From Halanaerobiales bacterium (lineage in GTDB: Bacteria; Bacillota; Halanaerobiia; Halanaerobiales; Halanaerobiaceae), in NCBI GenBank assembly GCA_016278485.1, contig JADQBT010000013.1:1-64000 (forward strand): a DNA stretch of 64,000 nt, written 5' to 3'. The notes under the pieces are model-generated. The model worked only from the letters and a program-made list of their open reading frames with translations. It did not search any database and was not told where the DNA came from. Shown here in pieces: positions 1-64,000 of this stretch (position 1 is its first letter; every line of letters begins with the position of its first letter). A program made the translations under genes and the position numbers.

Positions 1-82
1 TTAGTATATCTATTAGTATTTTTTGCTTAGGTCTTCCCATTACAATTTCAACAGCAGCACTCACATCAATAGTAATAATCAT
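1..82 (-). CDS. PIN-domain (VapC/FitB-like) toxin, partial at window edge
   Basis: Only the first 27 codons are in the window; the gene runs off the left edge. It begins MIITIDVSAAVEIV, where the conserved PIN aspartate (D6) follows a short hydrophobic strand, as at the N-terminus of VapC/FitB toxic RNases, which cleave RNA with a Mg2+-bound acidic cluster. The ATG (82-80) overlaps the TGA of the upstream antitoxin gene in an ATGA arrangement, so the two are translationally coupled, typical of type II toxin-antitoxin pairs. The catalytic residues further along cannot be checked. The pairing with an RHH-type antitoxin makes the family call fairly safe despite the short piece. Confidence 0.7.
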   Translation of the reverse strand, partial: MIITIDVSAAVEIVMGRPKQKILIDIL

Positions 83-321
83 CTTTCCCTATCCTCTCTG
101 ATAAGAGGGACAGGGTCAAGAACATTTTCGTTATTATTGGTTTCAGCTAAGATACTATTAAAAAGAACTTTTCTACGTTCTTTATTTTGTTTTTCGATTT
201 CTAAGGCTTTTTCAAGTAAAACAATAGTTTCTTGGGTTATACTTCTTCTTTCAGCATCAGCAAGTTGAACAATTTTTTGATAAATATGTTCAGGTAAGTC
301 TCTAACTTGTAAAGAAGGCAT
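79..321 (-). CDS. Ribbon-helix-helix (FitA/VapB-like) antitoxin
   Basis: An 80-residue protein. I start it at the ATG at 321 because AAAGGTGG stands 7 bases upstream; a longer frame opening at 387 lacks such a site. The N-terminus MPSLQVRDLPEHIYQKI is the beta strand and first helix of FitA-type RHH antitoxins, and the charged C-terminal half should fold on the toxin. It would bind its own promoter as a dimer and neutralise the PIN toxin encoded directly downstream with a 4-base overlap. A perfect 15-base dyad at 374-388 lies upstream and is a plausible operator. Confidence 0.75.
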   Translation of the reverse strand: MPSLQVRDLPEHIYQKIVQLADAERRSITQETIVLLEKALEIEKQNKERRKVLFNSILAETNNNENVLDPVPLIREDRER

Positions 322-373
322 TTTTTTACCACCTTTCGGATTAATATATTTATTATAACATATTATAATAACG

Positions 374-388
374 CATGCAGTGTGCATG
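374..388. promoter_or_regulatory. Inverted repeat, candidate antitoxin operator
   Basis: CATGCA-GTG-TGCATG is a perfect dyad about 50 bases upstream of the antitoxin start, close to AT-rich promoter-like sequence (TATAAT on the minus strand near 350). RHH antitoxins usually bind such sites to autoregulate. The rest of 390-518 holds no gene I can support; one plus-strand frame of about 32 codons ending at 520 looks protein-like but is not recognisable. Confidence 0.45.
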
Positions 389-524
389 AATAATAACGGG
401 GGTAGCTGAACTTCGTAAATACGGATACGTTAAACGACATTTTGCTAGACTATACATTTACGAGAGTAAAAAAAGGACCAGATTGGACTTGGGGAATGAA
501 TTAAATTACTTGAAAAAACAAAAA

Positions 525-553
525 AATCTCCTAGCCATTATTGACTGGAGATT
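525..553 (-). terminator. Rho-independent terminator after tRNA-Gly
   Basis: On the minus strand AATCTCC pairs with GGAGATT across a 15-base loop and is followed by a run of seven T. It lies 32 bases past the 3' end of the tRNA-Gly gene. Confidence 0.75.
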
Positions 554-584
554 ACTATCATTCCTATTATATTAAGAAAAATAA

Positions 585-661
<77 letters not shown>

Positions 662-784
662 CCAAAATTGTCAGAACTAAATCACCGACAATTAGTATTA
701 TAGCAATTTAAATGACTTCTGTCAAGAAAAATTCACAAAATGATTTTCCCCAAAACAAAACCCACATTTGCTTCGCAAATTAGT

Positions 785-1579
785 TTAGGATACCATTCTA
801 CCTTTTCCAGCAGGAATACAGTACGGTGTTCCAAATATAGGGTCAGACATGATACTACACTTCATATCAAATACATCACGTACCATTTGACAAGTGACTA
901 CTTCTTCTGGCTTTCCCTCAGTGTAGATATTACTATCTTTAATAGCAACAATATTATCAGCATAACGACAAGCCAAATTAAGGTCATGTAAAACCATAGC
1001 AATTGTACTACCTTCTTTTTGATTTAAATCATATAATAAATCGAGAACCTCTATCTGATGGGCTAAATCTAAGTAGGTAGTAGGCTCATCTAAAAGAATA
1101 ATATTTGTTTGCTGAGCAAGTGTCATAGCTATCCATGCCCTTTGCCTCTGACCACCTGACAAAGAATCAACAGCTCTATCTGCAAGGACTTTCATTTTAG
1201 TAAGCTCAAGGGCTTTATTAACCACCTTTTCGTCTTCTTTAGACCACTGCTGTAACCAATTTTGGTGAGGATATCTACCCTGCTTTACTAATTGAAATAC
1301 AGTAATACCTTCAGGAGCTACTGGACTCTGCGGGAGAATTGCCATATGTTTTGCAACTTTCTTTGTTGGAATACTATTGATTTGTTCTCCATCTAAAAGA
1401 ATAGTTCCACTCTTAGGTTTTAGCAACCTGGCAAGAGAACGTAGCAATGTTGATTTACCACAACCATTACTGCCGATAAAAACCGTAATCTTACCCTGTG
1501 GAATCTTTAAATCTAAATCTTCTATTACAGGATCTTGGCCATATGATAATGTTAGTGATTTTGTTTCTAAACTATTCAC
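785..1579 (-). CDS. Fe3+-siderophore/heme ABC transporter, ATP-binding protein
   Basis: A 264-residue ABC ATPase of the FecE/FhuC type that powers uptake of ferric chelates, cobalamin or heme. Walker [10 protein letters not shown] is near residue 36, the signature [13 protein letters not shown] near 140 and Walker [13 protein letters not shown] near 162, followed by the H-loop at VLHDLN. It is the last gene of a four-gene operon, 11 bases after the second permease. The operon promoter region carries Fur-like boxes, so iron is the likely trigger. The exact chelate cannot be read from the sequence. A short stem-loop (766-780) follows the stop. Confidence 0.9.
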
Positions 1580-1590
1580 AATTTTCCCTC

Positions 1591-2634
1591 CTATACTCTG
1601 TTTCTACTTCTATACAGTAAATAAATAAAAAATGGTGCTCCAATTCCAGATACAAGTACTCCAGCCGGGAGATCTATTGGTAAAAAAGCCGTTCGGGCAA
1701 CAAGATCAGCCAGTAATACTATTAAGCCGCCTATTATTGCTGCAACAGGGACTAAACCAGCAAATGATCTAGCTACTAATTTTCTAGCAATGTGTGGTGC
1801 TATTAAACCCACGAACCCAATTCCTCCACCATAGGCAACTGCAGAACCAGCCAGTGCAACACTAATAAAAAGCAGTAAAAAACGATTTAGCTGAACTTTG
1901 ACCCCTAAACCATAAGCCAGATTATCACCTAACTCTTTTACATTTACAGTCCTGGAAAAAAGAAATGCCGCGGGAATAAAGATAACGACCCATGGTAACA
2001 TAGAATATACCTGCCCCCAATTTGCACCATAGACACTCCCTGTTAACCAGACATAGGCTTTAGCAGTAGTAGTTATAGGACTACTTACAATCATCAATGT
2101 AGTCAAAGACCCCATAGCTGCTGCTACTCCGATACCAATCAAAACAAGTCTAATAGGTGTTACTCCCTTATTCCAAGCCAAGATATAAATAATAGTTGAT
2201 ATAATTCCAGCCCCAATAATAGCTGCAAAGGGAAGCCACTTCATACTTAGAATCCCAGAAAAATAGGTAATATAGAAAACTGCCGCTGCAGAAGCACCCC
2301 CTGAAATACCAATAATATCAGGTGAAGCAAGGGGATTACGTATAATTCCTTGTAAAATCAAACCTGATACACCCAGAGCAGAACCAATAAGTAAGGCCAG
2401 CATAATTCTTGGAAACCGTAGGGTATTTATAATAAAATTATGTCCAGTATCCTCTATTCCAGTTAAGTGTTTTATCACAGCTACAGGATTAATCATTGTG
2501 CTCCCTACAGATAATCCAACTATAATCATCAAAAACATAAAAAAAGTAAGTAAGATTATAATAGCTAATGTCCTTCTATTTATTTGGAATGATATCGAGC
2601 CTGATTTATTTCTGAAACTATCATATTTATCCAT
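1591..2634 (-). CDS. Fe3+-siderophore/heme ABC transporter permease (FecCD family)
   Basis: About 347 residues if started at the ATG at 2634, which overlaps the preceding permease stop by 8 bases; the open frame continues 16 codons further upstream into that gene, which is less likely to be coding. It has the roughly ten membrane segments of the FecCD/BtuC family and family motifs such as [20 protein letters not shown] and [14 protein letters not shown] (the loop that couples to the ATPase). With the neighbouring permease it would form a heterodimeric channel in the inner membrane. Confidence 0.9.
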
Positions 2635-3643
2635 TCTTATTAAACCCCCTACGAGCCAGATAGATAAAAAATGGAGTCCCAAGCAATGCAGTCATAACCC
2701 CAATTGGCATTTCTTGCGGACTTATGATAAATCTTGCTACCACATCAGATATCAGTAGCAAACTGGCTCCAACTAATACAGAATAGGGTATTACCCATCT
2801 ATAATCATTACCAACAAAAGCACGTACAATATGTGGAACGATAAGTCCAATAAAACCTATAGAACCAGCAACTGCAACAGAACCACCGGCTAAAAAGACT
2901 ATAATAATTCCCAGTAAAATTTTAATAAATATAGTCCTCTGTCCCAGCCCTTTAGCAATATCTTCACCTGATAAAAGAATATTTATATGATTTCCCAATA
3001 GAAATGCCAGAGCCCCAGCCCCTATCATAAAAGGCAAAATAGGCATTAGCATCTCCATTGTTCTCCCAGCAACTGAACCAGCAAGCCAAAACAAAATACC
3101 TTCTAAGCTCTGTTGATTCATAACCAATAAGCCCTGTGTAAAAGAAACAAAGAGAGCCGTTATAGCTGCACCTGCTAAAACTATCTTGAGAGGGGACAAT
3201 CCATCCCTACCAAGAGAACCGAGAAAGTAAACCAGCACTCCTGCTATAGCAGCACCTAAAAAAGCTATCCACATATAATACCCTAGTGACGATACTGAAA
3301 AAAATGTAGCTGCAAAGACAATAAAAAACAGTGCTCCAGCGTTAATCCCAAAGATACTAGGTGATGCCAGTGGATTTCTCGTTAATGCTTGCATTAACGC
3401 CCCTGCCAAGGCAAGACTAGCCCCAACAACTGTAGCAATTATAGCACGTGTAATACGAGTAGTCCTAATAATAATCTGCTCTGTTGATGACTGATCATAA
3501 TCAAGAAATGCCTCAATAACAGTCTCCAATGAAATGGATGTTTGACCCAAGGAAACACTAAGCACAAAAGCAATAGCAAATACTAAAATACTGATTATAA
3601 TTCCTAGAGCCTTTAGTGATTTACTGGATAATAAATGAGTCAT
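2627..3643 (-). CDS. Fe3+-siderophore/heme ABC transporter permease (FecCD family)
   Basis: A 338-residue polytopic membrane protein, paralogous to the following permease. Diagnostic stretches are ALMQALTRNPLASPSIFGI early in the protein and GSIGFIGLIVPHIVRAFVG near residue 260, both characteristic of FecCD importers. It starts 1 base after the stop of the binding-protein gene and overlaps the next permease gene by 8 bases, so the four genes are one transcription unit. Confidence 0.9.
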   Translation of the reverse strand: MTHLLSSKSLKALGIIISILVFAIAFVLSVSLGQTSISLETVIEAFLDYDQSSTEQIIIRTTRITRAIIATVVGASLALAGALMQALTRNPLASPSIFGINAGALFFIVFAATFFSVSSLGYYMWIAFLGAAIAGVLVYFLGSLGRDGLSPLKIVLAGAAITALFVSFTQGLLVMNQQSLEGILFWLAGSVAGRTMEMLMPILPFMIGAGALAFLLGNHINILLSGEDIAKGLGQRTIFIKILLGIIIVFLAGGSVAVAGSIGFIGLIVPHIVRAFVGNDYRWVIPYSVLVGASLLLISDVVARFIISPQEMPIGVMTALLGTPFFIYLARRGFNKNG

Positions 3644-3644
3644 T

Positions 3645-4595
3645 TTATTCTGCTTCTAGTCCAAAATGTTCATAAATCTGATCTAGCATTAAATTAGCAG
3701 AAATAATCCCACCGGCCATATTCCAAGCAACTTCATCAACCATATAGACTTTATTATTTTTTACAGCATCAAGATTTTTCCATAATGGATGTCCGCTCCA
3801 CTCTTGATAAGTATTTCTAACTGCCTCATTATCTGACATGAAGATAAAGAAAGCATTTGCAATCATCTCAGGAATACTCTCTTTACTTGTTAGCTTAATA
3901 CCCCATACATCCTTAAGATGAGATTCTGGACGTGTAAAGCCAAGTTCATTTAAGACAAGACCTGCATATCCACTAAAGTAGATACGGGCATGATCTGCTC
4001 TAAAGTTAAGAACTGCTACTTCCAAAGGCCAGTTATCACCCTGGGATGCTTTTATTTTTTCTTTAAAATCTGCTACCCTGTTTTCCCAGTTAGCAAGAAC
4101 CTCCGCAGCCTTTTCTTCTCTATTCATTGCTTCACCCATTAATTTCACAGTCTTTTTAAATTCAAATACAGTTTCAGATGCTACAGTTGGAGCAATCTGA
4201 GACAAGAGATCATAAACTTTTTCATGGCGTAATTTTGAAGCAACAATCAAATCAGGATTTAACTTGGCTATTTCCTCTAAATTTGGCTGTGTCTCTAAAC
4301 CAACATGTTTAATACCCTTTAGATCATCTCTAAGATATTTATACATAGGTTTTTCAACCCAGGAGTCTACTACACCCACTGGTTTTTCACCTAAAGCAAC
4401 AATAGCATCAGTAGCACCTTGATATAGTGTAACAACTCTTAGAGGTTGACCCTTTATTTCAGTCTCACCCATTGCATGTTCAATAACCCTTACTTCTTCA
4501 TTTACATCTTGACCAGCAACCATTCCGGAACTAATAAGTAATGTGAAAGCGATTAATAGAAAAACCATTTTAAATTTTTTAGTTGATCTAAACAT
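3645..4595 (-). CDS. Iron-chelate ABC transporter substrate-binding protein (periplasmic)
   Basis: About 316 residues. I start at the ATG at 4595 because AGGAGG lies 9 bases upstream; the longer frame to 4613 would start on that ribosome site. A signal peptide (FLLIAFTLLISSGMVAGQ) is followed by a PF01497-type fold, with the typical phrases VVTLYQGATDAIVALGEKPVGV and LNPDLIVAS. There is no lipobox cysteine, so the mature protein should be a free periplasmic protein. That is unusual for a monoderm Firmicute and fits an outer membrane. It is the first gene of the Fur-box operon. Confidence 0.88.
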   Translation of the reverse strand: MFRSTKKFKMVFLLIAFTLLISSGMVAGQDVNEEVRVIEHAMGETEIKGQPLRVVTLYQGATDAIVALGEKPVGVVDSWVEKPMYKYLRDDLKGIKHVGLETQPNLEEIAKLNPDLIVASKLRHEKVYDLLSQIAPTVASETVFEFKKTVKLMGEAMNREEKAAEVLANWENRVADFKEKIKASQGDNWPLEVAVLNFRADHARIYFSGYAGLVLNELGFTRPESHLKDVWGIKLTSKESIPEMIANAFFIFMSDNEAVRNTYQEWSGHPLWKNLDAVKNNKVYMVDEVAWNMAGGIISANLMLDQIYEHFGLEAE

Positions 4596-4688
4596 TAAAT
4601 ATTTCCTCCTCATTTTTTTGTAAAATATAAGTAAAATTAATAATTATTAAGTATGTTAATCATATAAATAAGTTTACGGCAACTCAAC

Positions 4689-4701
4689 GAGAACGATTCT
4701 C
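4689..4701. promoter_or_regulatory. Fur-box-like dyad
   Basis: GAGAACGATTCTC, a perfect palindrome around a central G resembling the Fur consensus half-sites (GAtAATGATTaTC). It lies about 95 bases upstream of the iron-chelate binding protein start. A second box sits 32 bases further upstream. Confidence 0.6.
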
Positions 4702-4732
4702 AATTGAAGGCAAAAAAATATAGCGAACTCAT

Positions 4733-4749
4733 TGATAATGATTTTCATT
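4733..4749. promoter_or_regulatory. Fur box
   Basis: TGATAATGATTTTCATT matches the 19-base Fur consensus in nearly every position. Together with the dyad at 4689-4701 it predicts iron-dependent repression of the ferric-chelate importer genes to the left. Confidence 0.7.
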
Positions 4750-4856
4750 TACATTTAATATTATATCTATCCATAGTATTTTTGTCAAGTTTTTATAATC
4801 TTATTTTTTTGCAGTGTATTGCAACATGGAATTCCACATTATTTAACATGTTTAAA

Positions 4857-5495
4857 TTATTTCGCTAAAACTAATTCTTTAACAATATCAGACCAAAGAT
4901 TATTTTCCTCAACAATCTTTAAATCAGCTTTTTTTATATTATTTATTGTCTCACGATTAATATTAGCACCCCAGGTATAAAGACTAACCCAGTTAAAAGC
5001 GTCCATAAGAAATCCTAATGGTTTAGAGCCAGCTTTCATATGTTCTAACATGATAATCCTACCATCATCTTGCAAAACACGTCTCAATTCTTTAAGACCA
5101 GCAATAGGATCAGGGACCGAACAAAAAACACAAGAAGTAACTATTATATCAAAATGATTATCTGGAAAATCTAAATGTTGAATATCCATCTTCATCAGCT
5201 TGACTTCTTTACCTACTTCTACAGCTCTTTTCCTGGCCTGAGCAAGCATTTTCTCACTAAAATCTATTGCTGTTATTTCTATGCTTGAAGGATAGTAAGG
5301 AATATTTTTCCCAGTGCCAACACCTGCTTCAAGTAATTTTCCTTCTCCTACTGGCAGGTTATTGGCAACTTTATCCCATAAATTTTCTCGCCAGTCTCCC
5401 ATTTTGCCTTTTTCCATCATATACTCTAACTTATCATAAATTGGGGCTACACGATTATATCTTTCCTTTATTTTCTGGTTTTCATTCTTGACCAT
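4857..5495 (-). CDS. Class I SAM-dependent methyltransferase (UbiE/PMT-like)
   Basis: A 212-residue Rossmann-fold methyltransferase. Motif I LEAGVGTGKNIPYYP (near residue 58) binds SAM, ITAIDFSEKMLAQA is motif II, and DIIVTSCVFCSVPDP is motif IV with a cysteine-rich stretch. The family includes phospholipid N-methyltransferases and menaquinone/ubiquinone methylases, so the substrate is open. It follows csoR by 42 bases, with AAGGGGATG upstream of its start, and probably shares the CsoR-controlled transcript. A role in copper or metalloid detoxification is possible but only inferred from position. Confidence 0.75.
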   Translation of the reverse strand: MVKNENQKIKERYNRVAPIYDKLEYMMEKGKMGDWRENLWDKVANNLPVGEGKLLEAGVGTGKNIPYYPSSIEITAIDFSEKMLAQARKRAVEVGKEVKLMKMDIQHLDFPDNHFDIIVTSCVFCSVPDPIAGLKELRRVLQDDGRIIMLEHMKAGSKPLGFLMDAFNWVSLYTWGANINRETINNIKKADLKIVEENNLWSDIVKELVLAK

Positions 5496-5537
5496 AAAAT
5501 AGCATCCCCTTTTCAGGAAATATATATTTACTATGCA

Positions 5538-5813
5538 TTAATCAGTGAATTTGGCTAAAACCTGCATTAATTCATTAATCACTGCATCGCCTTCTTCATT
5601 CTTGATAGCACGTTGTACACAACCATGAGTATGCTTATCAAGGATTTTAAGACCAACCTGTTTTAATCCACCTCGGATAGCATTTATTTGGGTAAGAATA
5701 TCAACACAATATTTATCTTCATCTATCATACGTTGAATACCGCGTACTTGACCTTCTATTCTTCTTAATCTTAAATCTAGATCTTTTTTATCAAGATCAC
5801 ATAAAGAATTCAT
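5538..5813 (-). CDS. csoR: Copper-sensing transcriptional repressor CsoR
   Basis: A 91-residue all-helical DUF156 repressor. The Cu(I)-binding set of CsoR is complete: C36 within YCVD, H61 and C65 within KHTHGC, matching the x-C-H-C fingerprint that separates CsoR from RcnR and FrmR types. Copper binding releases it from DNA. Its own promoter has TTGACA-N17-TATGTT followed by an ATACC-N7-GGTAT dyad (5851-5867), so it should be autoregulated. The copper ATPase gene copA and a permease lie upstream. Confidence 0.92.
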   Translation of the reverse strand: MNSLCDLDKKDLDLRLRRIEGQVRGIQRMIDEDKYCVDILTQINAIRGGLKQVGLKILDKHTHGCVQRAIKNEEGDAVINELMQVLAKFTD

Positions 5814-5850
5814 GATAATCCCCCTTTCTTAAGTTCAATATTTATAGACT

Positions 5851-5904
5851 ATACCCTCTTTGGGTATTTAAATTAAACATAGCATTTTATTGTCATAATG
5901 TCAA
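5851..5904 (-). promoter_or_regulatory. csoR promoter with CsoR-type operator
   Basis: Minus-strand -35 TTGACA at 5899-5904 and -10 TATGTT at 5876-5881 with 17-base spacing. The dyad ATACCCTCTTTGGGTAT at 5851-5867 covers the expected transcription start, so bound repressor would block initiation. Confidence 0.8.
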
Positions 5905-5911
5905 GAAAATG

Positions 5912-7114
5912 TCAAATAAATAATTTAACTAAAAGACCTCCAAGTAAAACTGCCATAAATAGATAAGCAAATATTCTTTTAGTAGATATATTATCTTCTT
6001 CATCCATTGATTCTGACAAATGTATATTTACAAACTGTTTTTGTAAATATACTAGCCAACCGGCCAGGAGAACAAAACTAACGTTAAAATAAAATGTATA
6101 GTCAATTTTAAACTGGGCAACTTCATTAACAACCCTATTACTTTCTGGTATTATAGCAAAAGCACCAAATAAAGCATTTAAAATCAGAGCTGTTAAGACT
6201 ATACTGATATACATCACACCGGCAATATAAAAGGCTATTTTTTTACCATAATACTTAGCATTTACTGAAACCAATGGTGGTACCATTAAATCTGAGTAAA
6301 TAAAACCCATAATACCTGCAAATAAAACTCCATTAGCATTTAAGACAGTAGCCAGCGGAATATTACCCATCGAACCTATGAAAGTCATCGCTGCCACTAA
6401 AGGAGCTACCAGAGCATTTTCCAATGCAATCAACCAGCCTGGTAATGTATCAGTCATTTCTATTAAAAATATCTTATTCCAGAAACTAGTTGGCACAAAT
6501 ACTGCAACAAAACCAGCAATAATAAAACCAATTAATATTTCTTCCCAGACCATCTTCCATTCATCTACAAAGTTTTTACCAACCATTCTCCAACCTTTTT
6601 TACTGGTAATTCTCTTTTTCCAATCAAAATCTTCATCAACATCAGATCCATCTTGATTTACTTTCTCTCTTGCCTTTTTAAACCATTTTTCTGGATAGGT
6701 GACCTTTATAATAATACTACTAATCGTTATTAAAAGAAGTCCACCAATAATTTCAGCTACTAGAAATTCCCAGCCAAGAAAAATTAAAATAAGTATCCCT
6801 AGTTCTATTACCAGATTGGTAGAAGCAAACATAAAGGCAACCGCGGCAATAAAGTTTGCGCCTTTCTTGACCAAAGATCTAGCCGCAGCGAGTGCTGCAA
6901 AAGAACAGGATGAAGAAGCTGCTCCAAAAATAGTTGATAAAGAAATACTTTTAACGTCAGCTTCTCCCATATATTTAGTTAACTCTTTTTTAGGAACAAA
7001 GGCTTGAATCATGGCACTAATAAAATACCCTAAAATAAATGCCCAACCTGCTTTCCAGAAAAAACCAACTGCTGTTAAAGATGCTTCACCATATAATTGA
7101 AGAAATTCACTAAT
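5912..7114 (-). CDS. DUF318/ArsP-type permease, probable ATT start
   Basis: A polytopic permease of PF03773 (roughly 400 residues), with the family's CSxC-like loop here reading AASSSCSFAALAAARSL. The first ATG (7012) would remove the first membrane helix. The same frame continues upstream without a stop through SEFLQLYGEASLTAVGFF and GWAFILGYFISAM, a good first helix, to three consecutive ATT codons directly behind AAGGAGGAG. I therefore place the start at the ATT at 7114 (8 bases from AGGAGG), an unusual initiation codon. It lies 78 bases after copA, so copper control is likely. Substrates in the family are metals or metalloids; the real one is unknown. Confidence 0.75.
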   Translation of the reverse strand: MSEFLQLYGEASLTAVGFFWKAGWAFILGYFISAMIQAFVPKKELTKYMGEADVKSISLSTIFGAASSSCSFAALAAARSLVKKGANFIAAVAFMFASTNLVIELGILILIFLGWEFLVAEIIGGLLLITISSIIIKVTYPEKWFKKAREKVNQDGSDVDEDFDWKKRITSKKGWRMVGKNFVDEWKMVWEEILIGFIIAGFVAVFVPTSFWNKIFLIEMTDTLPGWLIALENALVAPLVAAMTFIGSMGNIPLATVLNANGVLFAGIMGFIYSDLMVPPLVSVNAKYYGKKIAFYIAGVMYISIVLTALILNALFGAFAIIPESNRVVNEVAQFKIDYTFYFNVSFVLLAGWLVYLQKQFVNIHLSESMDEEDNISTKRIFAYLFMAVLLGGLLVKLFI

Positions 7115-7192
7115 AATAATCTCCTCCTTGTCTACAGTAAGCTGTTGCTATTATTATAGTTAATTCTCTCTGCTGATGCAAATTTTGCTATT

Positions 7193-9664
7193 TTAATTAT
7201 CATAATTAGGTTTAACATCAATTCTACGTAACATGTTTGCGTTTGTTATGACACTAATTGAACTTGTGGCCATTGCTATTTCAGCAATAACTGGGTGCAG
7301 TAATCCTAATATTGCAAATGGAATTGCTACAATATTATAGATAAAAGCCCAGAATAAATTCTGTCTTATCTTCCTGAAAGTAGCTCGGGAGAGTTTGACT
7401 GCTGTAATAACTGCTGATAAATCTCCCCTGACCAAGGTAATATCTGATGATTCTATCGCTATATCTGTTCCTGTACCAATTGCTATCCCAACATTAGCCT
7501 GAGTTAATGCAGGTGCATCATTAATACCATCTCCAACCATAGCAATGATACCAAATTCATCCTGTAATTTCATTACTTCATCTACTTTTCCATCCGGTAA
7601 AACCTCTGCCACAACATGGTCAATACCAACCTCTTTGGCAATAGCTTTAGCGGTCCGTTCATTATCTCCCGTAATCATAGCTGTTTCTAATCCCAACTCT
7701 TTTAATTCTCTGATAGCATGCACTGAATCCTCTTTTAATGCATCAGCCACAGCAACTATGCCTAATAATTTTTCTTCAGTTGCTACCAGCATGGCCGTTT
7801 TAGCTTCTTTCTCCAAACGAATCATATCATCTTCAAGCTCACTTGGATCAATACCAGCTTCATTCATTAATCTACGACTACCCACTAAAATATTTTTACC
7901 ATCTATGGAAGCTTTAACTCCCTTACCGGTCACTGCACCAAAGTCTTTTACCTGCTTTATTTCAAGACCCCTATCTTTAGCATCATTGACTATTGACACT
8001 CCCAAGGGATGTTCAGAACCAGATTCAACACTAGCTGCTAACTGGAGAAGTTCTTCTTCGCTACTACCATTAACTGTAACCAGATCTGTAACTTCAGGTT
8101 TACCTTTGGTTATTGTACCTGTCTTATCAAAAACAATTGTATGGACATCTTTCATGGTCTGAATTGCTTCACCTTTACGTATCAAGACACCATTTTCCGC
8201 ACCGATTCCACTACCAACCATTAATGCTGTCGGTGTAGCAAGACCCAGTGCACAAGGACAAGCAATTACTAAGACTGCAATGGTAGCAAAAATAGCCAAG
8301 GTAAATGTACCAAGGGTTGGATTAACCCAAGGCAAGAAACTCTGTGCCCAGATACCTACACTTCGAAACTCCTCCGGGAAGACCAACCATAAGATAAAAG
8401 TAGTTGCTGCAATTATCAGAACTGCTGGAACAAAAATACTGGTTATCCTGTCAGCAAACTCCTGAATAGGAACTTTGGTTCCCTGTGCTTCCTCTACCAT
8501 CTTGACAACCTGTGCTAAAAATGTATCTTTACCTACTTTAGTAGCTTTTACTTTTATTAAACCATTTTGATTAACTGTTGCTCCTATAACTTCATCACCA
8601 ACAGTTCTTTCAACAGGCATTGATTCTCCTGTTGCCATAGATTCATCAACTGTTGATTTACCTTCAACAATCTCACCATCTGTCGGAATCTTTTCACCAG
8701 GTTTGATCAACATCACATCACCAGGTTGAACCTCATCAATTGAAACTTCTTTTTCTTCACCATCAACGATTACTGTTGCCGTTTTGGCACCTAACTCTAG
8801 TAGTTTTTTAATCGCCTGTGAAGCGCGGTCCTTAGCAGTCTCTTCAATATATCTACCTGTTAAATGAAATGCCATAATCATTGCTGATACGCCAGCATAG
8901 TTTGCTATCGGTGTAAAAAACACGGCAGGCCCTGTCAGAAAAGCTGCCCCAGTACCAATTGCTATCAAGACATCCATATTCGCACTACCATGACTTACCG
9001 CCCGATAGGCTGTCACAAAGGTCCTTCTACCATAAACAAACAATGGTGGAATAGCAAGTAAAACCATACCAAGATTAAAGATCGTCATATTGGGCCAAGC
9101 AATCCCAAATACCATTTCCGGAATCATCCATAATATAATAGGTATTGTAAAAAGCCAGGTACCCCACATTTTACTTTTGGCTTCTGCAACTTTCTTTAAA
9201 TCATTATCCTTTTCCGCTTCAGTCTTTTCATCACCTTCAAAACCGATGACTTCATAACCTGTATTTTTTACTATTTCTTCAAAATCTTTTCGGTCTAGAA
9301 CCGTTGGATCATACTCAACAGTACCTTTTTCAGAAGCTATATTTACATTAGCTTGATAAACACCGTCTGTTTTATTTAAAGCTTTTTCTACTGCTGCCGA
9401 ACAGCTAGCACATGTCATGCCGCCGATTTTTATTATGATCTTTTCTCTTTCATCTTTTACATCATAGCCTGTTCCTCGTACGACTTCTGCTAATTTTTCC
9501 TCATCCGTTTCGGAAGGATTAAATTCTACATAAGCTTTTTCTGCTGCAAAATTAACTTGAGCTTGTTGCACACCTTTAGCTTTATTTAAGGCTTTTTCAA
9601 CAGTTTGTGCACAACTTGCACAACTCATTCCTTCTAACTGCAATGTTACTTTTTTATTTTCCAT
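7193..9664 (-). CDS. copA: Copper-exporting P1B-type ATPase
   Basis: An 823-residue P-type ATPase pumping Cu(I) out of the cytoplasm. Two N-terminal HMA metal-binding domains have GMSCASC (about residue 13) and GMTCASC (about 81). The transmembrane metal site is CPC (near 468), the phosphorylated aspartate is in DKTGT (near 511), and the hinge motif GDGINDAP is near 711. ACGGAGGTG stands before the ATG. The promoter has TTGACA-N17-TATATT followed by a CsoR dyad at 9706-9722. The chaperone gene copZ is elsewhere in the window (21553-21762). Confidence 0.95.
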
Positions 9665-9704
9665 CTAATACACCTCCGTGTATATTAAAAATATTGATAT
9701 ACTT

Positions 9705-9762
9705 TATACCCCTATTAGGTATTGCTTAGACATAATATACCACCCTATATCTAGTTTGTCAA
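9705..9762 (-). promoter_or_regulatory. copA promoter with CsoR-type operator
   Basis: Minus-strand -35 TTGACA at 9757-9762, -10 TATATT at 9734-9739, 17 bases apart. The operator ATACCCCTATTAGGTAT (9706-9722) lies just downstream of the -10, the same layout as at csoR. Confidence 0.82.
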
Positions 9763-9775
9763 GTAAACTCAACTC

Positions 9776-10528
9776 TTATAAATAATTAGATAATAGTAAT
9801 CCTATTAAAACTCCACTTGAAATACCAATTATAGCAGTCTTACCTGCCGCTTTCTCATGTGCTTCAGGAATTAAATCATTAAATGTAATATATAGCATTG
9901 CTCCAGCAGCAAAACCGAGCGATATTGACAAAACTAGATCAGAGATACTACCTAAATATGATCCTATAAATGCTCCGATTCCCATAGGAATACCTGATAA
10001 AGCAGTAATTATTAATACTTTGAAATTATTCATTTTTCCCAAAACTAAAGTAGTAGCTACAGCCATTCCCTCCGGGAAATTTTGCACACCCATTAAAATT
10101 GCTAGACCTATTCCAAATATATTATTAGCACTATAACCAGCACCAATAGCTAGTCCTTCAGGTATATTATGGATAGCTATTCCTAAAGCTAACAATATTC
10201 CTGTCTTAAGAAACTTTATCTGACCTTTTGCATTTGGTGATTCTTGGTCCGATAACTGTTGATCTGGAAAAATTATACTTAACATTGATATTAAAAATAT
10301 ACCAATCACTATCCCGGAAAGTGTAGTCCAAATAGAACCGACAGCTAATGCTTCTGGAATTAATTCTGAGAAAACAACGACTGTCATAATACCAGAAGAT
10401 AAACCTAGCACAAAACTCAAGAGATTTTCATTAAGTTTTTTAATTAAGATTACAATTATCCCACCAAAAGTTGTGCCAAAGACACCTGTTAATAATCCAA
10501 TTAAAGAAATATATATTATATTAGACAT
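9776..10528 (-). CDS. ZIP family metal transporter
   Basis: A 250-residue, eight-helix transporter of the ZIP (ZupT-like) family, which moves Zn2+ or other divalent metals. The metal-site helices are obvious: HNIPEGLAIGAG in helix 4 and NFPEGMAVATT in helix 5. It is the third gene of a transcript starting with the LysM-M23 peptidase and the thioredoxin-fold protein, whose promoter carries a CsoR-type operator. Direction of transport and metal cannot be decided from sequence. Confidence 0.88.
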   Translation of the reverse strand: MSNIIYISLIGLLTGVFGTTFGGIIVILIKKLNENLLSFVLGLSSGIMTVVVFSELIPEALAVGSIWTTLSGIVIGIFLISMLSIIFPDQQLSDQESPNAKGQIKFLKTGILLALGIAIHNIPEGLAIGAGYSANNIFGIGLAILMGVQNFPEGMAVATTLVLGKMNNFKVLIITALSGIPMGIGAFIGSYLGSISDLVLSISLGFAAGAMLYITFNDLIPEAHEKAAGKTAIIGISSGVLIGLLLSNYL

Positions 10529-10545
10529 AATTTAACTAACCTTCC

Positions 10546-10821
10546 CTACTCAATTAAGCCAAGTTTTTCCTTTATTTTCTGCTGATTATTTTCAAAACCT
10601 ATAAACTTTTTATTTCCTAATATAATTGTAGGAACTAATACTTTACCATGTTTTTCTTTTAATTCTTGCCGATATTTATCTTCTTCAATTTTTCTCACAT
10701 CTATTTCGATATCATGTTCTTTAAAAAAAGCTTCTGCCAGCTGACAATCCGAGCAAATTGCCGAAGAATATATAATTTTTTTTCGACTAACTATCTCTTT
10801 TAACTTATTAAATAATTTCAT
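10546..10821 (-). CDS. Glutaredoxin/thioredoxin-fold protein
   Basis: A 91-residue protein started at the ATG at 10821, which has GGAGG 8 bases upstream (nine further codons upstream are open but not favoured). After a short basic lead, KKIIYSSAICSDCQLAEAFF gives a CxxC redox site at the N-terminus of a helix, and VLVPTIILGNKKFIGF supplies the cis-proline loop, both standard for glutaredoxins. It could reduce protein disulfides or deliver reductant in metal handling. It lies 18 bases before the ZIP gene in the same operon. Confidence 0.8.
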   Translation of the reverse strand: MKLFNKLKEIVSRKKIIYSSAICSDCQLAEAFFKEHDIEIDVRKIEEDKYRQELKEKHGKVLVPTIILGNKKFIGFENNQQKIKEKLGLIE

Positions 10822-10940
10822 AATAATTTCCTCCAATTGTCTTACCATATTTGGCTTTCTTTACAAATTATTATAATTATTATATTAAGTATATGAAAGT
10901 AAGATGCGGTCACAAGTAAACATAATACAATTTGTTCAAT

Positions 10941-11795
10941 TTATCTTAAATAAGCTAAAGGATCAACAGGTCGACTATTAACTTGTACTTCGAAATGTAT
11001 GTTTGGGCCAGTTGTAGTACCTGTATTACCAGAAGCAGCTATTGTTTGACCCCGAATTACTCTCTGTCCGTTCTTAACCATTAATTTTGAATTATGTGCA
11101 TAAAGAGTTTTAAAACCTTTCTGGTGTGCTATAATAACTGTCTTTCCATATCCGCGCGCCCATCCACTATAAATAATCATCCCAGCAGCAGCAGATTTTA
11201 CCTTTGTTCCAATAGGCACTGCAAAATCTATTCCTTCATGCATTCTTCCCCATCTTCTACCAAATGGGGATGATATTTTAGCTAAAACTGGTTTGCTAAA
11301 TCTCTTTGTCACTCTATCTTGATATCCAAATTCAGGCCTAGCCCCTGGTAAAATAATTTTCTTGCCTGGTAAAATTTTATCAGGATTCTCTATCCCATTG
11401 AGTTTGCTTACAATATTCATATTCACATTATACTTCTTAGTTATGCTACTTAAATTTTCCCCTGGATTTACCTGATAGAGAATACCTTTCACAGGTAAAA
11501 TATTAATTCTATCACCAGGTTTAATTTTATTAATATCGTTTATGTCGTTAGCACCAATCAAGGTATCAATATTGATATTATGTAAACTAGCTATCTTCCA
11601 TAAATTTTCTCCTGCTTTAACTACATGTGTTTTAATCATATCCGTTAATGGCATAAATTTTTTATTAAATACGTCACTTCTTTTTTCATCTCTAAGTGTT
11701 AATGTTCTATGTCCTATTTCTAGTGCTTGAGAATTGCTGTAGCCAACTATTAAATTTATTGCTATAATTATTAATACCATGAAACTTCTTCTCAT
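10941..11795 (-). CDS. LysM-repeat M23 metallopeptidase (murein endopeptidase)
   Basis: A 284-residue exported protein. A signal anchor (FMVLIIIAINLIVGYSNSQA) is followed by two LysM domains (about residues 56-100 and 106-150) that bind peptidoglycan, then an M23 LytM/DipM-type peptidase domain. Zn2+ ligands are visible in GRRWGRMHEGIDFAVP and in the GPNIHFEVQVN motif. It would cut peptide cross-links in the wall. Oddly, its promoter carries the same operator as copA, which ties wall remodelling to copper. It leads an operon with the thioredoxin-fold and ZIP genes. Confidence 0.88.
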   Translation of the reverse strand: MRRSFMVLIIIAINLIVGYSNSQALEIGHRTLTLRDEKRSDVFNKKFMPLTDMIKTHVVKAGENLWKIASLHNINIDTLIGANDINDINKIKPGDRINILPVKGILYQVNPGENLSSITKKYNVNMNIVSKLNGIENPDKILPGKKIILPGARPEFGYQDRVTKRFSKPVLAKISSPFGRRWGRMHEGIDFAVPIGTKVKSAAAGMIIYSGWARGYGKTVIIAHQKGFKTLYAHNSKLMVKNGQRVIRGQTIAASGNTGTTTGPNIHFEVQVNSRPVDPLAYLR

Positions 11796-11852
11796 CCTGA
11801 CAACGCCCCTTAATAGATTTTCTTTTTAATATAATTAACCATTTATTTACAC

Positions 11853-11905
11853 TATACCCCTATTAGGTACATTTAATTTTAACTTATTTCAGCGACTATT
11901 GTCAA
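11853..11905 (-). promoter_or_regulatory. Promoter of the LysM-M23 operon with CsoR-type operator
   Basis: Minus-strand -35 TTGACA (11900-11905), -10 TAAAAT (11876-11881), 18 bases apart. TATACCCCTATTAGGTA (11853-11869) is base-for-base the same 17 bases as in the copA operator, again just downstream of the -10. Confidence 0.75.
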
Positions 11906-11948
11906 TAATAATTCTGCAATAATAAAAAATGGTACTTATCACAAACAC

Positions 11949-11985
11949 AAAACTACTCCCTTTGTAATGGAGTAGTTTTTTTTAT
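11949..11985. terminator. Bidirectional-looking terminator hairpin
   Basis: AAAACTACTCC and GGAGTAGTTTT pair across 9 bases; the plus side continues with more T. It closes the DUF350-end operon on the minus strand (shorter T tract that way). Confidence 0.6.
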
Positions 11986-12018
11986 TAGATCATTAATATT
12001 ATTATGTACAAGATTATC

Positions 12019-12213
12019 TTATAAAATCGCTGCACTTACGACTATAGCTATCCCAATAAACATTCCAGCCACAGTCAGTCCTGCTGCAATATTATGGTCA
12101 TCGATTTCTTTATTTAAATCAAATGGTGTTATGATATCAAATACTTTATACCCTATCGCACAGAATAATATCCCAATAAAAAAGTAAACAATACTTGAAA
12201 TAATTGGATTCAT
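12019..12213 (-). CDS. DUF350 small membrane protein
   Basis: A 64-residue protein with two membrane helices (IISSIVYFFIGILFCAIGYKVF and a C-terminal helix) and the conserved central ITPFDLNKEIDDHNIAAG segment of DUF350. Function is unknown; the family is strongly linked with PspA, DUF4178 and SpeE-like genes, as here. AAAGGAGG precedes the ATG. It is a paralogue of the preceding small gene and ends the operon before a terminator hairpin. Confidence 0.85.
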   Translation of the reverse strand: MNPIISSIVYFFIGILFCAIGYKVFDIITPFDLNKEIDDHNIAAGLTVAGMFIGIAIVVSAAIL

Positions 12214-12274
12214 TGAATTAAAACCTCCTTTGTTTTTCTAAATCGTTCCAAACAATTTAAGCAATAAGGTTAGA

Positions 12275-12478
12275 CTAAATAATAGAAGCTTTAATAATAA
12301 TTGCTATCGCAATAAATATACCGGCAATGACAGCACCTATTGCAGGATTTTTCTCCTCTATTTCTTCTGCAAAATCATAGGGAGTTATCCAGTCAAAAAT
12401 CTTATAACCAGTAAACATCAAAACTAATGCAAGGACAGCATAAATAATTGTGGCAAGAAATTCATTTGCTAACATCAT
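12275..12478 (-). CDS. DUF350 small membrane protein
   Basis: A 67-residue two-helix membrane protein, about half identical to the DUF350 protein downstream (ITPYDFAEEIEEKNPAIGAVIAG against the matching segment of its neighbour). Two ATG codons are adjacent; the second has slightly better spacing to AAAGGAG. The pair may form hetero-oligomers in the membrane. Position at the end of the PspA/SpeE-like operon is the only hint to role. Confidence 0.83.
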   Translation of the reverse strand: MMLANEFLATIIYAVLALVLMFTGYKIFDWITPYDFAEEIEEKNPAIGAVIAGIFIAIAIIIKASII

Positions 12479-12524
12479 CTACCAACTCCTTTCCTTTTTG
12501 ATAAAAATTTAATCTATAATTTAA

Positions 12525-13545
12525 TCATAAAGCTAATTTGTTCTGTGCAATGTAGATAAGTTGATCTCCTGCTTCTAAAAGTTCAGAATTATCTGGGTTA
12601 AGGAGCACATTTTCATCTCTTTTTATTCCTAATAAAGTAGCGTTTTTCTCATCTTTAAAAACTGAAAATAATTCTTTATAAGTTTTATTCTCATCACCTT
12701 TAGCAACTTTTAACATATATATCTCATTCCCCATTTTATTTGAAAGTAGCTCATTGAAGATTGAAGAAGTGCCATGATAAAGAGCAGTTCTAACCCATGA
12801 TGCGACTATTAATGTTATTATTAACAATAATTTCATCCACACCGGAATTTTCTAAATGTCTTCTGTTTTCTTCTTTGCTAATTTCAGCAATTAAATACAA
12901 AGCTGGATTCAAAGAGTTAATAGTTAAAGCTGATAAAACTGTAGTAGCGTCATTATTATCTTCATTTAAAACGATTGCCGTTTTAGCTTTATTTACATTA
13001 GCCATTTCCAAAATTGCTTTGTCATCAATTTCACCTCTAATAAAATGAATTAAATTATTATCAGGGAAAGGGTCTCGTTCTAAATCAGCTATTAATACTA
13101 TCTGCTTGTTTCTTAAATCTTCATTTAATATTTGTGATATAATCTCCATTGTTTTTCCACACCAACCACAGATTATAATATGACCTTCATATTCAGCACT
13201 CAATTGCCCCAGCTCCCTTCTCTTCTCAATCTTTATAAATAATTCAGTAATGGTTGCAGTAATACCACCAAAAAGTCCTATGCCTAAAAACATCAATAAA
13301 ATAGCTAATAATCTGCCCCCTAGTGAAACAGGGTAAAAATCGCCATAACCAACTGTGGTTGCTGTAACTATAGCCCACCATATTGCATCAACAATACCAC
13401 TAAACTGCCCATCTGGCTCTATATTTAAGACCATTATAGAACTTATTAAAATAATAATAACACTAACAAAAATCATCCGTATAAGCATTTGAGGATCAAT
13501 CTGGGTTTTAAATTTTTTAAAATATCTAAATAATACACTAATCAT
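12525..13545 (-). pseudogene. Potassium channel with RCK/TrkA domain, frameshifted
   Basis: Two overlapping frames make one protein. The first (13545 to 12790) has two membrane helices around the K+ selectivity filter TVGYGDFYP and a TrkA-N domain (IIICGWCGKTMEII), and stops after VNNNINSRIMG. The second frame, from about 12789 to 12525, continues at once with RTALYHGTSSIFNELL and a TrkA-C-like end. Removing one T at GGTTAG would join them cleanly as RIMG-RTALYHG. So this is a +1 base disruption: a recent mutation, a sequencing error or, less likely, programmed shifting. The channel is a standard member of the DUF4178/PspA/SpeE-like neighbourhood. Confidence 0.8.
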
Positions 13546-13573
13546 TTAAACTTAACTCACCAATCCCTCATTG

Positions 13574-15136
13574 TTAATTATATTCATCCCAGGCATTATA
13601 ATAAGCCCGTATTAAAATAGGTCTAATCAATGTGTTAAAATCATCTACTTTTTTGTCTAATATGTCTTGTCCAAATACAAAGAGCTTTTCTAATTGTTCA
13701 TTTGAAAGAAACTTAGTTGATACCTCTAACTCAACATCTTCAGGCTTAAATTGAATACCCTTTGTCCCCATAGTAAATCCCCAGTCCCCAAAAGAAGGAA
13801 CATATACATGATAGGGTCTAGTTTTAAATCCTGCCTCTTCAATAGTATTGTAGATAATCCAGAAAGGTTTAGGCGCAAAATAAGGAGATGTAGATTGAGC
13901 AACTATAATTCCTTTATTATTTAAATTTTCATATATTAATCTGTAAAATGTAACTGTATATAATTTATTTAAACTTTCATTATTGGGGTCCGGTAAATCA
14001 ATAATTACTATATCATATTTTTTCTTGTTAGCTTCTAAATACTGATAAGCATCCTGGTTTATGACCTCCACTTTTTTATTAGCAAGTGAAGCTTGATTAT
14101 ATTTAAGAAGATATTGAGAATTTTGGGCCAGGTCAGTCACTGCTTTATCTAAATCTACTAGGTCTATTGTTTTAACGTCTGGGTATTTGAGAATTTCTCT
14201 GACTGCCAGACCATCCCCACCACCTAAGACCAGAACATTATCCCTTTGCTCCAACAAACTTAAAGCAGGATGAACCAATGACTCATGATAGCGATGCTCA
14301 TCTATTGAAGAAAATTGGATATTCCCATTTAAAAATAATCTCACATCATCTTCAGCTTTAGTAATTACTATTTTTTGATATTCACTTTGTTTTGAAAATA
14401 CTACTTGATCTCTATATAATCTTCTTTCTAAAAAAGACTCACTCTCTGCGGCAGTATATACACCGGTTGCAAGTATTACAAATACCAAAAAGATTGTTAG
14501 AGCAAAGGATTTAGTATGTCCTATTTCATTTTTATATTTAATAAAAAGATAGGCTGCAACCAATATATTCAAGATACCTACAATATAACTGGTTTTAATA
14601 AAACCCAGTCTTGGTAGTAAAATAATTGGAAAAACAACTGAACCAACCAAACCACCAATATAGTCAGCAGCAGTCGTATTTGCTAAAGTATCTTTGAGAT
14701 TGTCATAACCCCCGACTATACGTGTTATTAAAGGAAGCTCAAAACCAGTCAAGATACCAATCACCATAATCATCAAAAACATTATTGGTAGATAAAACTT
14801 TAAAACAGCATAACTGTAAAAAAGAATAAAAGCAGATGCGCCACCAATTAAAGCTAATGCTATCTCAATAATTATAAACTTAGACATTAAATTGCTTTCT
14901 ATATGTTTAGAAGAAAATGAGCCGAGCCCCATTGCAGTCATAAATAAACCGATTGTTATTGAAAATTGATAAACACTATTACCTAAAAGATATGAAGAAA
15001 TCCCCCCCATTATTAATTCATAAACTATTGATGCAATAGCAACAATAAATGCAGAGGATAATAAGGGAGTTATCCTGCCAACTCTTTCTTTATTTACCAA
15101 AACCAAATCCACCACCAGACGATGGAGATGATCCAA
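13574..15136 (-). CDS. Membrane-anchored spermidine synthase-like protein
   Basis: About 500 residues: roughly seven N-terminal membrane helices, then a SpeE-type aminopropyltransferase/Rossmann domain with VLVLGGGDGLAVREIL, DLVDLDKAVTDLA and IVIIDLPDPNNE. Whether it makes polyamines or another product in this context is not known. The open frame starts with a TTG at 15136 inside the preceding gene; TTG or GTG codons around 15100-15112, nearer the end of that gene, are more natural starts. The gene overlaps the DUF4247 gene, showing tight coupling. Confidence 0.85.
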   Translation of the reverse strand: MDHLHRLVVDLVLVNKERVGRITPLLSSAFIVAIASIVYELIMGGISSYLLGNSVYQFSITIGLFMTAMGLGSFSSKHIESNLMSKFIIIEIALALIGGASAFILFYSYAVLKFYLPIMFLMIMVIGILTGFELPLITRIVGGYDNLKDTLANTTAADYIGGLVGSVVFPIILLPRLGFIKTSYIVGILNILVAAYLFIKYKNEIGHTKSFALTIFLVFVILATGVYTAAESESFLERRLYRDQVVFSKQSEYQKIVITKAEDDVRLFLNGNIQFSSIDEHRYHESLVHPALSLLEQRDNVLVLGGGDGLAVREILKYPDVKTIDLVDLDKAVTDLAQNSQYLLKYNQASLANKKVEVINQDAYQYLEANKKKYDIVIIDLPDPNNESLNKLYTVTFYRLIYENLNNKGIIVAQSTSPYFAPKPFWIIYNTIEEAGFKTRPYHVYVPSFGDWGFTMGTKGIQFKPEDVELEVSTKFLSNEQLEKLFVFGQDILDKKVDDFNTLIRPILIRAYYNAWDEYN

Positions 15137-15563
15137 TACTACCTTGTCTGATACTGCGCGGAGTTCTTATTCTACCGTTCTGATAGAGATTACTTCCCCA
15201 GAAAAGAACCATTGTACTATGATGACGATTATAGGCAGTTTGATGATCTTCTATAACTTCTATTTCTGTAGTTCCATTCTGCTCTTTTACAACTACTACT
15301 GCTTCATCATAAAGTAAAATACTTTCATTTGACGTATCAACTTTTTGATCATATGGCTTTTTTAGCGAAGCAATATTATTTGCAGTTGTTTTAATATCAC
15401 TATTTGAACTATAGATCCTAATACCATTTTCACTATTTATTAATGGATATTTATCACTAACAGCGTTGGCAATACTTGTCCCTGGACCCATAAATACGGA
15501 AGAAGCTATAAAAAAAGTTATGATTATAACACCTAGACTAATAAATAAATCACGTCCGTCCAT
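15090..15563 (-). CDS. DUF4247 exported/membrane protein
   Basis: A 157-residue protein with one N-terminal membrane anchor (LFISLGVIIITFFIASSVFMG) and an extracytoplasmic domain ending in a Gly/Ser-rich tail (GSSPSSGGGFGFGK). DUF4247 proteins have no known activity and occur with SpeE-like, DUF4178 and PspA genes. It starts directly after the stop of the DUF2617 gene and overlaps the SpeE-like gene at its end. Confidence 0.75.
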   Translation of the reverse strand: MDGRDLFISLGVIIITFFIASSVFMGPGTSIANAVSDKYPLINSENGIRIYSSNSDIKTTANNIASLKKPYDQKVDTSNESILLYDEAVVVVKEQNGTTEIEVIEDHQTAYNRHHSTMVLFWGSNLYQNGRIRTPRSIRQGSIGSSPSSGGGFGFGK

Positions 15564-16121
15564 CTATTGCTCACTCCTTCCTAATACACTAGTTGTCTTA
15601 ATAATTATATTTTCTTGCGGATAACTATGATAAGTAAGCCAGAGAAGCTCATTATCTTCTTTTTTGATTTCTATACTTGTAATTGCCAAATCATTGAATG
15701 AAGGAAATATATAATCTAGATATGCAGCATAATCCTTAGATCGATATTTATTTACAAATTCCTGTTGATCTTTAACTTTATCCTTAATAATCTCTGCATT
15801 AAATCTATAGATAAAGCCTTGCTTAAATCTTTTGCAGTATTTATAATTATTGAGATCGGCCAATCGCTTCTTTTCTAATATACTTTCAACAGCCAGATCC
15901 TCAGAATCAATGCAAGCAAGCAGCTCAGTCATTTGGAGATGACTACCTCCATTAATTTTAACAAAATGACTTGCGCCAATTATAGAAAAATCAAAATCAA
16001 TCCCGTGCCACCTTATTAAACTATTTTTTAATATTTTAAAATTACTACTCAAACCTGAGGATAATAGCAAGTTATACTCAAGCTCAGCTATAGTTTGTTC
16101 TTTATAGATCAGCTTAGACAT
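15564..16121 (-). CDS. DUF2617-like protein
   Basis: A 185-residue soluble protein. Family-like stretches are FSIIGASHFV, the mid-protein YKYCKRFKQGFIYRF and the C-terminal LTYHSYPQENIIIKT, which resemble DUF2617 proteins of actinobacterial DUF4178/DUF4247 clusters. I recognise it by these phrases and by position only. It overlaps the pspA gene end by 8 bases. Function unknown. Confidence 0.65.
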   Translation of the reverse strand: MSKLIYKEQTIAELEYNLLLSSGLSSNFKILKNSLIRWHGIDFDFSIIGASHFVKINGGSHLQMTELLACIDSEDLAVESILEKKRLADLNNYKYCKRFKQGFIYRFNAEIIKDKVKDQQEFVNKYRSKDYAAYLDYIFPSFNDLAITSIEIKKEDNELLWLTYHSYPQENIIIKTTSVLGRSEQ

Positions 16122-16797
16122 CTTTTTTCATTTCATCTTTTAATTTTGCTAATTCGTCATCAACTGAATCTTTACTTTCTAATTCCTCAAACTGTGCTTC
16201 AAGATCATCTTCTTTCAAATCTTCATACAATTCATCACTTGCTTGAGCCTCTGCTTCCATTTTATTTACACTTTTTTCCAGTCTGTCAAGATTATCACTA
16301 GCACTAACTTTCCCCATACCGCTCAGTGTTTCGTTAATCTCTTTACTAGCTCTAGCAGTTTCAGCAGCTGCAATTAATTCATCCTGTTTATCTTCAGCCT
16401 CTTCAATTCTGCTCTGTAATTTTTTAACCTTTGCTTTGTGTATATCAGCAATTTTTCTTCTCTCAATTACCTGTCCCTGATATTTATTAAAATCTTTTTC
16501 TGCTTCCTGTTTTTTTTCTAATGCTTTTCTGGCTAATTCCTCATTTTCAGATGTGAGAGCCTGTTTAGCTCTATTAGTCCAGTGCTCTATTTCTTCTTTA
16601 GCCTTGTTAAATTTATTCTCTGCCTCTTTAACTAAGGTAATAGATTTTGCCACAGCGCTTTTAGCTTCTCTAAATTCTTCTTTCATCTTACGAATTTCCT
16701 CTTTAACGATAGCCTCTATATTCTTATCTTCCATCTTATCCATAGCTTGATTAGCTTTTCCTTTAACTAATGTTTTCATTCTATCCAAAAAACTCAT
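16114..16797 (-). CDS. pspA: PspA/IM30 family envelope-stress protein
   Basis: A 227-residue protein that is almost entirely helical coiled coil, beginning MSFLDRMKTLVKGKANQAMDK, the amphipathic membrane-binding helix of PspA/Vipp1. These ESCRT-III-like proteins polymerise on damaged inner membranes and keep the proton gradient. It sits second in the DUF4178-DUF350 operon. A CsoR-like operator at the operon promoter suggests induction by copper. Confidence 0.9.
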   Translation of the reverse strand: MSFLDRMKTLVKGKANQAMDKMEDKNIEAIVKEEIRKMKEEFREAKSAVAKSITLVKEAENKFNKAKEEIEHWTNRAKQALTSENEELARKALEKKQEAEKDFNKYQGQVIERRKIADIHKAKVKKLQSRIEEAEDKQDELIAAAETARASKEINETLSGMGKVSASDNLDRLEKSVNKMEAEAQASDELYEDLKEDDLEAQFEELESKDSVDDELAKLKDEMKKDV

Positions 16798-16843
16798 GTT
16801 AATTCCCCCTAATATATTATAATAAATCTAAAAATTACTTAGC

Positions 16844-17365
16844 TCATCTGGCTGGGTAAAAATCCAATAAACTTTCTTTTACCACTTTCCCTACACTTAT
16901 TTCAAGTTCATTACCCCATTTTTCTACAGAAATGTGGTCCCCATTTCCTGTTTCATAATCCCAGTATTTCACCTGCTGATTATCTCTAGCTCCAACTTTC
17001 CCTTCAACTTTAATAGTAGCATTACCTTCTTCAAGCAAAGAGAATTTTTGAGCTTCATACTCTATGACTGAAGGTGTTTCTGCTTGAAGTCTACTATATA
17101 ATTCATGGTCTGCGTTTAACTTTCTAAACAAAGCAAGTCTGACTTGATCATCATCTTCTGCATAAAGCCAAAGATGATCCTTACCATCAAACATATGATA
17201 ATCATACCATAGATATCCTTCTTCATTATAAGTAATCTTACCTATAACTTGATATTCGACCAGGTCATAATCCACAATATCATTTATTTGTAAATTAAAT
17301 GGATTCCTAGCAATAATCTTTTCCTTTTTGTTATTACTACCAAACATCTTATTTAAAAAACCCAA
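16844..17365 (-). CDS. DUF4178 domain protein
   Basis: A 173-residue protein, first gene of the operon. After a short basic start it has the DUF4178 pattern: LQINDIVDYDLVEYQVIGKI, then a WYDYHMFDGKDHLWLYAEDD segment and a C-terminal strand-rich half. The family is soluble, of unknown role, and accompanies PspA and SpeE-like proteins. Its promoter has a -35/-10 pair and a copper-operator-like dyad (17484-17501). Confidence 0.8.
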   Translation of the reverse strand: MGFLNKMFGSNNKKEKIIARNPFNLQINDIVDYDLVEYQVIGKITYNEEGYLWYDYHMFDGKDHLWLYAEDDDQVRLALFRKLNADHELYSRLQAETPSVIEYEAQKFSLLEEGNATIKVEGKVGARDNQQVKYWDYETGNGDHISVEKWGNELEISVGKVVKESLLDFYPAR

Positions 17366-17483
17366 AATTCTACCTCCTTCTTTTTTTATCTTTAAAGTTA
17401 AGTATATCTTAGTTTACTCTCCATAACAACCTCTACCTCTTTTTTATTAGCCAAATAATTTTACAATTACTGTTTAATACATC

Positions 17484-17538
17484 ATACCCGTGTATGGTAA
17501 TTTGTATTAAAAATATCATTTTTCAATAGCTTAGTCAA
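17484..17538 (-). promoter_or_regulatory. Promoter of the DUF4178-PspA operon with CsoR-like dyad
   Basis: Minus-strand -35 TTGACT (17533-17538) and -10 TATTTT (17510-17515), 17 bases apart. Downstream lies ATACC-N7-GGTAA (17484-17500), the same half-sites, spacing and position as the copA, csoR and M23 operators, with one weaker outer base. Confidence 0.6.
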
Positions 17539-17710
17539 GTATTTTTACAAATATCAATTGAATTATTAACAAATTTTAAACAAATTTAACTAAAATGGTT
17601 TACAGAGGAAGCATTCTATGTTATAAATATATATAATATTAAAATAAAAGGAGGGAAAAATTTAGCTTTTTATTAAACTAATCATTAATTATGAGATTAA
17701 AGTCATTTTA

Positions 17711-17736
17711 ATGTAGTATTGAGATGTAGTATTGAG
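17711..17736 (+). repeat. 13-base tandem duplication
   Basis: ATGTAGTATTGAG occurs twice back to back in the leader of the NSS transporter gene. The rest of 17366-17798 is AT-rich promoter sequence; a strong AAAGGAGGG at about 17648 is not followed by a start codon in reach. Confidence 0.8.
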
Positions 17737-17798
17737 AATCGAGTAGAAAATTTAATCGAATTAAAAATATTTGTATTTAGCGAAGGGAGAATAAGAGT

Positions 17799-19295
17799 AT
17801 GAAGAGAGATCAATGGGGGAACAGGACGGTTTTTGTATTAGCGGCAATCGGTTCTGCAGCAGGTTTAGGAAATGCATGGCGTTTCCCATATGTTGTGTTT
17901 AAAAATGGTGGAGGAGCTTATCTTATTCCTTATTTTGTTGCACTTATTACAGCAGGTATTCCGCTAATAATTATGGAATTTGGCCTTGGTCAAAAACAAC
18001 AACAGGGAGCCCCAGGTTCATTGGGCAAAATTAGAAAGAAGTTTGAGTTTTTTGGCTGGTGGCCAGTAATTTCAGCTTTTGTTATTGTTAGTTATTATGC
18101 TGGGATTATGGGTTGGGCTTGGAATTACATTGCTGATGCTTTTACAGGTGCTTGGATAGGTGCTGATGCACAAAATTATTTTTATAATGAAGTACTTCAA
18201 TTATCTTCTGGCCCAGGAGAACTAGGTGGATTTAGTTATCCAATACTTGTCGGTGTAATTGTTACATGGATTTTAATATATTTTATTTTAAGAAAAGGTA
18301 CAGAAAGTGTTGGTAAAGTAGTCTGGTTTACTGTTTTATCACCAATTATTTTATTGTTAGTCTTAATCATAAGATCTGTCACATTACCTGGAGCTCTTGC
18401 AGGAATAAATTATTATTTACAACCGGATTTTTCTAAACTACTAAATTTCCAGGTTTGGATAGATGCATATTCTCAGGTCTTCTTTACACTTAGCTTGGGC
18501 ATGGGGATTATGATTGCTTATGCAAGTTATATGCCTGAAGATTCTGATGTCACTAATAATGCTCTAATAACTGTTTTTGCAAATACTGGAGTTAGTTTCA
18601 TGTCTGGATTTGCCATTTTTGGTACATTAGGTTATATGGCTCAAACACAGGGAGTACCAATCGAGGAAGTTGCTACTGCAGGTGTAGGACTGGCATTTGT
18701 TACTTATCCTAATGCTATTAATATGTTACCAGGCGGTCCATTTGTAGTAGGATTCTTTGGAATTGTATTCTTCTTAACTCTCTTAACATTAGGTATTGAC
18801 TCAGCTTTTTCATTAGTAGAATCGAATATTGCAGGTTTTGCTGATAAATTTGCTTGGGGCAAACAAAAAATAACAGCTGTCATTATTGCTTTGCTTTTTG
18901 TATTTGGTTTAGTCTTCTCGACAAAAGGTGGGCTATATTGGTTAGATATTGTTGACCACTATATTAATAGTTACGGTCTGATTATAGGAGGTATTTTGGA
19001 AACTATAGCTGTTGGTTGGTATTATAAACCAGAAAAGCTTAGATCTTATATCAATCCTATTTCAGAATATAAAATCGGTAGTTGGTGGAATGTAATGATC
19101 AAATTTGTTACTCCGGCTATTTTGATATATCTTCTCATCAGAAACTTTGTTGCGGATATCAGTGTCCCTTATGGAAACTATAGCACTTCCGTTCAGTGGA
19201 TTGGTGGTTGGGGAATGATTATCGCCGTTGCTCTAGCCAGTTATATTATCAGCAAATCAAAAAGTAACAATGTTTTATTAGAGGGAGGCGAATAA
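17799..19295 (+). CDS. Neurotransmitter:sodium symporter (NSS/SNF family)
   Basis: A 498-residue, eleven to twelve-helix Na+-coupled transporter of the LeuT/MhsT type. The first helix has the hallmark unwound Na+/substrate site NAWRFPYVVFKNGGGAYLIPY (seen from residue 25). Bacterial members import amino acids such as tryptophan, methionine or alanine. GAAGGGAG precedes the ATG. The 38-residue gene 3 bases downstream encodes the usual small partner, which supports a MetP/methionine-alanine type. Sodium coupling fits a halophile. Confidence 0.92.
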   Translation: MKRDQWGNRTVFVLAAIGSAAGLGNAWRFPYVVFKNGGGAYLIPYFVALITAGIPLIIMEFGLGQKQQQGAPGSLGKIRKKFEFFGWWPVISAFVIVSYYAGIMGWAWNYIADAFTGAWIGADAQNYFYNEVLQLSSGPGELGGFSYPILVGVIVTWILIYFILRKGTESVGKVVWFTVLSPIILLLVLIIRSVTLPGALAGINYYLQPDFSKLLNFQVWIDAYSQVFFTLSLGMGIMIAYASYMPEDSDVTNNALITVFANTGVSFMSGFAIFGTLGYMAQTQGVPIEEVATAGVGLAFVTYPNAINMLPGGPFVVGFFGIVFFLTLLTLGIDSAFSLVESNIAGFADKFAWGKQKITAVIIALLFVFGLVFSTKGGLYWLDIVDHYINSYGLIIGGILETIAVGWYYKPEKLRSYINPISEYKIGSWWNVMIKFVTPAILIYLLIRNFVADISVPYGNYSTSVQWIGGWGMIIAVALASYIISKSKSNNVLLEGGE

Positions 19296-19298
19296 TAA

Positions 19299-19415
19299 AT
19301 GACTATTTCCGCAATAATTATGCTCATTTTTGCTGTGACTGTTATTTATGGTGGCCTATTTGTCACGATTAGGAAAGCTATTAATTCATCTTCTGAAAAG
19401 AAAAAAACTGAATAA
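19299..19415 (+). CDS. Small subunit of NSS transporter (MetS-like)
   Basis: A 38-residue peptide too short for usual ORF calls: MTISAIIMLIFAVTVIYGG, one membrane helix, then a short basic tail ending KKKTE. GAGGGAGG lies 10 bases upstream, and the gene begins 3 bases after the symporter stop. MetS-type subunits (small subunit of methionine and alanine importers) are encoded exactly there and are needed for transport by their large partner. Confidence 0.85.
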   Translation: MTISAIIMLIFAVTVIYGGLFVTIRKAINSSSEKKKTE

Positions 19416-19440
19416 CACACATAACTCTTTAAAATAAATA

Positions 19441-19483
19441 AAAGAGAGCCTCCAAAAGTAAAATTCAGGGGGCTCTCTTTTTC
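19441..19483. terminator. Bidirectional terminator
   Basis: AAAGAGAGCC-TCC pairs with GGGGGCTCTCTTT and runs into T-rich sequence. It closes the NSS operon on plus and lies directly after the SHOCT gene stop on minus. Confidence 0.8.
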
Positions 19484-19485
19484 TT

Positions 19486-19755
19486 TTACTTTAAATCTTT
19501 AACTATTCGATCATACTCTTCTTTGCTAATTTCACCTTTGGCATATCGTTCCCGAGCTATATTAATAGCATTATCTTCGTTACTCCTATTATAATTACTA
19601 TTGTTATTTCCATTATTGTTATTATTACTAAGATTACGAACCAAATATACTATTCCTAAAATTATAAGTGCCCAGAATAAAATCATCATAATACCACCTC
19701 CGAGACCATGCATACCATAACCACTCATTCCCCAGCCTCTACCAAAACCCATCAT
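19486..19755 (-). CDS. SHOCT-domain small membrane protein
   Basis: An 89-residue protein: a Gly/Met-rich N-terminus (GFGRGWGMSGYGMHGLGGG), one membrane helix (IMMILFWALIILGIVYLV), an Asn-rich linker, then a C-terminal SHOCT motif (ARERYAKGEISKEEYDRI). SHOCT proteins are short oligomerisation modules often near metal or stress genes. A Met/His-containing head could bind Cu(I), but that is speculation. It is monocistronic with AGGAGGAAT before the ATG. Confidence 0.85.
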   Translation of the reverse strand: MMGFGRGWGMSGYGMHGLGGGIMMILFWALIILGIVYLVRNLSNNNNNGNNNSNYNRSNEDNAINIARERYAKGEISKEEYDRIVKDLK

Positions 19756-19898
19756 AATTATTCCTCCTCTATTTATTCAAATTTCCCATCCGAATTTATT
19801 TAATTAGCTCTTTGAACAACTTCTATGTTTTAACAATTATAGACTAACATACAAATATGAAGGAATTATGAATTTCTAATTAATAATTCTATTATATA

Positions 19899-20849
19899 TC
19901 ATATCCGGTTTAAGGAATATATAAACCCACTTAGTATTGAACTTGCCATAATAAATATTATATAAAAAATGACAGCTTTCCTTTTTATAAAAGTAGAAAT
20001 TCCCATTATTACAGCTATACTTGTTGCCTGACCTGCTATTAAAAAAGCTAGAACTGCCCCTTCCCCTGCTCCCACTTCCAGCAAGCTTTTTAATAATGGT
20101 AAAGACGCCGAACCACTAACGTACAATGGAAGGCCAACCAAAGCCGCCAGAGGAATTGAATATATTTTATCTGGACTAAAAAGTGTTAAGATCCACTCAG
20201 TCGGGACATATATCTCAACTAACTGACCAATTGCTATAAAGATCATAAAATATATAAGAATTCGCTTTACACCTATTTCATATATTTCACTAAAAAATTC
20301 TTTAATCTTCATTTTCACTAGCAAAGATGATCTTTTATCTTTATTAACAGAACAACATTCTTCACTCTTTTCTATTGTAGCTTCTTGCTCAGCCTTAATC
20401 CGGAATTGATCTTTAAAGAAATTTGTTTTGCGTTCCATGAAAGTCACTAAAAATCCAACCACTAAGCCCATAACTAATGATGAAATTAATACTGCTATTG
20501 CAATATCCAGACCCAGAACTCCACTTTGAAATATAAATTGCGATGGGCTAGTTAATGGTGAAGAAACCAAAAATGCCATGACTGGTCCCCAGGGTAAAGA
20601 AGTTACAAACATGGAGATTATCACAGCCATTGTCCCACAAGAACAAAGTGGTGTAAAAGCTCCAAATCCTACTGAACCGGGAATAGATAATTTTGTTTTA
20701 CCCTGCATCCACTCTCTAATTTGTTCTTGGCCAACATAGACCTTAATCCCAGCCGCAATAACAATTGCGAAAGTAAGTATCCACCAATCTGCAATAAGAT
20801 AATTTAACTCTGCCTCCACAATTTTCTTAATAATTTCCCATATACTCAC
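19899..20849 (-). CDS. ArsP-type (DUF318) permease
   Basis: A 316-residue, roughly eight-helix permease of PF03773, with the diagnostic cysteine loop AFTPLCSCGTMAVII and a central cytoplasmic loop with CCSV. It starts at a GTG (20849) with AAGGA upstream. The family includes ArsP, which exports organoarsenicals. It differs clearly from the other permease in the window (5912-7114). It sits just downstream of a MarR-type regulator with cysteine pairs, and both promoters share a motif, so metal or redox control is likely. Confidence 0.85.
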   Translation of the reverse strand: MSIWEIIKKIVEAELNYLIADWWILTFAIVIAAGIKVYVGQEQIREWMQGKTKLSIPGSVGFGAFTPLCSCGTMAVIISMFVTSLPWGPVMAFLVSSPLTSPSQFIFQSGVLGLDIAIAVLISSLVMGLVVGFLVTFMERKTNFFKDQFRIKAEQEATIEKSEECCSVNKDKRSSLLVKMKIKEFFSEIYEIGVKRILIYFMIFIAIGQLVEIYVPTEWILTLFSPDKIYSIPLAALVGLPLYVSGSASLPLLKSLLEVGAGEGAVLAFLIAGQATSIAVIMGISTFIKRKAVIFYIIFIMASSILSGFIYSLNRI

Positions 20850-20890
20850 TTAAATCATTCCTTTCTTTTGTTTGTATCATAGTAAATATG

Positions 20891-20931
20891 TATTATACAA
20901 CTAAATAATAAAAAAGAGATCTCTTTTCATA
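20891..20931 (-). promoter_or_regulatory. Permease promoter/operator overlapping a marR terminator
   Basis: TATTATACAACTAAATA (20891-20907) repeats, with one change, the TATATTACAACTAAATA block at the marR promoter (21454-21470); TATAAT on the minus strand inside it is a likely -10. Next to it the palindrome AAAAGAGATCTCTTTT with a T run (minus) can terminate marR. Confidence 0.5.
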
Positions 20932-20943
20932 TTTAAAACTAAC

Positions 20944-21417
20944 TTAACAACAATTTGGTTTGATTCGTGAAAAAGCCTTACTCAAAATATCCATCGATTC
21001 AACTATTTCAATAACTTTTCCTTCAGGAATTTCTTCAATTATTTTTCGATAATATTCAATAACCTCTTTACTAAGTTCCTCGGCCTCTGCTTCCCCTTTT
21101 TCAGTTAATCTTACGTTAACAACTCTTCGATCTTCTGCAGATGGTTCCCGTTTAATTAAGTCATCTCTTACCAAATTATTTACAACTCTTGTCATCGTAC
21201 TGTTATCAAGGTTCATTTTCTCACTTAAATTCTTCATAGCCAATGGCCCACTCTTATAGATATTTAACAAAGTATAACACTGAGAATTTGTAAACCCTTT
21301 TTTTGAGATTTGCATTCTTTCAAAAATCTGTAAAGTACGTACTAAATTTTGCATCATTTCGCCAACTTCATCTATACAACAGTCCAGACCTTCTTCTTGG
21401 ATCTTATCTTTTAACAT
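20944..21417 (-). CDS. MarR family transcriptional regulator
   Basis: About 157 residues, started at the ATG at 21417, which has AGAGGTG at good distance (a GTG three codons upstream overlaps it). A winged helix is clear: LAMKNLSEKMNLDNSTMTRV is the recognition region and KREPSAEDRRVVNVRLTEKG the wing. Cysteine pairs near residue 14 and at the very end (KPNCC) suggest metal or thiol sensing. The dyad TTGTATATTACAA overlaps its -10 box, so it probably represses itself and the permease downstream. Confidence 0.88.
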   Translation of the reverse strand: MLKDKIQEEGLDCCIDEVGEMMQNLVRTLQIFERMQISKKGFTNSQCYTLLNIYKSGPLAMKNLSEKMNLDNSTMTRVVNNLVRDDLIKREPSAEDRRVVNVRLTEKGEAEAEELSKEVIEYYRKIIEEIPEGKVIEIVESMDILSKAFSRIKPNCC

Positions 21418-21449
21418 CTTCAGCACCTCTCTAAGTGTATTATGCTATT

Positions 21450-21478
21450 ATTGTATATTACAACTAAATATTTGTCAA
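21450..21478 (-). promoter_or_regulatory. marR promoter with dyad operator
   Basis: Minus-strand -35 TTGACA (21473-21478), -10 TACAAT (21450-21455), 17 bases apart. The 13-base dyad TTGTATATTACAA (21451-21463) overlaps the -10, fitting autorepression. Confidence 0.6.
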
Positions 21479-21511
21479 AAAAATCCCCGACTCTCCTCAA
21501 AGTCGGGAATT
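21477..21511 (-). terminator. Terminator after copZ
   Basis: Minus strand: AATTCCCGACT and AGTCGGGGATT pair across 8 bases and are followed by six T. It separates copZ from marR. Confidence 0.85.
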
Positions 21512-21552
21512 AGGAGTTTTGCTATTTTAGTGTATAAAAAAACACTAAACTT

Positions 21553-21762
21553 TTAGGAAACTTTAATAAATTCATAGCCAGCTTCTTCTACTGCTGCAGC
21601 TAATTTCTCATCATCTACTTCATTGGTCATTTCCACTACAGCTTTACCTTCATCTGCACTAACATCGGCAGATTCTACACCAGCAATTGCTTCAATTTCT
21701 TTTTTAACGCGTCCTGCACAATGACCACATGTCATACCTTCAATAATAACTGTTTTTTCCAT
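21553..21762 (-). CDS. copZ: Copper chaperone CopZ (HMA domain)
   Basis: A 69-residue single heavy-metal-associated domain: GMTCGHCAGRV (C12, C15) at the first loop and a regular beta-alpha-beta pattern thereafter. It would pass Cu(I) to the HMA domains of CopA. The start is the ATG at 21762 with GGAGG 8 bases upstream; 14 open codons further up are not used. It follows an ICMT-like methyltransferase gene by 48 bases and is not in the copA operon. No CsoR dyad is seen directly upstream. Confidence 0.9.
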   Translation of the reverse strand: MEKTVIIEGMTCGHCAGRVKKEIEAIAGVESADVSADEGKAVVEMTNEVDDEKLAAAVEEAGYEFIKVS

Positions 21763-21810
21763 TAAATATCCCTCCAAATTTTTTGTTATTTTATTTTCAC
21801 CCAATAACTA

Positions 21811-22419
21811 CTAGCGAAATGGAATAAACGCTGGAGTTGATTCTATATATATCTGATATTCTTCTCCAAACTCTTCCAACATAGATTTTTCCTCTTTCTT
21901 TGCAAGTCTATAATAAGTAACTAATAGAACCGGAAACATAATTAAAGTAACAAGAGTTGGCCACTGAATAAGCATCCCAATCAACATTAAATAAATACCT
22001 AAATATTGAGGATGGCGGACATATTTATATAAACCATCTCTAACAAATTGCCCCTGTCCTCGGTAAATTTTTCTCCAACTTAATGCAATTATAACAATAC
22101 CAAGCAAGAACATAATATTACCAATTTGACAAACTAAAATTGCTTTGTCTTCTCCTAATCCTAATGTTGCCAAAAGATGCCCATTATTATGCAAATAAGG
22201 ATTTAAAACATTAAATTTCTTTCCAAAAAAAGTTGTCAGCAAATATATAGATAATGGAAAACCATACATTTCGGCAAACAATGCGACGAAAAAACTACTG
22301 ACTAACCCCATTGACTTCCATTCATATCTTTTTTTGGGTTTAATAAAACTGATTAGAAAAAATAATACAAATACAACATGTATTATCACTGTTCCCCATA
22401 AACCATAATCATAGGCCAT
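21811..22419 (-). CDS. Isoprenylcysteine methyltransferase-like (ICMT/PEMT) membrane protein
   Basis: A 202-residue protein with five to six membrane helices and the C-terminal ICMT/PEMT catalytic signature: GLYKYVRHPQYLGIYLMLIG (SAM-binding) followed by AKKEEKSMLEEFGEEYQIY. Bacterial members are lipid or small-molecule methyltransferases with few known substrates. It is the first gene of a short operon with copZ. Its leader holds repeated AAAATATACG units and a direct repeat of GGTAT (about 22455-22471) of unknown meaning. Confidence 0.8.
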   Translation of the reverse strand: MAYDYGLWGTVIIHVVFVLFFLISFIKPKKRYEWKSMGLVSSFFVALFAEMYGFPLSIYLLTTFFGKKFNVLNPYLHNNGHLLATLGLGEDKAILVCQIGNIMFLLGIVIIALSWRKIYRGQGQFVRDGLYKYVRHPQYLGIYLMLIGMLIQWPTLVTLIMFPVLLVTYYRLAKKEEKSMLEEFGEEYQIYIESTPAFIPFR

Positions 22420-22574
22420 TTAATAATCTCCTTAATTTACTCGGTGGTCAGGGTACGGGTATAAGGTATTACTTACAATAATTATAATAACACGTTATAT
22501 TTTTGTTGTCAAGAAAAAATATACGAAAAAATATACGAAAAAAATATGCAATCTTGTGCTCTCAAAATTGACCC

Positions 22575-22604
22575 TTGACATTTTATTATTTTGCATTATA
22601 TAAT
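22575..22604 (+). promoter_or_regulatory. Promoter of sulfur-source ABC transporter operon
   Basis: TTGACA (22575-22580) and TATAAT (22599-22604) are 18 bases apart, 65 bases before the first start codon. I found no riboswitch or T-box fold in the leader. Confidence 0.7.
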
Positions 22605-22668
22605 TTTAAACGTATCTAATGTTGATAATTTTGATATGATTAATCTACTTTAAGAGGAGGTGAGCATT

Positions 22669-23460
22669 TTGGCGTTTCTAGAAATTAAAAATGTCAATAA
22701 ATACTTCCCTATGGAAAATGGCAGTCAGCTTAATGTATTAAATAATATTAATTTTAAAATAGAAAAACACGAATTTGTATCTTTAATTGGTCCATCCGGT
22801 TGTGGAAAATCTACTTTACTTAATATTTTAGCAGGACTTATTCACGCTGATTCTGGGGAATTATTACTTAATGATAAAGCAATCACCAAACCAGGTAATG
22901 ATCGTGTCATGGTCTTTCAAGAGTCTGCTCTTTTCCCCTGGCTTTCGGTAATTGAAAACGTAATGTTTGGGTTAAAAATACAGCAAATTGATAAAAAAAC
23001 TGCCTATACAAAAGCATTAAAACAATTAAAAGCTGTTCATCTTGCTGAATTTAAAGATTCTTATCCACACCAACTTTCAGGAGGAATGAAACAACGAGTT
23101 GCAATCGCTAGAGCACTTGTCATTAATCCAGCAGTTCTATTAATGGATGAGCCTTTTGGTGCCTTAGATGATCAAACACGTTTGCTTTTACATAAAGAAT
23201 TAATTAACCTTTGGTTGAAAACTAAAAAGACAATTGTCTTTGTTACTCATAATATCAGAGAAGCGATAAAATTATCTGATCGAATAATTGTCTTTGCTAA
23301 TAATCCGGGCAGAATTATTGAAAAAATAAATATTGATCTTCCTCAACCAAGAAATAAAGATAATAAAAAATTAGTTGAACTAGAAAATAGGATATTAAAT
23401 TTATTACAAAGCGAAATGAATTTCGAAGGTGGTTACAGATATGAAGAGATTGGTGCATAG
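22669..23460 (+). CDS. Sulfonate/nitrate/taurine-type ABC transporter ATPase
   Basis: A 263-residue ABC ATPase of the SsuB/TauB/NrtD group. Walker A is GPSGCGKST, the Q-loop region MVFQESALFPWLSV is typical of this group, the signature is LSGGMKQRVAIARAL and Walker B is VLLMDEPFGALDD. I take the TTG at 22669 as start: AGGAGGTG ends 6 bases upstream and the GTG at 22660 would lie in that site. It overlaps the permease gene by 20 bases. Sulfur-compound import is inferred from the cysteine synthase in the operon. Confidence 0.88.
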   Translation: MAFLEIKNVNKYFPMENGSQLNVLNNINFKIEKHEFVSLIGPSGCGKSTLLNILAGLIHADSGELLLNDKAITKPGNDRVMVFQESALFPWLSVIENVMFGLKIQQIDKKTAYTKALKQLKAVHLAEFKDSYPHQLSGGMKQRVAIARALVINPAVLLMDEPFGALDDQTRLLLHKELINLWLKTKKTIVFVTHNIREAIKLSDRIIVFANNPGRIIEKINIDLPQPRNKDNKKLVELENRILNLLQSEMNFEGGYRYEEIGA

Positions 23461-24196
23461 AATAATTTTCGTATTATTCATTTTACTAATCTGGCAATTA
23501 TTTTTTAAATTAAATATTTGGCCTAATTATTTATTTCCTTCCCCAATGATGGTATTTCAAACTCTTCTGGAAGGTTTTAAAGACGGTACATTTGTCAACG
23601 CTATTATAATTAGTTTTAAAAGACTATTAATTGGTTTTTTTATCTCTATCATTTTTGGTGTTCTGTTTGGCTTAATTATTGCCAGTAATGAAATGATCGA
23701 TGAAACAGTAGGTCCATTTATTTTAGCTCTGCAAAGCATCCCCAGTATTGTCTGGTTACCTCTCGCTTTACTCTGGTTTTCTCTTGGTGAAGCTGCAATC
23801 ATCTTTGTTGTGGTTCTGGGGGGAACCTGGAATATGGTAATTAATACAAGGACAGGCATTAAAAATGTCCAACCTGTATTTATGCAAGCTGCTAAAACAA
23901 TGGGAGTAAACAAAATTCAGTTGTTCTGGAAAGTGATTATTCCAGCAGCTGTTCCCCATTTAATTACAGGTATGAGGCTTTCCTGGGCCTTCTCCTGGCG
24001 GGCTTTAATGGCTGGAGAATTAATTGGTTCAGGCAGTGGTCTTGGTCAACTATTAATGTGGGGTCGAGATATGGGAAATATGAGTCTTGTTATTTCAATT
24101 ATTATTTTAATCGGATCTATTGGTTATTTAACAGATAATTACATTTTCAAAAAAATAGAAAACAAAGTTTTAACTAGATGGGGACTAAATACTTAA
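23441..24196 (+). CDS. Sulfonate/nitrate-type ABC transporter permease
   Basis: A 251-residue permease of the SsuC/TauC family with six membrane helices and the EAA loop (FMQAAKTMGVNKIQLFWKVIIPAA). The ATG at 23441 has GAAGGTGG upstream and lies inside the end of the ATPase gene, so translation is coupled. It should form a homodimeric channel with the ATPase and the binding protein encoded on either side. Confidence 0.88.
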   Translation: MKRLVHRIIFVLFILLIWQLFFKLNIWPNYLFPSPMMVFQTLLEGFKDGTFVNAIIISFKRLLIGFFISIIFGVLFGLIIASNEMIDETVGPFILALQSIPSIVWLPLALLWFSLGEAAIIFVVVLGGTWNMVINTRTGIKNVQPVFMQAAKTMGVNKIQLFWKVIIPAAVPHLITGMRLSWAFSWRALMAGELIGSGSGLGQLLMWGRDMGNMSLVISIIILIGSIGYLTDNYIFKKIENKVLTRWGLNT

Positions 24197-24222
24197 TAAT
24201 AAATTAAAAGGAGATCTTAATT

Positions 24223-25233
24223 ATGAAAAATACTAATAAAATTATAATTATATTACTATTAATCTTTACGATCACTCTTACAGGACAAAATGCATTGGCA
24301 AAGGAAACAGAAGAGATTACAATTGGCTATTTTCCTAACATCACACATGCTCCGGCTATTGTTGGCATTGAAGAAAATATATTTCAAGATCAACTGGGAG
24401 ATATTACTATCAAAACAAGAATTTTTCCCAATGGATCACTCTTTATGAATGCACTTAGCACCAGACAAATTGATATTGGTTATGTTGGACCAGGGCCAGC
24501 CATTAACCGTTTTCTCCAAGGAGCTAAAGTAACAGCTCTAGCTAGTGCCAGTACAGGCGGCACTGTCCTTGTCACTAGCAAAGACTTAAGCTATAACTCA
24601 CCAGAAGACTTAGAAGGTAAAGTAGTTGCCACCGCAGCCCTAGGTTGTACTCATGATTTATTATTCCGTCAACTAATTAGAGAAAACGGATTAGCTACTA
24701 AAAGACAAGGTGGGAATATCGATCATCGCGGTCAGAAACCAGCCACTATGGTCGGACTTTTTGCTACAGGACAACTTGATGCAGCCATGGTCTCTGAACC
24801 CTGGGCAGCTCGCATGGAAGATCAGCTAAACGCTAAGGTTGTTGTTGACTGGAATCAGGTACCCTGGGACGGTAAACTCCCCGCAACCATTGTCGTGACA
24901 AATAATAAATTTTTGCAGGAAAATCCAGCCCTTGTCAAATCTGTTTTACTAGCTAATCAACAAGCAATTAATTATATAAAAAATAATTCAGCCAGATCAG
25001 CTCAGATCATTCAAAAGGGAATTGAAGATATCACAAGCCAAAAACTTCCTATCGAAGTCATCGAACGCTCTTTAACTAGAACAAATATGACCTCAGAATT
25101 AGACAAAGAAGTTGTCCAGGAACTAGCTGATCTCTCAACAGAACTCGGTTTTATAAAAGGAGATTCAGACCTAACAGGATTCATTGATACTTCTCTTTTG
25201 GATGAGGTTAATCTAAATGAAAATCTACAATAA
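24223..25233 (+). CDS. ABC transporter substrate-binding protein (SsuA/NMT1-like)
   Basis: A 336-residue exported binding protein of the NMT1/SsuA family: signal peptide IIIILLLIFTITLTGQNALA, then ITIGYFPNITHAPAIVG, DIGYVGPGPAINRF and VATAALGCTHDLLFR. The signal peptide has no lipobox cysteine, so the protein should be free in a periplasm. This is the second such case in the window. Ligand unknown; aliphatic sulfonates or a related sulfur source are likely given the cysteine synthase gene, whose start overlaps this gene by 17 bases. Confidence 0.88.
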   Translation: MKNTNKIIIILLLIFTITLTGQNALAKETEEITIGYFPNITHAPAIVGIEENIFQDQLGDITIKTRIFPNGSLFMNALSTRQIDIGYVGPGPAINRFLQGAKVTALASASTGGTVLVTSKDLSYNSPEDLEGKVVATAALGCTHDLLFRQLIRENGLATKRQGGNIDHRGQKPATMVGLFATGQLDAAMVSEPWAARMEDQLNAKVVVDWNQVPWDGKLPATIVVTNNKFLQENPALVKSVLLANQQAINYIKNNSARSAQIIQKGIEDITSQKLPIEVIERSLTRTNMTSELDKEVVQELADLSTELGFIKGDSDLTGFIDTSLLDEVNLNENLQ

Positions 25234-26125
25234 TGTAAGTGAACTTGTCGGTGCTACCCCTATTATCAAATTAAATCAGCTAGCTAGAAATGTAACGGCT
25301 AACATTTATGTTAAACTAGAATATTTCAATCCAAGCCGTAGTGTGAAAGACCGAGCTGCTTTAAATATGATTTTAGAAGCAGAAAATAACAATATTTTAA
25401 AAAAAGGCGCTACAATCATTGAGCCTAGCAGTGGTAACACCGGAATTGGATTAGCTATGCTAGCGGCTGCACGTGGATATAAATGTATTATTGTCATGCC
25501 TGACAGCGCTTCCCATGAAAGAATTAATATCTTAAAAGCTTATGGAGCTAAAGTAGTCTTAACCCCTGCTGAAAAACTAATGCAGGGGGCAATTATTAAA
25601 ACTAAAGAGCTGGCAGACCAGATTACAGGTTCATTCATCCCCAACCAGTTCACAAATCCTGCCAATCCGGCTGCCCATCGCAAAACAACCGCTCTTGAGA
25701 TAATTAGCCAGCTAGATGGTCAACTTGATGCTTTTGTTGCCTGTGCTGGTACAGGTGGAACTATTACAGGAACTGGAAAAGCATTACTAAAGGAACTGCC
25801 TGATTTAAAAATATATACAGTTGAATCTAAAAATTCACCTGTTCTTGCTGGGGGGAAACCTGGAACTCACTCTATTCCAGGTACTGGCCCAGGCTTTATT
25901 CCCACTATTTTAGATACAGATATTTTTGCTGAAATCTTACATGCAACTGATGAAGATGTCATCAATACGACAAGAAAATTGGCAGTTGCGGAAGGATTGT
26001 TACTAGGACTATCTTCCGGAGCAGCTATCTGGGCTGCACTGCAACTGGCAAAAAAATATCCCGATTTAGAATCAATTTTAGCTATTGCACCCGATTCAGG
26101 AGAGCGCTATCTTAGCGAATATTAA
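25217..26125 (+). CDS. cysK: Cysteine synthase (O-acetylserine sulfhydrylase)
   Basis: A 302-residue PLP enzyme joining sulfide and O-acetylserine to cysteine. The PLP lysine is in PSRSVKDRAA, the substrate loop is PSSGNTGIGLA, the phosphate-binding loop is GTGGTITGTG and PDSGERYLS ends the fold. It overlaps the binding-protein gene by 17 bases, so import of a sulfur compound and its assimilation are co-expressed. No sulfonate monooxygenase is nearby, in keeping with an anaerobe; how sulfide would be freed is not shown. Confidence 0.93.
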   Translation: MKIYNNVSELVGATPIIKLNQLARNVTANIYVKLEYFNPSRSVKDRAALNMILEAENNNILKKGATIIEPSSGNTGIGLAMLAAARGYKCIIVMPDSASHERINILKAYGAKVVLTPAEKLMQGAIIKTKELADQITGSFIPNQFTNPANPAAHRKTTALEIISQLDGQLDAFVACAGTGGTITGTGKALLKELPDLKIYTVESKNSPVLAGGKPGTHSIPGTGPGFIPTILDTDIFAEILHATDEDVINTTRKLAVAEGLLLGLSSGAAIWAALQLAKKYPDLESILAIAPDSGERYLSEY

Positions 26126-26175
26126 TATACCATCAGCCAAATACTAAATAAAAGTTCTGAGCAAAGGTGGTATAT

Positions 26176-27597
26176 ATGGATTATAATTGGCTCTCCCTTA
26201 TCCCCCTCTTGGTAGTTATCCCCATTGTGATCTGGACAAAACAGGTGATACCTGGTTTGGTCTTAGGCTTAATAGTTGGTTCCTATCTCATGGAACCTTC
26301 CCTACTGGGAGGACTAGAAAAAAGCATCTTTTATATTAGCAATAATTTAGCAAAAGAAAATAACATACTTATCGTTCTTTTCTTATATTTATTTTCAGGA
26401 CTCATTGAAATAATTAAAGTTGCGGGAGGAATTAAAGGTTTCGCTGAAGCAGTATCTGAGAAAATAAAAAATAAAAAGGAAGCAATGATTTTGACCTGGT
26501 TTTCAACAATTGGCACTTTTACTGCCCCAACTTTCCGCGTTGTTACTGTCACACCAATTATGAAAGCACTATTAGAAAGATTAAACATGCCAGCAAGAGA
26601 GTTAGCTTTTATGATTGAGACGACCTCGACTCCAATTATTGTCATTATGCCTATTGCTACAGCATTTGTTGGATATATGACATCACTTATTAGAATAGGA
26701 TTAGCCAATAACGGAATTGAGCAGGATGCCTATCTTTTATTTATTAAAAGTATTCCCTATAACTTTTTTGCGATCTTAATGATCTTACTTGGTATCTATT
26801 TAAGTTTTTTCCACCAGCAACAAAAAGAAGCTCTTGAGAATAATCATAAAACCAAAAGCGGCCTGCAGGAAACACGTGAAAAAGACTGGCATGATTGTCA
26901 TCCAGTTGTTGCCAAAGACTTACCTGCAAAACCCCTTAATCTCTTGTTGCCGCTATTTTTACTTTTTGGCTTAACTTTTTTCATTACCTGGCTAAATGGT
27001 TACCAAAAAGGACGATCTATCCTGGAATCTTTTCTGAAAGCAGAAGTATTATTAGCAATGGTTATCGCCATTATGATAACTATATTTTTAACAATAATAT
27101 TTTTCTTGTTTCAAAAAATCTCATTCCAAAAAATAACCAGTCATTTTATTATCGGTGGAAATGAATTAATGAAAGTAATACTTTTACTCACCATAGTCTG
27201 GGCTCTAGCTGCAGTAACTGAAGATTTGGGGTTATCTGATTTCATAATGAAAATAGCTGATTGGATACCAGGTCTCTTAATAACGCCTGGCCTATTTGTA
27301 ATTGGTGCACTATTATCCTATCTGCTTGGTTCCAGTTGGGGATCCTGGGGTATCCTAATGCCTCTAGGAATATCTTTAGCCTATGCCAGTCAGATAGAGC
27401 TCCCGCTAGTGATAGGAGCTGTCTTTGCAGGTGGAACCTTTGGTGCATTCTCTTCTCCCATCAGCGGCACAACTATCTTAATTACAAAGATTCTAGAATT
27501 ACCAACATTAGAATACGCAAGATATAAATTGAAGCCTGCTTTATATGCTGCAGTAGCCTCTGCTATTTTATATGCTATATTACCATTATTGTTTTAA
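26176..27597 (+). CDS. NhaC family Na+/H+ antiporter or related transporter
   Basis: About 473 residues and eleven to twelve membrane helices, starting at the ATG at 26176 with AAAGGTGG upstream. Segments such as TWFSTIGTFTAPTFRVVTVTPIM, SSWGSWGILMPLGISLAY and SSPISGTTILI match the NhaC family, which exchanges Na+ for H+ or carries organic acids and amino acids. It is 50 bases after cysK and may share its transcript; a role in moving a sulfur amino acid or in sodium balance are both possible. Confidence 0.78.
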   Translation: MDYNWLSLIPLLVVIPIVIWTKQVIPGLVLGLIVGSYLMEPSLLGGLEKSIFYISNNLAKENNILIVLFLYLFSGLIEIIKVAGGIKGFAEAVSEKIKNKKEAMILTWFSTIGTFTAPTFRVVTVTPIMKALLERLNMPARELAFMIETTSTPIIVIMPIATAFVGYMTSLIRIGLANNGIEQDAYLLFIKSIPYNFFAILMILLGIYLSFFHQQQKEALENNHKTKSGLQETREKDWHDCHPVVAKDLPAKPLNLLLPLFLLFGLTFFITWLNGYQKGRSILESFLKAEVLLAMVIAIMITIFLTIIFFLFQKISFQKITSHFIIGGNELMKVILLLTIVWALAAVTEDLGLSDFIMKIADWIPGLLITPGLFVIGALLSYLLGSSWGSWGILMPLGISLAYASQIELPLVIGAVFAGGTFGAFSSPISGTTILITKILELPTLEYARYKLKPALYAAVASAILYAILPLLF

Positions 27598-27641
27598 TTG
27601 TATTATACAACTATCTAGTTAAAAAAATATAAATAAAAAAA

Positions 27642-27718
27642 TGGTCGGAGCGAAAGGATTTGAACCTTCGACCCCCTGTTCCCAAAACAGGTGCGCTACC
27701 AAACTGCGCCACGCTCCG
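27642..27718 (-). tRNA. tRNA-Pro (anticodon TGG)
   Basis: Complete cloverleaf on minus: acceptor CGGAGCG/CGCTCCG, anticodon stem CCTGT/ACAGG with loop TTTGGGA giving TGG, T-arm GGTTCAAATCC, discriminator A and encoded CCA. An apparent plus-strand reading frame starting at 27641 is antisense to it and not a gene. Confidence 0.95.
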
Positions 27719-27819
27719 TCAACGACAATTACTATTGTATACAAAATTACGCATAAGGTCAAAATACGTTTAAAGCAATTATGGACGTTGAGTACATTTT
27801 ATAAAGACTATACTATCAT

Positions 27820-28425
27820 TTACTCGCTATATCTCCCCAATAATATTCCCTTCAACTTTTCTAGTGCCTTTGCGCGATGACTAATCTGATTCTTTTCATC
27901 TGCACTTAATTCAGCCATTGTTTTATTTTTCTCTGGTAAAAAAAAGACTGGATCATAACCAAAACCATTATTGCCACGTGGTTGATCAATAATCATACCT
28001 GGACAAATTCCCTGCACAGTTAATTCTTCTTCTGAAAAAGGGTCAACTACGGCAATTACAGAAACAAAGGCAGCAGTCTTTTCCTCAGTGGGAACATCTT
28101 CTAGCTTCTTTAGAAGCTTTTGATAGTTTTCCTGGTCAGTAGCATTACTTCCAGCATAACGAGCAGAATAGATGCCTGGTGCTCCATTTAAATAATCTAC
28201 GACTAAGCCTGAATCATCAGCCATAATTATTTCATTTAGCTCCTGAGCACGTGTTCTGGCCTTCTTTAGGGCATTTTCAGCAAAAGTAGCTCCATCTTCA
28301 ATTACTTCACTTAAATTTTCAGCTTGAGGTGGGCCCATAATTTCCAACGGAAGATCAGCAAAAAATTGTTTAATCTCCCTAATCTTACCTTGATTGGAAC
28401 TGGCCACAATTATCTTTTCACACAT
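27820..28425 (-). CDS. rdgB: XTP/dITP diphosphatase (RdgB/HAM1)
   Basis: A 201-residue house-cleaning pyrophosphatase that hydrolyses XTP and dITP to monophosphates. It opens with IIVASSNQGKIREIKQFF, has the metal-binding ADDSGLVVDYLNGAPGIYSARYAG and ends with the NNGFGYDPVFF and ISHRAKAL motifs. It overlaps the stop of rph by one base; rph-rdgB is a common Firmicute pair. Confidence 0.93.
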   Translation of the reverse strand: MCEKIIVASSNQGKIREIKQFFADLPLEIMGPPQAENLSEVIEDGATFAENALKKARTRAQELNEIIMADDSGLVVDYLNGAPGIYSARYAGSNATDQENYQKLLKKLEDVPTEEKTAAFVSVIAVVDPFSEEELTVQGICPGMIIDQPRGNNGFGYDPVFFLPEKNKTMAELSADEKNQISHRAKALEKLKGILLGRYSE

Positions 28426-29153
28426 TAAGCTTGGTCCAGACTCTTTTGTTGGGCTACAATCAGTTCACCAATACCTTTTTCTGCCAAGGCCATCAACTTA
28501 TCAAGCTCTTGTCGAGTAAAAGGTTCCTCTTCTGCTGTACCCTGAACTTCAATAATCTTGCCAGCTCCAGTCATCACTACATTCATATCTACTTGAGCCG
28601 CAAAATCTTCCACATATTGCAGATCAAGAAGTGGTCTGCCGTCAACAATGCCAACACTGGTTGCTGCCATATAATCACTGAGTGGACTTTCGTCAATTTT
28701 TTCTTCATCTAACAACTGATTTACTGCATCTACTAAAGCTACATAAGCTCCAGTAACAGAAGCAGTTCTAGTGCCACCATCAGCCTGAATTACATCACAA
28801 TCTATCCAGACCGTCCTCTCGCCAATCTTAGAAAGATCAATAATTGACCGTAAACTACGCCCAATTAGTCTCTGTATTTCCTGTGTTCTACCACTTAATT
28901 TTCTTCTGGCCGCTTCTCTAGTGGAGCGTGATTGGGTTGAACCAGGTAAAAGTGAATATTCTGCTGTTAACCAACCCTGATTTTTCCCTCGCAAGAAATA
29001 GGGAACCCCATCTTCTACTGAAGCTGTACAAATAACCATTGTGTCTCCTGTTTCAACTAAAACTGATCCTGCCGCATATTTAGTATAATTTCTTGTAAAT
29101 TTAACTTCCCGTAATTGATCAAAATCTCTACCATCAACTCTATTTTCTAACAC
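28425..29153 (-). CDS. rph: Ribonuclease PH
   Basis: A 242-residue phosphorolytic 3'-5' exonuclease that trims tRNA precursors. Family phrases include [44 protein letters not shown] and [14 protein letters not shown]. It is 23 bases after the P-loop protein of the glutamate mutase operon and directly ahead of rdgB, so the housekeeping pair may be carried by read-through from the fermentation operon. Confidence 0.93.
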
Positions 29154-29176
29154 TAAAATCCCCCTCGATTTATTCT

Positions 29177-30076
29177 TTAAAGTTTTGTTAATTGGAACTG
29201 GCTTCGTTCTTCCCCGACCTGACCTGCTAGTAAATAAAACCCAGTCCTTGGGTCAACTCGATAATCATCTAATAAATGAAAACCTTTCACCAGCTCAGTT
29301 CTTTTCATATGAATCCGTGGGCCAGTACATAAATATTTTTGATCCCCAATCTGAATATGTTCATCATCAACATAACTTACTTTCATACTATTTTCAATCA
29401 TGGCTTTTACTTCTTCTTCTATTTCTTTGATAGAAAAATCTGGTTTTTCATCAAACTGCAAGACAAAACCACTCTTAACATCACTATGTAAAGGTGGGCG
29501 CATATATCCCCTTTTTTCAATAGCCATTGCTGTCAGATCTTCTGCAGTATGGGCCATGCGCCGAGCAGTAATAGACTTATAAACAATTTTTTTAATCTCA
29601 CTCGGTTTGGGGCCAAAAACACCGGGCCGAGTCACAATCACTTCTTCTCCAATGCCAATTAACATATCTGGTGTTATTTTTAAATAAGAGGCAATCAGAT
29701 CAAAGTGTTCTACTACTACTCTTTTTCCTTTAAGTACAGCCTTTTCAATCGCTCGCGCTAACTCCCAGGGCTGGCTAAAGGCAGTTTCAAATCTGATATC
29801 AACATGATAAGTATGACCAATAAATTCCTCTTCTTCATATTCACTTAAAACAGGTAGAGGCCGAACATTAATCCCTTGATCATCATTTGTCAAAATTAAG
29901 CCAGGAAACATACCTTTAATCAGAAGTGATTTACCAGCACCAGCATCACCCACCATCCCGACCAGCTTATCACTTGCATTAAGATATTTCTGTGAAATAT
30001 TATTCCCAAGTACTATTAATCTATCCTTACCACGAGGTGCATAATATACCGAATGGGCAAAACTTTCTGCTAACAT
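29177..30076 (-). CDS. P-loop protein of glutamate mutase clusters ('alanine-tRNA synthetase second additional domain')
   Basis: A 299-residue protein with a Walker A motif GDAGAGKS at residues 43-50 and a strand-rich C-terminal part with [20 protein letters not shown]. Proteins like this are annotated in Clostridia as carrying the second additional domain of alanyl-tRNA synthetase, and they accompany glutamate mutase genes, but I cannot name an activity. It is 80 bases after DUF4387. An ATP-dependent role in the methylaspartate pathway or in enzyme maintenance is conceivable. Confidence 0.6.
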
Positions 30077-30156
30077 AGTCAGCTCCTTTAAGTTACAAAT
30101 TGCTATTATTTAGTAATTTAATCTTATCTTATTTAAGCCTACTAGTCAATATTAGC

Positions 30157-30465
30157 TCAAAGCTCTAAAGTAAGAAGTGGTGCATGTTGCTGGGCTCCAT
30201 AAACATCTCTTTCCCCAACAGCACCTGCAGATAAAGGTCGGCGAATTGTAAATTTAATCGCATGGGCAGGTTTAAAATCTATCACAGAAATAACATCCTC
30301 TGCTTTAATTCCATAAAGTTTAGTAATCATCTTTTTATTAATTAAATCAGCCTCTTTTACCTTGCGATAAGCTGCTTCATCTTTAAAGATCAGATCAAAA
30401 GTAATTGCATATGGGCCAGCATTTTTACTCCTAATCACATCAACATATTCTCTGATTGAAGCCAT
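30157..30465 (-). CDS. DUF4387 protein (AtuA partner)
   Basis: A 102-residue protein with the DUF4387 features REYVDVIRSKNAGPYAITFD near the start and VGERDVYGAQQHAP near the end. It regularly follows AtuA/DUF1446 genes, and in some genomes is fused to them, suggesting one enzyme of two chains. The start codon overlaps the stop of the AtuA-like gene by one base (TAATG). Function unproven. Confidence 0.8.
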   Translation of the reverse strand: MASIREYVDVIRSKNAGPYAITFDLIFKDEAAYRKVKEADLINKKMITKLYGIKAEDVISVIDFKPAHAIKFTIRRPLSAGAVGERDVYGAQQHAPLLTLEL

Positions 30466-31844
30466 TAATCATCACTCCTTTTAGCACCGATATTGACTAT
30501 TTGCATAGGAAAATATGCAACTGGATCATCAACTTCCAGGAGATGATGTAAGCTAAATTCATAGACCTCGCCTGCTTTAAAATCTGATGGAGAATAAGGA
30601 AAAGCAAGATTTCCTGCTGTTGCCACCCGGCCTGGATAACCATAATGGAGCATTGAGGAACGGGCAAAACTACAGATAGTATTTGCCAACTGCTGTGTAT
30701 CAGCCACTACCTCAATTATTATCCCTAACTCATGAGACGTTACTTCTTGCACAGGTTCTAAGGCACCCATCACACCATCTTTACCATATATTCTAAAAAG
30801 CAGTTGATAAGAGTCGTCATTTAGTTCAGTAAAATTATCATTAACCATCTTGCGTACTTCATCTATAATTTCATCAATCTGATCGATCATAATTGCATCA
30901 CGGGTACCAGCAATGGAAATAGTACGATAACCTACTCTTCTGGCACCTTCTAATTTAAGTGTATAAATTTCATCTGCTACAAATTTACTGCCGCTAACTT
31001 TAACCCGGCGTTCATCCAACTCCTCAAATGCACTATTAGTCAAATTAATAACCCCACCTGGGCCATGCAGATGATAAGGATCGGCCTTTTCATAGAGAGT
31101 ATGGGCCGCAACTGATGTCACCGTACAGCGCCTTTTATTATTTAAAGGCTCTAAGATAAAATGATCATCACGCAAAGTGCCAAACATACAATCACTACCA
31201 CTGCCTGGATCAGCAGCAATACTTGCACATTCTAATATTTTACCCATATGTAGCGCCAATCCTGCTGGTAGACCAGCTTTAATAGCCGGTGCAGCAAATA
31301 CAACCGGATCATAAGCCCGACCAGCTAGAATTAAATCAGGTTCTTCTTCCAGAGCTTTGATAATAGGCTCAACACCCATCTGTGCTACAATATTTGTTGT
31401 ATCTGACAACTGATCTTTAGTTAATTCTTCAGCCGGAGCTAATGGTTTTAACTTACCCTGATTAAACTTTTCTTCAACTTCAGCTTTAGCAAGTTCTGCT
31501 TGGATAACTACTGTCTGCAAAATAAGACCTGTTTCAGCGGCAATCTCTCGCACAATTTCAACTGTCCAATCTAAATGGCTATTAGCGCCTGAGCCGCCTG
31601 CTGTGCCTACTAGTACAGGAATATTATGCTCCTTGCCAGCTTTTATCATGATCTTTAGATCGCGTTTGACTGCCTCTTTATCTGTAAAAGAAATTCCTGC
31701 TCCCAGGTAATATGGCCCGGGATCTGTTGAGCCAGCATCTACTGCAATAGCATCTGGCTTTTTAGCTAATCCTTTTGCAAAAGATTCTTCGGGAAAACCA
31801 TAACCTAATATTGCTGTTGGTGATAAAATTTTGATTTCTCGCAT
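30465..31844 (-). CDS. AtuA-like protein (DUF1446)
   Basis: A 459-residue protein of the acyclic terpene utilisation AtuA family: ILGYGFPEESFAKGL near the start, GTAGGSGANSHLDWTVEIVR, LAGRAYDPVVFAAPAI and DPYHLHGPGGVINLTN. The family acts in degradation of branched acids but its chemistry is unsettled. Here it lies 4 bases after methylaspartate ammonia-lyase, whose product is mesaconate, a branched unsaturated dicarboxylate. Action on mesaconate or citramalate with the DUF4387 partner is an attractive inference. Confidence 0.75.
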   Translation of the reverse strand: MREIKILSPTAILGYGFPEESFAKGLAKKPDAIAVDAGSTDPGPYYLGAGISFTDKEAVKRDLKIMIKAGKEHNIPVLVGTAGGSGANSHLDWTVEIVREIAAETGLILQTVVIQAELAKAEVEEKFNQGKLKPLAPAEELTKDQLSDTTNIVAQMGVEPIIKALEEEPDLILAGRAYDPVVFAAPAIKAGLPAGLALHMGKILECASIAADPGSGSDCMFGTLRDDHFILEPLNNKRRCTVTSVAAHTLYEKADPYHLHGPGGVINLTNSAFEELDERRVKVSGSKFVADEIYTLKLEGARRVGYRTISIAGTRDAIMIDQIDEIIDEVRKMVNDNFTELNDDSYQLLFRIYGKDGVMGALEPVQEVTSHELGIIIEVVADTQQLANTICSFARSSMLHYGYPGRVATAGNLAFPYSPSDFKAGEVYEFSLHHLLEVDDPVAYFPMQIVNIGAKRSDD

Positions 31845-31848
31845 TTAT

Positions 31849-33123
31849 TTACACCTCTGATTCCTGTTTTGCCTGAGTTATCTCTTTACGTGTCGCCATT
31901 AACCTGAGCACCCGTTGCATTTCATTAAAAACAATCATCATACCTTCATCAACACCCATCCCTGGTTTTGCCAGGATTTGATCTGGTCTGGTTGCCAGAG
32001 CAATATCTGTACTGATCCGTGCCGAGAGGTCAGTTTCATTACAGGTTCCACCCTGATAGGCACCTACTCCATGTTCTTTACAATAAAGAACTGCTTCAAT
32101 TGTATTATTGATACCACCCAGATCAGGTGTCTTAATCTGTACCATATCTGCCGCCTCAGCATCTACAAAAGCTTTAATATCAGCAAAGGTATTACACCAC
32201 TCATCTGCCACTAACTCCACCTGAGAGCCACGCTGCTTTAATTGTTTACGCAATTCTGCCATCTGAGCAATCTGATCAGCTCGATTACCAGCATCCATCG
32301 GTCCTTCAATGCGGAGACCATATGGAGCCGCTTCTTGACCCAATTCAACTAGATAATCAGCCATCGCAGCAATGTCATCTGCAAAAGCCTGACCAATTGT
32401 GCCATAAACATCAAGATGAAAGACTGGTTGATAATTATCTCCCCCAATAGTCTCTACTCTGCCCTTAAGCCAGGCTACATATTGTTGCAGTTTCTCACCT
32501 TTTGCACCTAACTTAGCTGCTACATTATTAATCAATCCATGTGGCAGTACATCTGCTTTTTTAATAATTATTTTATCAACATTTAGGTAGCGGTCATCAC
32601 CAGTCTGAGCAAAAATTGGCAAAGCTTTCAGCTCTGGTTTTAGATTATACTCTGCTAAGACCACTTCTGTTCTTGTTATATTTTTGGTCTTAGCAACTGC
32701 ATCGAGCAGAGCCTGGGTCATCCCATAGCGAATTGCTGTATGCAGTCTTTTTCCCTGACGTTGATAATCATCTATTAACACTGCTAAGCGACGAAAACTG
32801 TCTAACTCTTCTCCTATTAACAGATCGGCAAGTTCATTTTCAATTACTTTAATAAAATCTCCGGCCAAAAAAAGAGGATCCCTACCGCCAGTACCTGAAT
32901 ATTGTACAGCAGCACAGTCTCCTTTAGCTACCTGACCATCGGAGAGTATAATCATTACTGAGATTGATTCACCTGCCTGACGCACATTTGAAAAACCTTC
33001 TGTCGCTGGATTACCTTGATAGGAAAATCCATCTTCACTCGCTCCATTTTTAATCGCAAGTTGATCATCAAAATAAAAACCTGTCAAGCCGGCTGAAGCA
33101 ACTACATTTTCTATTGTTAGCAA
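31849..33123 (-). CDS. mal: Methylaspartate ammonia-lyase
   Basis: About 424 residues, an enolase-superfamily enzyme turning (2S,3S)-3-methylaspartate into mesaconate and ammonia. I start at a TTG (33123) because GAGGTG stands 6 bases upstream and the sequence then aligns with the family's usual N-terminus; the longer frame to 33159 runs into mutE. Visible family features are GLTGFYFDDQLAIK, AAVQYSGTGGRDPLF, HLDVYGTIG, VADEWCNTFADIKAF and the catalytic lysine in VQIKTPDLGG. It is in the order mutS-mutL-mutE-mal, the classic glutamate fermentation set. Confidence 0.92.
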   Translation of the reverse strand: MLTIENVVASAGLTGFYFDDQLAIKNGASEDGFSYQGNPATEGFSNVRQAGESISVMIILSDGQVAKGDCAAVQYSGTGGRDPLFLAGDFIKVIENELADLLIGEELDSFRRLAVLIDDYQRQGKRLHTAIRYGMTQALLDAVAKTKNITRTEVVLAEYNLKPELKALPIFAQTGDDRYLNVDKIIIKKADVLPHGLINNVAAKLGAKGEKLQQYVAWLKGRVETIGGDNYQPVFHLDVYGTIGQAFADDIAAMADYLVELGQEAAPYGLRIEGPMDAGNRADQIAQMAELRKQLKQRGSQVELVADEWCNTFADIKAFVDAEAADMVQIKTPDLGGINNTIEAVLYCKEHGVGAYQGGTCNETDLSARISTDIALATRPDQILAKPGMGVDEGMMIVFNEMQRVLRLMATRKEITQAKQESEV

Positions 33124-33139
33124 TTTATCCACCTCACAA

Positions 33140-34597
33140 TTAGTCGCGTGGTCTCCCAATTAACATTCCTTTACCGATTGCATAAATATCATCAATTACC
33201 ATCTGAAAACTAACATCACGTTCCTCAAATTGAGCTCGTTCATCTAATTTTTTTTCGTGAAATGCTTGTACTTCTTTGCCAAAAGGAAGTTTGCCTGTAT
33301 TTAGAAACCTGACTGCCCCATGGTTATCCCGTGCTGGCATAATCTTACCAGAATTATACCGACTGGGCGCAAATGGGATATCAAGAATACCTGCTTCAAA
33401 AGCACGTACTGCTCCTCTAGCCCAGTCACCATCTCCTATTTCTAGCACTCGGGCCAGAATCTGATCTACTTCTTTACTGATCATTTCTTTTTCTATATCA
33501 AGACGCTTTGTCTGTTCAATTCCTTGATCCTGCAACATATTCACAATCTGCTTGGTAGTTTTTAAGCCAGCAGCGTTTGCCTCTCTAGTAGGAATCCCCA
33601 TTGCCTCATGCGGTGTCTTAACAATCACTTTTGTCGCTCGACCGAGAGCGGCTGCAGCAGACCCCCAGCTTATTACTGCATAAGCCTTTGCTTCATCTTG
33701 AGGAAAACCACCCATCCATTGGTGAAAAACTGTTGTAACCTGGACATCTGCATGACCTGCCTCTGCCAGATATCTTTTAGAAAGATCGCGCAATGTCTGC
33801 AGAGCGGCTACATCCTGAATCAAATTGCCATTCTGGCCATAACCAAGGCTTAAATATTTTACGCCCTGTTCAGCAGCCAGTAATGCCTCTAAGATCCCGA
33901 CACTATGTGAAATAGATGGTGGGACTAATGTTCCTGTAAGAGGACCAAAGGGTTCACGATTGATATTAATCCCCTGTTCCTGATAATAACCAATCAGACG
34001 ATCTACGTATTGCCAATGAGAAATTGTATCAGCTGGATCAACTCTTTTTGCATAAGGCAAGTTATAGGATAACCCACCTCCTTCAAAATCTGTAAATCCA
34101 CCTGCCAGTGTAATTTCAGCCAGAAGTCTGGCATCTGGAGTACCATGGCGCACCTGAACAGGAGCAGGAATAGCCTCAATCACACCCCGACAGATACCAA
34201 CTCCATGATTAACAGCTGGAAAGCCATTGAGCATTGATCTGCCCATCTCCCGACTTTCTTTAATACCATTTTCTGCTTCACGGTATTGATTCTGTCTGGT
34301 ATAGCTATCAATTGTGGTTGGAAGCAGATCTGCTTCTCCTTCTTCCAATAAAAATTGCAAAAGTGAAATATGTTCTTCTGGCAAAGCTACTCCAGCGCGT
34401 GGCTGAATGAGGGTTTTACCCTGACGATCAGCCTGAGTAATGACCGGTACCATCCGCTTTTTTTCATCCATTGCTTGATGATATTTAAAAGCTTCTTTGA
34501 GATCAACATCTTCCCCTGTTGGCCAACCCTTAAGTACTTCTTCCCGTGCCGCTAGAAAATCCTTTTCCGCAATACGTTGATTAATAACTTCTTTCAC
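33140..34597 (-). CDS. glmE: Glutamate mutase (methylaspartate mutase) subunit E
   Basis: The 485-residue catalytic TIM-barrel subunit of adenosylcobalamin-dependent glutamate mutase, which rearranges L-glutamate into 3-methylaspartate. Strong family stretches are IQPRAGVALPEEHISLLQFL, GFPAVNHGVGICRGV, VRHGTPDARLLAEI and GGLSYNLPYAKRVD. Length matches the family. It works with the B12-binding subunit encoded at 36029-36451. Spacing of 33 bases from mutL places it in the same operon. Confidence 0.95.
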   Translation of the reverse strand: MKEVINQRIAEKDFLAAREEVLKGWPTGEDVDLKEAFKYHQAMDEKKRMVPVITQADRQGKTLIQPRAGVALPEEHISLLQFLLEEGEADLLPTTIDSYTRQNQYREAENGIKESREMGRSMLNGFPAVNHGVGICRGVIEAIPAPVQVRHGTPDARLLAEITLAGGFTDFEGGGLSYNLPYAKRVDPADTISHWQYVDRLIGYYQEQGININREPFGPLTGTLVPPSISHSVGILEALLAAEQGVKYLSLGYGQNGNLIQDVAALQTLRDLSKRYLAEAGHADVQVTTVFHQWMGGFPQDEAKAYAVISWGSAAAALGRATKVIVKTPHEAMGIPTREANAAGLKTTKQIVNMLQDQGIEQTKRLDIEKEMISKEVDQILARVLEIGDGDWARGAVRAFEAGILDIPFAPSRYNSGKIMPARDNHGAVRFLNTGKLPFGKEVQAFHEKKLDERAQFEERDVSFQMVIDDIYAIGKGMLIGRPRD

Positions 34598-34630
34598 AGT
34601 TAAGCCTCCCTAAATGAATAAACTATCAAT

Positions 34631-36025
34631 TTATAATTTCAATAAATATTTTTTCAGTAAAGCCAGTGCCTTGTCAGGAGCAACTCCTGCCAGTAGGCCT
34701 GTTGCAGCAAGTAAATATTTTTGATCAAGATAATATTCAGCTGCAAGTGGTGCTAATAATTCTGGTCTTTCTAAATCCTGATAACTTGTCCCAGCTAATA
34801 TAAAATCTGGCTGTTCGTGATTTACAATTACCCCACCAGTGCCAATCACTGTTTTGAGCTTAGTTAGATCTTTACCTGTTTGACTTTTAACAGCCCCCAT
34901 CGGCGTATAGGTTGTTTTTAGTTGACCGACATGCCTTTGCGTAGCTAACCTGGCCGCCAATCTACCAAGCAGACTATCAATATTTATCTCCTCTGCTGTC
35001 TGGGCCAGATAAGCTGGCTGATTATGTAATTTGGCCAGATACTCTTCTAAAGCAAAATCATCTAATGGTTCTGAAAAATACTCTTGGTAATAACGCTTTA
35101 ATTTCTTCTCACCAACTACCTGGACGAGAGAAGGGGCACTATAACGCATACCTAGATCTCCTTCAACTGTTCTCTTCTGATATGGTTCTTCTAAACCCTG
35201 CCAGTTGACTGCTCCATCTGTAGGATTTCCGGTAGCAATTGAATGCAGATCAGTCGTGGCACCTCCAATATCAACCACCAGCAACTCTCCCAGACCTGGC
35301 TCATCTTCTGTGCCATCTGCCAGTAAAGCTGCTGCTTCTAAAACAGCGGCTGGCGTTGGCATAATTACACCATCAATCAACTGATTGACCCGATCTAAGC
35401 CTTTTGCCTTGATGATCTTTTCTAAAAATATTTCTCTAATCTGCTCTCGGGCAGGTTTAATATTTAATTCTTCCAGACGTGGCATAACATTCTCGGTTAA
35501 ATAGATTTCTTTACCAGCCTCTGTCAACATATTTGCTACTTTTGCCTGAGCATTCCTATTTCCTGCAACTAGAATTGGTTGTTTTAAATTACTGGCAGCA
35601 ATTAATCTGGCATTATGCAAAATCACTTCCTGATTACCACCATCTGTTCCGCCTGCTAGTAATATAATATCTGGCTGCTCTTTTATAATATTATTTATAT
35701 CTTCCCCGGTTAACTGATAACTATAAGTTGCCAGCACCTTACTCCCAGCTCCCAGAGCGGCTCGCCTGGCTGCTTCTGCTGTCAGGGCAGGAACCAGTCC
35801 AATTGCAATAATTTTCAAGCCTCCAGCTGCACTACTACAGGCCAGTTTATAATCTGCAGTTTCCCAATCTGGCAACTGGGCCAAAGCTTTACTCAGACCT
35901 GTAGAAACATCTGTTTCAATAGTTGTAAAAGCCCTACCACTTGCAAGCAGGGTCAGATTATTAAGATCAAACAAACGTGCTTTTGTATAAGTACTACCAA
36001 TATCGATTAAAAGTGCGCGACTCAC
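34631..36025 (-). CDS. glmL: Glutamate mutase reactivating protein MutL/GlmL
   Basis: A 464-residue ASKHA-fold ATPase (MutL) that exchanges damaged cobalamin on glutamate mutase. It opens with ALLIDIGSTYTKARLFDL (phosphate loop 1), has ILLAGGTDGGN in the middle and VVDIGGATTDLHSI (phosphate loop 2), all typical. It lies 3 bases after mutS and carries the normal length. Confidence 0.93.
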   Translation of the reverse strand: MSRALLIDIGSTYTKARLFDLNNLTLLASGRAFTTIETDVSTGLSKALAQLPDWETADYKLACSSAAGGLKIIAIGLVPALTAEAARRAALGAGSKVLATYSYQLTGEDINNIIKEQPDIILLAGGTDGGNQEVILHNARLIAASNLKQPILVAGNRNAQAKVANMLTEAGKEIYLTENVMPRLEELNIKPAREQIREIFLEKIIKAKGLDRVNQLIDGVIMPTPAAVLEAAALLADGTEDEPGLGELLVVDIGGATTDLHSIATGNPTDGAVNWQGLEEPYQKRTVEGDLGMRYSAPSLVQVVGEKKLKRYYQEYFSEPLDDFALEEYLAKLHNQPAYLAQTAEEINIDSLLGRLAARLATQRHVGQLKTTYTPMGAVKSQTGKDLTKLKTVIGTGGVIVNHEQPDFILAGTSYQDLERPELLAPLAAEYYLDQKYLLAATGLLAGVAPDKALALLKKYLLKL

Positions 36026-36028
36026 CGC

Positions 36029-36451
36029 TTAAACACCTCTGAGCGCTAGGTCTTCTTTCAGATCACTGATTGCTTCCTCTGGCATTGTTCCTGGGGGATA
36101 AGCTCTGTTAAAACCCATCTTTAAGAAAAGATCCTCCACTTTCGACCATTCCTGTTTACCAATAACTAAATTCCCACCTATATACATCATTACATCGCCA
36201 ATGCCAGCCTCAACAGCTTTATCTCTTAGTCCACGGCAGTCCATCTCCCCATGACCATAAAGAGATGAAACCCAGATTGCATCAGCACCAGTCTCTAAAG
36301 CGGCTTCTATAAACTCTTTCTGTGATGCCATTACCCCAATATTTACAACTTTTATTGCCGCCTCTTCTAAAGCATGTGCTAAAATTTGATTGCCAACTGC
36401 ATGCACATCTGCGCCAATTACACCTAATACTACTGTAGCTTGTTGAGTCAA
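36029..36451 (-). CDS. glmS: Glutamate mutase B12-binding subunit S
   Basis: A 140-residue cobalamin-binding domain. The D-x-H-x-x-G motif (DVHAVG, D15, H17) provides the histidine that coordinates cobalt in the base-off/His-on mode, and [15 protein letters not shown] and [12 protein letters not shown] are family motifs. With subunit E it forms the active mutase. It follows murI by 14 bases, so the fermentation operon begins at or before murI. Confidence 0.95.
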
Positions 36452-36465
36452 TTTAATTCCTCCTG

Positions 36466-37302
36466 TTAAACAAAAATATTTTTTTCCTTGAATTCAAGAT
36501 TAGGCAATCCTAAAAACTTACTACCTTCTTCTAAAAATTGTTGCGAGATGCGACTAATATCACTGACTAAAAACTGCTGGCCACTTATTTTATTCTGTTG
36601 ATTTTTAGCTTTTTTAAGCATTTTTCTTTCTTCTAAAGTTGACCTTACTTCCCTTGCCATCTCTACGGCTGGATTAACTAGTTGCACCTGTTCTCCCATA
36701 ACTTTCTGCAGGACTGGAATCAGATAAGGAAAATGGGTACAGCCTAAGATTAAAACATCAACTTCCACATCAATCAATCCATCTAGATATTTATGTGCAT
36801 AGTTTTCTACTTCCTGCCCCGTGAATTTACCAGCTTCCACCAATTCTACAAACTCAGGACAGGCTGCTGAGAAGACTTCTAGCGAATGGTCATCTGCCAT
36901 CAAGGAACGCTGATAAGCCTGACTATTAATTGTTCCTTCTGTACCTATTACACCAATCTTTTTGTTTTTTGTAATCTGTCTGGCCCGTCTCGTTGCAGCA
37001 TCAATCATCCCGAAAATTGGAATCTGATACCGTTTTTGAACCATTTTTAAGGCGGCTGAAGTCGCTGTATTACAGGCAAGCACTACTGCTTTAACCTTTT
37101 TTTCAATTATAAAATAATCAATAATATTTATCACAAATTCTCTTACTTCTGATAAAAGCCTAGGTCCATACGGTAGATGTAATGTATCACCATAATATAC
37201 TATCTCTTCTTCAGGTAGATAATTAAAAATTTCCCGGGCCACTGTCAACCCACCTACGCCCGAATCCAGTAAACCTATTGGCCCATTATGATTAACCATC
37301 AA
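36466..37302 (-). CDS. murI: Glutamate racemase
   Basis: A 278-residue racemase supplying D-glutamate for peptidoglycan. The two catalytic cysteines are in [12 protein letters not shown] and LGCTHFPYL, and the start [17 protein letters not shown] is typical. It is the first gene of the glutamate mutase cluster. Co-transcription of a wall-precursor enzyme with glutamate fermentation genes is odd at first sight, but both use the glutamate pool. Confidence 0.95.
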
Positions 37303-37403
37303 GCTGTCACTCCTGACTATAAGATTAATTTGAGCTCAAGTAACCTCAATCCGACTGACTATTATTATAGTTAATTATCCTTTGTTCTGCAAGTTATTTA
37401 TAT

Positions 37404-37430
37404 AAAAAAATCGCCTGTATAAACAGACGA
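37404..37430 (-). terminator. Terminator after the GerM-like gene
   Basis: Minus strand: TCGTCTGT-TTAT-ACAGGCGA stem followed by seven T, 14 bases after the GerM-like stop. It separates the wall operon from murI. Confidence 0.85.
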
Positions 37431-37443
37431 GCTTTTTACGTTA

Positions 37444-37938
37444 CTATTTTACTATTTCTTGATTAAATTCAAAACTATCATCTAGTCCCATATGACCAGC
37501 TAATGTCTCTCTTGTCTCACCAGCAATAGTGATTTTTACTTCTTCTATCTCTGAAAACTGAGTTAAGGTGTTTACAATAGAAAAAATGGTAATTAATTCT
37601 CCCGAACTTCCTCCCCAATGTTTTTCGATCAATGCTTCATTAAAGTCAACAGTGGCTAATTTTCCATCTAAACTAACACTATTTACCACAACTCCATCTG
37701 GCACAGTTTTCCTTAGTTCACTATTTTCTGGACCAACTAACAATTCTTTTATTGTATTTAAATATAGTTGATCCTTTTCGACTAACCTATTTTCAGGCAC
37801 AAGATACATAGCATCAGGTGTTGCAAAGTATAATTTGCTTTCTACTAGTTGATTATTTTGCCTAATCTGATATAAACCTACTAATAGTAAAATTACGGCT
37901 ATGATTAACAGCAGATATACATACTTTCTATTTTTCAT
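37444..37938 (-). CDS. GerMN-domain lipoprotein-like/membrane protein
   Basis: A 164-residue protein with an N-terminal membrane anchor (YVYLLLIIAVILLLVGLYQI) and a GerMN domain (VESKLYFATPDAMYLVPE, TIKELLVGPENSELRKTVPDG, TQFSEIEEVKITIAGE). GerM-type domains occur in germination and envelope proteins. It overlaps the amidase gene by one base, so the pair likely acts together on the wall rather than in germination. Confidence 0.8.
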   Translation of the reverse strand: MKNRKYVYLLLIIAVILLLVGLYQIRQNNQLVESKLYFATPDAMYLVPENRLVEKDQLYLNTIKELLVGPENSELRKTVPDGVVVNSVSLDGKLATVDFNEALIEKHWGGSSGELITIFSIVNTLTQFSEIEEVKITIAGETRETLAGHMGLDDSFEFNQEIVK

Positions 37939-40187
37939 TACTCCGCCACCTCCAGTTGCAAATACCGCAAAATAGCTTCATTAACTGCAGCTGCAACTTT
38001 TTCCTGGAAAGTTGACTGGCCAAGCAAGACTTCCTCATGTGGATTAGAGATAAAAGCAATTTCTAATAAAGCAGCTGGCATCCGTGTATATTTCACCACA
38101 TAAAAGCTTTCTTCCTTAATTCCCCGGTCAGCAAGCTTAACTTTTTCAGTCATTTCCTCTTGGATAAGTTGGGCAATCTTCTTACTTGCAGCAGCATTTG
38201 TGTTCGTATCACTATAATATGTTTCAGTACCAGAAGATATGTTATTATTAAATGAATTAGCATGAATACTAATAAATAATTTTGCGGGCAGACTATTGGC
38301 AAGCCTAACTCTTTGTTTAAGCGAAATAAATTTATCGCTGCTACGTGTCAAGACTACCTTTTGTCCCGCTTCTTTTAATTTTTGAGCCACTCGCAGAGCT
38401 ACTTCCAAATTTACATCCTTTTCTTCTAAACCATTTTGGCCGATCGCACCTGGATCAAAACCACCATGTCCTGCATCAATAACAATGATATCACCTTGTT
38501 TAGGTAGTGCAATTTTTTCTTCTTTTGGCAAGTGGATATTAATTTTTTTTGTAGCAGGATCAGTCTTAACTTCATAACCATTAAATTCTTTTAACTCAAA
38601 AACAAGTCTAACCAGTTCCTTACCTTCTAATTCATAACGACTTGTGCGAATATCTTGAATCAAACCTTTAGGTTCAGGTAAAACTAAGTTTTCAGTATTA
38701 TCAACTGCCCCTTCAATATCAACAACTATCCGGTGGGGATAGGAAAATTTCTTAATCTCATAATCTACTCCACCTGTCAGCAGAATATTAATATCTTGAT
38801 AATCAGGACTTTCCACCAGATTTATGGCAGAGAATTTATTTTTTAGTTCGATTAGATAACGATAACCTTGCTCTATTTTTTCTTCCCGCCAACCATAACC
38901 TGTCATTTCTGCCAGATCAGCTACAATCCGAATCGTCTGTTCATCAAAACGAGCGGTGCGAATTTTTCTAACTAATTGCTTGTCCAGTTCTATCTCTTCC
39001 AGAAAACTGGCCCCTCTCTCTGCGTTAAAAAGATTAATAACAAGACGCGCTGGATCCTCTAGCAAGAATAAATCTGGCACGAGTTCTGCCGTCGAATCAA
39101 ATCTAATTTGACCATTTTTATATTGCAGATTATCTACAACTGTTTCTTTAGCAGGTTTAAAGGCAATCATATCCCCAGCTTCACGTGGAATTTCTTGTAA
39201 TATATCATTATTTTTCATTTCCAGAACAATCCGTAAAGTAACTGGATCATATTTAAACTGAGAGACCCGTATATCTTTTACCCACTCATTATCAGGCAGA
39301 TTAATATCCAGTTCATTAAACATTAACGAAGGTATATCTATAACCATCCGCCGGGGGTCTTCCAGATAAAGCACCTCTGGTTTATTAATATTTCCATTTG
39401 CTTCAATCATTAACATATCATTTTTAGTCCAGGCAATATTTGTAATCTGCGGCAAAAAGGAAAGTACCAGCCGATCTTCTTCTTCACTTATACCACCATC
39501 TCTATTAAATGGAATTGGGTATTTACTGGTTATGATTAATCGAAGTAATGCACTATCTGCAATATTTTTCACTTGAAGATAAAAATTATTATTTGAAACA
39601 TTATCCGTAAACTCATTTGCAACCCGGGCTTTATCAATCTCTAAAATTATTTTATTGGGATTATCTGTTTTTACAATACGATAGGGTGGCAACTCATCAA
39701 CAATAACTTCCAGACTATTGCCATCTTCAGACCAACAAATCTCCTTAATTACTGTTTCAGGTTTAAATACATATACTTCTTTTTCTTCCCGATTGAATTC
39801 AATTAAATAACCAAAAGCTTCAATGACTCCAGCCAGTGGTAAAAAAGTATGGCCTTCATTTAGAACTAGGCCAGTCTTAGATTTTATTGCATTTTTTCTA
39901 ATCTGTATGTAGGGACTACCCACCATTAGTTTAACTACTTCACCATTGCTACCTGTTAGGCGGAGGGTTTTGATTGCTGGCTGCCATTTTAATTCAGCAT
40001 TAATTAATTTAGCAAACTGACGGGCTTTAATTAACAATTCTCCCTCTTGCTGAATTGTTTCAACCTCATCACTAATATCTTTTCCATTAAAGTATAATTT
40101 ATTATCAGCTGCCTGGACAGGCTGAGATAAGGAAAATAGACAAAATATAATAATTGTAACAACTAATAGTTTATGCCTGGCCGCCAT
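37938..40187 (-). CDS. AMIN-domain N-acetylmuramoyl-L-alanine amidase
   Basis: A 749-residue exported amidase. Domain order: signal peptide (to about residue 26), a stalk/copper-amine-oxidase-N-like domain (about 30-145), several AMIN domains (about 160-550) that target the envelope, and a C-terminal Amidase_3 domain (about 565-745). The zinc site is visible as VIDAGHGG, the EKDVNLEVA glutamate, FISIHANSF and the catalytic glutamate in ALLEIAFISN. It would cut septal or wall peptidoglycan stems. Multiple AMIN repeats are typical of diderms. Confidence 0.92.
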   Translation of the reverse strand: MAARHKLLVVTIIIFCLFSLSQPVQAADNKLYFNGKDISDEVETIQQEGELLIKARQFAKLINAELKWQPAIKTLRLTGSNGEVVKLMVGSPYIQIRKNAIKSKTGLVLNEGHTFLPLAGVIEAFGYLIEFNREEKEVYVFKPETVIKEICWSEDGNSLEVIVDELPPYRIVKTDNPNKIILEIDKARVANEFTDNVSNNNFYLQVKNIADSALLRLIITSKYPIPFNRDGGISEEEDRLVLSFLPQITNIAWTKNDMLMIEANGNINKPEVLYLEDPRRMVIDIPSLMFNELDINLPDNEWVKDIRVSQFKYDPVTLRIVLEMKNNDILQEIPREAGDMIAFKPAKETVVDNLQYKNGQIRFDSTAELVPDLFLLEDPARLVINLFNAERGASFLEEIELDKQLVRKIRTARFDEQTIRIVADLAEMTGYGWREEKIEQGYRYLIELKNKFSAINLVESPDYQDINILLTGGVDYEIKKFSYPHRIVVDIEGAVDNTENLVLPEPKGLIQDIRTSRYELEGKELVRLVFELKEFNGYEVKTDPATKKINIHLPKEEKIALPKQGDIIVIDAGHGGFDPGAIGQNGLEEKDVNLEVALRVAQKLKEAGQKVVLTRSSDKFISLKQRVRLANSLPAKLFISIHANSFNNNISSGTETYYSDTNTNAAASKKIAQLIQEEMTEKVKLADRGIKEESFYVVKYTRMPAALLEIAFISNPHEEVLLGQSTFQEKVAAAVNEAILRYLQLEVAE

Positions 40188-40217
40188 AGCAATCCTCCTT
40201 GCAAATCTCTATTTATT

Positions 40218-40673
40218 TTAAATATAAATATCTAGTAGTAAGCCTCTAATTTCATCAATTTTTTTGACAATCTCTAGTACATCTGATTGTTCCTGCATAA
40301 AAAGTTGATGCAAATCATTTAAATTTTTATCTGCTTCTTCTATTAAGGTATATGTTTTAAGATTCCCTGCTCCATCCCAACTATATGACTGTCGGGCCTG
40401 CACAAATTCTTTTTGCACTAGACGCAAAAAATCCTTCACACGTTTTTTATATTCAATCAAGTCCTTTTTATCAAGTGATTTTTTCAATTTTTTTCCCTGT
40501 TCATCAACAATATTTAATAACTTGTCTAAACGTTCTTTGATCTCTTTTTCATTGATCTCGCCAAGTTGTTTCCGAAAACTCGCAGCTGGCTTTTCCGCCT
40601 TCCCACTTTTCTTGATACTTTTTTCTCTACTACGATCAAGCCGAGACGAAAGATCATTATTATCTATTTTCAT
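40218..40673 (-). CDS. YaaR family protein (DUF327)
   Basis: A 151-residue helical, highly charged protein with the DUF327 core KRVKDFLRLVQKEFVQARQSY and the end phrase KIDEIRGLLLDIYI. The YaaR family is widespread in Firmicutes with no firm function. It is the first of a small group ending with the amidase (30 bases apart). AAAGGAGAG precedes the ATG. Confidence 0.83.
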   Translation of the reverse strand: MKIDNNDLSSRLDRSREKSIKKSGKAEKPAASFRKQLGEINEKEIKERLDKLLNIVDEQGKKLKKSLDKKDLIEYKKRVKDFLRLVQKEFVQARQSYSWDGAGNLKTYTLIEEADKNLNDLHQLFMQEQSDVLEIVKKIDEIRGLLLDIYI

Positions 40674-40761
40674 CAGTTATCTCTCCTTTCAGTTCCTAGG
40701 AGTTTATATAATAATAATTCAACAGGAAAAGCCTGATTCCTGCCTCATCTCCAATAGTTCT

Positions 40762-41040
40762 CTAATCTATGACAAAATATCCACTTTCTCGCAAACTATG
40801 TTTGGGAATATGATATTTACTACGCCCAGAAATGACTGTAATATAATCTAACCCTTGCCAGGCTAGAAAACCACCCTGTTCAAGGTTAATTATTCCCATC
40901 TCTTTTATGTATTGATTCTTTTGACAGCCTTCTGCAAGAAAATTCCAGATACCTGTTGTAAGTGCTGGATCTGGAAGATGCTGGCCTTTTTTTACCTGCA
41001 GATGATACCAACATAATAAAAGCAAAATTAATTCAAACAT
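40762..41040 (-). CDS. Hypothetical small membrane-anchored protein
   Basis: A 92-residue protein I do not recognise. The N-terminus MFELILLLLCWYHL is hydrophobic and could be an anchor; the rest is soluble with aromatic residues. An AAAGGAG site stands before the ATG. It lies between a terminator (41064-41094) and yaaR, oriented with both. Confidence 0.55.
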   Translation of the reverse strand: MFELILLLLCWYHLQVKKGQHLPDPALTTGIWNFLAEGCQKNQYIKEMGIINLEQGGFLAWQGLDYITVISGRSKYHIPKHSLRESGYFVID

Positions 41041-41063
41041 AATACTCCTTTCATTTTAAGTTG

Positions 41064-41094
41064 AAAAAGAGAGATAGTTTAAACTATCTCTCTT
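41064..41094 (-). terminator. Terminator, perfect 24-base palindrome
   Basis: GAGAGATAGTTT/AAACTATCTCTC at 41069-41092 with five T next on the minus strand; ends the transcript of the 99-residue gene to the right. Confidence 0.8.
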
Positions 41095-41109
41095 GCATCA
41101 CCAAACTTT

Positions 41110-41409
41110 TTAATCCTCAATTACTGCTGCAATTGCGTCAATTGGAATAAATACTCTTTCACCATAATTAATCAATAGAACATAATCTCTTCCTACCTGA
41201 CAGAGAGTTCCTTCGTGTTCACAACAGGAATCTAACCACCAGCCCTGGCTATTAGTTTTATTCTCACTATTTGCTTCACTTGCTCCAGCACCGCCACAAG
41301 TTACACCTTGGCCAGATTTAACAATAATAACCAGAAATTCGCCAATTAAACTTTCTAATACATCTCTAAATGAACCATTATTATTATGACCTTGCATATT
41401 TTCGCTCAA
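41110..41409 (-). CDS. Hypothetical protein, resembles small DUF2642/YuzF-like proteins
   Basis: A 99-residue soluble protein. The end VGRDYVLLINYGERVFIPIDAIAAVIED is an SH3-like strand pattern seen in small Firmicute DUF2642-type proteins, but I would not name it. It has five cysteines (VTCGG, DSCCEHEG, TLCQ), enough for metal binding or disulfides. AAAGGAGG precedes the ATG and a terminator follows, so it is a separate unit. Confidence 0.55.
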   Translation of the reverse strand: MSENMQGHNNNGSFRDVLESLIGEFLVIIVKSGQGVTCGGAGASEANSENKTNSQGWWLDSCCEHEGTLCQVGRDYVLLINYGERVFIPIDAIAAVIED

Positions 41410-41470
41410 TGAAAAGCCTCCTTTCCAATAACTGATATTAACATTATATGTTCAGGAGACTTTACTGTGA

Positions 41471-43051
41471 CTAATCGTAATCATAGATATCAGAGAATTC
41501 GATTGCCACTTTATTTATTAAATTATCAGGAGTGTACTTGCTATTTTGGTCTATTTCTGTTTTCGATAATTTACGTACAGGTAGCTTCACTGTAAATCTG
41601 CTATATTCATTTATTTTACTTTCAACCTCTAAGCTGCCACCATGCAGTTCTACCAAAGATTTCGACAATGCAAGTCCGATCCCACTTCCTTCTTGCTGAC
41701 GCCGAAATGTCTCATCAATCTGACGAAACTGTTCAAAAATAACTTCTTGATCTGTTTCTTTAATTCCAATCCCACTATCATAGACTGAAATATTAACTGT
41801 GCCATCACCTTGATAGAGCCGAACCTCTATCTTATCTCCTACACTAGTAAACTTGACAGAATTTGAAATTAAATTTAAAATTATCCTCTCCAGATTAAAT
41901 GGGTCACAGGCAATAACTAGACTGGAAAGTTCATTTTTAAAAACAAACTCTCTCTTTTTTTCTTCCATAAGCTCATCGACTGAATCAATAATTTTAGTCA
42001 ATACTTCGCTAATATCATAATTATTTAAATGAAGTTGAAAAGTATCAACATCTATCAAGGTAATATCTATTAAATTATTAACTAATCTCAATAAGCGAAA
42101 AGTATTTTGTAAAATTAAATGATGATAATGAAAGAGTTTCTCTTCATCTTTTAACGCCGGCGTTCCCTGTAAATAATATTTAAAAACTTGCAAGGTGGAT
42201 AAAATCAAATTCAAAGGTGTCTTTAGCTCATGAGAAATATTTGCAAAAAACTTCGTCCGTAATTCACTATATTTTAATTCTTCTCTCTGCTTTTTTATTT
42301 CTTCTTGTATTTCTAATTTTGCTGTTATATCTTGCGCTATCGAGATAATCTCTATCACTTCACCGCGCTGATTCTGAATTATCGCATTATTCCACTCAAC
42401 GGTTTTCTGCTTACCATCTTTGCATAGATTTTGATTAATATTATGTACCGACTGACCTTGAAACATCTTTTCTGTTATCTTTGCTATTTCCGGATAAATC
42501 GAATCAGGAATAATTATATTGAAATTCTTGCCAATAACTTCTTCTTTGCGCCAACCAAACATCTCTTCTGCTGCTTCATTCCAGTCAATAATATTAGTCA
42601 TATTGTCTGAAACAACAAATGCTAAAGGCGCTTGGTCAAAGATCGCTTGATATCTTTCCTTACTTCTTTTTAATGTTTTTTCAGACCGGCGTTCTTCTGT
42701 GACATCTTCAGCCGTACAGAGCAGATAATCAACTTCACCGTGCTGATCTAATTTTGGTTTTACTTTAATTCTAAGAATTTTTTCTGAACCGTCTTCTAAT
42801 ATAAACGGCCAATAATATTCACTCTTAACACCAAGCATAAATAACTTTTGATTTACCGCAATTAACTCTTCAATTTTTTCTGTGCGAATTACATCTTTTA
42901 ATTTAGCATTACTAATATCTTCATCTTTTCCTAAAAATTTTTGAAATTTTGTATTAACTAAGCCCAACTGATCTGGTGCATTTAAATGCCAAAGATATGC
43001 ATCTAAATGATCAATCATAAATTTATAATCTTCAGTAAATCTTGCAGCCAT
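41471..43051 (-). CDS. PAS-domain sensor histidine kinase
   Basis: A 526-residue soluble kinase with no membrane segment: a first PAS-like domain (about 1-115), a second PAS domain (YQAIFDQAPLAFVVSDNMTN, about 130-240), HisKA with the phospho-histidine in FFANISHELKTPLNLI (near 276), and an HATPase with NLISNSVKF, DSGIGI and GSGIGLALSKSL. It is 14 bases after an ABC exporter ATPase gene, and no response regulator is adjacent, so the partner is elsewhere. Confidence 0.9.
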   Translation of the reverse strand: MAARFTEDYKFMIDHLDAYLWHLNAPDQLGLVNTKFQKFLGKDEDISNAKLKDVIRTEKIEELIAVNQKLFMLGVKSEYYWPFILEDGSEKILRIKVKPKLDQHGEVDYLLCTAEDVTEERRSEKTLKRSKERYQAIFDQAPLAFVVSDNMTNIIDWNEAAEEMFGWRKEEVIGKNFNIIIPDSIYPEIAKITEKMFQGQSVHNINQNLCKDGKQKTVEWNNAIIQNQRGEVIEIISIAQDITAKLEIQEEIKKQREELKYSELRTKFFANISHELKTPLNLILSTLQVFKYYLQGTPALKDEEKLFHYHHLILQNTFRLLRLVNNLIDITLIDVDTFQLHLNNYDISEVLTKIIDSVDELMEEKKREFVFKNELSSLVIACDPFNLERIILNLISNSVKFTSVGDKIEVRLYQGDGTVNISVYDSGIGIKETDQEVIFEQFRQIDETFRRQQEGSGIGLALSKSLVELHGGSLEVESKINEYSRFTVKLPVRKLSKTEIDQNSKYTPDNLINKVAIEFSDIYDYD

Positions 43052-43065
43052 ATTTTCTCCTCTCT

Positions 43066-43806
43066 TTAATCTGGTCTGTTGATTATTCTGAAAACATCCT
43101 GTAAAGTAATCTCTTCCCTATTATCTAATTGATATTTTCGCTTGAAGTTCTCCGGTCGGTCCAGCCCAGCAATCTTTCCTTCACTGACAAAGGCCACCCG
43201 ATCACAAAGTCTATCTGCTTCTTCTAGGTAATGAGTACTCAAAATAACTGTTTTACCTGCTTGCTGATAGTCAGTCACTGCTGCACGGATAATATCAGCT
43301 GAAATTGGATCTAAGCCACCTGTTGGTTCATCCATAATTAATAATTCTGGTTTATGTAAAAGTGCACGACAGATGAGCAGTCTTTTTTTCATGCCTTTTG
43401 AATATTTACCGACAGCGCGCCCAGCGGCATCCTGCAACTTATATTCAGTCAGTAAATATTCGATCCGCTCTCTTTTAACACCATATAGATTAGCAAAAAA
43501 AACAAGGTTATCTCTGCCTGATAATCTTTTATAAAGATTACTCTCTTCAAATACCAGACCAATTCGGTTACGTAAACCAGCTGGGTATTTACCATTTATC
43601 TCTCTGCCTAATATTTTAACTTGCCCTGAACTAGCAGAAATAAGACCTGTTATAATATTGATAGTTGTCGTCTTCCCAGCCCCATTTGGACCTAACAAAC
43701 CGAAAACTTCACCTTTTTTCACCGAAAAACTTATTCCCTGTAGAGCAGCATGTCCTCCATAATGTTTTTTTAAGTCAACAATCTCAACTGTATTTCGCTC
43801 ACTCAT
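43066..43806 (-). CDS. ABC-2 type exporter ATPase (NatA-like)
   Basis: A 246-residue ABC ATPase: Walker A GPNGAGKTT, signature YSKGMKKRLLICRALL, Walker B LLIMDEPTGGLDP and switch histidine in STHYLEEADRL. It belongs to the NatA/YhaQ-type exporters with a detached permease (44311-45366). It overlaps the previous gene by four bases (ATGA). Cargo unknown; Na+ or drug efflux are the usual roles. Confidence 0.9.
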   Translation of the reverse strand: MSERNTVEIVDLKKHYGGHAALQGISFSVKKGEVFGLLGPNGAGKTTTINIITGLISASSGQVKILGREINGKYPAGLRNRIGLVFEESNLYKRLSGRDNLVFFANLYGVKRERIEYLLTEYKLQDAAGRAVGKYSKGMKKRLLICRALLHKPELLIMDEPTGGLDPISADIIRAAVTDYQQAGKTVILSTHYLEEADRLCDRVAFVSEGKIAGLDRPENFKRKYQLDNREEITLQDVFRIINRPD

Positions 43807-44321
43807 GAATTAGCTCCTTTATTTAATACAGGTTCTGGGTCCCAGAGGAGTCTATAACTACCTGGCTTATTTTCTAATACACTAACTACTTTAGTGATAT
43901 CTTTTTGCTGATCTTTCCCCAATCGTCTAAAGTTAAGCTGGTAATTAACTTCCACCTCATAAATTGAAACTAAATCATCACTCACTAAATATTCTTTTAA
44001 ACCTACGGCTGGCTCATCCTTTTTTATACTCTCACTTACTTTAATCTGTTGTAATTCCAGCTTATATTTTTCTTTATTCTCTAGCTGAAATTCTAGGTAA
44101 TCAGCTTCACTAATCACAGCCTGAATTCCCGGTGCCAACCAGCGATATACTTCTTCAAAATTAGCGTCTGCATAATTATGATAAATATAATTAACAAATT
44201 GAATTGAACTAGTAAATTCTTCTGGTTCTGGAACTGTCTCAGCAACACCCCCTACTGTAAAAATAAGCAATAATAATCCGATTGATAATGTTTTAATAAT
44301 TATCAACTTACTAATTCTCAT
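43803..44321 (-). CDS. Hypothetical exported protein in ABC exporter operon
   Basis: A 172-residue protein: signal peptide (LIIIKTLSIGLLLLIFTVGGVA) and an extracytoplasmic domain with a cystatin/NTF2-like look (FVNYIYHNYADANFEEVYRWL). No family recognised. The ATG at 44321 overlaps the permease stop by 11 bases and its end overlaps the ATPase start by four, so it is an integral member of the exporter operon, maybe a periplasmic accessory. Confidence 0.65.
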   Translation of the reverse strand: MRISKLIIIKTLSIGLLLLIFTVGGVAETVPEPEEFTSSIQFVNYIYHNYADANFEEVYRWLAPGIQAVISEADYLEFQLENKEKYKLELQQIKVSESIKKDEPAVGLKEYLVSDDLVSIYEVEVNYQLNFRRLGKDQQKDITKVVSVLENKPGSYRLLWDPEPVLNKGANS

Positions 44322-45366
44322 AACCAAGAGTATCAACCTTCCGTAAAAAGAAAATTAAAAATATAAATAAGAGCAATGCAATACTAAACAAAATTCCCGC
44401 TTCCAACAATATACCTTTGACACCGGCCTTATAGACAAGATTTTGCTTTAAGCCCTCGTGTAAATAATAAGTAGGAAAAAACCGGGCTATTTTTCTGGTA
44501 AAATTTGAAACATCAGCAATCAAAGCAGGAAAAATTATAGGAAAATAAATAATGGTAGCAAGTGAACGAGCAGAGGCCTGCGTATTTGTAAATAAACCAA
44601 TCAATAAGCCTAACATGGTAAAACAAAATCCTCCGCTTAATACTAAAATTAGATTAGCCAGAATTTGATCTATGCTCCCTGTAAATGCCTGATTCAAAAA
44701 ACCCATTAATGTTGAAGCAATTACTGATAGAAAAACACCCAATACAGCCTTGCCTGCCAATAACTCGCCTGGCCGGGCTGGAGTCATCACTATTGCTGCC
44801 ATTGTGTTGTTGTCTTTTTCTTCTGCAAATGAGCCTGAAACAATCATGACCCCAATCATGGTTAGAGTAACAGTTAACCAGATAGGTAAAAGGGAGCTTC
44901 TAACTTCTGTATTACTTACAGAAACAAAATTCAATTCTGGACCCGCTTCTATGCCATGATAATCATATAAGATCATCTTCACATTTTCACGTAACAAAAA
45001 GAAACTAACAGTATTACGCGCATCTAGCAAAACCCGATATCTTCTCGATAAATGCTCAGCTTGCTCGTCAACCTCAATCAGTCCATCAACATTACCGTCT
45101 TGCAGAGCTTTTTTGCCTAACTGTGAATTATTAAAATCCTCTACATAGATATTCTGATATTGTTGACTAATAAAACTAGCCAATTCACCATCTGCCTGAC
45201 CAGTAATACCAAGCTCATATTCCTGTACAAGCTCTCTACTACTAACCAGACTAAACATTAATGATGCAATTAAAGGTAATAAAATCACCATTAAAGCAGT
45301 TCTGTTTTTAAAAGACTCTTTGATATCTTTTTTGGCAATAGCCAAAATACGATAGATGCTCTGCAT
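44311..45366 (-). CDS. ABC-2 type exporter permease (NatB-like)
   Basis: A 351-residue permease: an N-terminal helix (TALMVILLPLIASLMFSLV), a large extracytoplasmic loop (about residues 45-170), then five or more helices with EEKDNNTMAAIVMTPARPGELLAGK, the ABC-2 coupling region, and a last helix LLFIFLIFFLRK. First gene of the four-gene exporter/sensor-kinase operon. Confidence 0.88.
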   Translation of the reverse strand: MQSIYRILAIAKKDIKESFKNRTALMVILLPLIASLMFSLVSSRELVQEYELGITGQADGELASFISQQYQNIYVEDFNNSQLGKKALQDGNVDGLIEVDEQAEHLSRRYRVLLDARNTVSFFLLRENVKMILYDYHGIEAGPELNFVSVSNTEVRSSLLPIWLTVTLTMIGVMIVSGSFAEEKDNNTMAAIVMTPARPGELLAGKAVLGVFLSVIASTLMGFLNQAFTGSIDQILANLILVLSGGFCFTMLGLLIGLFTNTQASARSLATIIYFPIIFPALIADVSNFTRKIARFFPTYYLHEGLKQNLVYKAGVKGILLEAGILFSIALLLFIFLIFFLRKVDTLGYEN

Positions 45367-45424
45367 AAGATACTCATTCCCTTACTAATATTCTAACATA
45401 AAGAATCAAAAAAAAAATAAAAAT

Positions 45425-45455
45425 GAGGGGAAAAATCTCCCCTCTTTTTATTTAA
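45425..45455 (-). terminator. Terminator after 23-residue peptide gene
   Basis: GAGGGG/CCCCTC stem with a purine-rich loop; T-rich on both flanks, with a long T tract on the minus side. Confidence 0.75.
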
Positions 45456-45466
45456 ATCATAAAAAT

Positions 45467-45538
45467 CTATGGAGTAACACTATTTAGATAATTAACAATC
45501 GCCCAAACAACCACTACTAATCCAACAATTTCTAACAT
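45467..45538 (-). CDS. 23-residue hydrophobic peptide
   Basis: A tiny frame with an excellent AAAGGAGG 8 bases before its ATG and a terminator right after: MLEIVGLVVVVWAIVNYLN, then SVTP. It would make one membrane helix with an acidic residue near the N-terminus. The ribosome site and the terminator support expression; no function or family can be given. It lies downstream of the BsuPI-domain gene and could share its message. Confidence 0.55.
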   Translation of the reverse strand: MLEIVGLVVVVWAIVNYLNSVTP

Positions 45539-45568
45539 ATGTAAAACCTCCTTTCCTATTGGTGGTCT

Positions 45569-46321
45569 CTATTTCACATTCACTTTTACTGGGGTAGTTA
45601 TCAATCTTTCTTTGCTTTTTAAAAGCCCATATAAAGTATATTCCCCAGCAGGAATATCAGATATGACTAATTCCTCTTGCAATACTTTGCTTTCACCAGC
45701 AGGTAGTTCCAGTGTTGTAATTACCTGCACAAAAAATTTATCCTGTCCCCATTGGTAGACTATCTTACCAGCTTCATTTCTAAGAAAAAAATCATAATAT
45801 TGACCTGAATTAAAATTAAAAACTTTTTTTGTTTCAGATAGATTAGTTATTTCCAAGCCCACCTGAACCTTTTCATTGAGTGGAAATGTTTTGTCATCAA
45901 TGATCAACTGACTAGACAATGCTTGTTCTTTAGAACTATCATCTAGAGTAGCTACTAGCTTCAATCCAGGTAGATAATTTAACAATTCTTTCGGAACAAA
46001 AAGATGACCATTAATTTCTATAATCTTCTCTGTTAAAGTTACTAAACCTTCTTCTGTACTAATTTTATTGCTGCCAGAGGTTAATTTTAGAAATCTGCCA
46101 TTATAGATAAGTAAATAATTTTTACTTTCAAGCAGATGCACAGATAATGAACTCTTATCTGCAATCTTTTCTAATGGCAACATAGAGTTATCGCTTAATT
46201 CTGCTGGCTGAACTGAAAAATCACTAGCAGTCAAATTAATTTCCTCAGCCAAAAGATTAGTTGCTGAAAATATTATTAACATCATGATTATAAACGGGGC
46301 TAAGTAATACTTTGCCGACAC
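45569..46321 (-). CDS. Exported protein with stalk and BsuPI-like domains
   Basis: About 250 residues. I prefer the GTG at 46321, 9 bases after GGAG; the ATG at 46330 is fused to that site. A signal peptide ends at NLLA; a copper-amine-oxidase-N/stalk-like region follows (about 45-120), then a C-terminal Ig-like domain resembling the BsuPI intracellular protease inhibitor family (FNSGQYYDFFLRNEAGKIVY, LPAGESKVLQEELV). Such proteins sit in the envelope of Halanaerobiales and Bacilli with no settled role. Transcribed away from nagR. Confidence 0.7.
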   Translation of the reverse strand: MSAKYYLAPFIIMMLIIFSATNLLAEEINLTASDFSVQPAELSDNSMLPLEKIADKSSLSVHLLESKNYLLIYNGRFLKLTSGSNKISTEEGLVTLTEKIIEINGHLFVPKELLNYLPGLKLVATLDDSSKEQALSSQLIIDDKTFPLNEKVQVGLEITNLSETKKVFNFNSGQYYDFFLRNEAGKIVYQWGQDKFFVQVITTLELPAGESKVLQEELVISDIPAGEYTLYGLLKSKERLITTPVKVNVK

Positions 46322-46413
46322 AATAATCATCTCCTTCTATATAAATATTCGTAATAAGTTATTAATTTCCTGCTTGCTATGCACGTATATCAGTAAATTT
46401 AAATTAGAAACAT

Positions 46414-46459
46414 TTGCATATATTTTAAAAATTAGTTATAATAGAATTGGTATAGACCA
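46414..46459 (+). promoter_or_regulatory. nagR-nagB promoter with dre-type operator
   Basis: TTGCAT (46414-46419) and TATAAT (46437-46442) are 17 bases apart. Directly downstream TTGGTATAGACCA (46447-46459) matches the DasR/NagR dre box (TGGTCTAGACCA) and would cover the transcription start. Confidence 0.8.
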
Positions 46460-46489
46460 TATGTTGTATAGTAAGAGGAGGCTAAATTT

Positions 46490-47251
46490 ATGAAGTTGAA
46501 AATGAGAAAAATTAATAAAAATAGCCCAATCCCTTTATATTACCAGCTCAGAGAAGAAATAATTAGACTTATAAAAAATGGTGATCTCCTTCCCAAAGAA
46601 AAATTACCAGCAGAAAGAGAATTGTCTTCTTTCCATGGAGTTAGTCGCATGACAATTAATAAAGCTATCAACGAACTGGTGAAAAGCGATTATTTAATCC
46701 GTCAACAGGGTCGTGGTACTTTTGTCAGGGAATTACCAGACCAGTTCTCTATTTCTCCTTTAGCTAGTTTTTCCGAGCAAATGAAAAGTAAAGGACTTAA
46801 TCCAACCTCTGAAATAATTAACTTTAAAGTAAAAAAAGCAGATGAACTGGCAGAGTTGTTTGCAATCAATCCTGTTAATGATTTATATTATCTGGAAAGA
46901 TTAAGAATGATAGATAATATACCCTTTTTACTTGAACAGACCTATCTACCAGCAGAACTTTTACCTGACTTTAAAGAAACTGACCTAACGGGAAATTCTC
47001 TTTTTAAACTACTGGAGGACAAATATCAAATTCAATTATTTCAGGCTGAAGCTGCTGTTGAACCGATATTAATTGAAGGTAAGTTGGCCGAAAAAATGCA
47101 AATTAAGACTAGTGTGCTAGGGTTGGCCATTCAGCAAAAAACTTTTTCACAATCTGATAGATTAATAGAATTTACCCAAGCATATTATCGAAGTGACCAA
47201 TATAAATTCAAACTAAAATTTAATAAGAAAAACTTAAAGGAGGAGAAATAA
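46490..47251 (+). CDS. nagR: GntR/HutC family regulator (NagR/DasR-like)
   Basis: A 253-residue repressor with an N-terminal winged helix (IPLYYQLREEIIRLIKNG, ELSSFHGVSRMTINKAI, QQGRGTFV) and a C-terminal UTRA effector domain (LEQTYLPAEL, EFTQAYYRSDQYKF). NagR/DasR proteins bind glucosamine-6-P or GlcNAc-6-P and then leave DNA. A dre-like operator at its promoter and the adjoining nagB support this. AGAGGAGG precedes the start. Confidence 0.9.
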   Translation: MKLKMRKINKNSPIPLYYQLREEIIRLIKNGDLLPKEKLPAERELSSFHGVSRMTINKAINELVKSDYLIRQQGRGTFVRELPDQFSISPLASFSEQMKSKGLNPTSEIINFKVKKADELAELFAINPVNDLYYLERLRMIDNIPFLLEQTYLPAELLPDFKETDLTGNSLFKLLEDKYQIQLFQAEAAVEPILIEGKLAEKMQIKTSVLGLAIQQKTFSQSDRLIEFTQAYYRSDQYKFKLKFNKKNLKEEK

Positions 47252-47976
47252 TGCGAATTATTATTGAAAATAATTATCAAGAAATGAGTAAAAAGGCTGC
47301 GCTCATGCTAGCCAGCCAGGTTACTTTAAAACCTGAATCTGTACTAGGATTAGCAACTGGGAGTACTCCTCTTGGCATGTATCAAGAACTAATAGAAATG
47401 TATAAACATGATGAAATTGATTTTTCTGAAGTTAGTACTTTTAATTTAGACGAATATTATGGTCTAAGCCCTCAAAATAAGGCAAGTTATCACTATTATA
47501 TGCATCACAACTTTTTTAAAGAAGTTAATATTGCTCCTGAAAATATACATTTACCTGATGGCAATGCGAAAGATATTCTTAAAGAGTGTCAAGCTTATGA
47601 AAAATTAATAGACCACTCGGGAGGTATCGATCTACAAGTATTAGGCATAGGTGCCAATGGACATATTGGTTTTAATGAACCTGCCAGCAAGTTAAATGTT
47701 AAAACTAATTTAGTTGAGCTGACTGAAGAAACAATTGCAGATAATAGTCGGTTTTTTGCTAAAAAAGAAGATGTCCCGCGCAAAGCTATTTCGGTTGGTA
47801 TGGCAACTATCTTAAAAACAAATAGAATTATTTTGTTGGCAAGTGGCAAAAACAAAGCACGGGCTATCAAGGAAACTGTCAGTGATTATGTCTGTACTGA
47901 AATACCATCAACTTTACTACAGACACACCCACAGGTTACCCTAATCATTGATAAGGGTGCAGCTTCTTTACTCTAA
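47251..47976 (+). CDS. nagB: Glucosamine-6-phosphate deaminase
   Basis: A 241-residue aldose-ketose isomerase/deaminase producing fructose-6-P and ammonia from GlcN-6-P. Features: LGLATGSTPLGMYQ, the catalytic region STFNLDEYYGL, IGANGHIGFNEPA and a C-terminal TLIIDKGAAS. It overlaps the nagR stop by one base. No nagA is adjacent, so deacetylation must be encoded elsewhere. Confidence 0.95.
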   Translation: MRIIIENNYQEMSKKAALMLASQVTLKPESVLGLATGSTPLGMYQELIEMYKHDEIDFSEVSTFNLDEYYGLSPQNKASYHYYMHHNFFKEVNIAPENIHLPDGNAKDILKECQAYEKLIDHSGGIDLQVLGIGANGHIGFNEPASKLNVKTNLVELTEETIADNSRFFAKKEDVPRKAISVGMATILKTNRIILLASGKNKARAIKETVSDYVCTEIPSTLLQTHPQVTLIIDKGAASLL

Positions 47977-48033
47977 CTTATTGCTCTGACTTCTTGATTA
48001 GGATTTCCAGGTTCAAGCTAATACAGGCTATAA

Positions 48034-48315
48034 CTAATAATAGTACTTTTCATACGATAATAATTGCAGACCGGGAAATTCTTCAACAAAACGGAGATAC
48101 TGATCAAGTTGTTTTTCAATTAATTGCTGACTGCTGCTGACAGTAACTACTGCTATCCTGGCATTTTTCCAGAGATCATTCTCCCCTACTTCGGCTGCGG
48201 CCAGATTAAATCTATTTTTCGTTTTTTCTAGCAAACTTTTAATTACACTGCGCTTATCTTTTAAAGAAAAAGCTGCTGGGAGATATATTTTTAACTCTAA
48301 CGCTCCAATTAACAC
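48034..48315 (-). CDS. DUF503 protein
   Basis: A 93-residue small alpha/beta protein with the DUF503 pattern: GALELKIYLPAAFSLKDKRSVIKSLL, VGENDLWKNARIAVVTVSSS. It starts at a GTG with GGAG upstream. Function unknown; members are often near rbfA/infB in Firmicutes but here stand alone between nagB and DUF378. Confidence 0.85.
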   Translation of the reverse strand: MLIGALELKIYLPAAFSLKDKRSVIKSLLEKTKNRFNLAAAEVGENDLWKNARIAVVTVSSSQQLIEKQLDQYLRFVEEFPGLQLLSYEKYYY

Positions 48316-48340
48316 CTTCTACCATCTCCTCTCTTTTTAG

Positions 48341-48384
48341 AAAAAAGAGAAGATCAGTTATAAATTACAAACTGATCTTCTCTT
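48341..48384 (-). terminator. Terminator after DUF378 gene
   Basis: A 15-base stem (AAGAGAAGATCAGTT/AACTGATCTTCTCTT) with a 10-base loop and six T on the minus strand. Confidence 0.9.
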
Positions 48385-48413
48385 ACCTTTTATATATTTT
48401 TCTAAGTATCAAC

Positions 48414-48629
48414 TTATTCCAAAGTTAACCTGGTTGATATAAAAGATAGATAGATAGCCGAAAGTCCAACCAGACTATAAACTATCCGCGAAAAAGTTGT
48501 CATAGGACCAAAGATTGCTGCTACTAGATTAAAATCAAATAATCCAATTAACCCCCAGTTTAAACCTCCAATAATTACTAGTAAAATAGCAGTCCAATCT
48601 AAAGCACTTAATCTGTCCATATTTATCAC
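48414..48629 (-). CDS. DUF378 membrane protein
   Basis: A 71-residue protein with two helices and the DUF378 motif IIGGLNWGLIGLFDFNLVAAIFG, followed by SRIVYSLVGLSAIYL. A conserved, uncharacterised small membrane family. Single-gene unit with a strong terminator. Confidence 0.88.
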   Translation of the reverse strand: MINMDRLSALDWTAILLVIIGGLNWGLIGLFDFNLVAAIFGPMTTFSRIVYSLVGLSAIYLSFISTRLTLE

Positions 48630-48701
48630 TCCTTAATTTTGGTATATCTTCCTTATTAATATTACCAACTTAAGGATTAATTATAACGATTATTAAAATT
48701 T

Positions 48702-49763
48702 TTATTCTTCTTTATGTAAATAGAGTGATTGTGTAGGATAAGCAAACTCTACTCCAAGTTTATTTAATTCTTCTTTTAGACGAAAATTTATTTCCTGTTG
48801 GATTCCCATGTAAACAGCATAATCGATATCTGTCACATAGTAAACTACTTGGAAAATCAAACTATAATCACCAAATTGATTAAAATGAGCCCTCTCAAAC
48901 TCTGTTTTATCTTGATTAGTTATGATATCTTTTATGATACCTGGTATAATCTTGAGCTCATCAAGACCAGTCTGATAGGTAACGCCAAAGCTAAAATTAA
49001 TACGGCGTTTTTCCATCCGTTTATAGTTATTAATGCGTGAATTCATTAGATCTGTATTTGAAATAACCAGTTGTTCACCACTTAGACTTCTGATCCTAGT
49101 TGTTTTGACACCAATATGTTCAATCGTACCTCGATTTTCACCAACTACAATAAAATCTCCTATATCAAATGGCTGATCTATTAATATTGTGAAATAATTA
49201 AATACATCATTTAAGATTGCCTGTGCCGCAAAGGCAATGGCAATACCTCCAATACCAAGACCAGTAATTAGACCTGTTATCTGGATATTTAAATTATCAA
49301 ACATAAAGAGCATTGCAATAATCCAGACGAAAATCTTAATTAAAATATTAGTATAGCGAATTAATTTTTGCTCATCTTCACCTGGTTCTTTTTTCTCCCA
49401 ATATTTTTTTAAACTATAAATAGCTAAATCCTGTATCAGCAAAAATACATAATAAGTAGTGAGCACAATAAATGTAATATCTACGTATTTATCAACAGGA
49501 GAAATAAACCTTAGTCTCTTGTAAGCTATGTAAAATAATAAAAGATATAAGAGGGGATAAACCTTTTTAGCCACCATCTTACCCATCATGGCCCCGAATG
49601 AACTAGATAATTTTTTGACCAAATTAGTAATGCGATTTAATAATAATTTATTGAATATCCTAATTAAAAAATGTCCCAATATAATAATACCAATAGAGAT
49701 TAAATAATTGGCAACTGTATTATCAAAATAGACATTCCAGAGTATTTCACGTTCCAAAACCAT
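48702..49763 (-). CDS. MscS family mechanosensitive channel
   Basis: A 353-residue channel with about five membrane helices and the MscS pore helix and beta domain: GLGIGGIAIAFAAQAILNDVFNYFTI and DIGDFIVVGENRGTIEHIGVKTTRIRS. It releases solutes on hypo-osmotic shock, important for a salt-adapted organism. AAGGTGAGGTGA precedes the ATG. The 5' region holds an unexplained, partly structured segment. Confidence 0.9.
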   Translation of the reverse strand: MVLEREILWNVYFDNTVANYLISIGIIILGHFLIRIFNKLLLNRITNLVKKLSSSFGAMMGKMVAKKVYPLLYLLLFYIAYKRLRFISPVDKYVDITFIVLTTYYVFLLIQDLAIYSLKKYWEKKEPGEDEQKLIRYTNILIKIFVWIIAMLFMFDNLNIQITGLITGLGIGGIAIAFAAQAILNDVFNYFTILIDQPFDIGDFIVVGENRGTIEHIGVKTTRIRSLSGEQLVISNTDLMNSRINNYKRMEKRRINFSFGVTYQTGLDELKIIPGIIKDIITNQDKTEFERAHFNQFGDYSLIFQVVYYVTDIDYAVYMGIQQEINFRLKEELNKLGVEFAYPTQSLYLHKEE

Positions 49764-49789
49764 TCACCTCACCTTAACAAATTTATCTT

Positions 49790-49986
49790 ATTAATTATTT
49801 CCATATAGATAGGCATAATCCTTTTTAAGATCAATTATTTCTGATAATTTATAGCCTCTATCATCAGAGCTTATTTCAAATCCCTTCATTTCCAGTTGGC
49901 CTAACATTCCTTCGTACTACCTTTCCAGTTGTGGAAGCCGCCCTACTCCTATACCGGGTCTTAACTTCAGTTAAGCCCTTCCTAAA
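49790..49986 (-). other. Unexplained segment, possible gene remnant (perhaps tnpB 3' end) or structured leader
   Basis: Between mscS and the curlin terminator. One minus frame (49986-49874) reads RKGLTEVKTRYRSRAAST and ends VRPTGNEGI; phrases like GLTEVK are seen at the C-terminus of IS605-type TnpB. A second frame gives a 38-residue end starting MLGQLEMKGFEISSDD, interrupted by a stop upstream. Two hairpins (GGGCTTAAC/GTTAAGACCC and CTTCCA/TGGAAAG) lie inside. None of these readings is secure. Confidence 0.3.
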
Positions 49987-49997
49987 GTAAAAAGATA

Positions 49998-50033
49998 CAA
50001 AAAAATCCCTTTGATTATTAATCAGAGGGATTT
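49998..50033 (-). terminator. Terminator after curlin gene
   Basis: AAATCCCTCTGATTA/TAATCAAAGGGATTT on the minus strand with seven T; 86 bases past the curlin stop at 50119. Confidence 0.85.
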
Positions 50034-50118
50034 GTTAATTTATCATTCTATGATTTAATGATTATACAATGTATCTTTTTGCCATATTAAACTCAAAGAG
50101 TTTTTATAATTAAAATTA

Positions 50119-50604
50119 TTAATAGTTATTTTGAATTATTGTAGCCTGGTTATTATTGCCTCTCTGATAGATACCGGACCAGTTATCAGAACCAACCTGT
50201 TGAATATCAGCAGAATTTCCATTGCCATGCTGAGAAATACCAGCCCAATTATTATTCCCTATCTGATCAACATAGGCAAAATTACTATTACCATGTTGCT
50301 CAATCCCAGACCAATTATTACTGCCCTCTTGCTTTTGAGTAGCTGTATTATTGTTACCTTCTTGAAAGATAAATGCTTTGTTATCGGCACCCGCCTGTGA
50401 TTGATTAGAAATATTTCCTTCACCATCTTGATAAGTATAAATTTTATTTTCTTCGTTTTCAGCAGACTCCTCTGTAAAAAAGCCTTCTATCTGCTCTGTG
50501 AATTCTTCCCGAACAAATGATTCGGCTAACACCATTTGTCCATTCCCCAAGCTTATCAATCCAAACAAAAGTACTAATAAAATCAATAAATAATTTTTTT
50601 TCAC
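50119..50604 (-). CDS. Curlin-repeat protein (CsgA-like) under c-di-GMP riboswitches
   Basis: About 161 residues. I start at the GTG at 50604 with AAGGAGG 8 bases upstream; the ATG at 50643 lies inside the riboswitch. A signal peptide (LLILLVLLFGLISLGNGQMVLA) precedes an acidic linker and four clean 22-residue repeats (for example GNNNWAGISQHGNGNSADIQQV) with the curlin pattern of G-x-x-N-x-A and Q at fixed spacing. Curlins are secreted through CsgG and polymerise to beta-helical amyloid. It is alone in its transcript, with its own promoter and terminator, unlike the other curlins. Confidence 0.9.
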   Translation of the reverse strand: MKKNYLLILLVLLFGLISLGNGQMVLAESFVREEFTEQIEGFFTEESAENEENKIYTYQDGEGNISNQSQAGADNKAFIFQEGNNNTATQKQEGSNNWSGIEQHGNSNFAYVDQIGNNNWAGISQHGNGNSADIQQVGSDNWSGIYQRGNNNQATIIQNNY

Positions 50605-50619
50605 TTTTTGTTCCTCCTT

Positions 50620-50690
50620 GGTAACCCGGCCACCTGATATCATTCAGGCCCGTGGCTTTGTGTCACCCACCTCACGGTGGGATTACCCTT
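50620..50690 (-). promoter_or_regulatory. c-di-GMP-I (GEMM-I) riboswitch, downstream copy
   Basis: Minus strand: P1 GGTAA/TTACC, P2 CCCACC-GTGA-GGTGGG with a GNRA tetraloop, then the core GTGACACAAAGCCACGGG and the P3 return GGTGGCCGGGTTACC, as in GEMM-I aptamers (GACGCAAAGCC core, GNRA loop docking in P3). The 3' strand of P1 ends right at AAGGAGG, so ligand binding could change ribosome access. Confidence 0.88.
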
Positions 50691-50759
50691 TTCCAGAGGG
50701 AAAAATCAAAGCTTGTCCTTTTTCTCAAAAGAATAGCTATTGACTATATCTGTTCCCTT

Positions 50760-50849
50760 CTTCGGCAGCTAGGCCATCATGGTTAACCATCTGTTAACCT
50801 TAGATGTTTTGCTTTGCATACTCTCTTTTTCAAAAGATTTAGCCTTTTT
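50760..50849 (-). promoter_or_regulatory. c-di-GMP-I (GEMM-I) riboswitch, upstream copy
   Basis: Minus strand: AAAGGCTAAA, P2 TCTTTT-GAAA-AAGAGA with a GNRA loop, core GTATGCAAAGC, then ACATCTAAGG and a return ending CTGCCGAA. Order, loop and core follow GEMM-I, in the AT-rich clostridial style; the P1 pairing is weaker than in the downstream copy. Confidence 0.72.
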
Positions 50850-50876
50850 CGGGAAAGAAACGTTTCATTTGTATTT

Positions 50877-50905
50877 ATTATAACATTCAAATGACAAAAT
50901 GGCAA
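50877..50905 (-). promoter_or_regulatory. Promoter of riboswitch-curlin transcript
   Basis: Minus-strand -35 TTGCCA (50900-50905) and -10 TATAAT (50877-50882), 17 bases apart, giving a leader of about 265 bases. GAAACGTTTC (50857-50866), a perfect palindrome slightly shorter than a CcpA cre site, lies just downstream of the -10. Confidence 0.75.
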
Positions 50906-50935
50906 ATAATTACAAAGAATAATTTAAAGTATACT

Positions 50936-50969
50936 AAAAAAGGTTATCTCACCTCACCAAGATAACCTT
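50936..50969 (-). terminator. Terminator after csgG
   Basis: AAGGTTATCT/AGATAACCTT, 10-base stem and 10-base loop, six T on the minus strand; separates csgG from the riboswitch-curlin unit. Confidence 0.88.
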
Positions 50970-51013
50970 AATTGCTCAATCAAAACACAACAATCAATAG
51001 TCAAAATCTATTT

Positions 51014-51802
51014 TTAAAACAGATTACTTTCATACAACATATATACAGATTCTTCTAATAAGGTTCGGACAACCAGGTTTATTACTTCCTGCATACCTTT
51101 CCCACTTTCAAATTCTACAATATTATCCCCCATAAAGGAAAAGATTTGTAGGCCTACTCTTTCTCCTGTAATTTCTTTTTTCAAACTTTTAGACCATACA
51201 ACTTCCCCGGTAGTTGTATCAGTTAGTCTTAGATCAACAGCACACGAAGCCCTAGCAATTTTTTTCGATCCACCTTTACCTGCAATCTTTAGTCCAATAC
51301 CTCCGGTATCTTTATCAACCTGATATTCAGTGATAGCACCTGACATAATATAATCGGGACCACTCATTTTACCGATTTTCGGCCCTTCTCCCGAAACAAA
51401 CCTATCCTGTGCCTGCAAATTTTGCTCATTTATGAAATTACTAAAATTTACTCTATCTAGAACAATAAACTGTCGAGATCTCAAAAGGGCGGTAATCATC
51501 ATGTCTGTAGCACCCTGGGTCACAACAGAAGAGTTAATATTGTCTTTCCTCTGTCCCGTTTTATCAGTTATACTATATACCGCAATTTTGATTTTTTCTG
51601 CCGGTTCGGGTAGGGCAGCTAGTAACTGAGTTGCCGAGGTAACATTAGCTTTTGAAGATAATATATCTTCTGAAGAATTCAATATTTCCTCCATCAGTTT
51701 ATCGATCTTAACTTCTTCCTGCTCTTCGGCAGCCACTATTCCAGTGGCCATCAATAATACTATAAGTAAAATCACAGTAGTTTTTATTACTTTTTCCACC
51801 AT
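51014..51802 (-). CDS. csgG: Curli secretion pore CsgG
   Basis: A 262-residue CsgG-family protein forming the nonameric outer-membrane channel for curlins. Matches to the family: PAEKIKIAVYSITDKTGQRK, TQGATDMMITALLRSRQFIVLDR, the NFINEQNLQAQ helix, PDYIMSGAITEYQ with the glycine-rich hairpin, and AVDLRLTDTTTGEVVWSKS. Remarkably the signal peptide (VILLIVLLMATGIVAAEE) has no lipobox cysteine, whereas enterobacterial CsgG is a lipoprotein. It follows csgF by 76 bases and ends before a terminator. Confidence 0.9.
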   Translation of the reverse strand: MVEKVIKTTVILLIVLLMATGIVAAEEQEEVKIDKLMEEILNSSEDILSSKANVTSATQLLAALPEPAEKIKIAVYSITDKTGQRKDNINSSVVTQGATDMMITALLRSRQFIVLDRVNFSNFINEQNLQAQDRFVSGEGPKIGKMSGPDYIMSGAITEYQVDKDTGGIGLKIAGKGGSKKIARASCAVDLRLTDTTTGEVVWSKSLKKEITGERVGLQIFSFMGDNIVEFESGKGMQEVINLVVRTLLEESVYMLYESNLF

Positions 51803-51878
51803 AAGTCCTCCTAATTAACAATCTTATTGATTGTTTAAATTTAATTCTCATTATATTTTCAATCACAAACAATTAAAT

Positions 51879-52289
51879 TTAATACGGAATATATTCACCT
51901 GGAGCATAAGTAATAATTGTACTCTCTCCGGTCTCAGTATTATAAATATCTACAATAACTTCTCCAGTATCAGGATCCTCAGCAACTTTCACCTCTAAAT
52001 TTCCTGCTTCAAATTCCCCATATGCTTCCGAATCACCAGTAATCATATCTACAATTCTTCTCTGAATAGCGCTATATAATCTACGCTCAAGTCCCTCCTT
52101 AAAACGTTCAAGGGGATCTTCTTCCTCCTCAGTAAGATCATCCTGAGTCTGGGCAACATTTATTGCAACCTGAGTAGCATTAGGGTTATTAAAAACCTCA
52201 AAATCCCAGCTCATGGTATAATTAGCCGCTGTAACCGTGCTAGCTAGAGTAAAGATCATGATTATTACTAATGTAATTATTTTTTTCAT
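51879..52289 (-). CDS. csgF: Curli assembly factor CsgF
   Basis: A 136-residue exported protein. After the signal peptide the mature start has NYTMSWDFEVFNNPNA and INVAQTQDDL, the counterpart of the CsgF segment that plugs the CsgG channel (NPN and AQ..Q conserved). A helix (LERFKEGLERRLYSAIQRRIV) and the strands VIVDIYNTETGESTIITY match the rest of CsgF. It caps CsgG at the cell surface and helps nucleate fibres. Gene order csgF-csgG supports the call. Confidence 0.85.
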   Translation of the reverse strand: MKKIITLVIIMIFTLASTVTAANYTMSWDFEVFNNPNATQVAINVAQTQDDLTEEEEDPLERFKEGLERRLYSAIQRRIVDMITGDSEAYGEFEAGNLEVKVAEDPDTGEVIVDIYNTETGESTIITYAPGEYIPY

Positions 52290-52308
52290 TTAAACATAAC
52301 CTCCCTTT

Positions 52309-52830
52309 TTAGAAATTCAATTGAATACCAGTTGCTAGATAAAGATCACTATCTTCATCTTCAAAATCATCGTCTTCATTTATATATTTTGCCTCCGCAA
52401 AAAAGCTTTCCCAGATGTCAACACCAGCAAATACCTGATAATTTACCTGGCCAACTCCAACTCCGCCTCCTAAATAGGGAGCAACCATACTTCCTGGCAG
52501 AGGGGCTACTTTCAAAGAAAGAAATCCTGAAAATTCCTTCTGATCATTCAAATATATACCTTCAGTTACAAATTTAACCTTCTGTGATTCCGGAAAAGGA
52601 ATTTCTACTCTACCTCCCAGATTAACCCCACCGTCTTCTGCTCCGAAATTGGTCGCAAACAAACCAACTTTGTTGTAATAAATCTGATTCTGTTTCTCTG
52701 TAAGTTCCCGTGAAGCCTTGATTAACTCCAGCCTCTCCTTCTCCAGAACTTCTTCTGCGAATGAAGTAAGGGTAAAGCAAAGAGTAAAAACTAATAAAAC
52801 TCCCAGTACAATACTTATTTTCCCTCTCAT
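52309..52830 (-). CDS. Probable outer-membrane beta-barrel protein in curli locus
   Basis: About 173 residues, start at the ATG at 52830 (GGAAAGGAG upstream; 15 more open codons are not used). A signal peptide (ISIVLGVLLVFTLCFTLTSFA) is followed by alternating strands such as NLGGRVEIPFPE, GFLSLKVAP, YLGGGVGVGQVNYQVFAGVDIW and a C-terminal LYLATGIQLNF ending in phenylalanine, the signature that targets barrels to the outer membrane. It resembles YfaZ/OmpW-like small barrels. It lies where csgE would be expected but does not look like CsgE. Confidence 0.6.
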   Translation of the reverse strand: MRGKISIVLGVLLVFTLCFTLTSFAEEVLEKERLELIKASRELTEKQNQIYYNKVGLFATNFGAEDGGVNLGGRVEIPFPESQKVKFVTEGIYLNDQKEFSGFLSLKVAPLPGSMVAPYLGGGVGVGQVNYQVFAGVDIWESFFAEAKYINEDDDFEDEDSDLYLATGIQLNF

Positions 52831-52915
52831 ATTAACTCTCCTTTCCAAACTTTTATTGGATAATAAATAACACACGATTATCTTTTATTAACAAATTTTG
52901 ATTTAATGATTAATT

Positions 52916-53293
52916 CTACTGTTCTTCATTTTCTTCAGGCTCAGCTGTTTTCTGTTTAACGATTACTTTATTATTGCTTCCCTTTTGAGAAATATGGGTC
53001 TGATTGGACTCACCAGATTGGCTTAAAAACAAATTGCTCAAATATCCACTTTGATATATAAAACTATCATTATTAATACCGTGTAGTAATTGGATCACAG
53101 TATTATCATGACCTTCCTGAAATATTATTGATTTAACTTCATTATTAGCTATATACTGCATAATAATGTTACCGTCCTCATCAAAAGTAATCTCGAACTG
53201 AATATTGTTTTTTTCCTCATATGATAAAACAGTACTGGAATATATAGCTATAAAAATCAAGGCCAAAAAAAGAACTATTTTTATGTAACTCAT
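52916..53293 (-). CDS. Short curlin-like protein (CsgB-like minor subunit)
   Basis: A 125-residue exported protein: signal peptide (IKIVLFLALIFIAIYSSTVLS), a strand-rich lead, then about three degenerate curlin repeats (IIFQEGHDNTVIQLLHG, SFIYQSGYLSNLFLSQSG, QTHISQKGSNNKVIVKQ). Its small repeat number, basic last repeat and charged tail (AEPEENEEQ) resemble the nucleator CsgB more than a main subunit. It lies between a curlin gene and the barrel gene in the same direction. Confidence 0.7.
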   Translation of the reverse strand: MSYIKIVLFLALIFIAIYSSTVLSYEEKNNIQFEITFDEDGNIIMQYIANNEVKSIIFQEGHDNTVIQLLHGINNDSFIYQSGYLSNLFLSQSGESNQTHISQKGSNNKVIVKQKTAEPEENEEQ

Positions 53294-53363
53294 TTCAGCC
53301 TCCCTTTGAATTATCTCCTTTAGATTTTCAAGGATTCCTATTCATACTAATTTTTAACAAATA

Positions 53364-53927
53364 TTAAAACATTTGTATTTCTACAGCAGTGTCATTTCCA
53401 TACTGGTAAATACCGATATTTTTATTAGAACCTATTTGGAGAATATTTGCTATATTATTATTATTTATTTGTGTAATAGATGCTTCATTATTATAACCAA
53501 ATTGTTCTATACCCGCCCAATTATTATCCCCATTTTGATTTATAGCAGCATCATTGTTATAACAAATAAAATTATAAAATATTCCACTATAATCAGATTG
53601 CAAGATATTTGCAAGATTAGCCTGACCTTTTTGTTCTATAGAAACATCATTACTATCACCAATTTGCTCAATATAAGAGTAATTATCCTGATTATATTGT
53701 CCTATATTAGCTATATTCTCATTACCATACTGGTAAATATAGGCTTGGTTAGATTCAGTATCATTCAAACCCTGCTCAATGTAAACTTCATTATCAGTAC
53801 CATCTTGCACAGCCTTGGCAATTTGCTGATAACCATTTTGCTTTATTTCAAGCTCATTACCAACTGCCAATACCATACCTGAGAAACATAAAAGCAATAT
53901 TCCTATTAAAAAAAATACTTTTTTCAT
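53364..53927 (-). CDS. Curlin-repeat protein
   Basis: A 187-residue exported protein with about seven curlin-type repeats of about 22 residues (for example NIGQYNQDNYSYIEQIGDSNDV and NWAGIEQFGYNNEASITQINNN). Signal peptide FFLIGILLLCFSGMVLA. Asn, Gln, Ile and Tyr rich, as expected of an amyloid core. It has one cysteine inside an irregular repeat (YNFICYNND). It is 70 bases before the csgB-like gene. Confidence 0.88.
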   Translation of the reverse strand: MKKVFFLIGILLLCFSGMVLAVGNELEIKQNGYQQIAKAVQDGTDNEVYIEQGLNDTESNQAYIYQYGNENIANIGQYNQDNYSYIEQIGDSNDVSIEQKGQANLANILQSDYSGIFYNFICYNNDAAINQNGDNNWAGIEQFGYNNEASITQINNNNIANILQIGSNKNIGIYQYGNDTAVEIQMF

Positions 53928-54030
53928 AATTATTCATTCCTTTTTTATTCTTCTCTGGTTAGTCCTTCTTTTGTTTAGCCATATCAATCAACGCAGTTCA
54001 TAAATCTTAAAACAGTTAACCTATATGGGT

Positions 54031-54052
54031 GGGCAGTCTGTACAGACTGCCC
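54031..54052. repeat. Perfect 22-base palindrome between curlin genes
   Basis: GGGCAGTCTGTACAGACTGCCC has no loop bases and is the only GC-rich element in the gap. It is followed by T-rich sequence on plus but not on minus, so it is not a normal terminator for the minus-strand genes. It may be an operator, a processing site or an attenuator. Confidence 0.6.
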
Positions 54053-54128
54053 TGTTATTTTCTTAGTCATTTTTTCTTAGTCATCTAATTTTTTATTAAT
54101 GAGCCAAACTTAATTTTTCAACTAATTA

Positions 54129-55343
54129 CTACTGTTGAAAGACTTCTGCAGTATTACTATTACCATTTTGGGTAATAATAGCACTATGGTCAGAACCACC
54201 AAACTGATAGAGTAATGCTTGATTATTCTCGCCATCCTGCCAGACTACACCGAAATCATCTTGGCCCTGACGCAAACCTATTTCGTTGCTAATTCCTTCC
54301 TGGTAACTTAGGAATACTGCTCCATTATACTGTTTGGCAGACTTGTTTGCATTAAATGTAAGATCTCCAGAAGCTTCATCTACACCATTCACATAGTTAT
54401 CATTACCATTTTGAATAGTAATAAATACATTATCATCATTATACTGTTTAACCTTACTATTATTATTATCCCCAAATTGGCCAATACCAGCTATGTTATT
54501 ATTACCTTCTTGATAAACATAGGCAGTATTATTATTACCCTTTCCTGCAAATGGAGGGAAATTATTAGGGAAACCTGGAATAGCAAAGTTTGGTAATCCA
54601 TCTAAACCCTGTAACACATATATTTCGTTATGGTTTCCTGCTGCTTCACCGGTTGCATTGTTTCCATAACCATATTGCCATATGAGACTGCTATTTGCAA
54701 AACCAGTTAATGCTTGTGTAGCATTATTTTCGTCTCCCACCTGAGAAATATCTATATCACCCTGATAAAATAAGGAATCATTACCCCAATAACCATGATT
54801 GAAACCATTTATATCCTGAGTAGCTACATTCTCATCACCCTCCTGATATATATATGCATCATTAGTTCCTCCTCCATTCATAATTTGTTGGGCGAAATTA
54901 TCAAAACCTATCTGTTCGGCATAAAGTGATTCAGTATAACCACTATCAATATTCTGATGTATTACGTTATTATCTCCATATTGATTAGCAGTTACATTCC
55001 CATTATTCGCATTTACATCCTGGAAAATTTTATTGTAATTTCCTAATTGAAAAGCCGTAGCAGAATTAACAATTGTCCATCCAGGACCTGATCCTAAATA
55101 ATGCTGATAAATTTCTACTTGATTTTCATCTCCATCTTGATCAACATCAGCATCTTGATTAACCTTGGGATCAGCATTTTCTTGAGTAACATCAGTATTA
55201 TTGTCGTCACCAGTCTGGTTAACTACGGCAGTTTGATTATCACCTTCCTGATCAACTACTGCATCATTTCCGGCAGCAAAGGCCATCATCGACATACCAA
55301 CAATTAAAGTAATAACTAAAGTAACAAAAAACAATTTTTTCAT
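54129..55343 (-). CDS. Large curlin-repeat protein
   Basis: About 404 residues, start at the ATG at 55343 with AAGGAG 9 bases upstream (the frame opens 16 codons earlier in the structured leader). Signal peptide LFFVTLVITLIVGMSMMAFA, then about 15 curlin-like repeats, many irregular, with acidic insertions (NADPKVNQDADVDQDG) and a Pro/Phe-rich interruption (FAIPGFPNNFPPFAGKG) near residue 255. It ends in the regular repeat SAIITQNGNSNTAEVFQQ. The length is over twice that of E. coli CsgA and suggests a long beta-solenoid subunit. Confidence 0.88.
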   Translation of the reverse strand: MKKLFFVTLVITLIVGMSMMAFAAGNDAVVDQEGDNQTAVVNQTGDDNNTDVTQENADPKVNQDADVDQDGDENQVEIYQHYLGSGPGWTIVNSATAFQLGNYNKIFQDVNANNGNVTANQYGDNNVIHQNIDSGYTESLYAEQIGFDNFAQQIMNGGGTNDAYIYQEGDENVATQDINGFNHGYWGNDSLFYQGDIDISQVGDENNATQALTGFANSSLIWQYGYGNNATGEAAGNHNEIYVLQGLDGLPNFAIPGFPNNFPPFAGKGNNNTAYVYQEGNNNIAGIGQFGDNNNSKVKQYNDDNVFITIQNGNDNYVNGVDEASGDLTFNANKSAKQYNGAVFLSYQEGISNEIGLRQGQDDFGVVWQDGENNQALLYQFGGSDHSAIITQNGNSNTAEVFQQ

Positions 55344-55358
55344 TATTAAAAACTCCTT

Positions 55359-55454
55359 CTCTTTGGGTTTGTTTTCTCTGGTCGGTTTCACCCTGGCTCT
55401 CCACCCTTCCCTTGGTGACCAATTATAGAAAGGCGGGTCTTTACCTCCAAAGAG
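55359..55454 (-). promoter_or_regulatory. Structured GC-rich leader of the large curlin gene, class unknown
   Basis: On the minus strand an 8-base stem CTCTTTGG/CCAAAGAG closes a region containing GGAGGTAAAGACC, GGTCACC/GGGT..GACC pairings and GGAGAGCCAGGG, and its 3' strand abuts AAGGAG. This is the shape of a translational riboswitch. It faintly recalls a GEMM core but lacks the GACGCAAAGCC sequence. Confidence 0.4.
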
Positions 55455-55566
55455 TAAAAAATATTATTTCGATTCTTCTGACTTATCACACAATTTTTCT
55501 AACTTTCTGGTTCAGTGGTAGTCCATTCACCTCCCTCAAGAAAATTTTAACTAACTTTTAAATAGT

Positions 55567-56319
55567 CTAACTGGTTTGCGTAATAATCGCCGTATTATTA
55601 TTACCCTTTTGACTGATTCTGGATTTATTATTAATTCCTATTTGTTTTATTTCTCCAGTATTACTAGTCCCTATCTGCACAATCTCAGCCCAGTTACTTC
55701 CTTCCTGGCAAACATCGGCAGAGTTATCGTTCCCCTCCTGATTAACTAAAACATAATTGAAAACACCATTCTGTTCAGTAAAAATCCAATTTGAGATACC
55801 ATCCTGGGTCTGTATTGCCTCATTATCATTCCCATCCTGCCTGACAAACATACTGTTATCTATATTGTCCTGCAGCTGATAAGCCATATTTCTGTTGCCA
55901 TCCTGATATATATCAGCAATAAAACCATTATCATAACCTTCCTGGTTGGCATCATTACCATCACCATACTGCTGAATAATGAAATCAGAACCAGCGGTGG
56001 AAAAATTAATCTGACCCACAGTAGCTAAATTGTTATCCCCTTCCTGGGTGATATCAGCATAATTTTCTTCTTTCAGGTCACCGATTTGCTCTATAGTTGC
56101 ATAGTTTCCATAACCAATTTGATAGATAAAAGCATCATCATTGAGACCTTCCTGATGGATATAGCCATCATTTTTATTCCCTTTCTGGCTTATTAAAGCC
56201 TCCTGATTATCCTGATTCTGATAGATGAAAGCAGTATTTTCAGCCTGGGTAATGCCGGAAATATTCAAAATCATGATAGTTAGAAAAAAGAGCACACAAA
56301 TTTTACCTGTTCTTTTCAT
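55567..56319 (-). CDS. Curlin-repeat protein
   Basis: A 250-residue exported protein: signal peptide VLFFLTIMILNISGITQA, then about ten to eleven curlin repeats filling the rest (for example NDDAFIYQIGYGNYATIEQIGD, and the end GINNKSRISQKGNNNTAIITQTS). It is the most upstream curlin gene. AAAGAGG precedes the ATG. The leader holds an alternating ACATATATATATGT palindrome (around 56355) but no recognisable riboswitch. Confidence 0.88.
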   Translation of the reverse strand: MKRTGKICVLFFLTIMILNISGITQAENTAFIYQNQDNQEALISQKGNKNDGYIHQEGLNDDAFIYQIGYGNYATIEQIGDLKEENYADITQEGDNNLATVGQINFSTAGSDFIIQQYGDGNDANQEGYDNGFIADIYQDGNRNMAYQLQDNIDNSMFVRQDGNDNEAIQTQDGISNWIFTEQNGVFNYVLVNQEGNDNSADVCQEGSNWAEIVQIGTSNTGEIKQIGINNKSRISQKGNNNTAIITQTS

Positions 56320-56494
56320 AATTTTTTACCTCTTTTATATTTTTGTTTTTCTCATACACATATATATATGTACAAAAAAATTTACATATCACTATTGAAT
56401 TATATACCAAATAATGTAAAATGTTAATGATTTCAGAATGATTATGACATAATACAAAAAAATTAAATTATACTGAATTATAATCTATTTTATG

Positions 56495-56944
56495 TTAATA
56501 TGTAATATTACGTTTAATCTTGTAATATTTATAGTATATTTCTATTTCCTTATACTCACCAAAGGAATTTTCAATTCTTTCAATAACCTTTTTAACATCC
56601 TGATTTTTTATATTCATAAGCATAATAAGAAAGTTCTTATTACCCCATTTACTGACTATATCTCCACAGCGTAATCTTGTCTTTAAAATATTTTCCATCT
56701 TTTCTACAGCCGGAAAAACTTCCTTGACTATTTTATTTTTATCAGCTAAGCCAAGATGGATTAAATATATCGATATCCAGTATCTTTTAAATCTTCTTTT
56801 TTCCAGTTCATATAATATAAATAAGGTATCAAGATCACACATAAAAGCATATGCCTGCTCTAGATCATTTTTTAAGGTTCTATCCATTAAAACCTGATAA
56901 CTGTCCTCTTTTTTATCATATTTAATAATCTCACTTCTCTTCAT
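56495..56944 (-). CDS. Free-standing degenerate GGDEF-like protein
   Basis: A 149-residue soluble protein paralogous to the C-terminal third of the regulator at 57180-58349: FMCDLDTLFILYELEKRRF, then the region RLRCGDIVSKWGNKNFLIML, equivalent to the R-x-GD..ARxGGDEF hairpin of diguanylate cyclases but with GGDEF replaced by GNKNF. It ends with the same YYKYYKI motif. It cannot be a cyclase; a binding or partner role is likely. No good ribosome site stands before its ATG. Confidence 0.6.
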   Translation of the reverse strand: MKRSEIIKYDKKEDSYQVLMDRTLKNDLEQAYAFMCDLDTLFILYELEKRRFKRYWISIYLIHLGLADKNKIVKEVFPAVEKMENILKTRLRCGDIVSKWGNKNFLIMLMNIKNQDVKKVIERIENSFGEYKEIEIYYKYYKIKRNITY

Positions 56945-57179
56945 GCAGTTTTGATGATAACAAGATTATTAATTCTGATTACATTATACAATCAATTACT
57001 TTTCTTGTTAATGATTTTATAATGATTACCATTTTATTCTTGCGAATAATGTTTCAGATCAGTAATATTGATAGTTAAAAATAACTATAGAAGGTATTTA
57101 CTTCAAAGAAAAATAGATATATGAAAAACAAATAGTAACATAAAAGAATAATTACTAGTTAGCGCAATGGCCATGGCTA

Positions 57180-58349
57180 TTATATTTTATAATATCTATA
57201 CTCAATATCTACATCTTCAGAATTGAAGTAATCTCTGAAAAAAAAGCTTCTGACTCGTTCAAGTATTTTTTCAACATTTTCTTTTTCAATATTGATCAAA
57301 AGCAGTGTAAAAAGATCCTTGCTCCAGCGACAGACCACATCACCACACCTGAACTGAGATTTTAGAACTTCTACCATCTGTTTCCCGTATTCCTCTTGAG
57401 AAACTAAATGATTTTTATATTCAAACCCTAAATGAACCAATACCGCCGGAGGAACATCCCGTTGGCAACGCCTTTTTTCCAGATCATATATTAATGTGAA
57501 AGTATCAGGATCACAGACAAGAGCCCCTTCTACATCCTCAAAGGAACTAATTTCTTTAAATATTCTATTAGGGTCTTTAAACTTAATTATATTTATTCTT
57601 TCTCCCATTTTTTTCAAAGCCAAAGGTATTTGTAAATCATTTTCTCTGAATAAATTAACTGCCTCTTCATATTTAATTCGAGCCAGACCCTGATATCCTG
57701 AATTCAAAAGGGCAGTGACTGAACCCAAAATTAGTTCTTCTTCAAACTTAATAACTCCTAAAATATCTTCATAACATTTCCATAATTCCTCATTTAAATT
57801 TCTTTTTTGCATAAAATCATCTATTTTAATCATTGTTTCTATTAAAAGTTCTCTATAATAACTACGTGAGGACCATACCCATTCTTCAGTTCTGGTCTCC
57901 TCTAAATAATCCCCACGATATAAAGAAATAGCTTGTCTAAATATTTCTATTGCGCCAATTTTTCCCTTAGCGATTAAGCTAATAGTCTCTTGGCATATTT
58001 CTTTAAATCTTTCAGCATCAAGCCAGTAACTTGATTTTTTATTAAAAATATAGGCCTCACCAAGAGTATTTATATAAGGAACCAAGTTGTTTTCATTATT
58101 GCCATTTTTTAAAGTTTTCCGCAAACGGTAAATCAGAGCCGTCAAAGCCCCCTGGGGATCATCATTTTTTTCTAAATCTAAAATTTTAATAAGTCTTTCC
58201 CGGGAAACCGGCCTCCCACTATTAGTAAAAAGAAACTGAAATAGTATCCACTTTTTACTCAACCTATTGTTATCTGATATCAAATTTTTATCATTATTTT
58301 TAACCACAAAACGTCCTAAAGTATGTATTTCTAAAGGTTTTTCTTTCAT
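57180..58349 (-). CDS. SARP/BTAD-type transcriptional regulator with degenerate GGDEF domain
   Basis: A 389-residue protein in three parts: an OmpR-like winged helix (about 1-105; WILFQFLFTNSGRPVSRERL, ALIYRLRKTLKNG), a BTAD/TPR helical domain (about 110-255; DAERFKEICQETISLIAKG, YEEAVNLFRE), and a C-terminal domain (about 270-389) reading RCGDVVCRWSKDLFTLLLIN where active cyclases have GGDEF. The last part is shared with the 149-residue protein nearby. A transcription activator for the curli genes that senses c-di-GMP or a protein partner is my inference. AAAGGAG precedes the ATG. Confidence 0.75.
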   Translation of the reverse strand: MKEKPLEIHTLGRFVVKNNDKNLISDNNRLSKKWILFQFLFTNSGRPVSRERLIKILDLEKNDDPQGALTALIYRLRKTLKNGNNENNLVPYINTLGEAYIFNKKSSYWLDAERFKEICQETISLIAKGKIGAIEIFRQAISLYRGDYLEETRTEEWVWSSRSYYRELLIETMIKIDDFMQKRNLNEELWKCYEDILGVIKFEEELILGSVTALLNSGYQGLARIKYEEAVNLFRENDLQIPLALKKMGERINIIKFKDPNRIFKEISSFEDVEGALVCDPDTFTLIYDLEKRRCQRDVPPAVLVHLGFEYKNHLVSQEEYGKQMVEVLKSQFRCGDVVCRWSKDLFTLLLINIEKENVEKILERVRSFFFRDYFNSEDVDIEYRYYKI

Positions 58350-58627
58350 ATTTAAACTCCTTTAAAAAATTTTTATGCCACTGAAACTTAGTCCTATAGG
58401 ATGACCTAAAAATCAGACCCTGTGGGTTTTAACGGCAGTTAGCTATCGGATAAAAAAATATGCTATTAACTGCTTACTTTCCCCCATCTAGAGCCAGAAT
58501 GATTTCCCTCATAAAGGATAATTCTATATTTATATAATTACGTATAAATTTATAAACACCTTCTATTTATTTCCATTTCTGTTAAAAAACTATGCTCAAC
58601 ATCATAAATGCGATTATCTATTTTTTT

Positions 58628-59172
58628 AACAGAAATTTCGACGTTTCTGAGCCTAATAAAGTTTGGGTTTCAGATATTACATATCTGAAGGCTGGCTTTA
58701 CCTAGCTGTAAAAATAGTTCTTTATTCCCGAAAAGTCGTTGACTGGTCGATAAATAAAAGAATGACTAGACAGCTTGTTATAGATGCTTTGAATATGGGA
58801 ATTTAAAATAGAAAGCTAAGAAAATGTTTAATTTTTCATTCAGATAGAGGCAGTCAATATGTAAGCCATGATTTCCAAAAAGAACTATGGAAAAATGGTA
58901 TAAGGTCCTCAATGAGTCGCAAGGGAGACTGATGGGATAATGCAGTTACAGAAAGCTTCTTCTCTACATTAAAAACAGAATTAATTTATTAAAATAAGTA
59001 TAAAAGCAGAAAACAAGCAAGACAGGATTTTTTCCAATATATAGCTGTTTATTACAAAAAAATCAGAATGCATTCTAAATTAAATTATAAAAGTCCAGAA
59101 GACTACGAGAACGAGAGAAAACTATCAAAATATGTGTCTAATTTAATGGGGGAACCTCAGATAAGTTTTTAA
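58628..59172 (+). pseudogene. IS3-family transposase OrfB remnant
   Basis: The C-terminal DDE integrase part is readable but broken: [11 protein letters not shown] (first D), [13 protein letters not shown] (second D) and DNAVTESFFSTLKTEL (catalytic E), ending near [16 protein letters not shown]. There is one frameshift after GFT and three in-frame stops (after MGI, KGD and ELIY). The N-terminal part and OrfA are missing and no terminal repeats were found. It is an old insertion between the curli regulator and tRNA-Trp. 58350-58627 otherwise holds only the regulator leader, with an imperfect hairpin (GCAGTTA/TAACTGC). Confidence 0.85.
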
Positions 59173-59290
59173 TATTACATTGCCTAATAAATTTTTCTAA
59201 CCCCTCTTTAAAAGACATTACACTTTTACTTTCTAGCCTAATTTTACTCTTTATTAATTATCTCCTCCATAAAAAAACCTCTAAATAACA

Positions 59291-59342
59291 AAAAACAGAG
59301 CATTGGATTGTTAAAATGTACTAAAAACAATCCATTACTCTG
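59291..59342 (-). terminator. Terminator-like hairpin downstream of tRNA-Trp
   Basis: CAGAG and TGGATTGTT pair with AACAATCCA and CTCTG around a 3x3 internal loop, with a T run next on the minus strand; about 87 bases past the tRNA 3' end. Confidence 0.6.
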
Positions 59343-59428
59343 CATTAATCAACCAATGTTATTTCCCAGAAGCCTTCAATAGGCTGATAACGGGAAAACA
59401 ACCGTAATCATATTAAATTTTTAAAAAA

Positions 59429-59504
59429 TGGCACGGGCAGGAGGACTTGAACCCCCAGCACATGGATTTGGAGTCCATTGCTCTGCCAGTTGAGCTATGC
59501 CCGT
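59429..59504 (-). tRNA. tRNA-Trp (anticodon CCA)
   Basis: Cloverleaf on minus: acceptor ACGGGCA/TGCCCGT, anticodon stem ATGGA/TCCAT with loop CTCCAAA giving CCA, T-arm GGGTTCAAGTCC, discriminator G and encoded CCA. Confidence 0.95.
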
Positions 59505-59573
59505 ACATTGGCATTATTATAACATTATTTAATTTCAAAATCAAATATTAGAAAACTATTGTAATTAAAAAGA

Positions 59574-59745
59574 AGAAGGCATTAATTATTGTGAGAGAAC
59601 TTTTATACAGAGCCAGTATTGAGCAAGTGAGCAAATGAAAAAGACGTATTCTGTTTGAGCGTAGCGAGTTTAATACGTCTCATGAGCTCACTTATACGAA
59701 ATACTTAGCGATGTATTCGTGATCGAACGATAATTAATGCCTTCT
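59574..59745. repeat. 172-base MITE-like long hairpin
   Basis: Outer arms 59574-59591 and 59728-59745 (AGAAGGCATTAATTATTG against CGATAATTAATGCCTTCT) plus inner arms AAGTGAGC/GCTCACTT and AGACGTATT/AATACGTCT make one long interrupted stem. There is no coding capacity. One arm supplies the last codons and stop of the diguanylate cyclase gene. Confidence 0.65.
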
Positions 59746-61701
59746 CTTTTTCTTCTCTCTCTTTTTATTCTTCTTCATTTCATACATCCTCCGGTCCGCT
59801 TCTTTAAAAACTTCATTTAAATCTTGCTCTTCCTCTTCTTTCACAGCAAAACCAACAGATAAGCTAACAGACTGCTCTTCACACTCACCCACGATCCTAT
59901 CTTTTATCCGGGCCACTACTTTTTCAGCGCATTCCGGCAGAATAACTGCAAACTCATCGCCACCAATCCTTGCCACAATATCTTCATCTCTAACCACCTT
60001 AGAAATAAGATTAGCTCCATCCTTAATATAGCGATCCCCTTCTTTATGGCCATAATTATCATTAACTTTCTTCAAACCATCCAGATCGCCGACAAGAATA
60101 CTTATGGGTAGCTTACGTGAACTATTCATACGTTCCATCTCATTTTCGAAATAGCGCCTATTATAGAGGCCAGTCATCTGATCATGGAAAGATAGATACT
60201 TAATTTTATTTTCTTCTTTTTTTCGCTTTGAAATATCATTATAAACCGCATAAACACCCAGTTGATCTTCATCTAGTTTAATAGGATAGCCTAAGACAGA
60301 AACAAATATTTTCTCACCATTCTTTTTCTGCCTGACTGTTTCAATTTGAAAAGATTCTCCTGCACTAATTCTCTCAGTGATGTTTTCTCCTTCTTCCCTT
60401 TTATCTTCCGGGATTATTAAATGATTAAGTCTTTTACCAACTATATTCTTTTCCTGATAGCCAAATAATTCCTCAAAACTACTATTAACTTTAATAATTA
60501 TTTCCTCTTTATCTAATAAAGCAATAGCTTCTGGTGAATTCTCAAATAACTGTTGGAAATAAGCCTTTTGTTCACGTAAATTATTTGAGATTTTTTTTGC
60601 AACATTAATATCTTCTAAAAACCCAAGAAATCTATTAGCAGATATTTGTACAGCATTTACACGTGCATATGAAATAGAGCCATCCTTTTTTAAAAACTGA
60701 TACTCTCTTTTAATTTCTCCAGTCTTTTTTAATTCTTCAAAATCAGCTGGAAATCTTTTCTCTCCCTGGGCAGAACGGAGATCAATAATATCCATCTCTA
60801 AAAGTTCATTTTCTGAATAACCAGTTATTGCATGAGCCTTTCCATTTGTACTTAAAATACTTCCATCTTCATCAAAAAGCATGATACCAATAGGTGCTTT
60901 ATTAATATAACTACGGAATTTCTTCTCACTCTCTTTAAGTTCAAGTTCTGCCTTTTTTCTTTTATCTATATCTTGATGGATGCCCACTAACCTTTTAGGA
61001 AAACTATTTTCATCAACTTGTATTATTTTACTTCTACTTAAAATCCACTTCCAGTAACCTTGCTTATGCCGAAAGCGTATTTCCCATTCCAGATAATGTT
61101 CATCACTACTAGGTTCAAAATCCTTTAAAGATTGCCAAACTATTTCACTATCATCTGGATGGACTAACTTTGTCCAGATGACTGGCTGTTTTTTTAACTC
61201 AGCAAGGTCATAACCCAACATTTTTGCATACTGATCATTAATATATTGCCTACTATTTTCAAGATCCCAATCCCACATTCCCTGATTTGAACCCCAGAAA
61301 GCAAGTTCAAAACGATTGTTTTCTAATTTCTGTTCAGTAGTATCCTCTACTTTGACGATCACACTATAATTATCATTATTTTGAAAAGGTGTAACCCGCA
61401 TTTTGAACCAATGCATCTCATCATCTGAATGGTGAAAAAACTCATAAACAAAATAATCTTTCTTGCCTGTCATAACATCTTTAATACCTAATTGCATTCT
61501 TAGATCATCTTCTGTACACCTTCCGAATAATTCAGTACAGTAATTAATGTAATCAGAACCAACTTTTAGTTTACTAAAAACATCTGCCGAATATTTAGTT
61601 AAGGTAAGTGGTGAATTCCTGTATTGAACAATTCCAAATTGATCTAAAATGAAAATATATTCTAAAAGTGAATCTAGTAACTGTCTATTTATATCTTTCA
61701 T
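59734..61701 (-). CDS. Multi-PAS diguanylate cyclase
   Basis: About 655 residues, starting at the ATG at 61701 (GGGAG upstream). Four PAS/PAC modules occupy about residues 1-490, with no membrane segment. The GGDEF domain follows: LSFHDQMTGLYNRRYFENEM, DLDGLKKVNDNYGHKEGD and the active site RIGGDEFAVILPE (near 584). The RDED motif five residues before GGDEF is a proper inhibitory I-site. It should make c-di-GMP in response to redox or small-molecule cues and could feed the nearby riboswitches. The last codons and stop lie in a hairpin repeat. Confidence 0.92.
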   Translation of the reverse strand: MKDINRQLLDSLLEYIFILDQFGIVQYRNSPLTLTKYSADVFSKLKVGSDYINYCTELFGRCTEDDLRMQLGIKDVMTGKKDYFVYEFFHHSDDEMHWFKMRVTPFQNNDNYSVIVKVEDTTEQKLENNRFELAFWGSNQGMWDWDLENSRQYINDQYAKMLGYDLAELKKQPVIWTKLVHPDDSEIVWQSLKDFEPSSDEHYLEWEIRFRHKQGYWKWILSRSKIIQVDENSFPKRLVGIHQDIDKRKKAELELKESEKKFRSYINKAPIGIMLFDEDGSILSTNGKAHAITGYSENELLEMDIIDLRSAQGEKRFPADFEELKKTGEIKREYQFLKKDGSISYARVNAVQISANRFLGFLEDINVAKKISNNLREQKAYFQQLFENSPEAIALLDKEEIIIKVNSSFEELFGYQEKNIVGKRLNHLIIPEDKREEGENITERISAGESFQIETVRQKKNGEKIFVSVLGYPIKLDEDQLGVYAVYNDISKRKKEENKIKYLSFHDQMTGLYNRRYFENEMERMNSSRKLPISILVGDLDGLKKVNDNYGHKEGDRYIKDGANLISKVVRDEDIVARIGGDEFAVILPECAEKVVARIKDRIVGECEEQSVSLSVGFAVKEEEEQDLNEVFKEADRRMYEMKKNKKREKKKRRH

Positions 61702-61804
61702 AATCACCACTCCCTATTTTATTGATTAGTAAATTACTTAATTTTACTTAAATATATAGGAATCATTCCTATTTGTCAACAGAAAACAGGAAAAATGTCC
61801 CCTT

Positions 61805-63016
61805 TCAACAGTTTTCCTTAACCCAGGCTACTCTCGCCTCAAATATTTTTTCTCCATAGGCGGGACCTTCTTCCAATTCACTAAAATTTAACCCAGTAGT
61901 AGCATTAAACATCTTTTCAGCCAGAGACGGCATTTTTTCAATCTGAGTTAAATCTTCCTGCCAAACTCCTCGTCCAGAATGGTCTGCAATGATAACCTTG
62001 GCCAGCCCAGCTATCCCAAGCGGATTGCGCGCTGCTTTCTCAAAGAGACGTACTATTTTTGCTGGCTTCATTTCCTGCCAGCGATAACCACGCATATGTT
62101 CTTCAATAGCCAGTTGACCTGCTTTACGCCAGAGTTGGGGCAATTTTAGTCTTTTTGCTAGTTTTTTAAAAGGTAAAACACCCTGACTATCATGTCGATA
62201 ATGATGTGGCCATTTATTTTCAGGTGTTACTGCTTTCCCCATGTCATGGACCAGTACTGCAAACCTTATAAAAGATTCTTCAGTAATTTTAACAGCATGT
62301 TGGAGACTCTGCATAGTATGGTTATAGACATCACCTTCAGGATGATATTTTACCGATTGTTCCACACCTATCAAATCATCTATTTCCTTGAAATGAACTT
62401 TTAGAAGATTAACATCTCTTAATCTCTGGAAAAATAGTTCCGGGTTCTGACTTGCAAGTGCTTTTCTTAACTCTTCATATACTCTTTCAGCTGGCAAACT
62501 TAAAATTTCTTTATCGGCTAAATCTCTCACCTGCTGTAAGAATCCTGTTGTAAAAACATAAAATTTGTGGCGGCAGCTCAACTGTGAGACAAACCTGGCT
62601 CCACGATAGATACGCAATGGGTCTGTATCTAAACTATCAGGCAAAGGCCTAATTTTTCCTTGATTAAGGTCATTGAGCCCACCATAAGGATCAATTAACT
62701 CTTCTGTTCTTAGGTTTAAAGCCATCGCATTAATAGTAAAATCTCGCCTGGCAAGTTCTCTCAATAAATCCTTTTCTGTCACCACGATGTCATGACTACC
62801 TACTTTATAGACAGCAAAACTCTTACCAACCTTTTTTGCCACAGAAAATACTCTTGCAAATTCCTGTTCAGAAACACCGGTCAGTAAGAAATCTAAATCT
62901 TCAGGTTTTTTATTCAAAAAAATATCCCTGACTGAACCACCAGTCAAGTAAGCCTCTCCACTTAGTTCTTTAAATCTAGCTAATAACTTCTCATCTAATA
63001 ACAAATCATTAAACAC
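61805..63016 (-). CDS. cca: CCA-adding/poly(A) polymerase family nucleotidyltransferase
   Basis: A 403-residue class II tRNA nucleotidyltransferase: YLTGGSVRDIFLNKKPEDLDFLLTG (catalytic DxD), RRDFTINAMALNLRTEELIDPYGG, DTDPLRIYRGARF and a C-terminal HD domain (RFAVLVHDMGKAVTPE, HYRHDSQG). It starts at a GTG (63016) with GGAG upstream. All three tRNAs here already encode CCA, so its role would be repair, or A-addition only. Confidence 0.88.
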   Translation of the reverse strand: MFNDLLLDEKLLARFKELSGEAYLTGGSVRDIFLNKKPEDLDFLLTGVSEQEFARVFSVAKKVGKSFAVYKVGSHDIVVTEKDLLRELARRDFTINAMALNLRTEELIDPYGGLNDLNQGKIRPLPDSLDTDPLRIYRGARFVSQLSCRHKFYVFTTGFLQQVRDLADKEILSLPAERVYEELRKALASQNPELFFQRLRDVNLLKVHFKEIDDLIGVEQSVKYHPEGDVYNHTMQSLQHAVKITEESFIRFAVLVHDMGKAVTPENKWPHHYRHDSQGVLPFKKLAKRLKLPQLWRKAGQLAIEEHMRGYRWQEMKPAKIVRLFEKAARNPLGIAGLAKVIIADHSGRGVWQEDLTQIEKMPSLAEKMFNATTGLNFSELEEGPAYGEKIFEARVAWVKENC

Positions 63017-63153
63017 TTAGTTCAACACTCCTCTAAAAAAGATGCTTTTATTTTAGCATTGCCAGAAGAAGCAAAAAAATAATCATCAAAAGCAGACACT
63101 CAATTGTTACATAAATAAAAAAATAACCCCGCACGAAAAATACGAAGTTAAAA

Positions 63154-63564
63154 TTAAATAGTTTGTTCTTCTTGTTCATATGCTTCAATATCATTTTGCT
63201 TGTCCATGCAAAGTCCAATAAATAAAGCCGAATCAACTTCATCCATCTTTTCTGAAGATAACTTGCCTGCACACCATACATCTGCATGGTCAAATAAAAT
63301 TTTTCTTATTGTGTATGATTGAGCACATTGGATATAAGAAGTATGATTTAGTCTTGTGGTACCTTTTGGTATTTCAACATCAGTTGGAAATAAATCTGGG
63401 TCTCCATCGCTTGCTATAAGCAAAACTGCGATTGTATCATAATTTGTAAAATATTCACCCTCTTGCAAAACTAAAACAAATTTTGATTTACCCTTAGGAT
63501 ATTTTTCATCAAAAGTATAAGGGAATTTAATATAATATATTTCTCCCCTACAGACATTAGTCAT
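63154..63564 (-). CDS. MazF/PemK-like toxin
   Basis: A 136-residue protein with the PemK/MazF beginning CRGEIYYIKFPYTFDEKYPKGKSK, VLVLQEGEYF and a DVEIPKGTTRLNHTSYIQC segment where the family's conserved T/S-containing strand lies. Such toxins are sequence-specific mRNA interferases. The N-terminal loop is longer than in MazF, so it is a divergent member. GAGGTGAG precedes the ATG. A small basic gene 20 bases upstream is the likely partner. Confidence 0.7.
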   Translation of the reverse strand: MTNVCRGEIYYIKFPYTFDEKYPKGKSKFVLVLQEGEYFTNYDTIAVLLIASDGDPDLFPTDVEIPKGTTRLNHTSYIQCAQSYTIRKILFDHADVWCAGKLSSEKMDEVDSALFIGLCMDKQNDIEAYEQEEQTI

Positions 63565-63584
63565 ATTTTAACTCACCTCAAGTA

Positions 63585-63779
63585 CTAATCAATGGATTTA
63601 TAGATGTACTTTTCAATGTCAGCAAAGTTACTATTCGCTGATTCGGCTGCTTCTTTACTTGGAACTAAGTTACATTTCTTTTTTCTTTTTTTAGCCATAG
63701 CTTTAACACGTTGCATTCTGGACTTAAGTTTAGTATTCTCTCGATTCCTTTCCACAACACGAGCTGGTAAGGCAGCCAT
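63585..63779 (-). CDS. Small basic protein, possible antitoxin or DNA-binding partner
   Basis: A 64-residue protein starting at the ATG at 63779 (AGGAGGGG upstream; the frame is open to 63845). The first half is very basic (KLKSRMQRVKAMAKKRKKKC) and the end more acidic (NSNFADIEKYIYKSID). I do not recognise it. Position directly ahead of the MazF-like gene, in the same direction, suggests the antitoxin, with the acidic end neutralising the toxin. Confidence 0.55.
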   Translation of the reverse strand: MAALPARVVERNRENTKLKSRMQRVKAMAKKRKKKCNLVPSKEAAESANSNFADIEKYIYKSID

Positions 63780-63898
63780 TTTATCTTTTCCCCTCCTCTC
63801 TTCTTCTAAATTTAATATTTTTTTATTCAAATTAATCACCCTCATTAATTAACTATTATAATAAAAAAAAAGACCCAGAGGCCTATAAAAATAAAATT

Positions 63899-64000
63899 TG
63901 GTGGAGGTGGTGGGAGTCGAACCCACGTACTATATAGCTCACCCAGTAGTTTCTACGAGTGTAGTCTGTTATTTAATTTCACAACAGTAACTCCAACAGA
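63899..64000 (-). ncRNA. ssrA: tmRNA (SsrA), 3' part, cut by window edge
   Basis: The minus-strand 3' end reads GTGGGTTCGACTCCCACCACCTCCACCA-type tRNA-like T-arm and acceptor with encoded CCA at 63899-63901, preceded by pseudoknot-like sequence. This T-arm/acceptor is the hallmark of ssrA. The tag-coding part lies beyond the right edge. T-rich sequence after GGCC-TCTG-GGTC (about 63871-63882) may terminate it. Confidence 0.9.

Follow-up and report, generated by a model that had tools for sequence, protein, structure and literature searches.

In the window, that is, the whole 64,000-nucleotide stretch of DNA that was analysed, csgG, csgF, five curlin genes and a gene for a small outer-membrane barrel lie together on the minus strand, near genes for a degenerate GGDEF-like protein, a BTAD regulator with a degenerate GGDEF-like C-terminus and a PAS-GGDEF protein. 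The protein-coding features are as follows.

50119..50604, minus strand: curlin-repeat protein, 161 aa (PF07012 E=3e-22), GTG start at 50604, behind tandem c-di-GMP-I aptamers
51014..51802, minus strand: csgG, secretion pore (PF03783 E=9e-39), no lipobox cysteine
51879..52289, minus strand: csgF (PF10614 E=1.6e-10)
52309..52830, minus strand: small outer-membrane beta-barrel protein, 173 aa (AlphaFold pLDDT 85), 8 strands, conserved N-terminal helix
52916..53293, minus strand: short curlin-repeat protein, 125 aa (PF07012 E=4e-8)
53364..53927, minus strand: curlin-repeat protein, 187 aa (PF07012 E=1e-25)
54129..55343, minus strand: curlin-repeat protein, 404 aa (PF07012 E=8e-29), ATG at 55343, behind a c-di-GMP-II-type aptamer
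55567..56319, minus strand: curlin-repeat protein, 250 aa (PF07012 E=4e-34)
56495..56944, minus strand: degenerate GGDEF-like protein, 149 aa (PF00990 E=5e-5, just under the cut-off), motif lost
57180..58349, minus strand: BTAD/winged-helix regulator (PF03704 E=4e-10, PF00486 E=7e-7), degenerate GGDEF-like C-terminus
59734..61710, minus strand: PAS-GGDEF protein, neighbour of the locus (PF00990 E=5e-37), intact GGDEF motif

Every curli gene that the sequence-only reading had named, including its small beta-barrel protein, was recovered on this one strand, and the curlin lengths agree with that reading when counted from the likely starts. The proposed families also proved real in the profile searches: CsgG scored 133 bits on PF03783 (cut-off 20.8), CsgF 41.7 bits on PF10614 (cut-off 25.8), and PF07012 (Curlin_rpt) exceeded its cut-off in five proteins. 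Because LpoB reached just 38 bits, CsgG is far better placed in its own family than in a generic lipoprotein family; the sequence-only reading had named the opposite outcome as fatal to its case. Profiles built for the class matched the solved E. coli CsgG (E=2e-30) and CsgF (E=1.5e-4). The host genome, which belongs to the Halanaerobium family, encodes Omp85 and is 96% complete, holds a single PF03783 match, the CsgG of the locus, and all its curlin matches are confined to the locus. HfaB was considered as an identity for this CsgG, the NCBIfam scores being nearly equal (80 and 78 bits), and was rejected because CsgF and curlins are present; plasmid records searched with CsgG returned distant CsgG/HfaB proteins only. 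Across 59 genomes of class Halanaerobiia, CsgF occurs in 12, curlin repeats occur in those same 12, and csgF-bearing loci number 16. Judged by its gene families, the locus holds the components of curli (type VIII secretion) as broadly defined by Dueholm 2012, namely CsgG in a curli context, CsgF and tandem-repeat subunits, which supports the earlier assignment to a subunit-rich secretion locus in a diderm Halanaerobium relative.

The word 'complete' in that assignment did not survive. The PF10627 profile, which recovered the E. coli control, found no CsgE in the host genome, so the system is incomplete by the E. coli standard; its linked regulator is a BTAD protein where E. coli has CsgD. In the text available of two publications, CsgE is missing from alphaproteobacterial curli systems and from the 2012 Firmicute system as well (PMC3521004; PMC4551309). 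A lipobox was absent from 16 of the 17 CsgG proteins of the class, and the remaining one has its cysteine inside a hydrophobic stretch; by sequence, none of them seems to carry a convincing lipobox. We dropped the argument that a lack of LolA precludes a lipidated CsgG: PF03548 gave no match in this genome, but LolA homologues are reported in every analysed Halanaerobiales genome (PMC5007114).

In the curlins, conserved Q/N/G positions are spaced 11, 22 and 33 residues apart; in the 404-aa protein the spacing is 11 and 22–23. These repeats suggest an amyloid matrix. The model of the 404-aa protein places a strand every 11 residues but is of low confidence (pLDDT 55); a structure search with it gave no significant match. 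As acidic proteins of a halophile, the same subunits might instead leave through CsgG and build a surface coat or a layer of adhesins that is not amyloid. Their strongly acidic character (net charge −10 to −43), the irregular repeats and long inserts of the 404-aa protein, the low model confidence and the missing CsgE are consistent with such a coat. Yet acidic proteins are usual in halophiles, the subunits match curlin in both repeat period and Q/N/G pattern, and the locus keeps CsgF, the factor for surface nucleation in E. coli. We regard a non-amyloid layer as very unlikely.

RNA elements of two classes precede two of the curlin genes.

50617..50697, minus strand: c-di-GMP-I aptamer 2 (RF01051 58.3 bits, gathering 35), its 3' end adjoining the Shine-Dalgarno (SD) site
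50761..50854, minus strand: c-di-GMP-I aptamer 1 (RF01051 49.9 bits, gathering 35)
50877..50905, minus strand: promoter-like TTGCCA-17-TATAAT just before aptamer 1, solely a consensus match (11 of 12), such sites overall being not above shuffles
55353..55366, minus strand: CCAAAGAG with the Shine-Dalgarno sequence AAGGAG, alternative partner of the aptamer 5' strand (55447-55457)
55371..55457, minus strand: c-di-GMP-II-type aptamer (RF03169 43.5 bits, gathering 40; RF01786 48.5 bits, below gathering 53.5)

Relatives carry nine further class II aptamers before curlin genes, giving ten sites in all; the aptamers lie directly upstream of the curlin genes, one per copy where the gene is repeated (L089). 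At all ten sites the 5' strand of the aptamer can pair with the SD region, with compensatory changes; in the window the strands of this alternative helix are CUCUUUGG/CCAAAGAG. Own pairs exceed swapped pairs (permutation 1.2e-4), 94% of cells are paired, slid registers are worse, and changes on both sides of the helix number 8 compared with 2.8 in shuffles, none of 500 shuffles being as high. Predicted openness of the SD rises from 0.24 in the free fold to 0.67 when the aptamer is barred from pairing. This covarying pairing predicts that the class II aptamers act as a translational ON switch for c-di-GMP. The SD of L079 is not predicted to be hidden, the helices of L079 and L077 are only marginally better than shuffles, and no aptamer was detectable at the curli genes of seven loci of the class (L072, L073, L074's curlins, L075, L078, L080, L088); a search at those of L076 gave none either.

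The two class I aptamers, both above the RF01051 gathering score, stand in tandem upstream of the 161-aa curlin, and a hairpin lies between them, ahead of a U run. The local fold of aptamer 2 closes the SD, but the duplex of its flank with the SD is no stronger than in shuffles, and we therefore keep SD hiding by class I as a weak proposal. In L097 the equivalent position, between csgG and the last curlin, is occupied by a weak class I aptamer. Only five c-di-GMP aptamers were found in the genome; three lie at the curli locus and the other two precede PAS-GGDEF proteins. The PAS-GGDEF neighbour of the locus is likely a diguanylate cyclase, judging from its intact motif, and may be functionally linked to the curli genes. 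The BTAD regulator, to whose C-terminal part the 149-aa GGDEF-like protein is related, has relatives adjoining most curli loci of the class and is a candidate regulator of curli in place of CsgD.

All curlin-linked class II aptamers have GGUGAAACCG where the Rfam consensus is GGUGCAACCG, and the ligand may therefore differ. If these aptamers had switched to another cyclic dinucleotide, the locus would answer a different signal, and it fits with this that the GAG variant model of Rfam (RF03169) is the only one passed by the copies in the window and L077. Five curlin-linked relatives nevertheless pass the RF01786 gathering score, the class I aptamers of the locus keep the G (by alignment) at the position that we take to select c-di-GMP over cGAMP, and a PAS-GGDEF protein adjoins the locus; a changed ligand is thus improbable, and c-di-GMP remains the presumed signal.

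The barrel gene is present in all 16 csgF-bearing loci, between the curlins and csgF or csgG. The model points to an 8-stranded OmpA/OprF-like outer-membrane fold: the best solved match is the OprF N-domain (Z 16.1), and OprF/OmpW/OmpA-type folds match at Z 14–16 over 111–122 residues with 12–17% identity. In contrast to those barrels of the same fold, the window protein has no Pfam match (of 15 relatives, 2 gave PF13505, with E no better than 0.12), carries a conserved N-terminal helix (consensus LEERLELIxASQxL) and is strictly linked to csgF/csgG. Plasmid records held nothing matching it.

We assign a probability of about 0.66 to a curli-type secretion locus of diderm Firmicutes in which c-di-GMP acts directly on subunit mRNAs and the barrel takes part. 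Curlins would reach the periplasm via Sec, exit by the CsgG pore with CsgF and then polymerise at the cell surface, the clade-specific barrel forming part of the secretion machine. With no ligand, the 5'-side strand of the aptamer would pair with the SD region and block translation; on c-di-GMP binding the aptamer would close and free the SD, so that subunits would be made when the cell turns sessile. Alternatively, the locus could be an ordinary Halanaerobium-type curli system, its aptamers OFF switches or transcriptional devices and its barrel a linked porin with no role in curli. Riboswitches for c-di-GMP are known in both directions, the hairpin before the U run lies between the class I aptamers, and the barrel fold is common; against these stand the covariation of the SD pairing, its predicted opening once the aptamer can no longer take part, and the presence of the barrel gene in all 16 csgF-bearing loci, between the curlins and csgF or csgG, and we consider the ordinary system unlikely. 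A farther-reaching version of the preferred reading, in which diderm Firmicute curli were re-wired, with curlin translation gated by two c-di-GMP riboswitch classes and the barrel and a non-lipidated CsgG replacing the roles of CsgE and the lipid anchor, is tentative and on the whole doubtful.

In E. coli, c-di-GMP, the textbook trigger of curli, acts upstream via CsgD; if the reading of direct mRNA control is true, RNA sensors on the subunit messages would shorten the path between signal and fibre considerably. The leaders are small, about 120 to 300 bases, and hence readily testable. The conserved barrel and lipobox-free CsgG question a general need of curli pores for lipidation and CsgE, and the loci offer a source of salt-adapted CsgG/CsgF pores and acidic curlins.

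Compared with the curli of E. coli and Salmonella (csgBAC-csgDEFG), the locus shares CsgG, CsgF and curlin-repeat subunits; it differs in having no detected CsgE, a CsgG with no lipobox and a linked BTAD regulator, not CsgD, and it adds the outer-membrane barrel, five subunits and c-di-GMP aptamers on subunit leaders. The novelty attached to it by the sequence-only reading has to be withdrawn: according to the text available, Dueholm 2012 described curli in a single Firmicute, without csgC, csgD or csgE (PMC3521004), named as Halanaerobium in a later review (PMC4551309), that is, the same organism group with the same set of CsgF, CsgG and curlins. The main text of these sources, as far as available, reports no riboswitches, barrel or missing lipobox (PMC3521004; PMC4551309). 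The c-di-GMP riboswitches, which escaped the sequence-only reading, are the more unusual part. Here the nearest precedent is the glycine/c-di-GMP-I tandem riboswitches near curlin-related genes, CsgG among them (PMC9481103): in both cases a c-di-GMP riboswitch is linked to curlin-related genes, whereas the precedent combines glycine with c-di-GMP-I and the present locus has two tandem c-di-GMP-I aptamers and a class II aptamer with an SD-hiding 5' strand, placed on the subunit genes.

The sequence-only reading had proposed a curli-type amyloid secretion locus in the window; gene calls together with Pfam matches confirm the genes observed, and the interpretation is supported in part.

50119-56319, minus strand: curli gene block

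In the order of transcription, the block encodes curlins of 250, 404, 187 and 125 aa, a small β-barrel protein, CsgF, CsgG and a curlin of 161 aa. CsgG and CsgF match their Pfam families with E = 9e-39 and 1.6e-10, respectively, and curlin repeats are found in five proteins (E = 4e-8 to 4e-34). Profiles built from the proteins of the class Halanaerobiia recovered the solved E. coli CsgG at 2e-30 and the solved CsgF at 1.5e-4. Conserved Q, N and G in the curlins show repeat lags of 11, 22 and 33 residues; the model of the 404-aa curlin has a strand spacing of 11 residues, but a pLDDT of 55. With these profile matches, the assignment by gene families withstands the refutation test on profiles that the sequence-only reading had set. 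The finding is not new, because curli in this group was published in 2012: Dueholm et al. reported one Firmicute with curli (PMC3521004), which a review names as Halanaerobium (PMC4551309). The window genome (2.86 Mb, 96% complete) is placed in the family of Halanaerobium, several loci from members of that family coinciding with contigs deposited under the name Halanaerobium. It contains Omp85, in agreement with the LPS outer membrane described for Halanaerobiales (PMC5007114). Outside the block, two side features of the window were noted, the first located between tRNA-Trp and the BTAD regulator.

58590-59145, plus strand: remnant of an IS3-type transposase with stops and frame changes (family judged from the translation)
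63899-64000, minus strand: 3' part of a tmRNA gene, truncated where the window stops

Among 398 genomes sampled across the phylum, CsgF was found only in the window genome, and within the class it occurs in 12 of 59 genomes, the same 12 that carry curlin repeats, representing six genera and three families. The loci share a common build, with a BTAD regulator upstream in most of them, followed by curlins, barrel, CsgF and CsgG with minor changes in order, and some genomes have two or three. In the CsgG tree, where most inner branches have weak support, loci of one genome group with those of another family (L077 with L083, L079 with L084; L-numbers denote regions on other contigs, mainly of relatives), a pattern suggesting old duplications or exchange. 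Group II intron matches lie upstream of the L084 locus (5422-5731). The same gene order as in the window is found on L097, a high-GC MAG contig whose Pseudomonadota label deserves a check.

L097, 353-7166: BTAD, curlins, barrel, CsgF and CsgG, ordered as in the window, the last curlin being preceded by a class I aptamer

This aptamer is weak (35 bits, E = 2e-5) and, as in the window, precedes the curlin that follows csgG.

According to Rfam, the leader of the 161-aa curlin gene in the window contains a tandem pair of c-di-GMP-I aptamers, and that of the 404-aa curlin gene a c-di-GMP-II-type aptamer. Genome-wide, class I was matched four times and class II once; the two matches outside the curli locus (L092 and L093, contig C35) lie ahead of genes for PAS proteins with domains of the GGDEF type, an arrangement that would fit feedback or a cascade. 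Ten of the ~95 class II matches in Halanaerobiia precede curlins, directly so in L077, L079, L083, L084, L085 and L087, and in L089 each successive curlin copy has its own aptamer, three in total. As no aptamer was found at the curlins of seven other loci, the coupling is common, not universal. Class I aptamers lie next to curlin or csgG genes at three loci, all on the plus strand.

L079, 3133-3738, plus strand: region with a class I aptamer
L090, 7146-7753, plus strand: region with a class I aptamer
L091, 6623-6698, plus strand: class I aptamer

The gene directly behind the aptamer in L079 and L090 encodes a conserved secreted protein (~173 aa) that has no Pfam family. At the position where the Rfam consensus reads GGUGCAACCG, the window class II aptamer (55371-55457) and its relatives in alignment A6 all have GGUGAAACCG, and their ligand specificity may have changed.

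Each of the ten curlin leaders has an aptamer closing stem whose 5' strand is also complementary to the bases leading into the Shine-Dalgarno (SD) sequence; in the window, CUCUUUGG faces CCAAAGAG-AAGGAG. One fimbria-like leader has such a strand as well.

L074, 7158-9648, minus strand: region with a c-di-GMP-II aptamer that has the SD-hiding strand

The L074 aptamer precedes a secreted protein and then a weak WxL-interacting-protein match, with no curlin. Across the leaders, changes in one strand (UUAUUGG, GAUUG, UUUUUUGG) are matched by changes in its partner, and own strands pair better than swapped ones (permutation 1.2e-4). In the SD helix, 94% of cells are paired and 8 both-side changes occur, where shuffles give 2.8. 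Not one of 500 shuffles scored as high, a number that is optimistic because the rows are related, and slid registers score lower. The free window leader folds with the SD closed, at a z-score of only -1.7. Mean SD openness over the leaders rises from 0.24 in the free ensemble to 0.67 once pairing between aptamer and SD is forbidden; L079 is an exception. Because the helix covaries and the SD opens in this way, class II leaders are predicted to act as ON switches of translation: without ligand, the aptamer 5' strand would pair with the SD and block translation, and closing of the aptamer would free it. For the class I pair, preceded directly by a promoter-like TTGCCA-17-TATAAT, the SD is paired in the local fold with the U/C-rich flank of aptamer 2; this duplex is not stronger than in shuffles, making the case for switching weaker.

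Glycine/c-di-GMP-I tandem riboswitches associated with curlin-related genes, including CsgG, were described in a 2022 survey (PMC9481103). In our literature search, which covered few subscription papers, this survey was the only source linking c-di-GMP-II and curlin, and nothing was found on curli riboswitches in Halanaerobium. What merits experimental work is the predicted coupling, in which c-di-GMP riboswitches would act directly on curlin translation.

The 2012 Firmicute system lacks csgC, csgD and csgE, and CsgE was likewise not found in the window genome. Compared to E. coli curli, the class loci have the barrel as an additional component, present in 16 of 16 csgF-bearing loci: a 173-aa protein with eight strands (pLDDT 85) that ends in Phe, has a conserved helix at its N-terminus and lacks a Pfam family; among solved folds it is closest to OprF, OmpW and OmpA (Z 14-16). 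CsgG also differs, as a convincing lipobox is absent from 17 of 17 class proteins and from that of L097, one class CsgG having a cysteine within the hydrophobic stretch. The regulators differ in turn: they retain the BTAD domain, and the GGDEF-like domain at their C-terminus has lost its motif.
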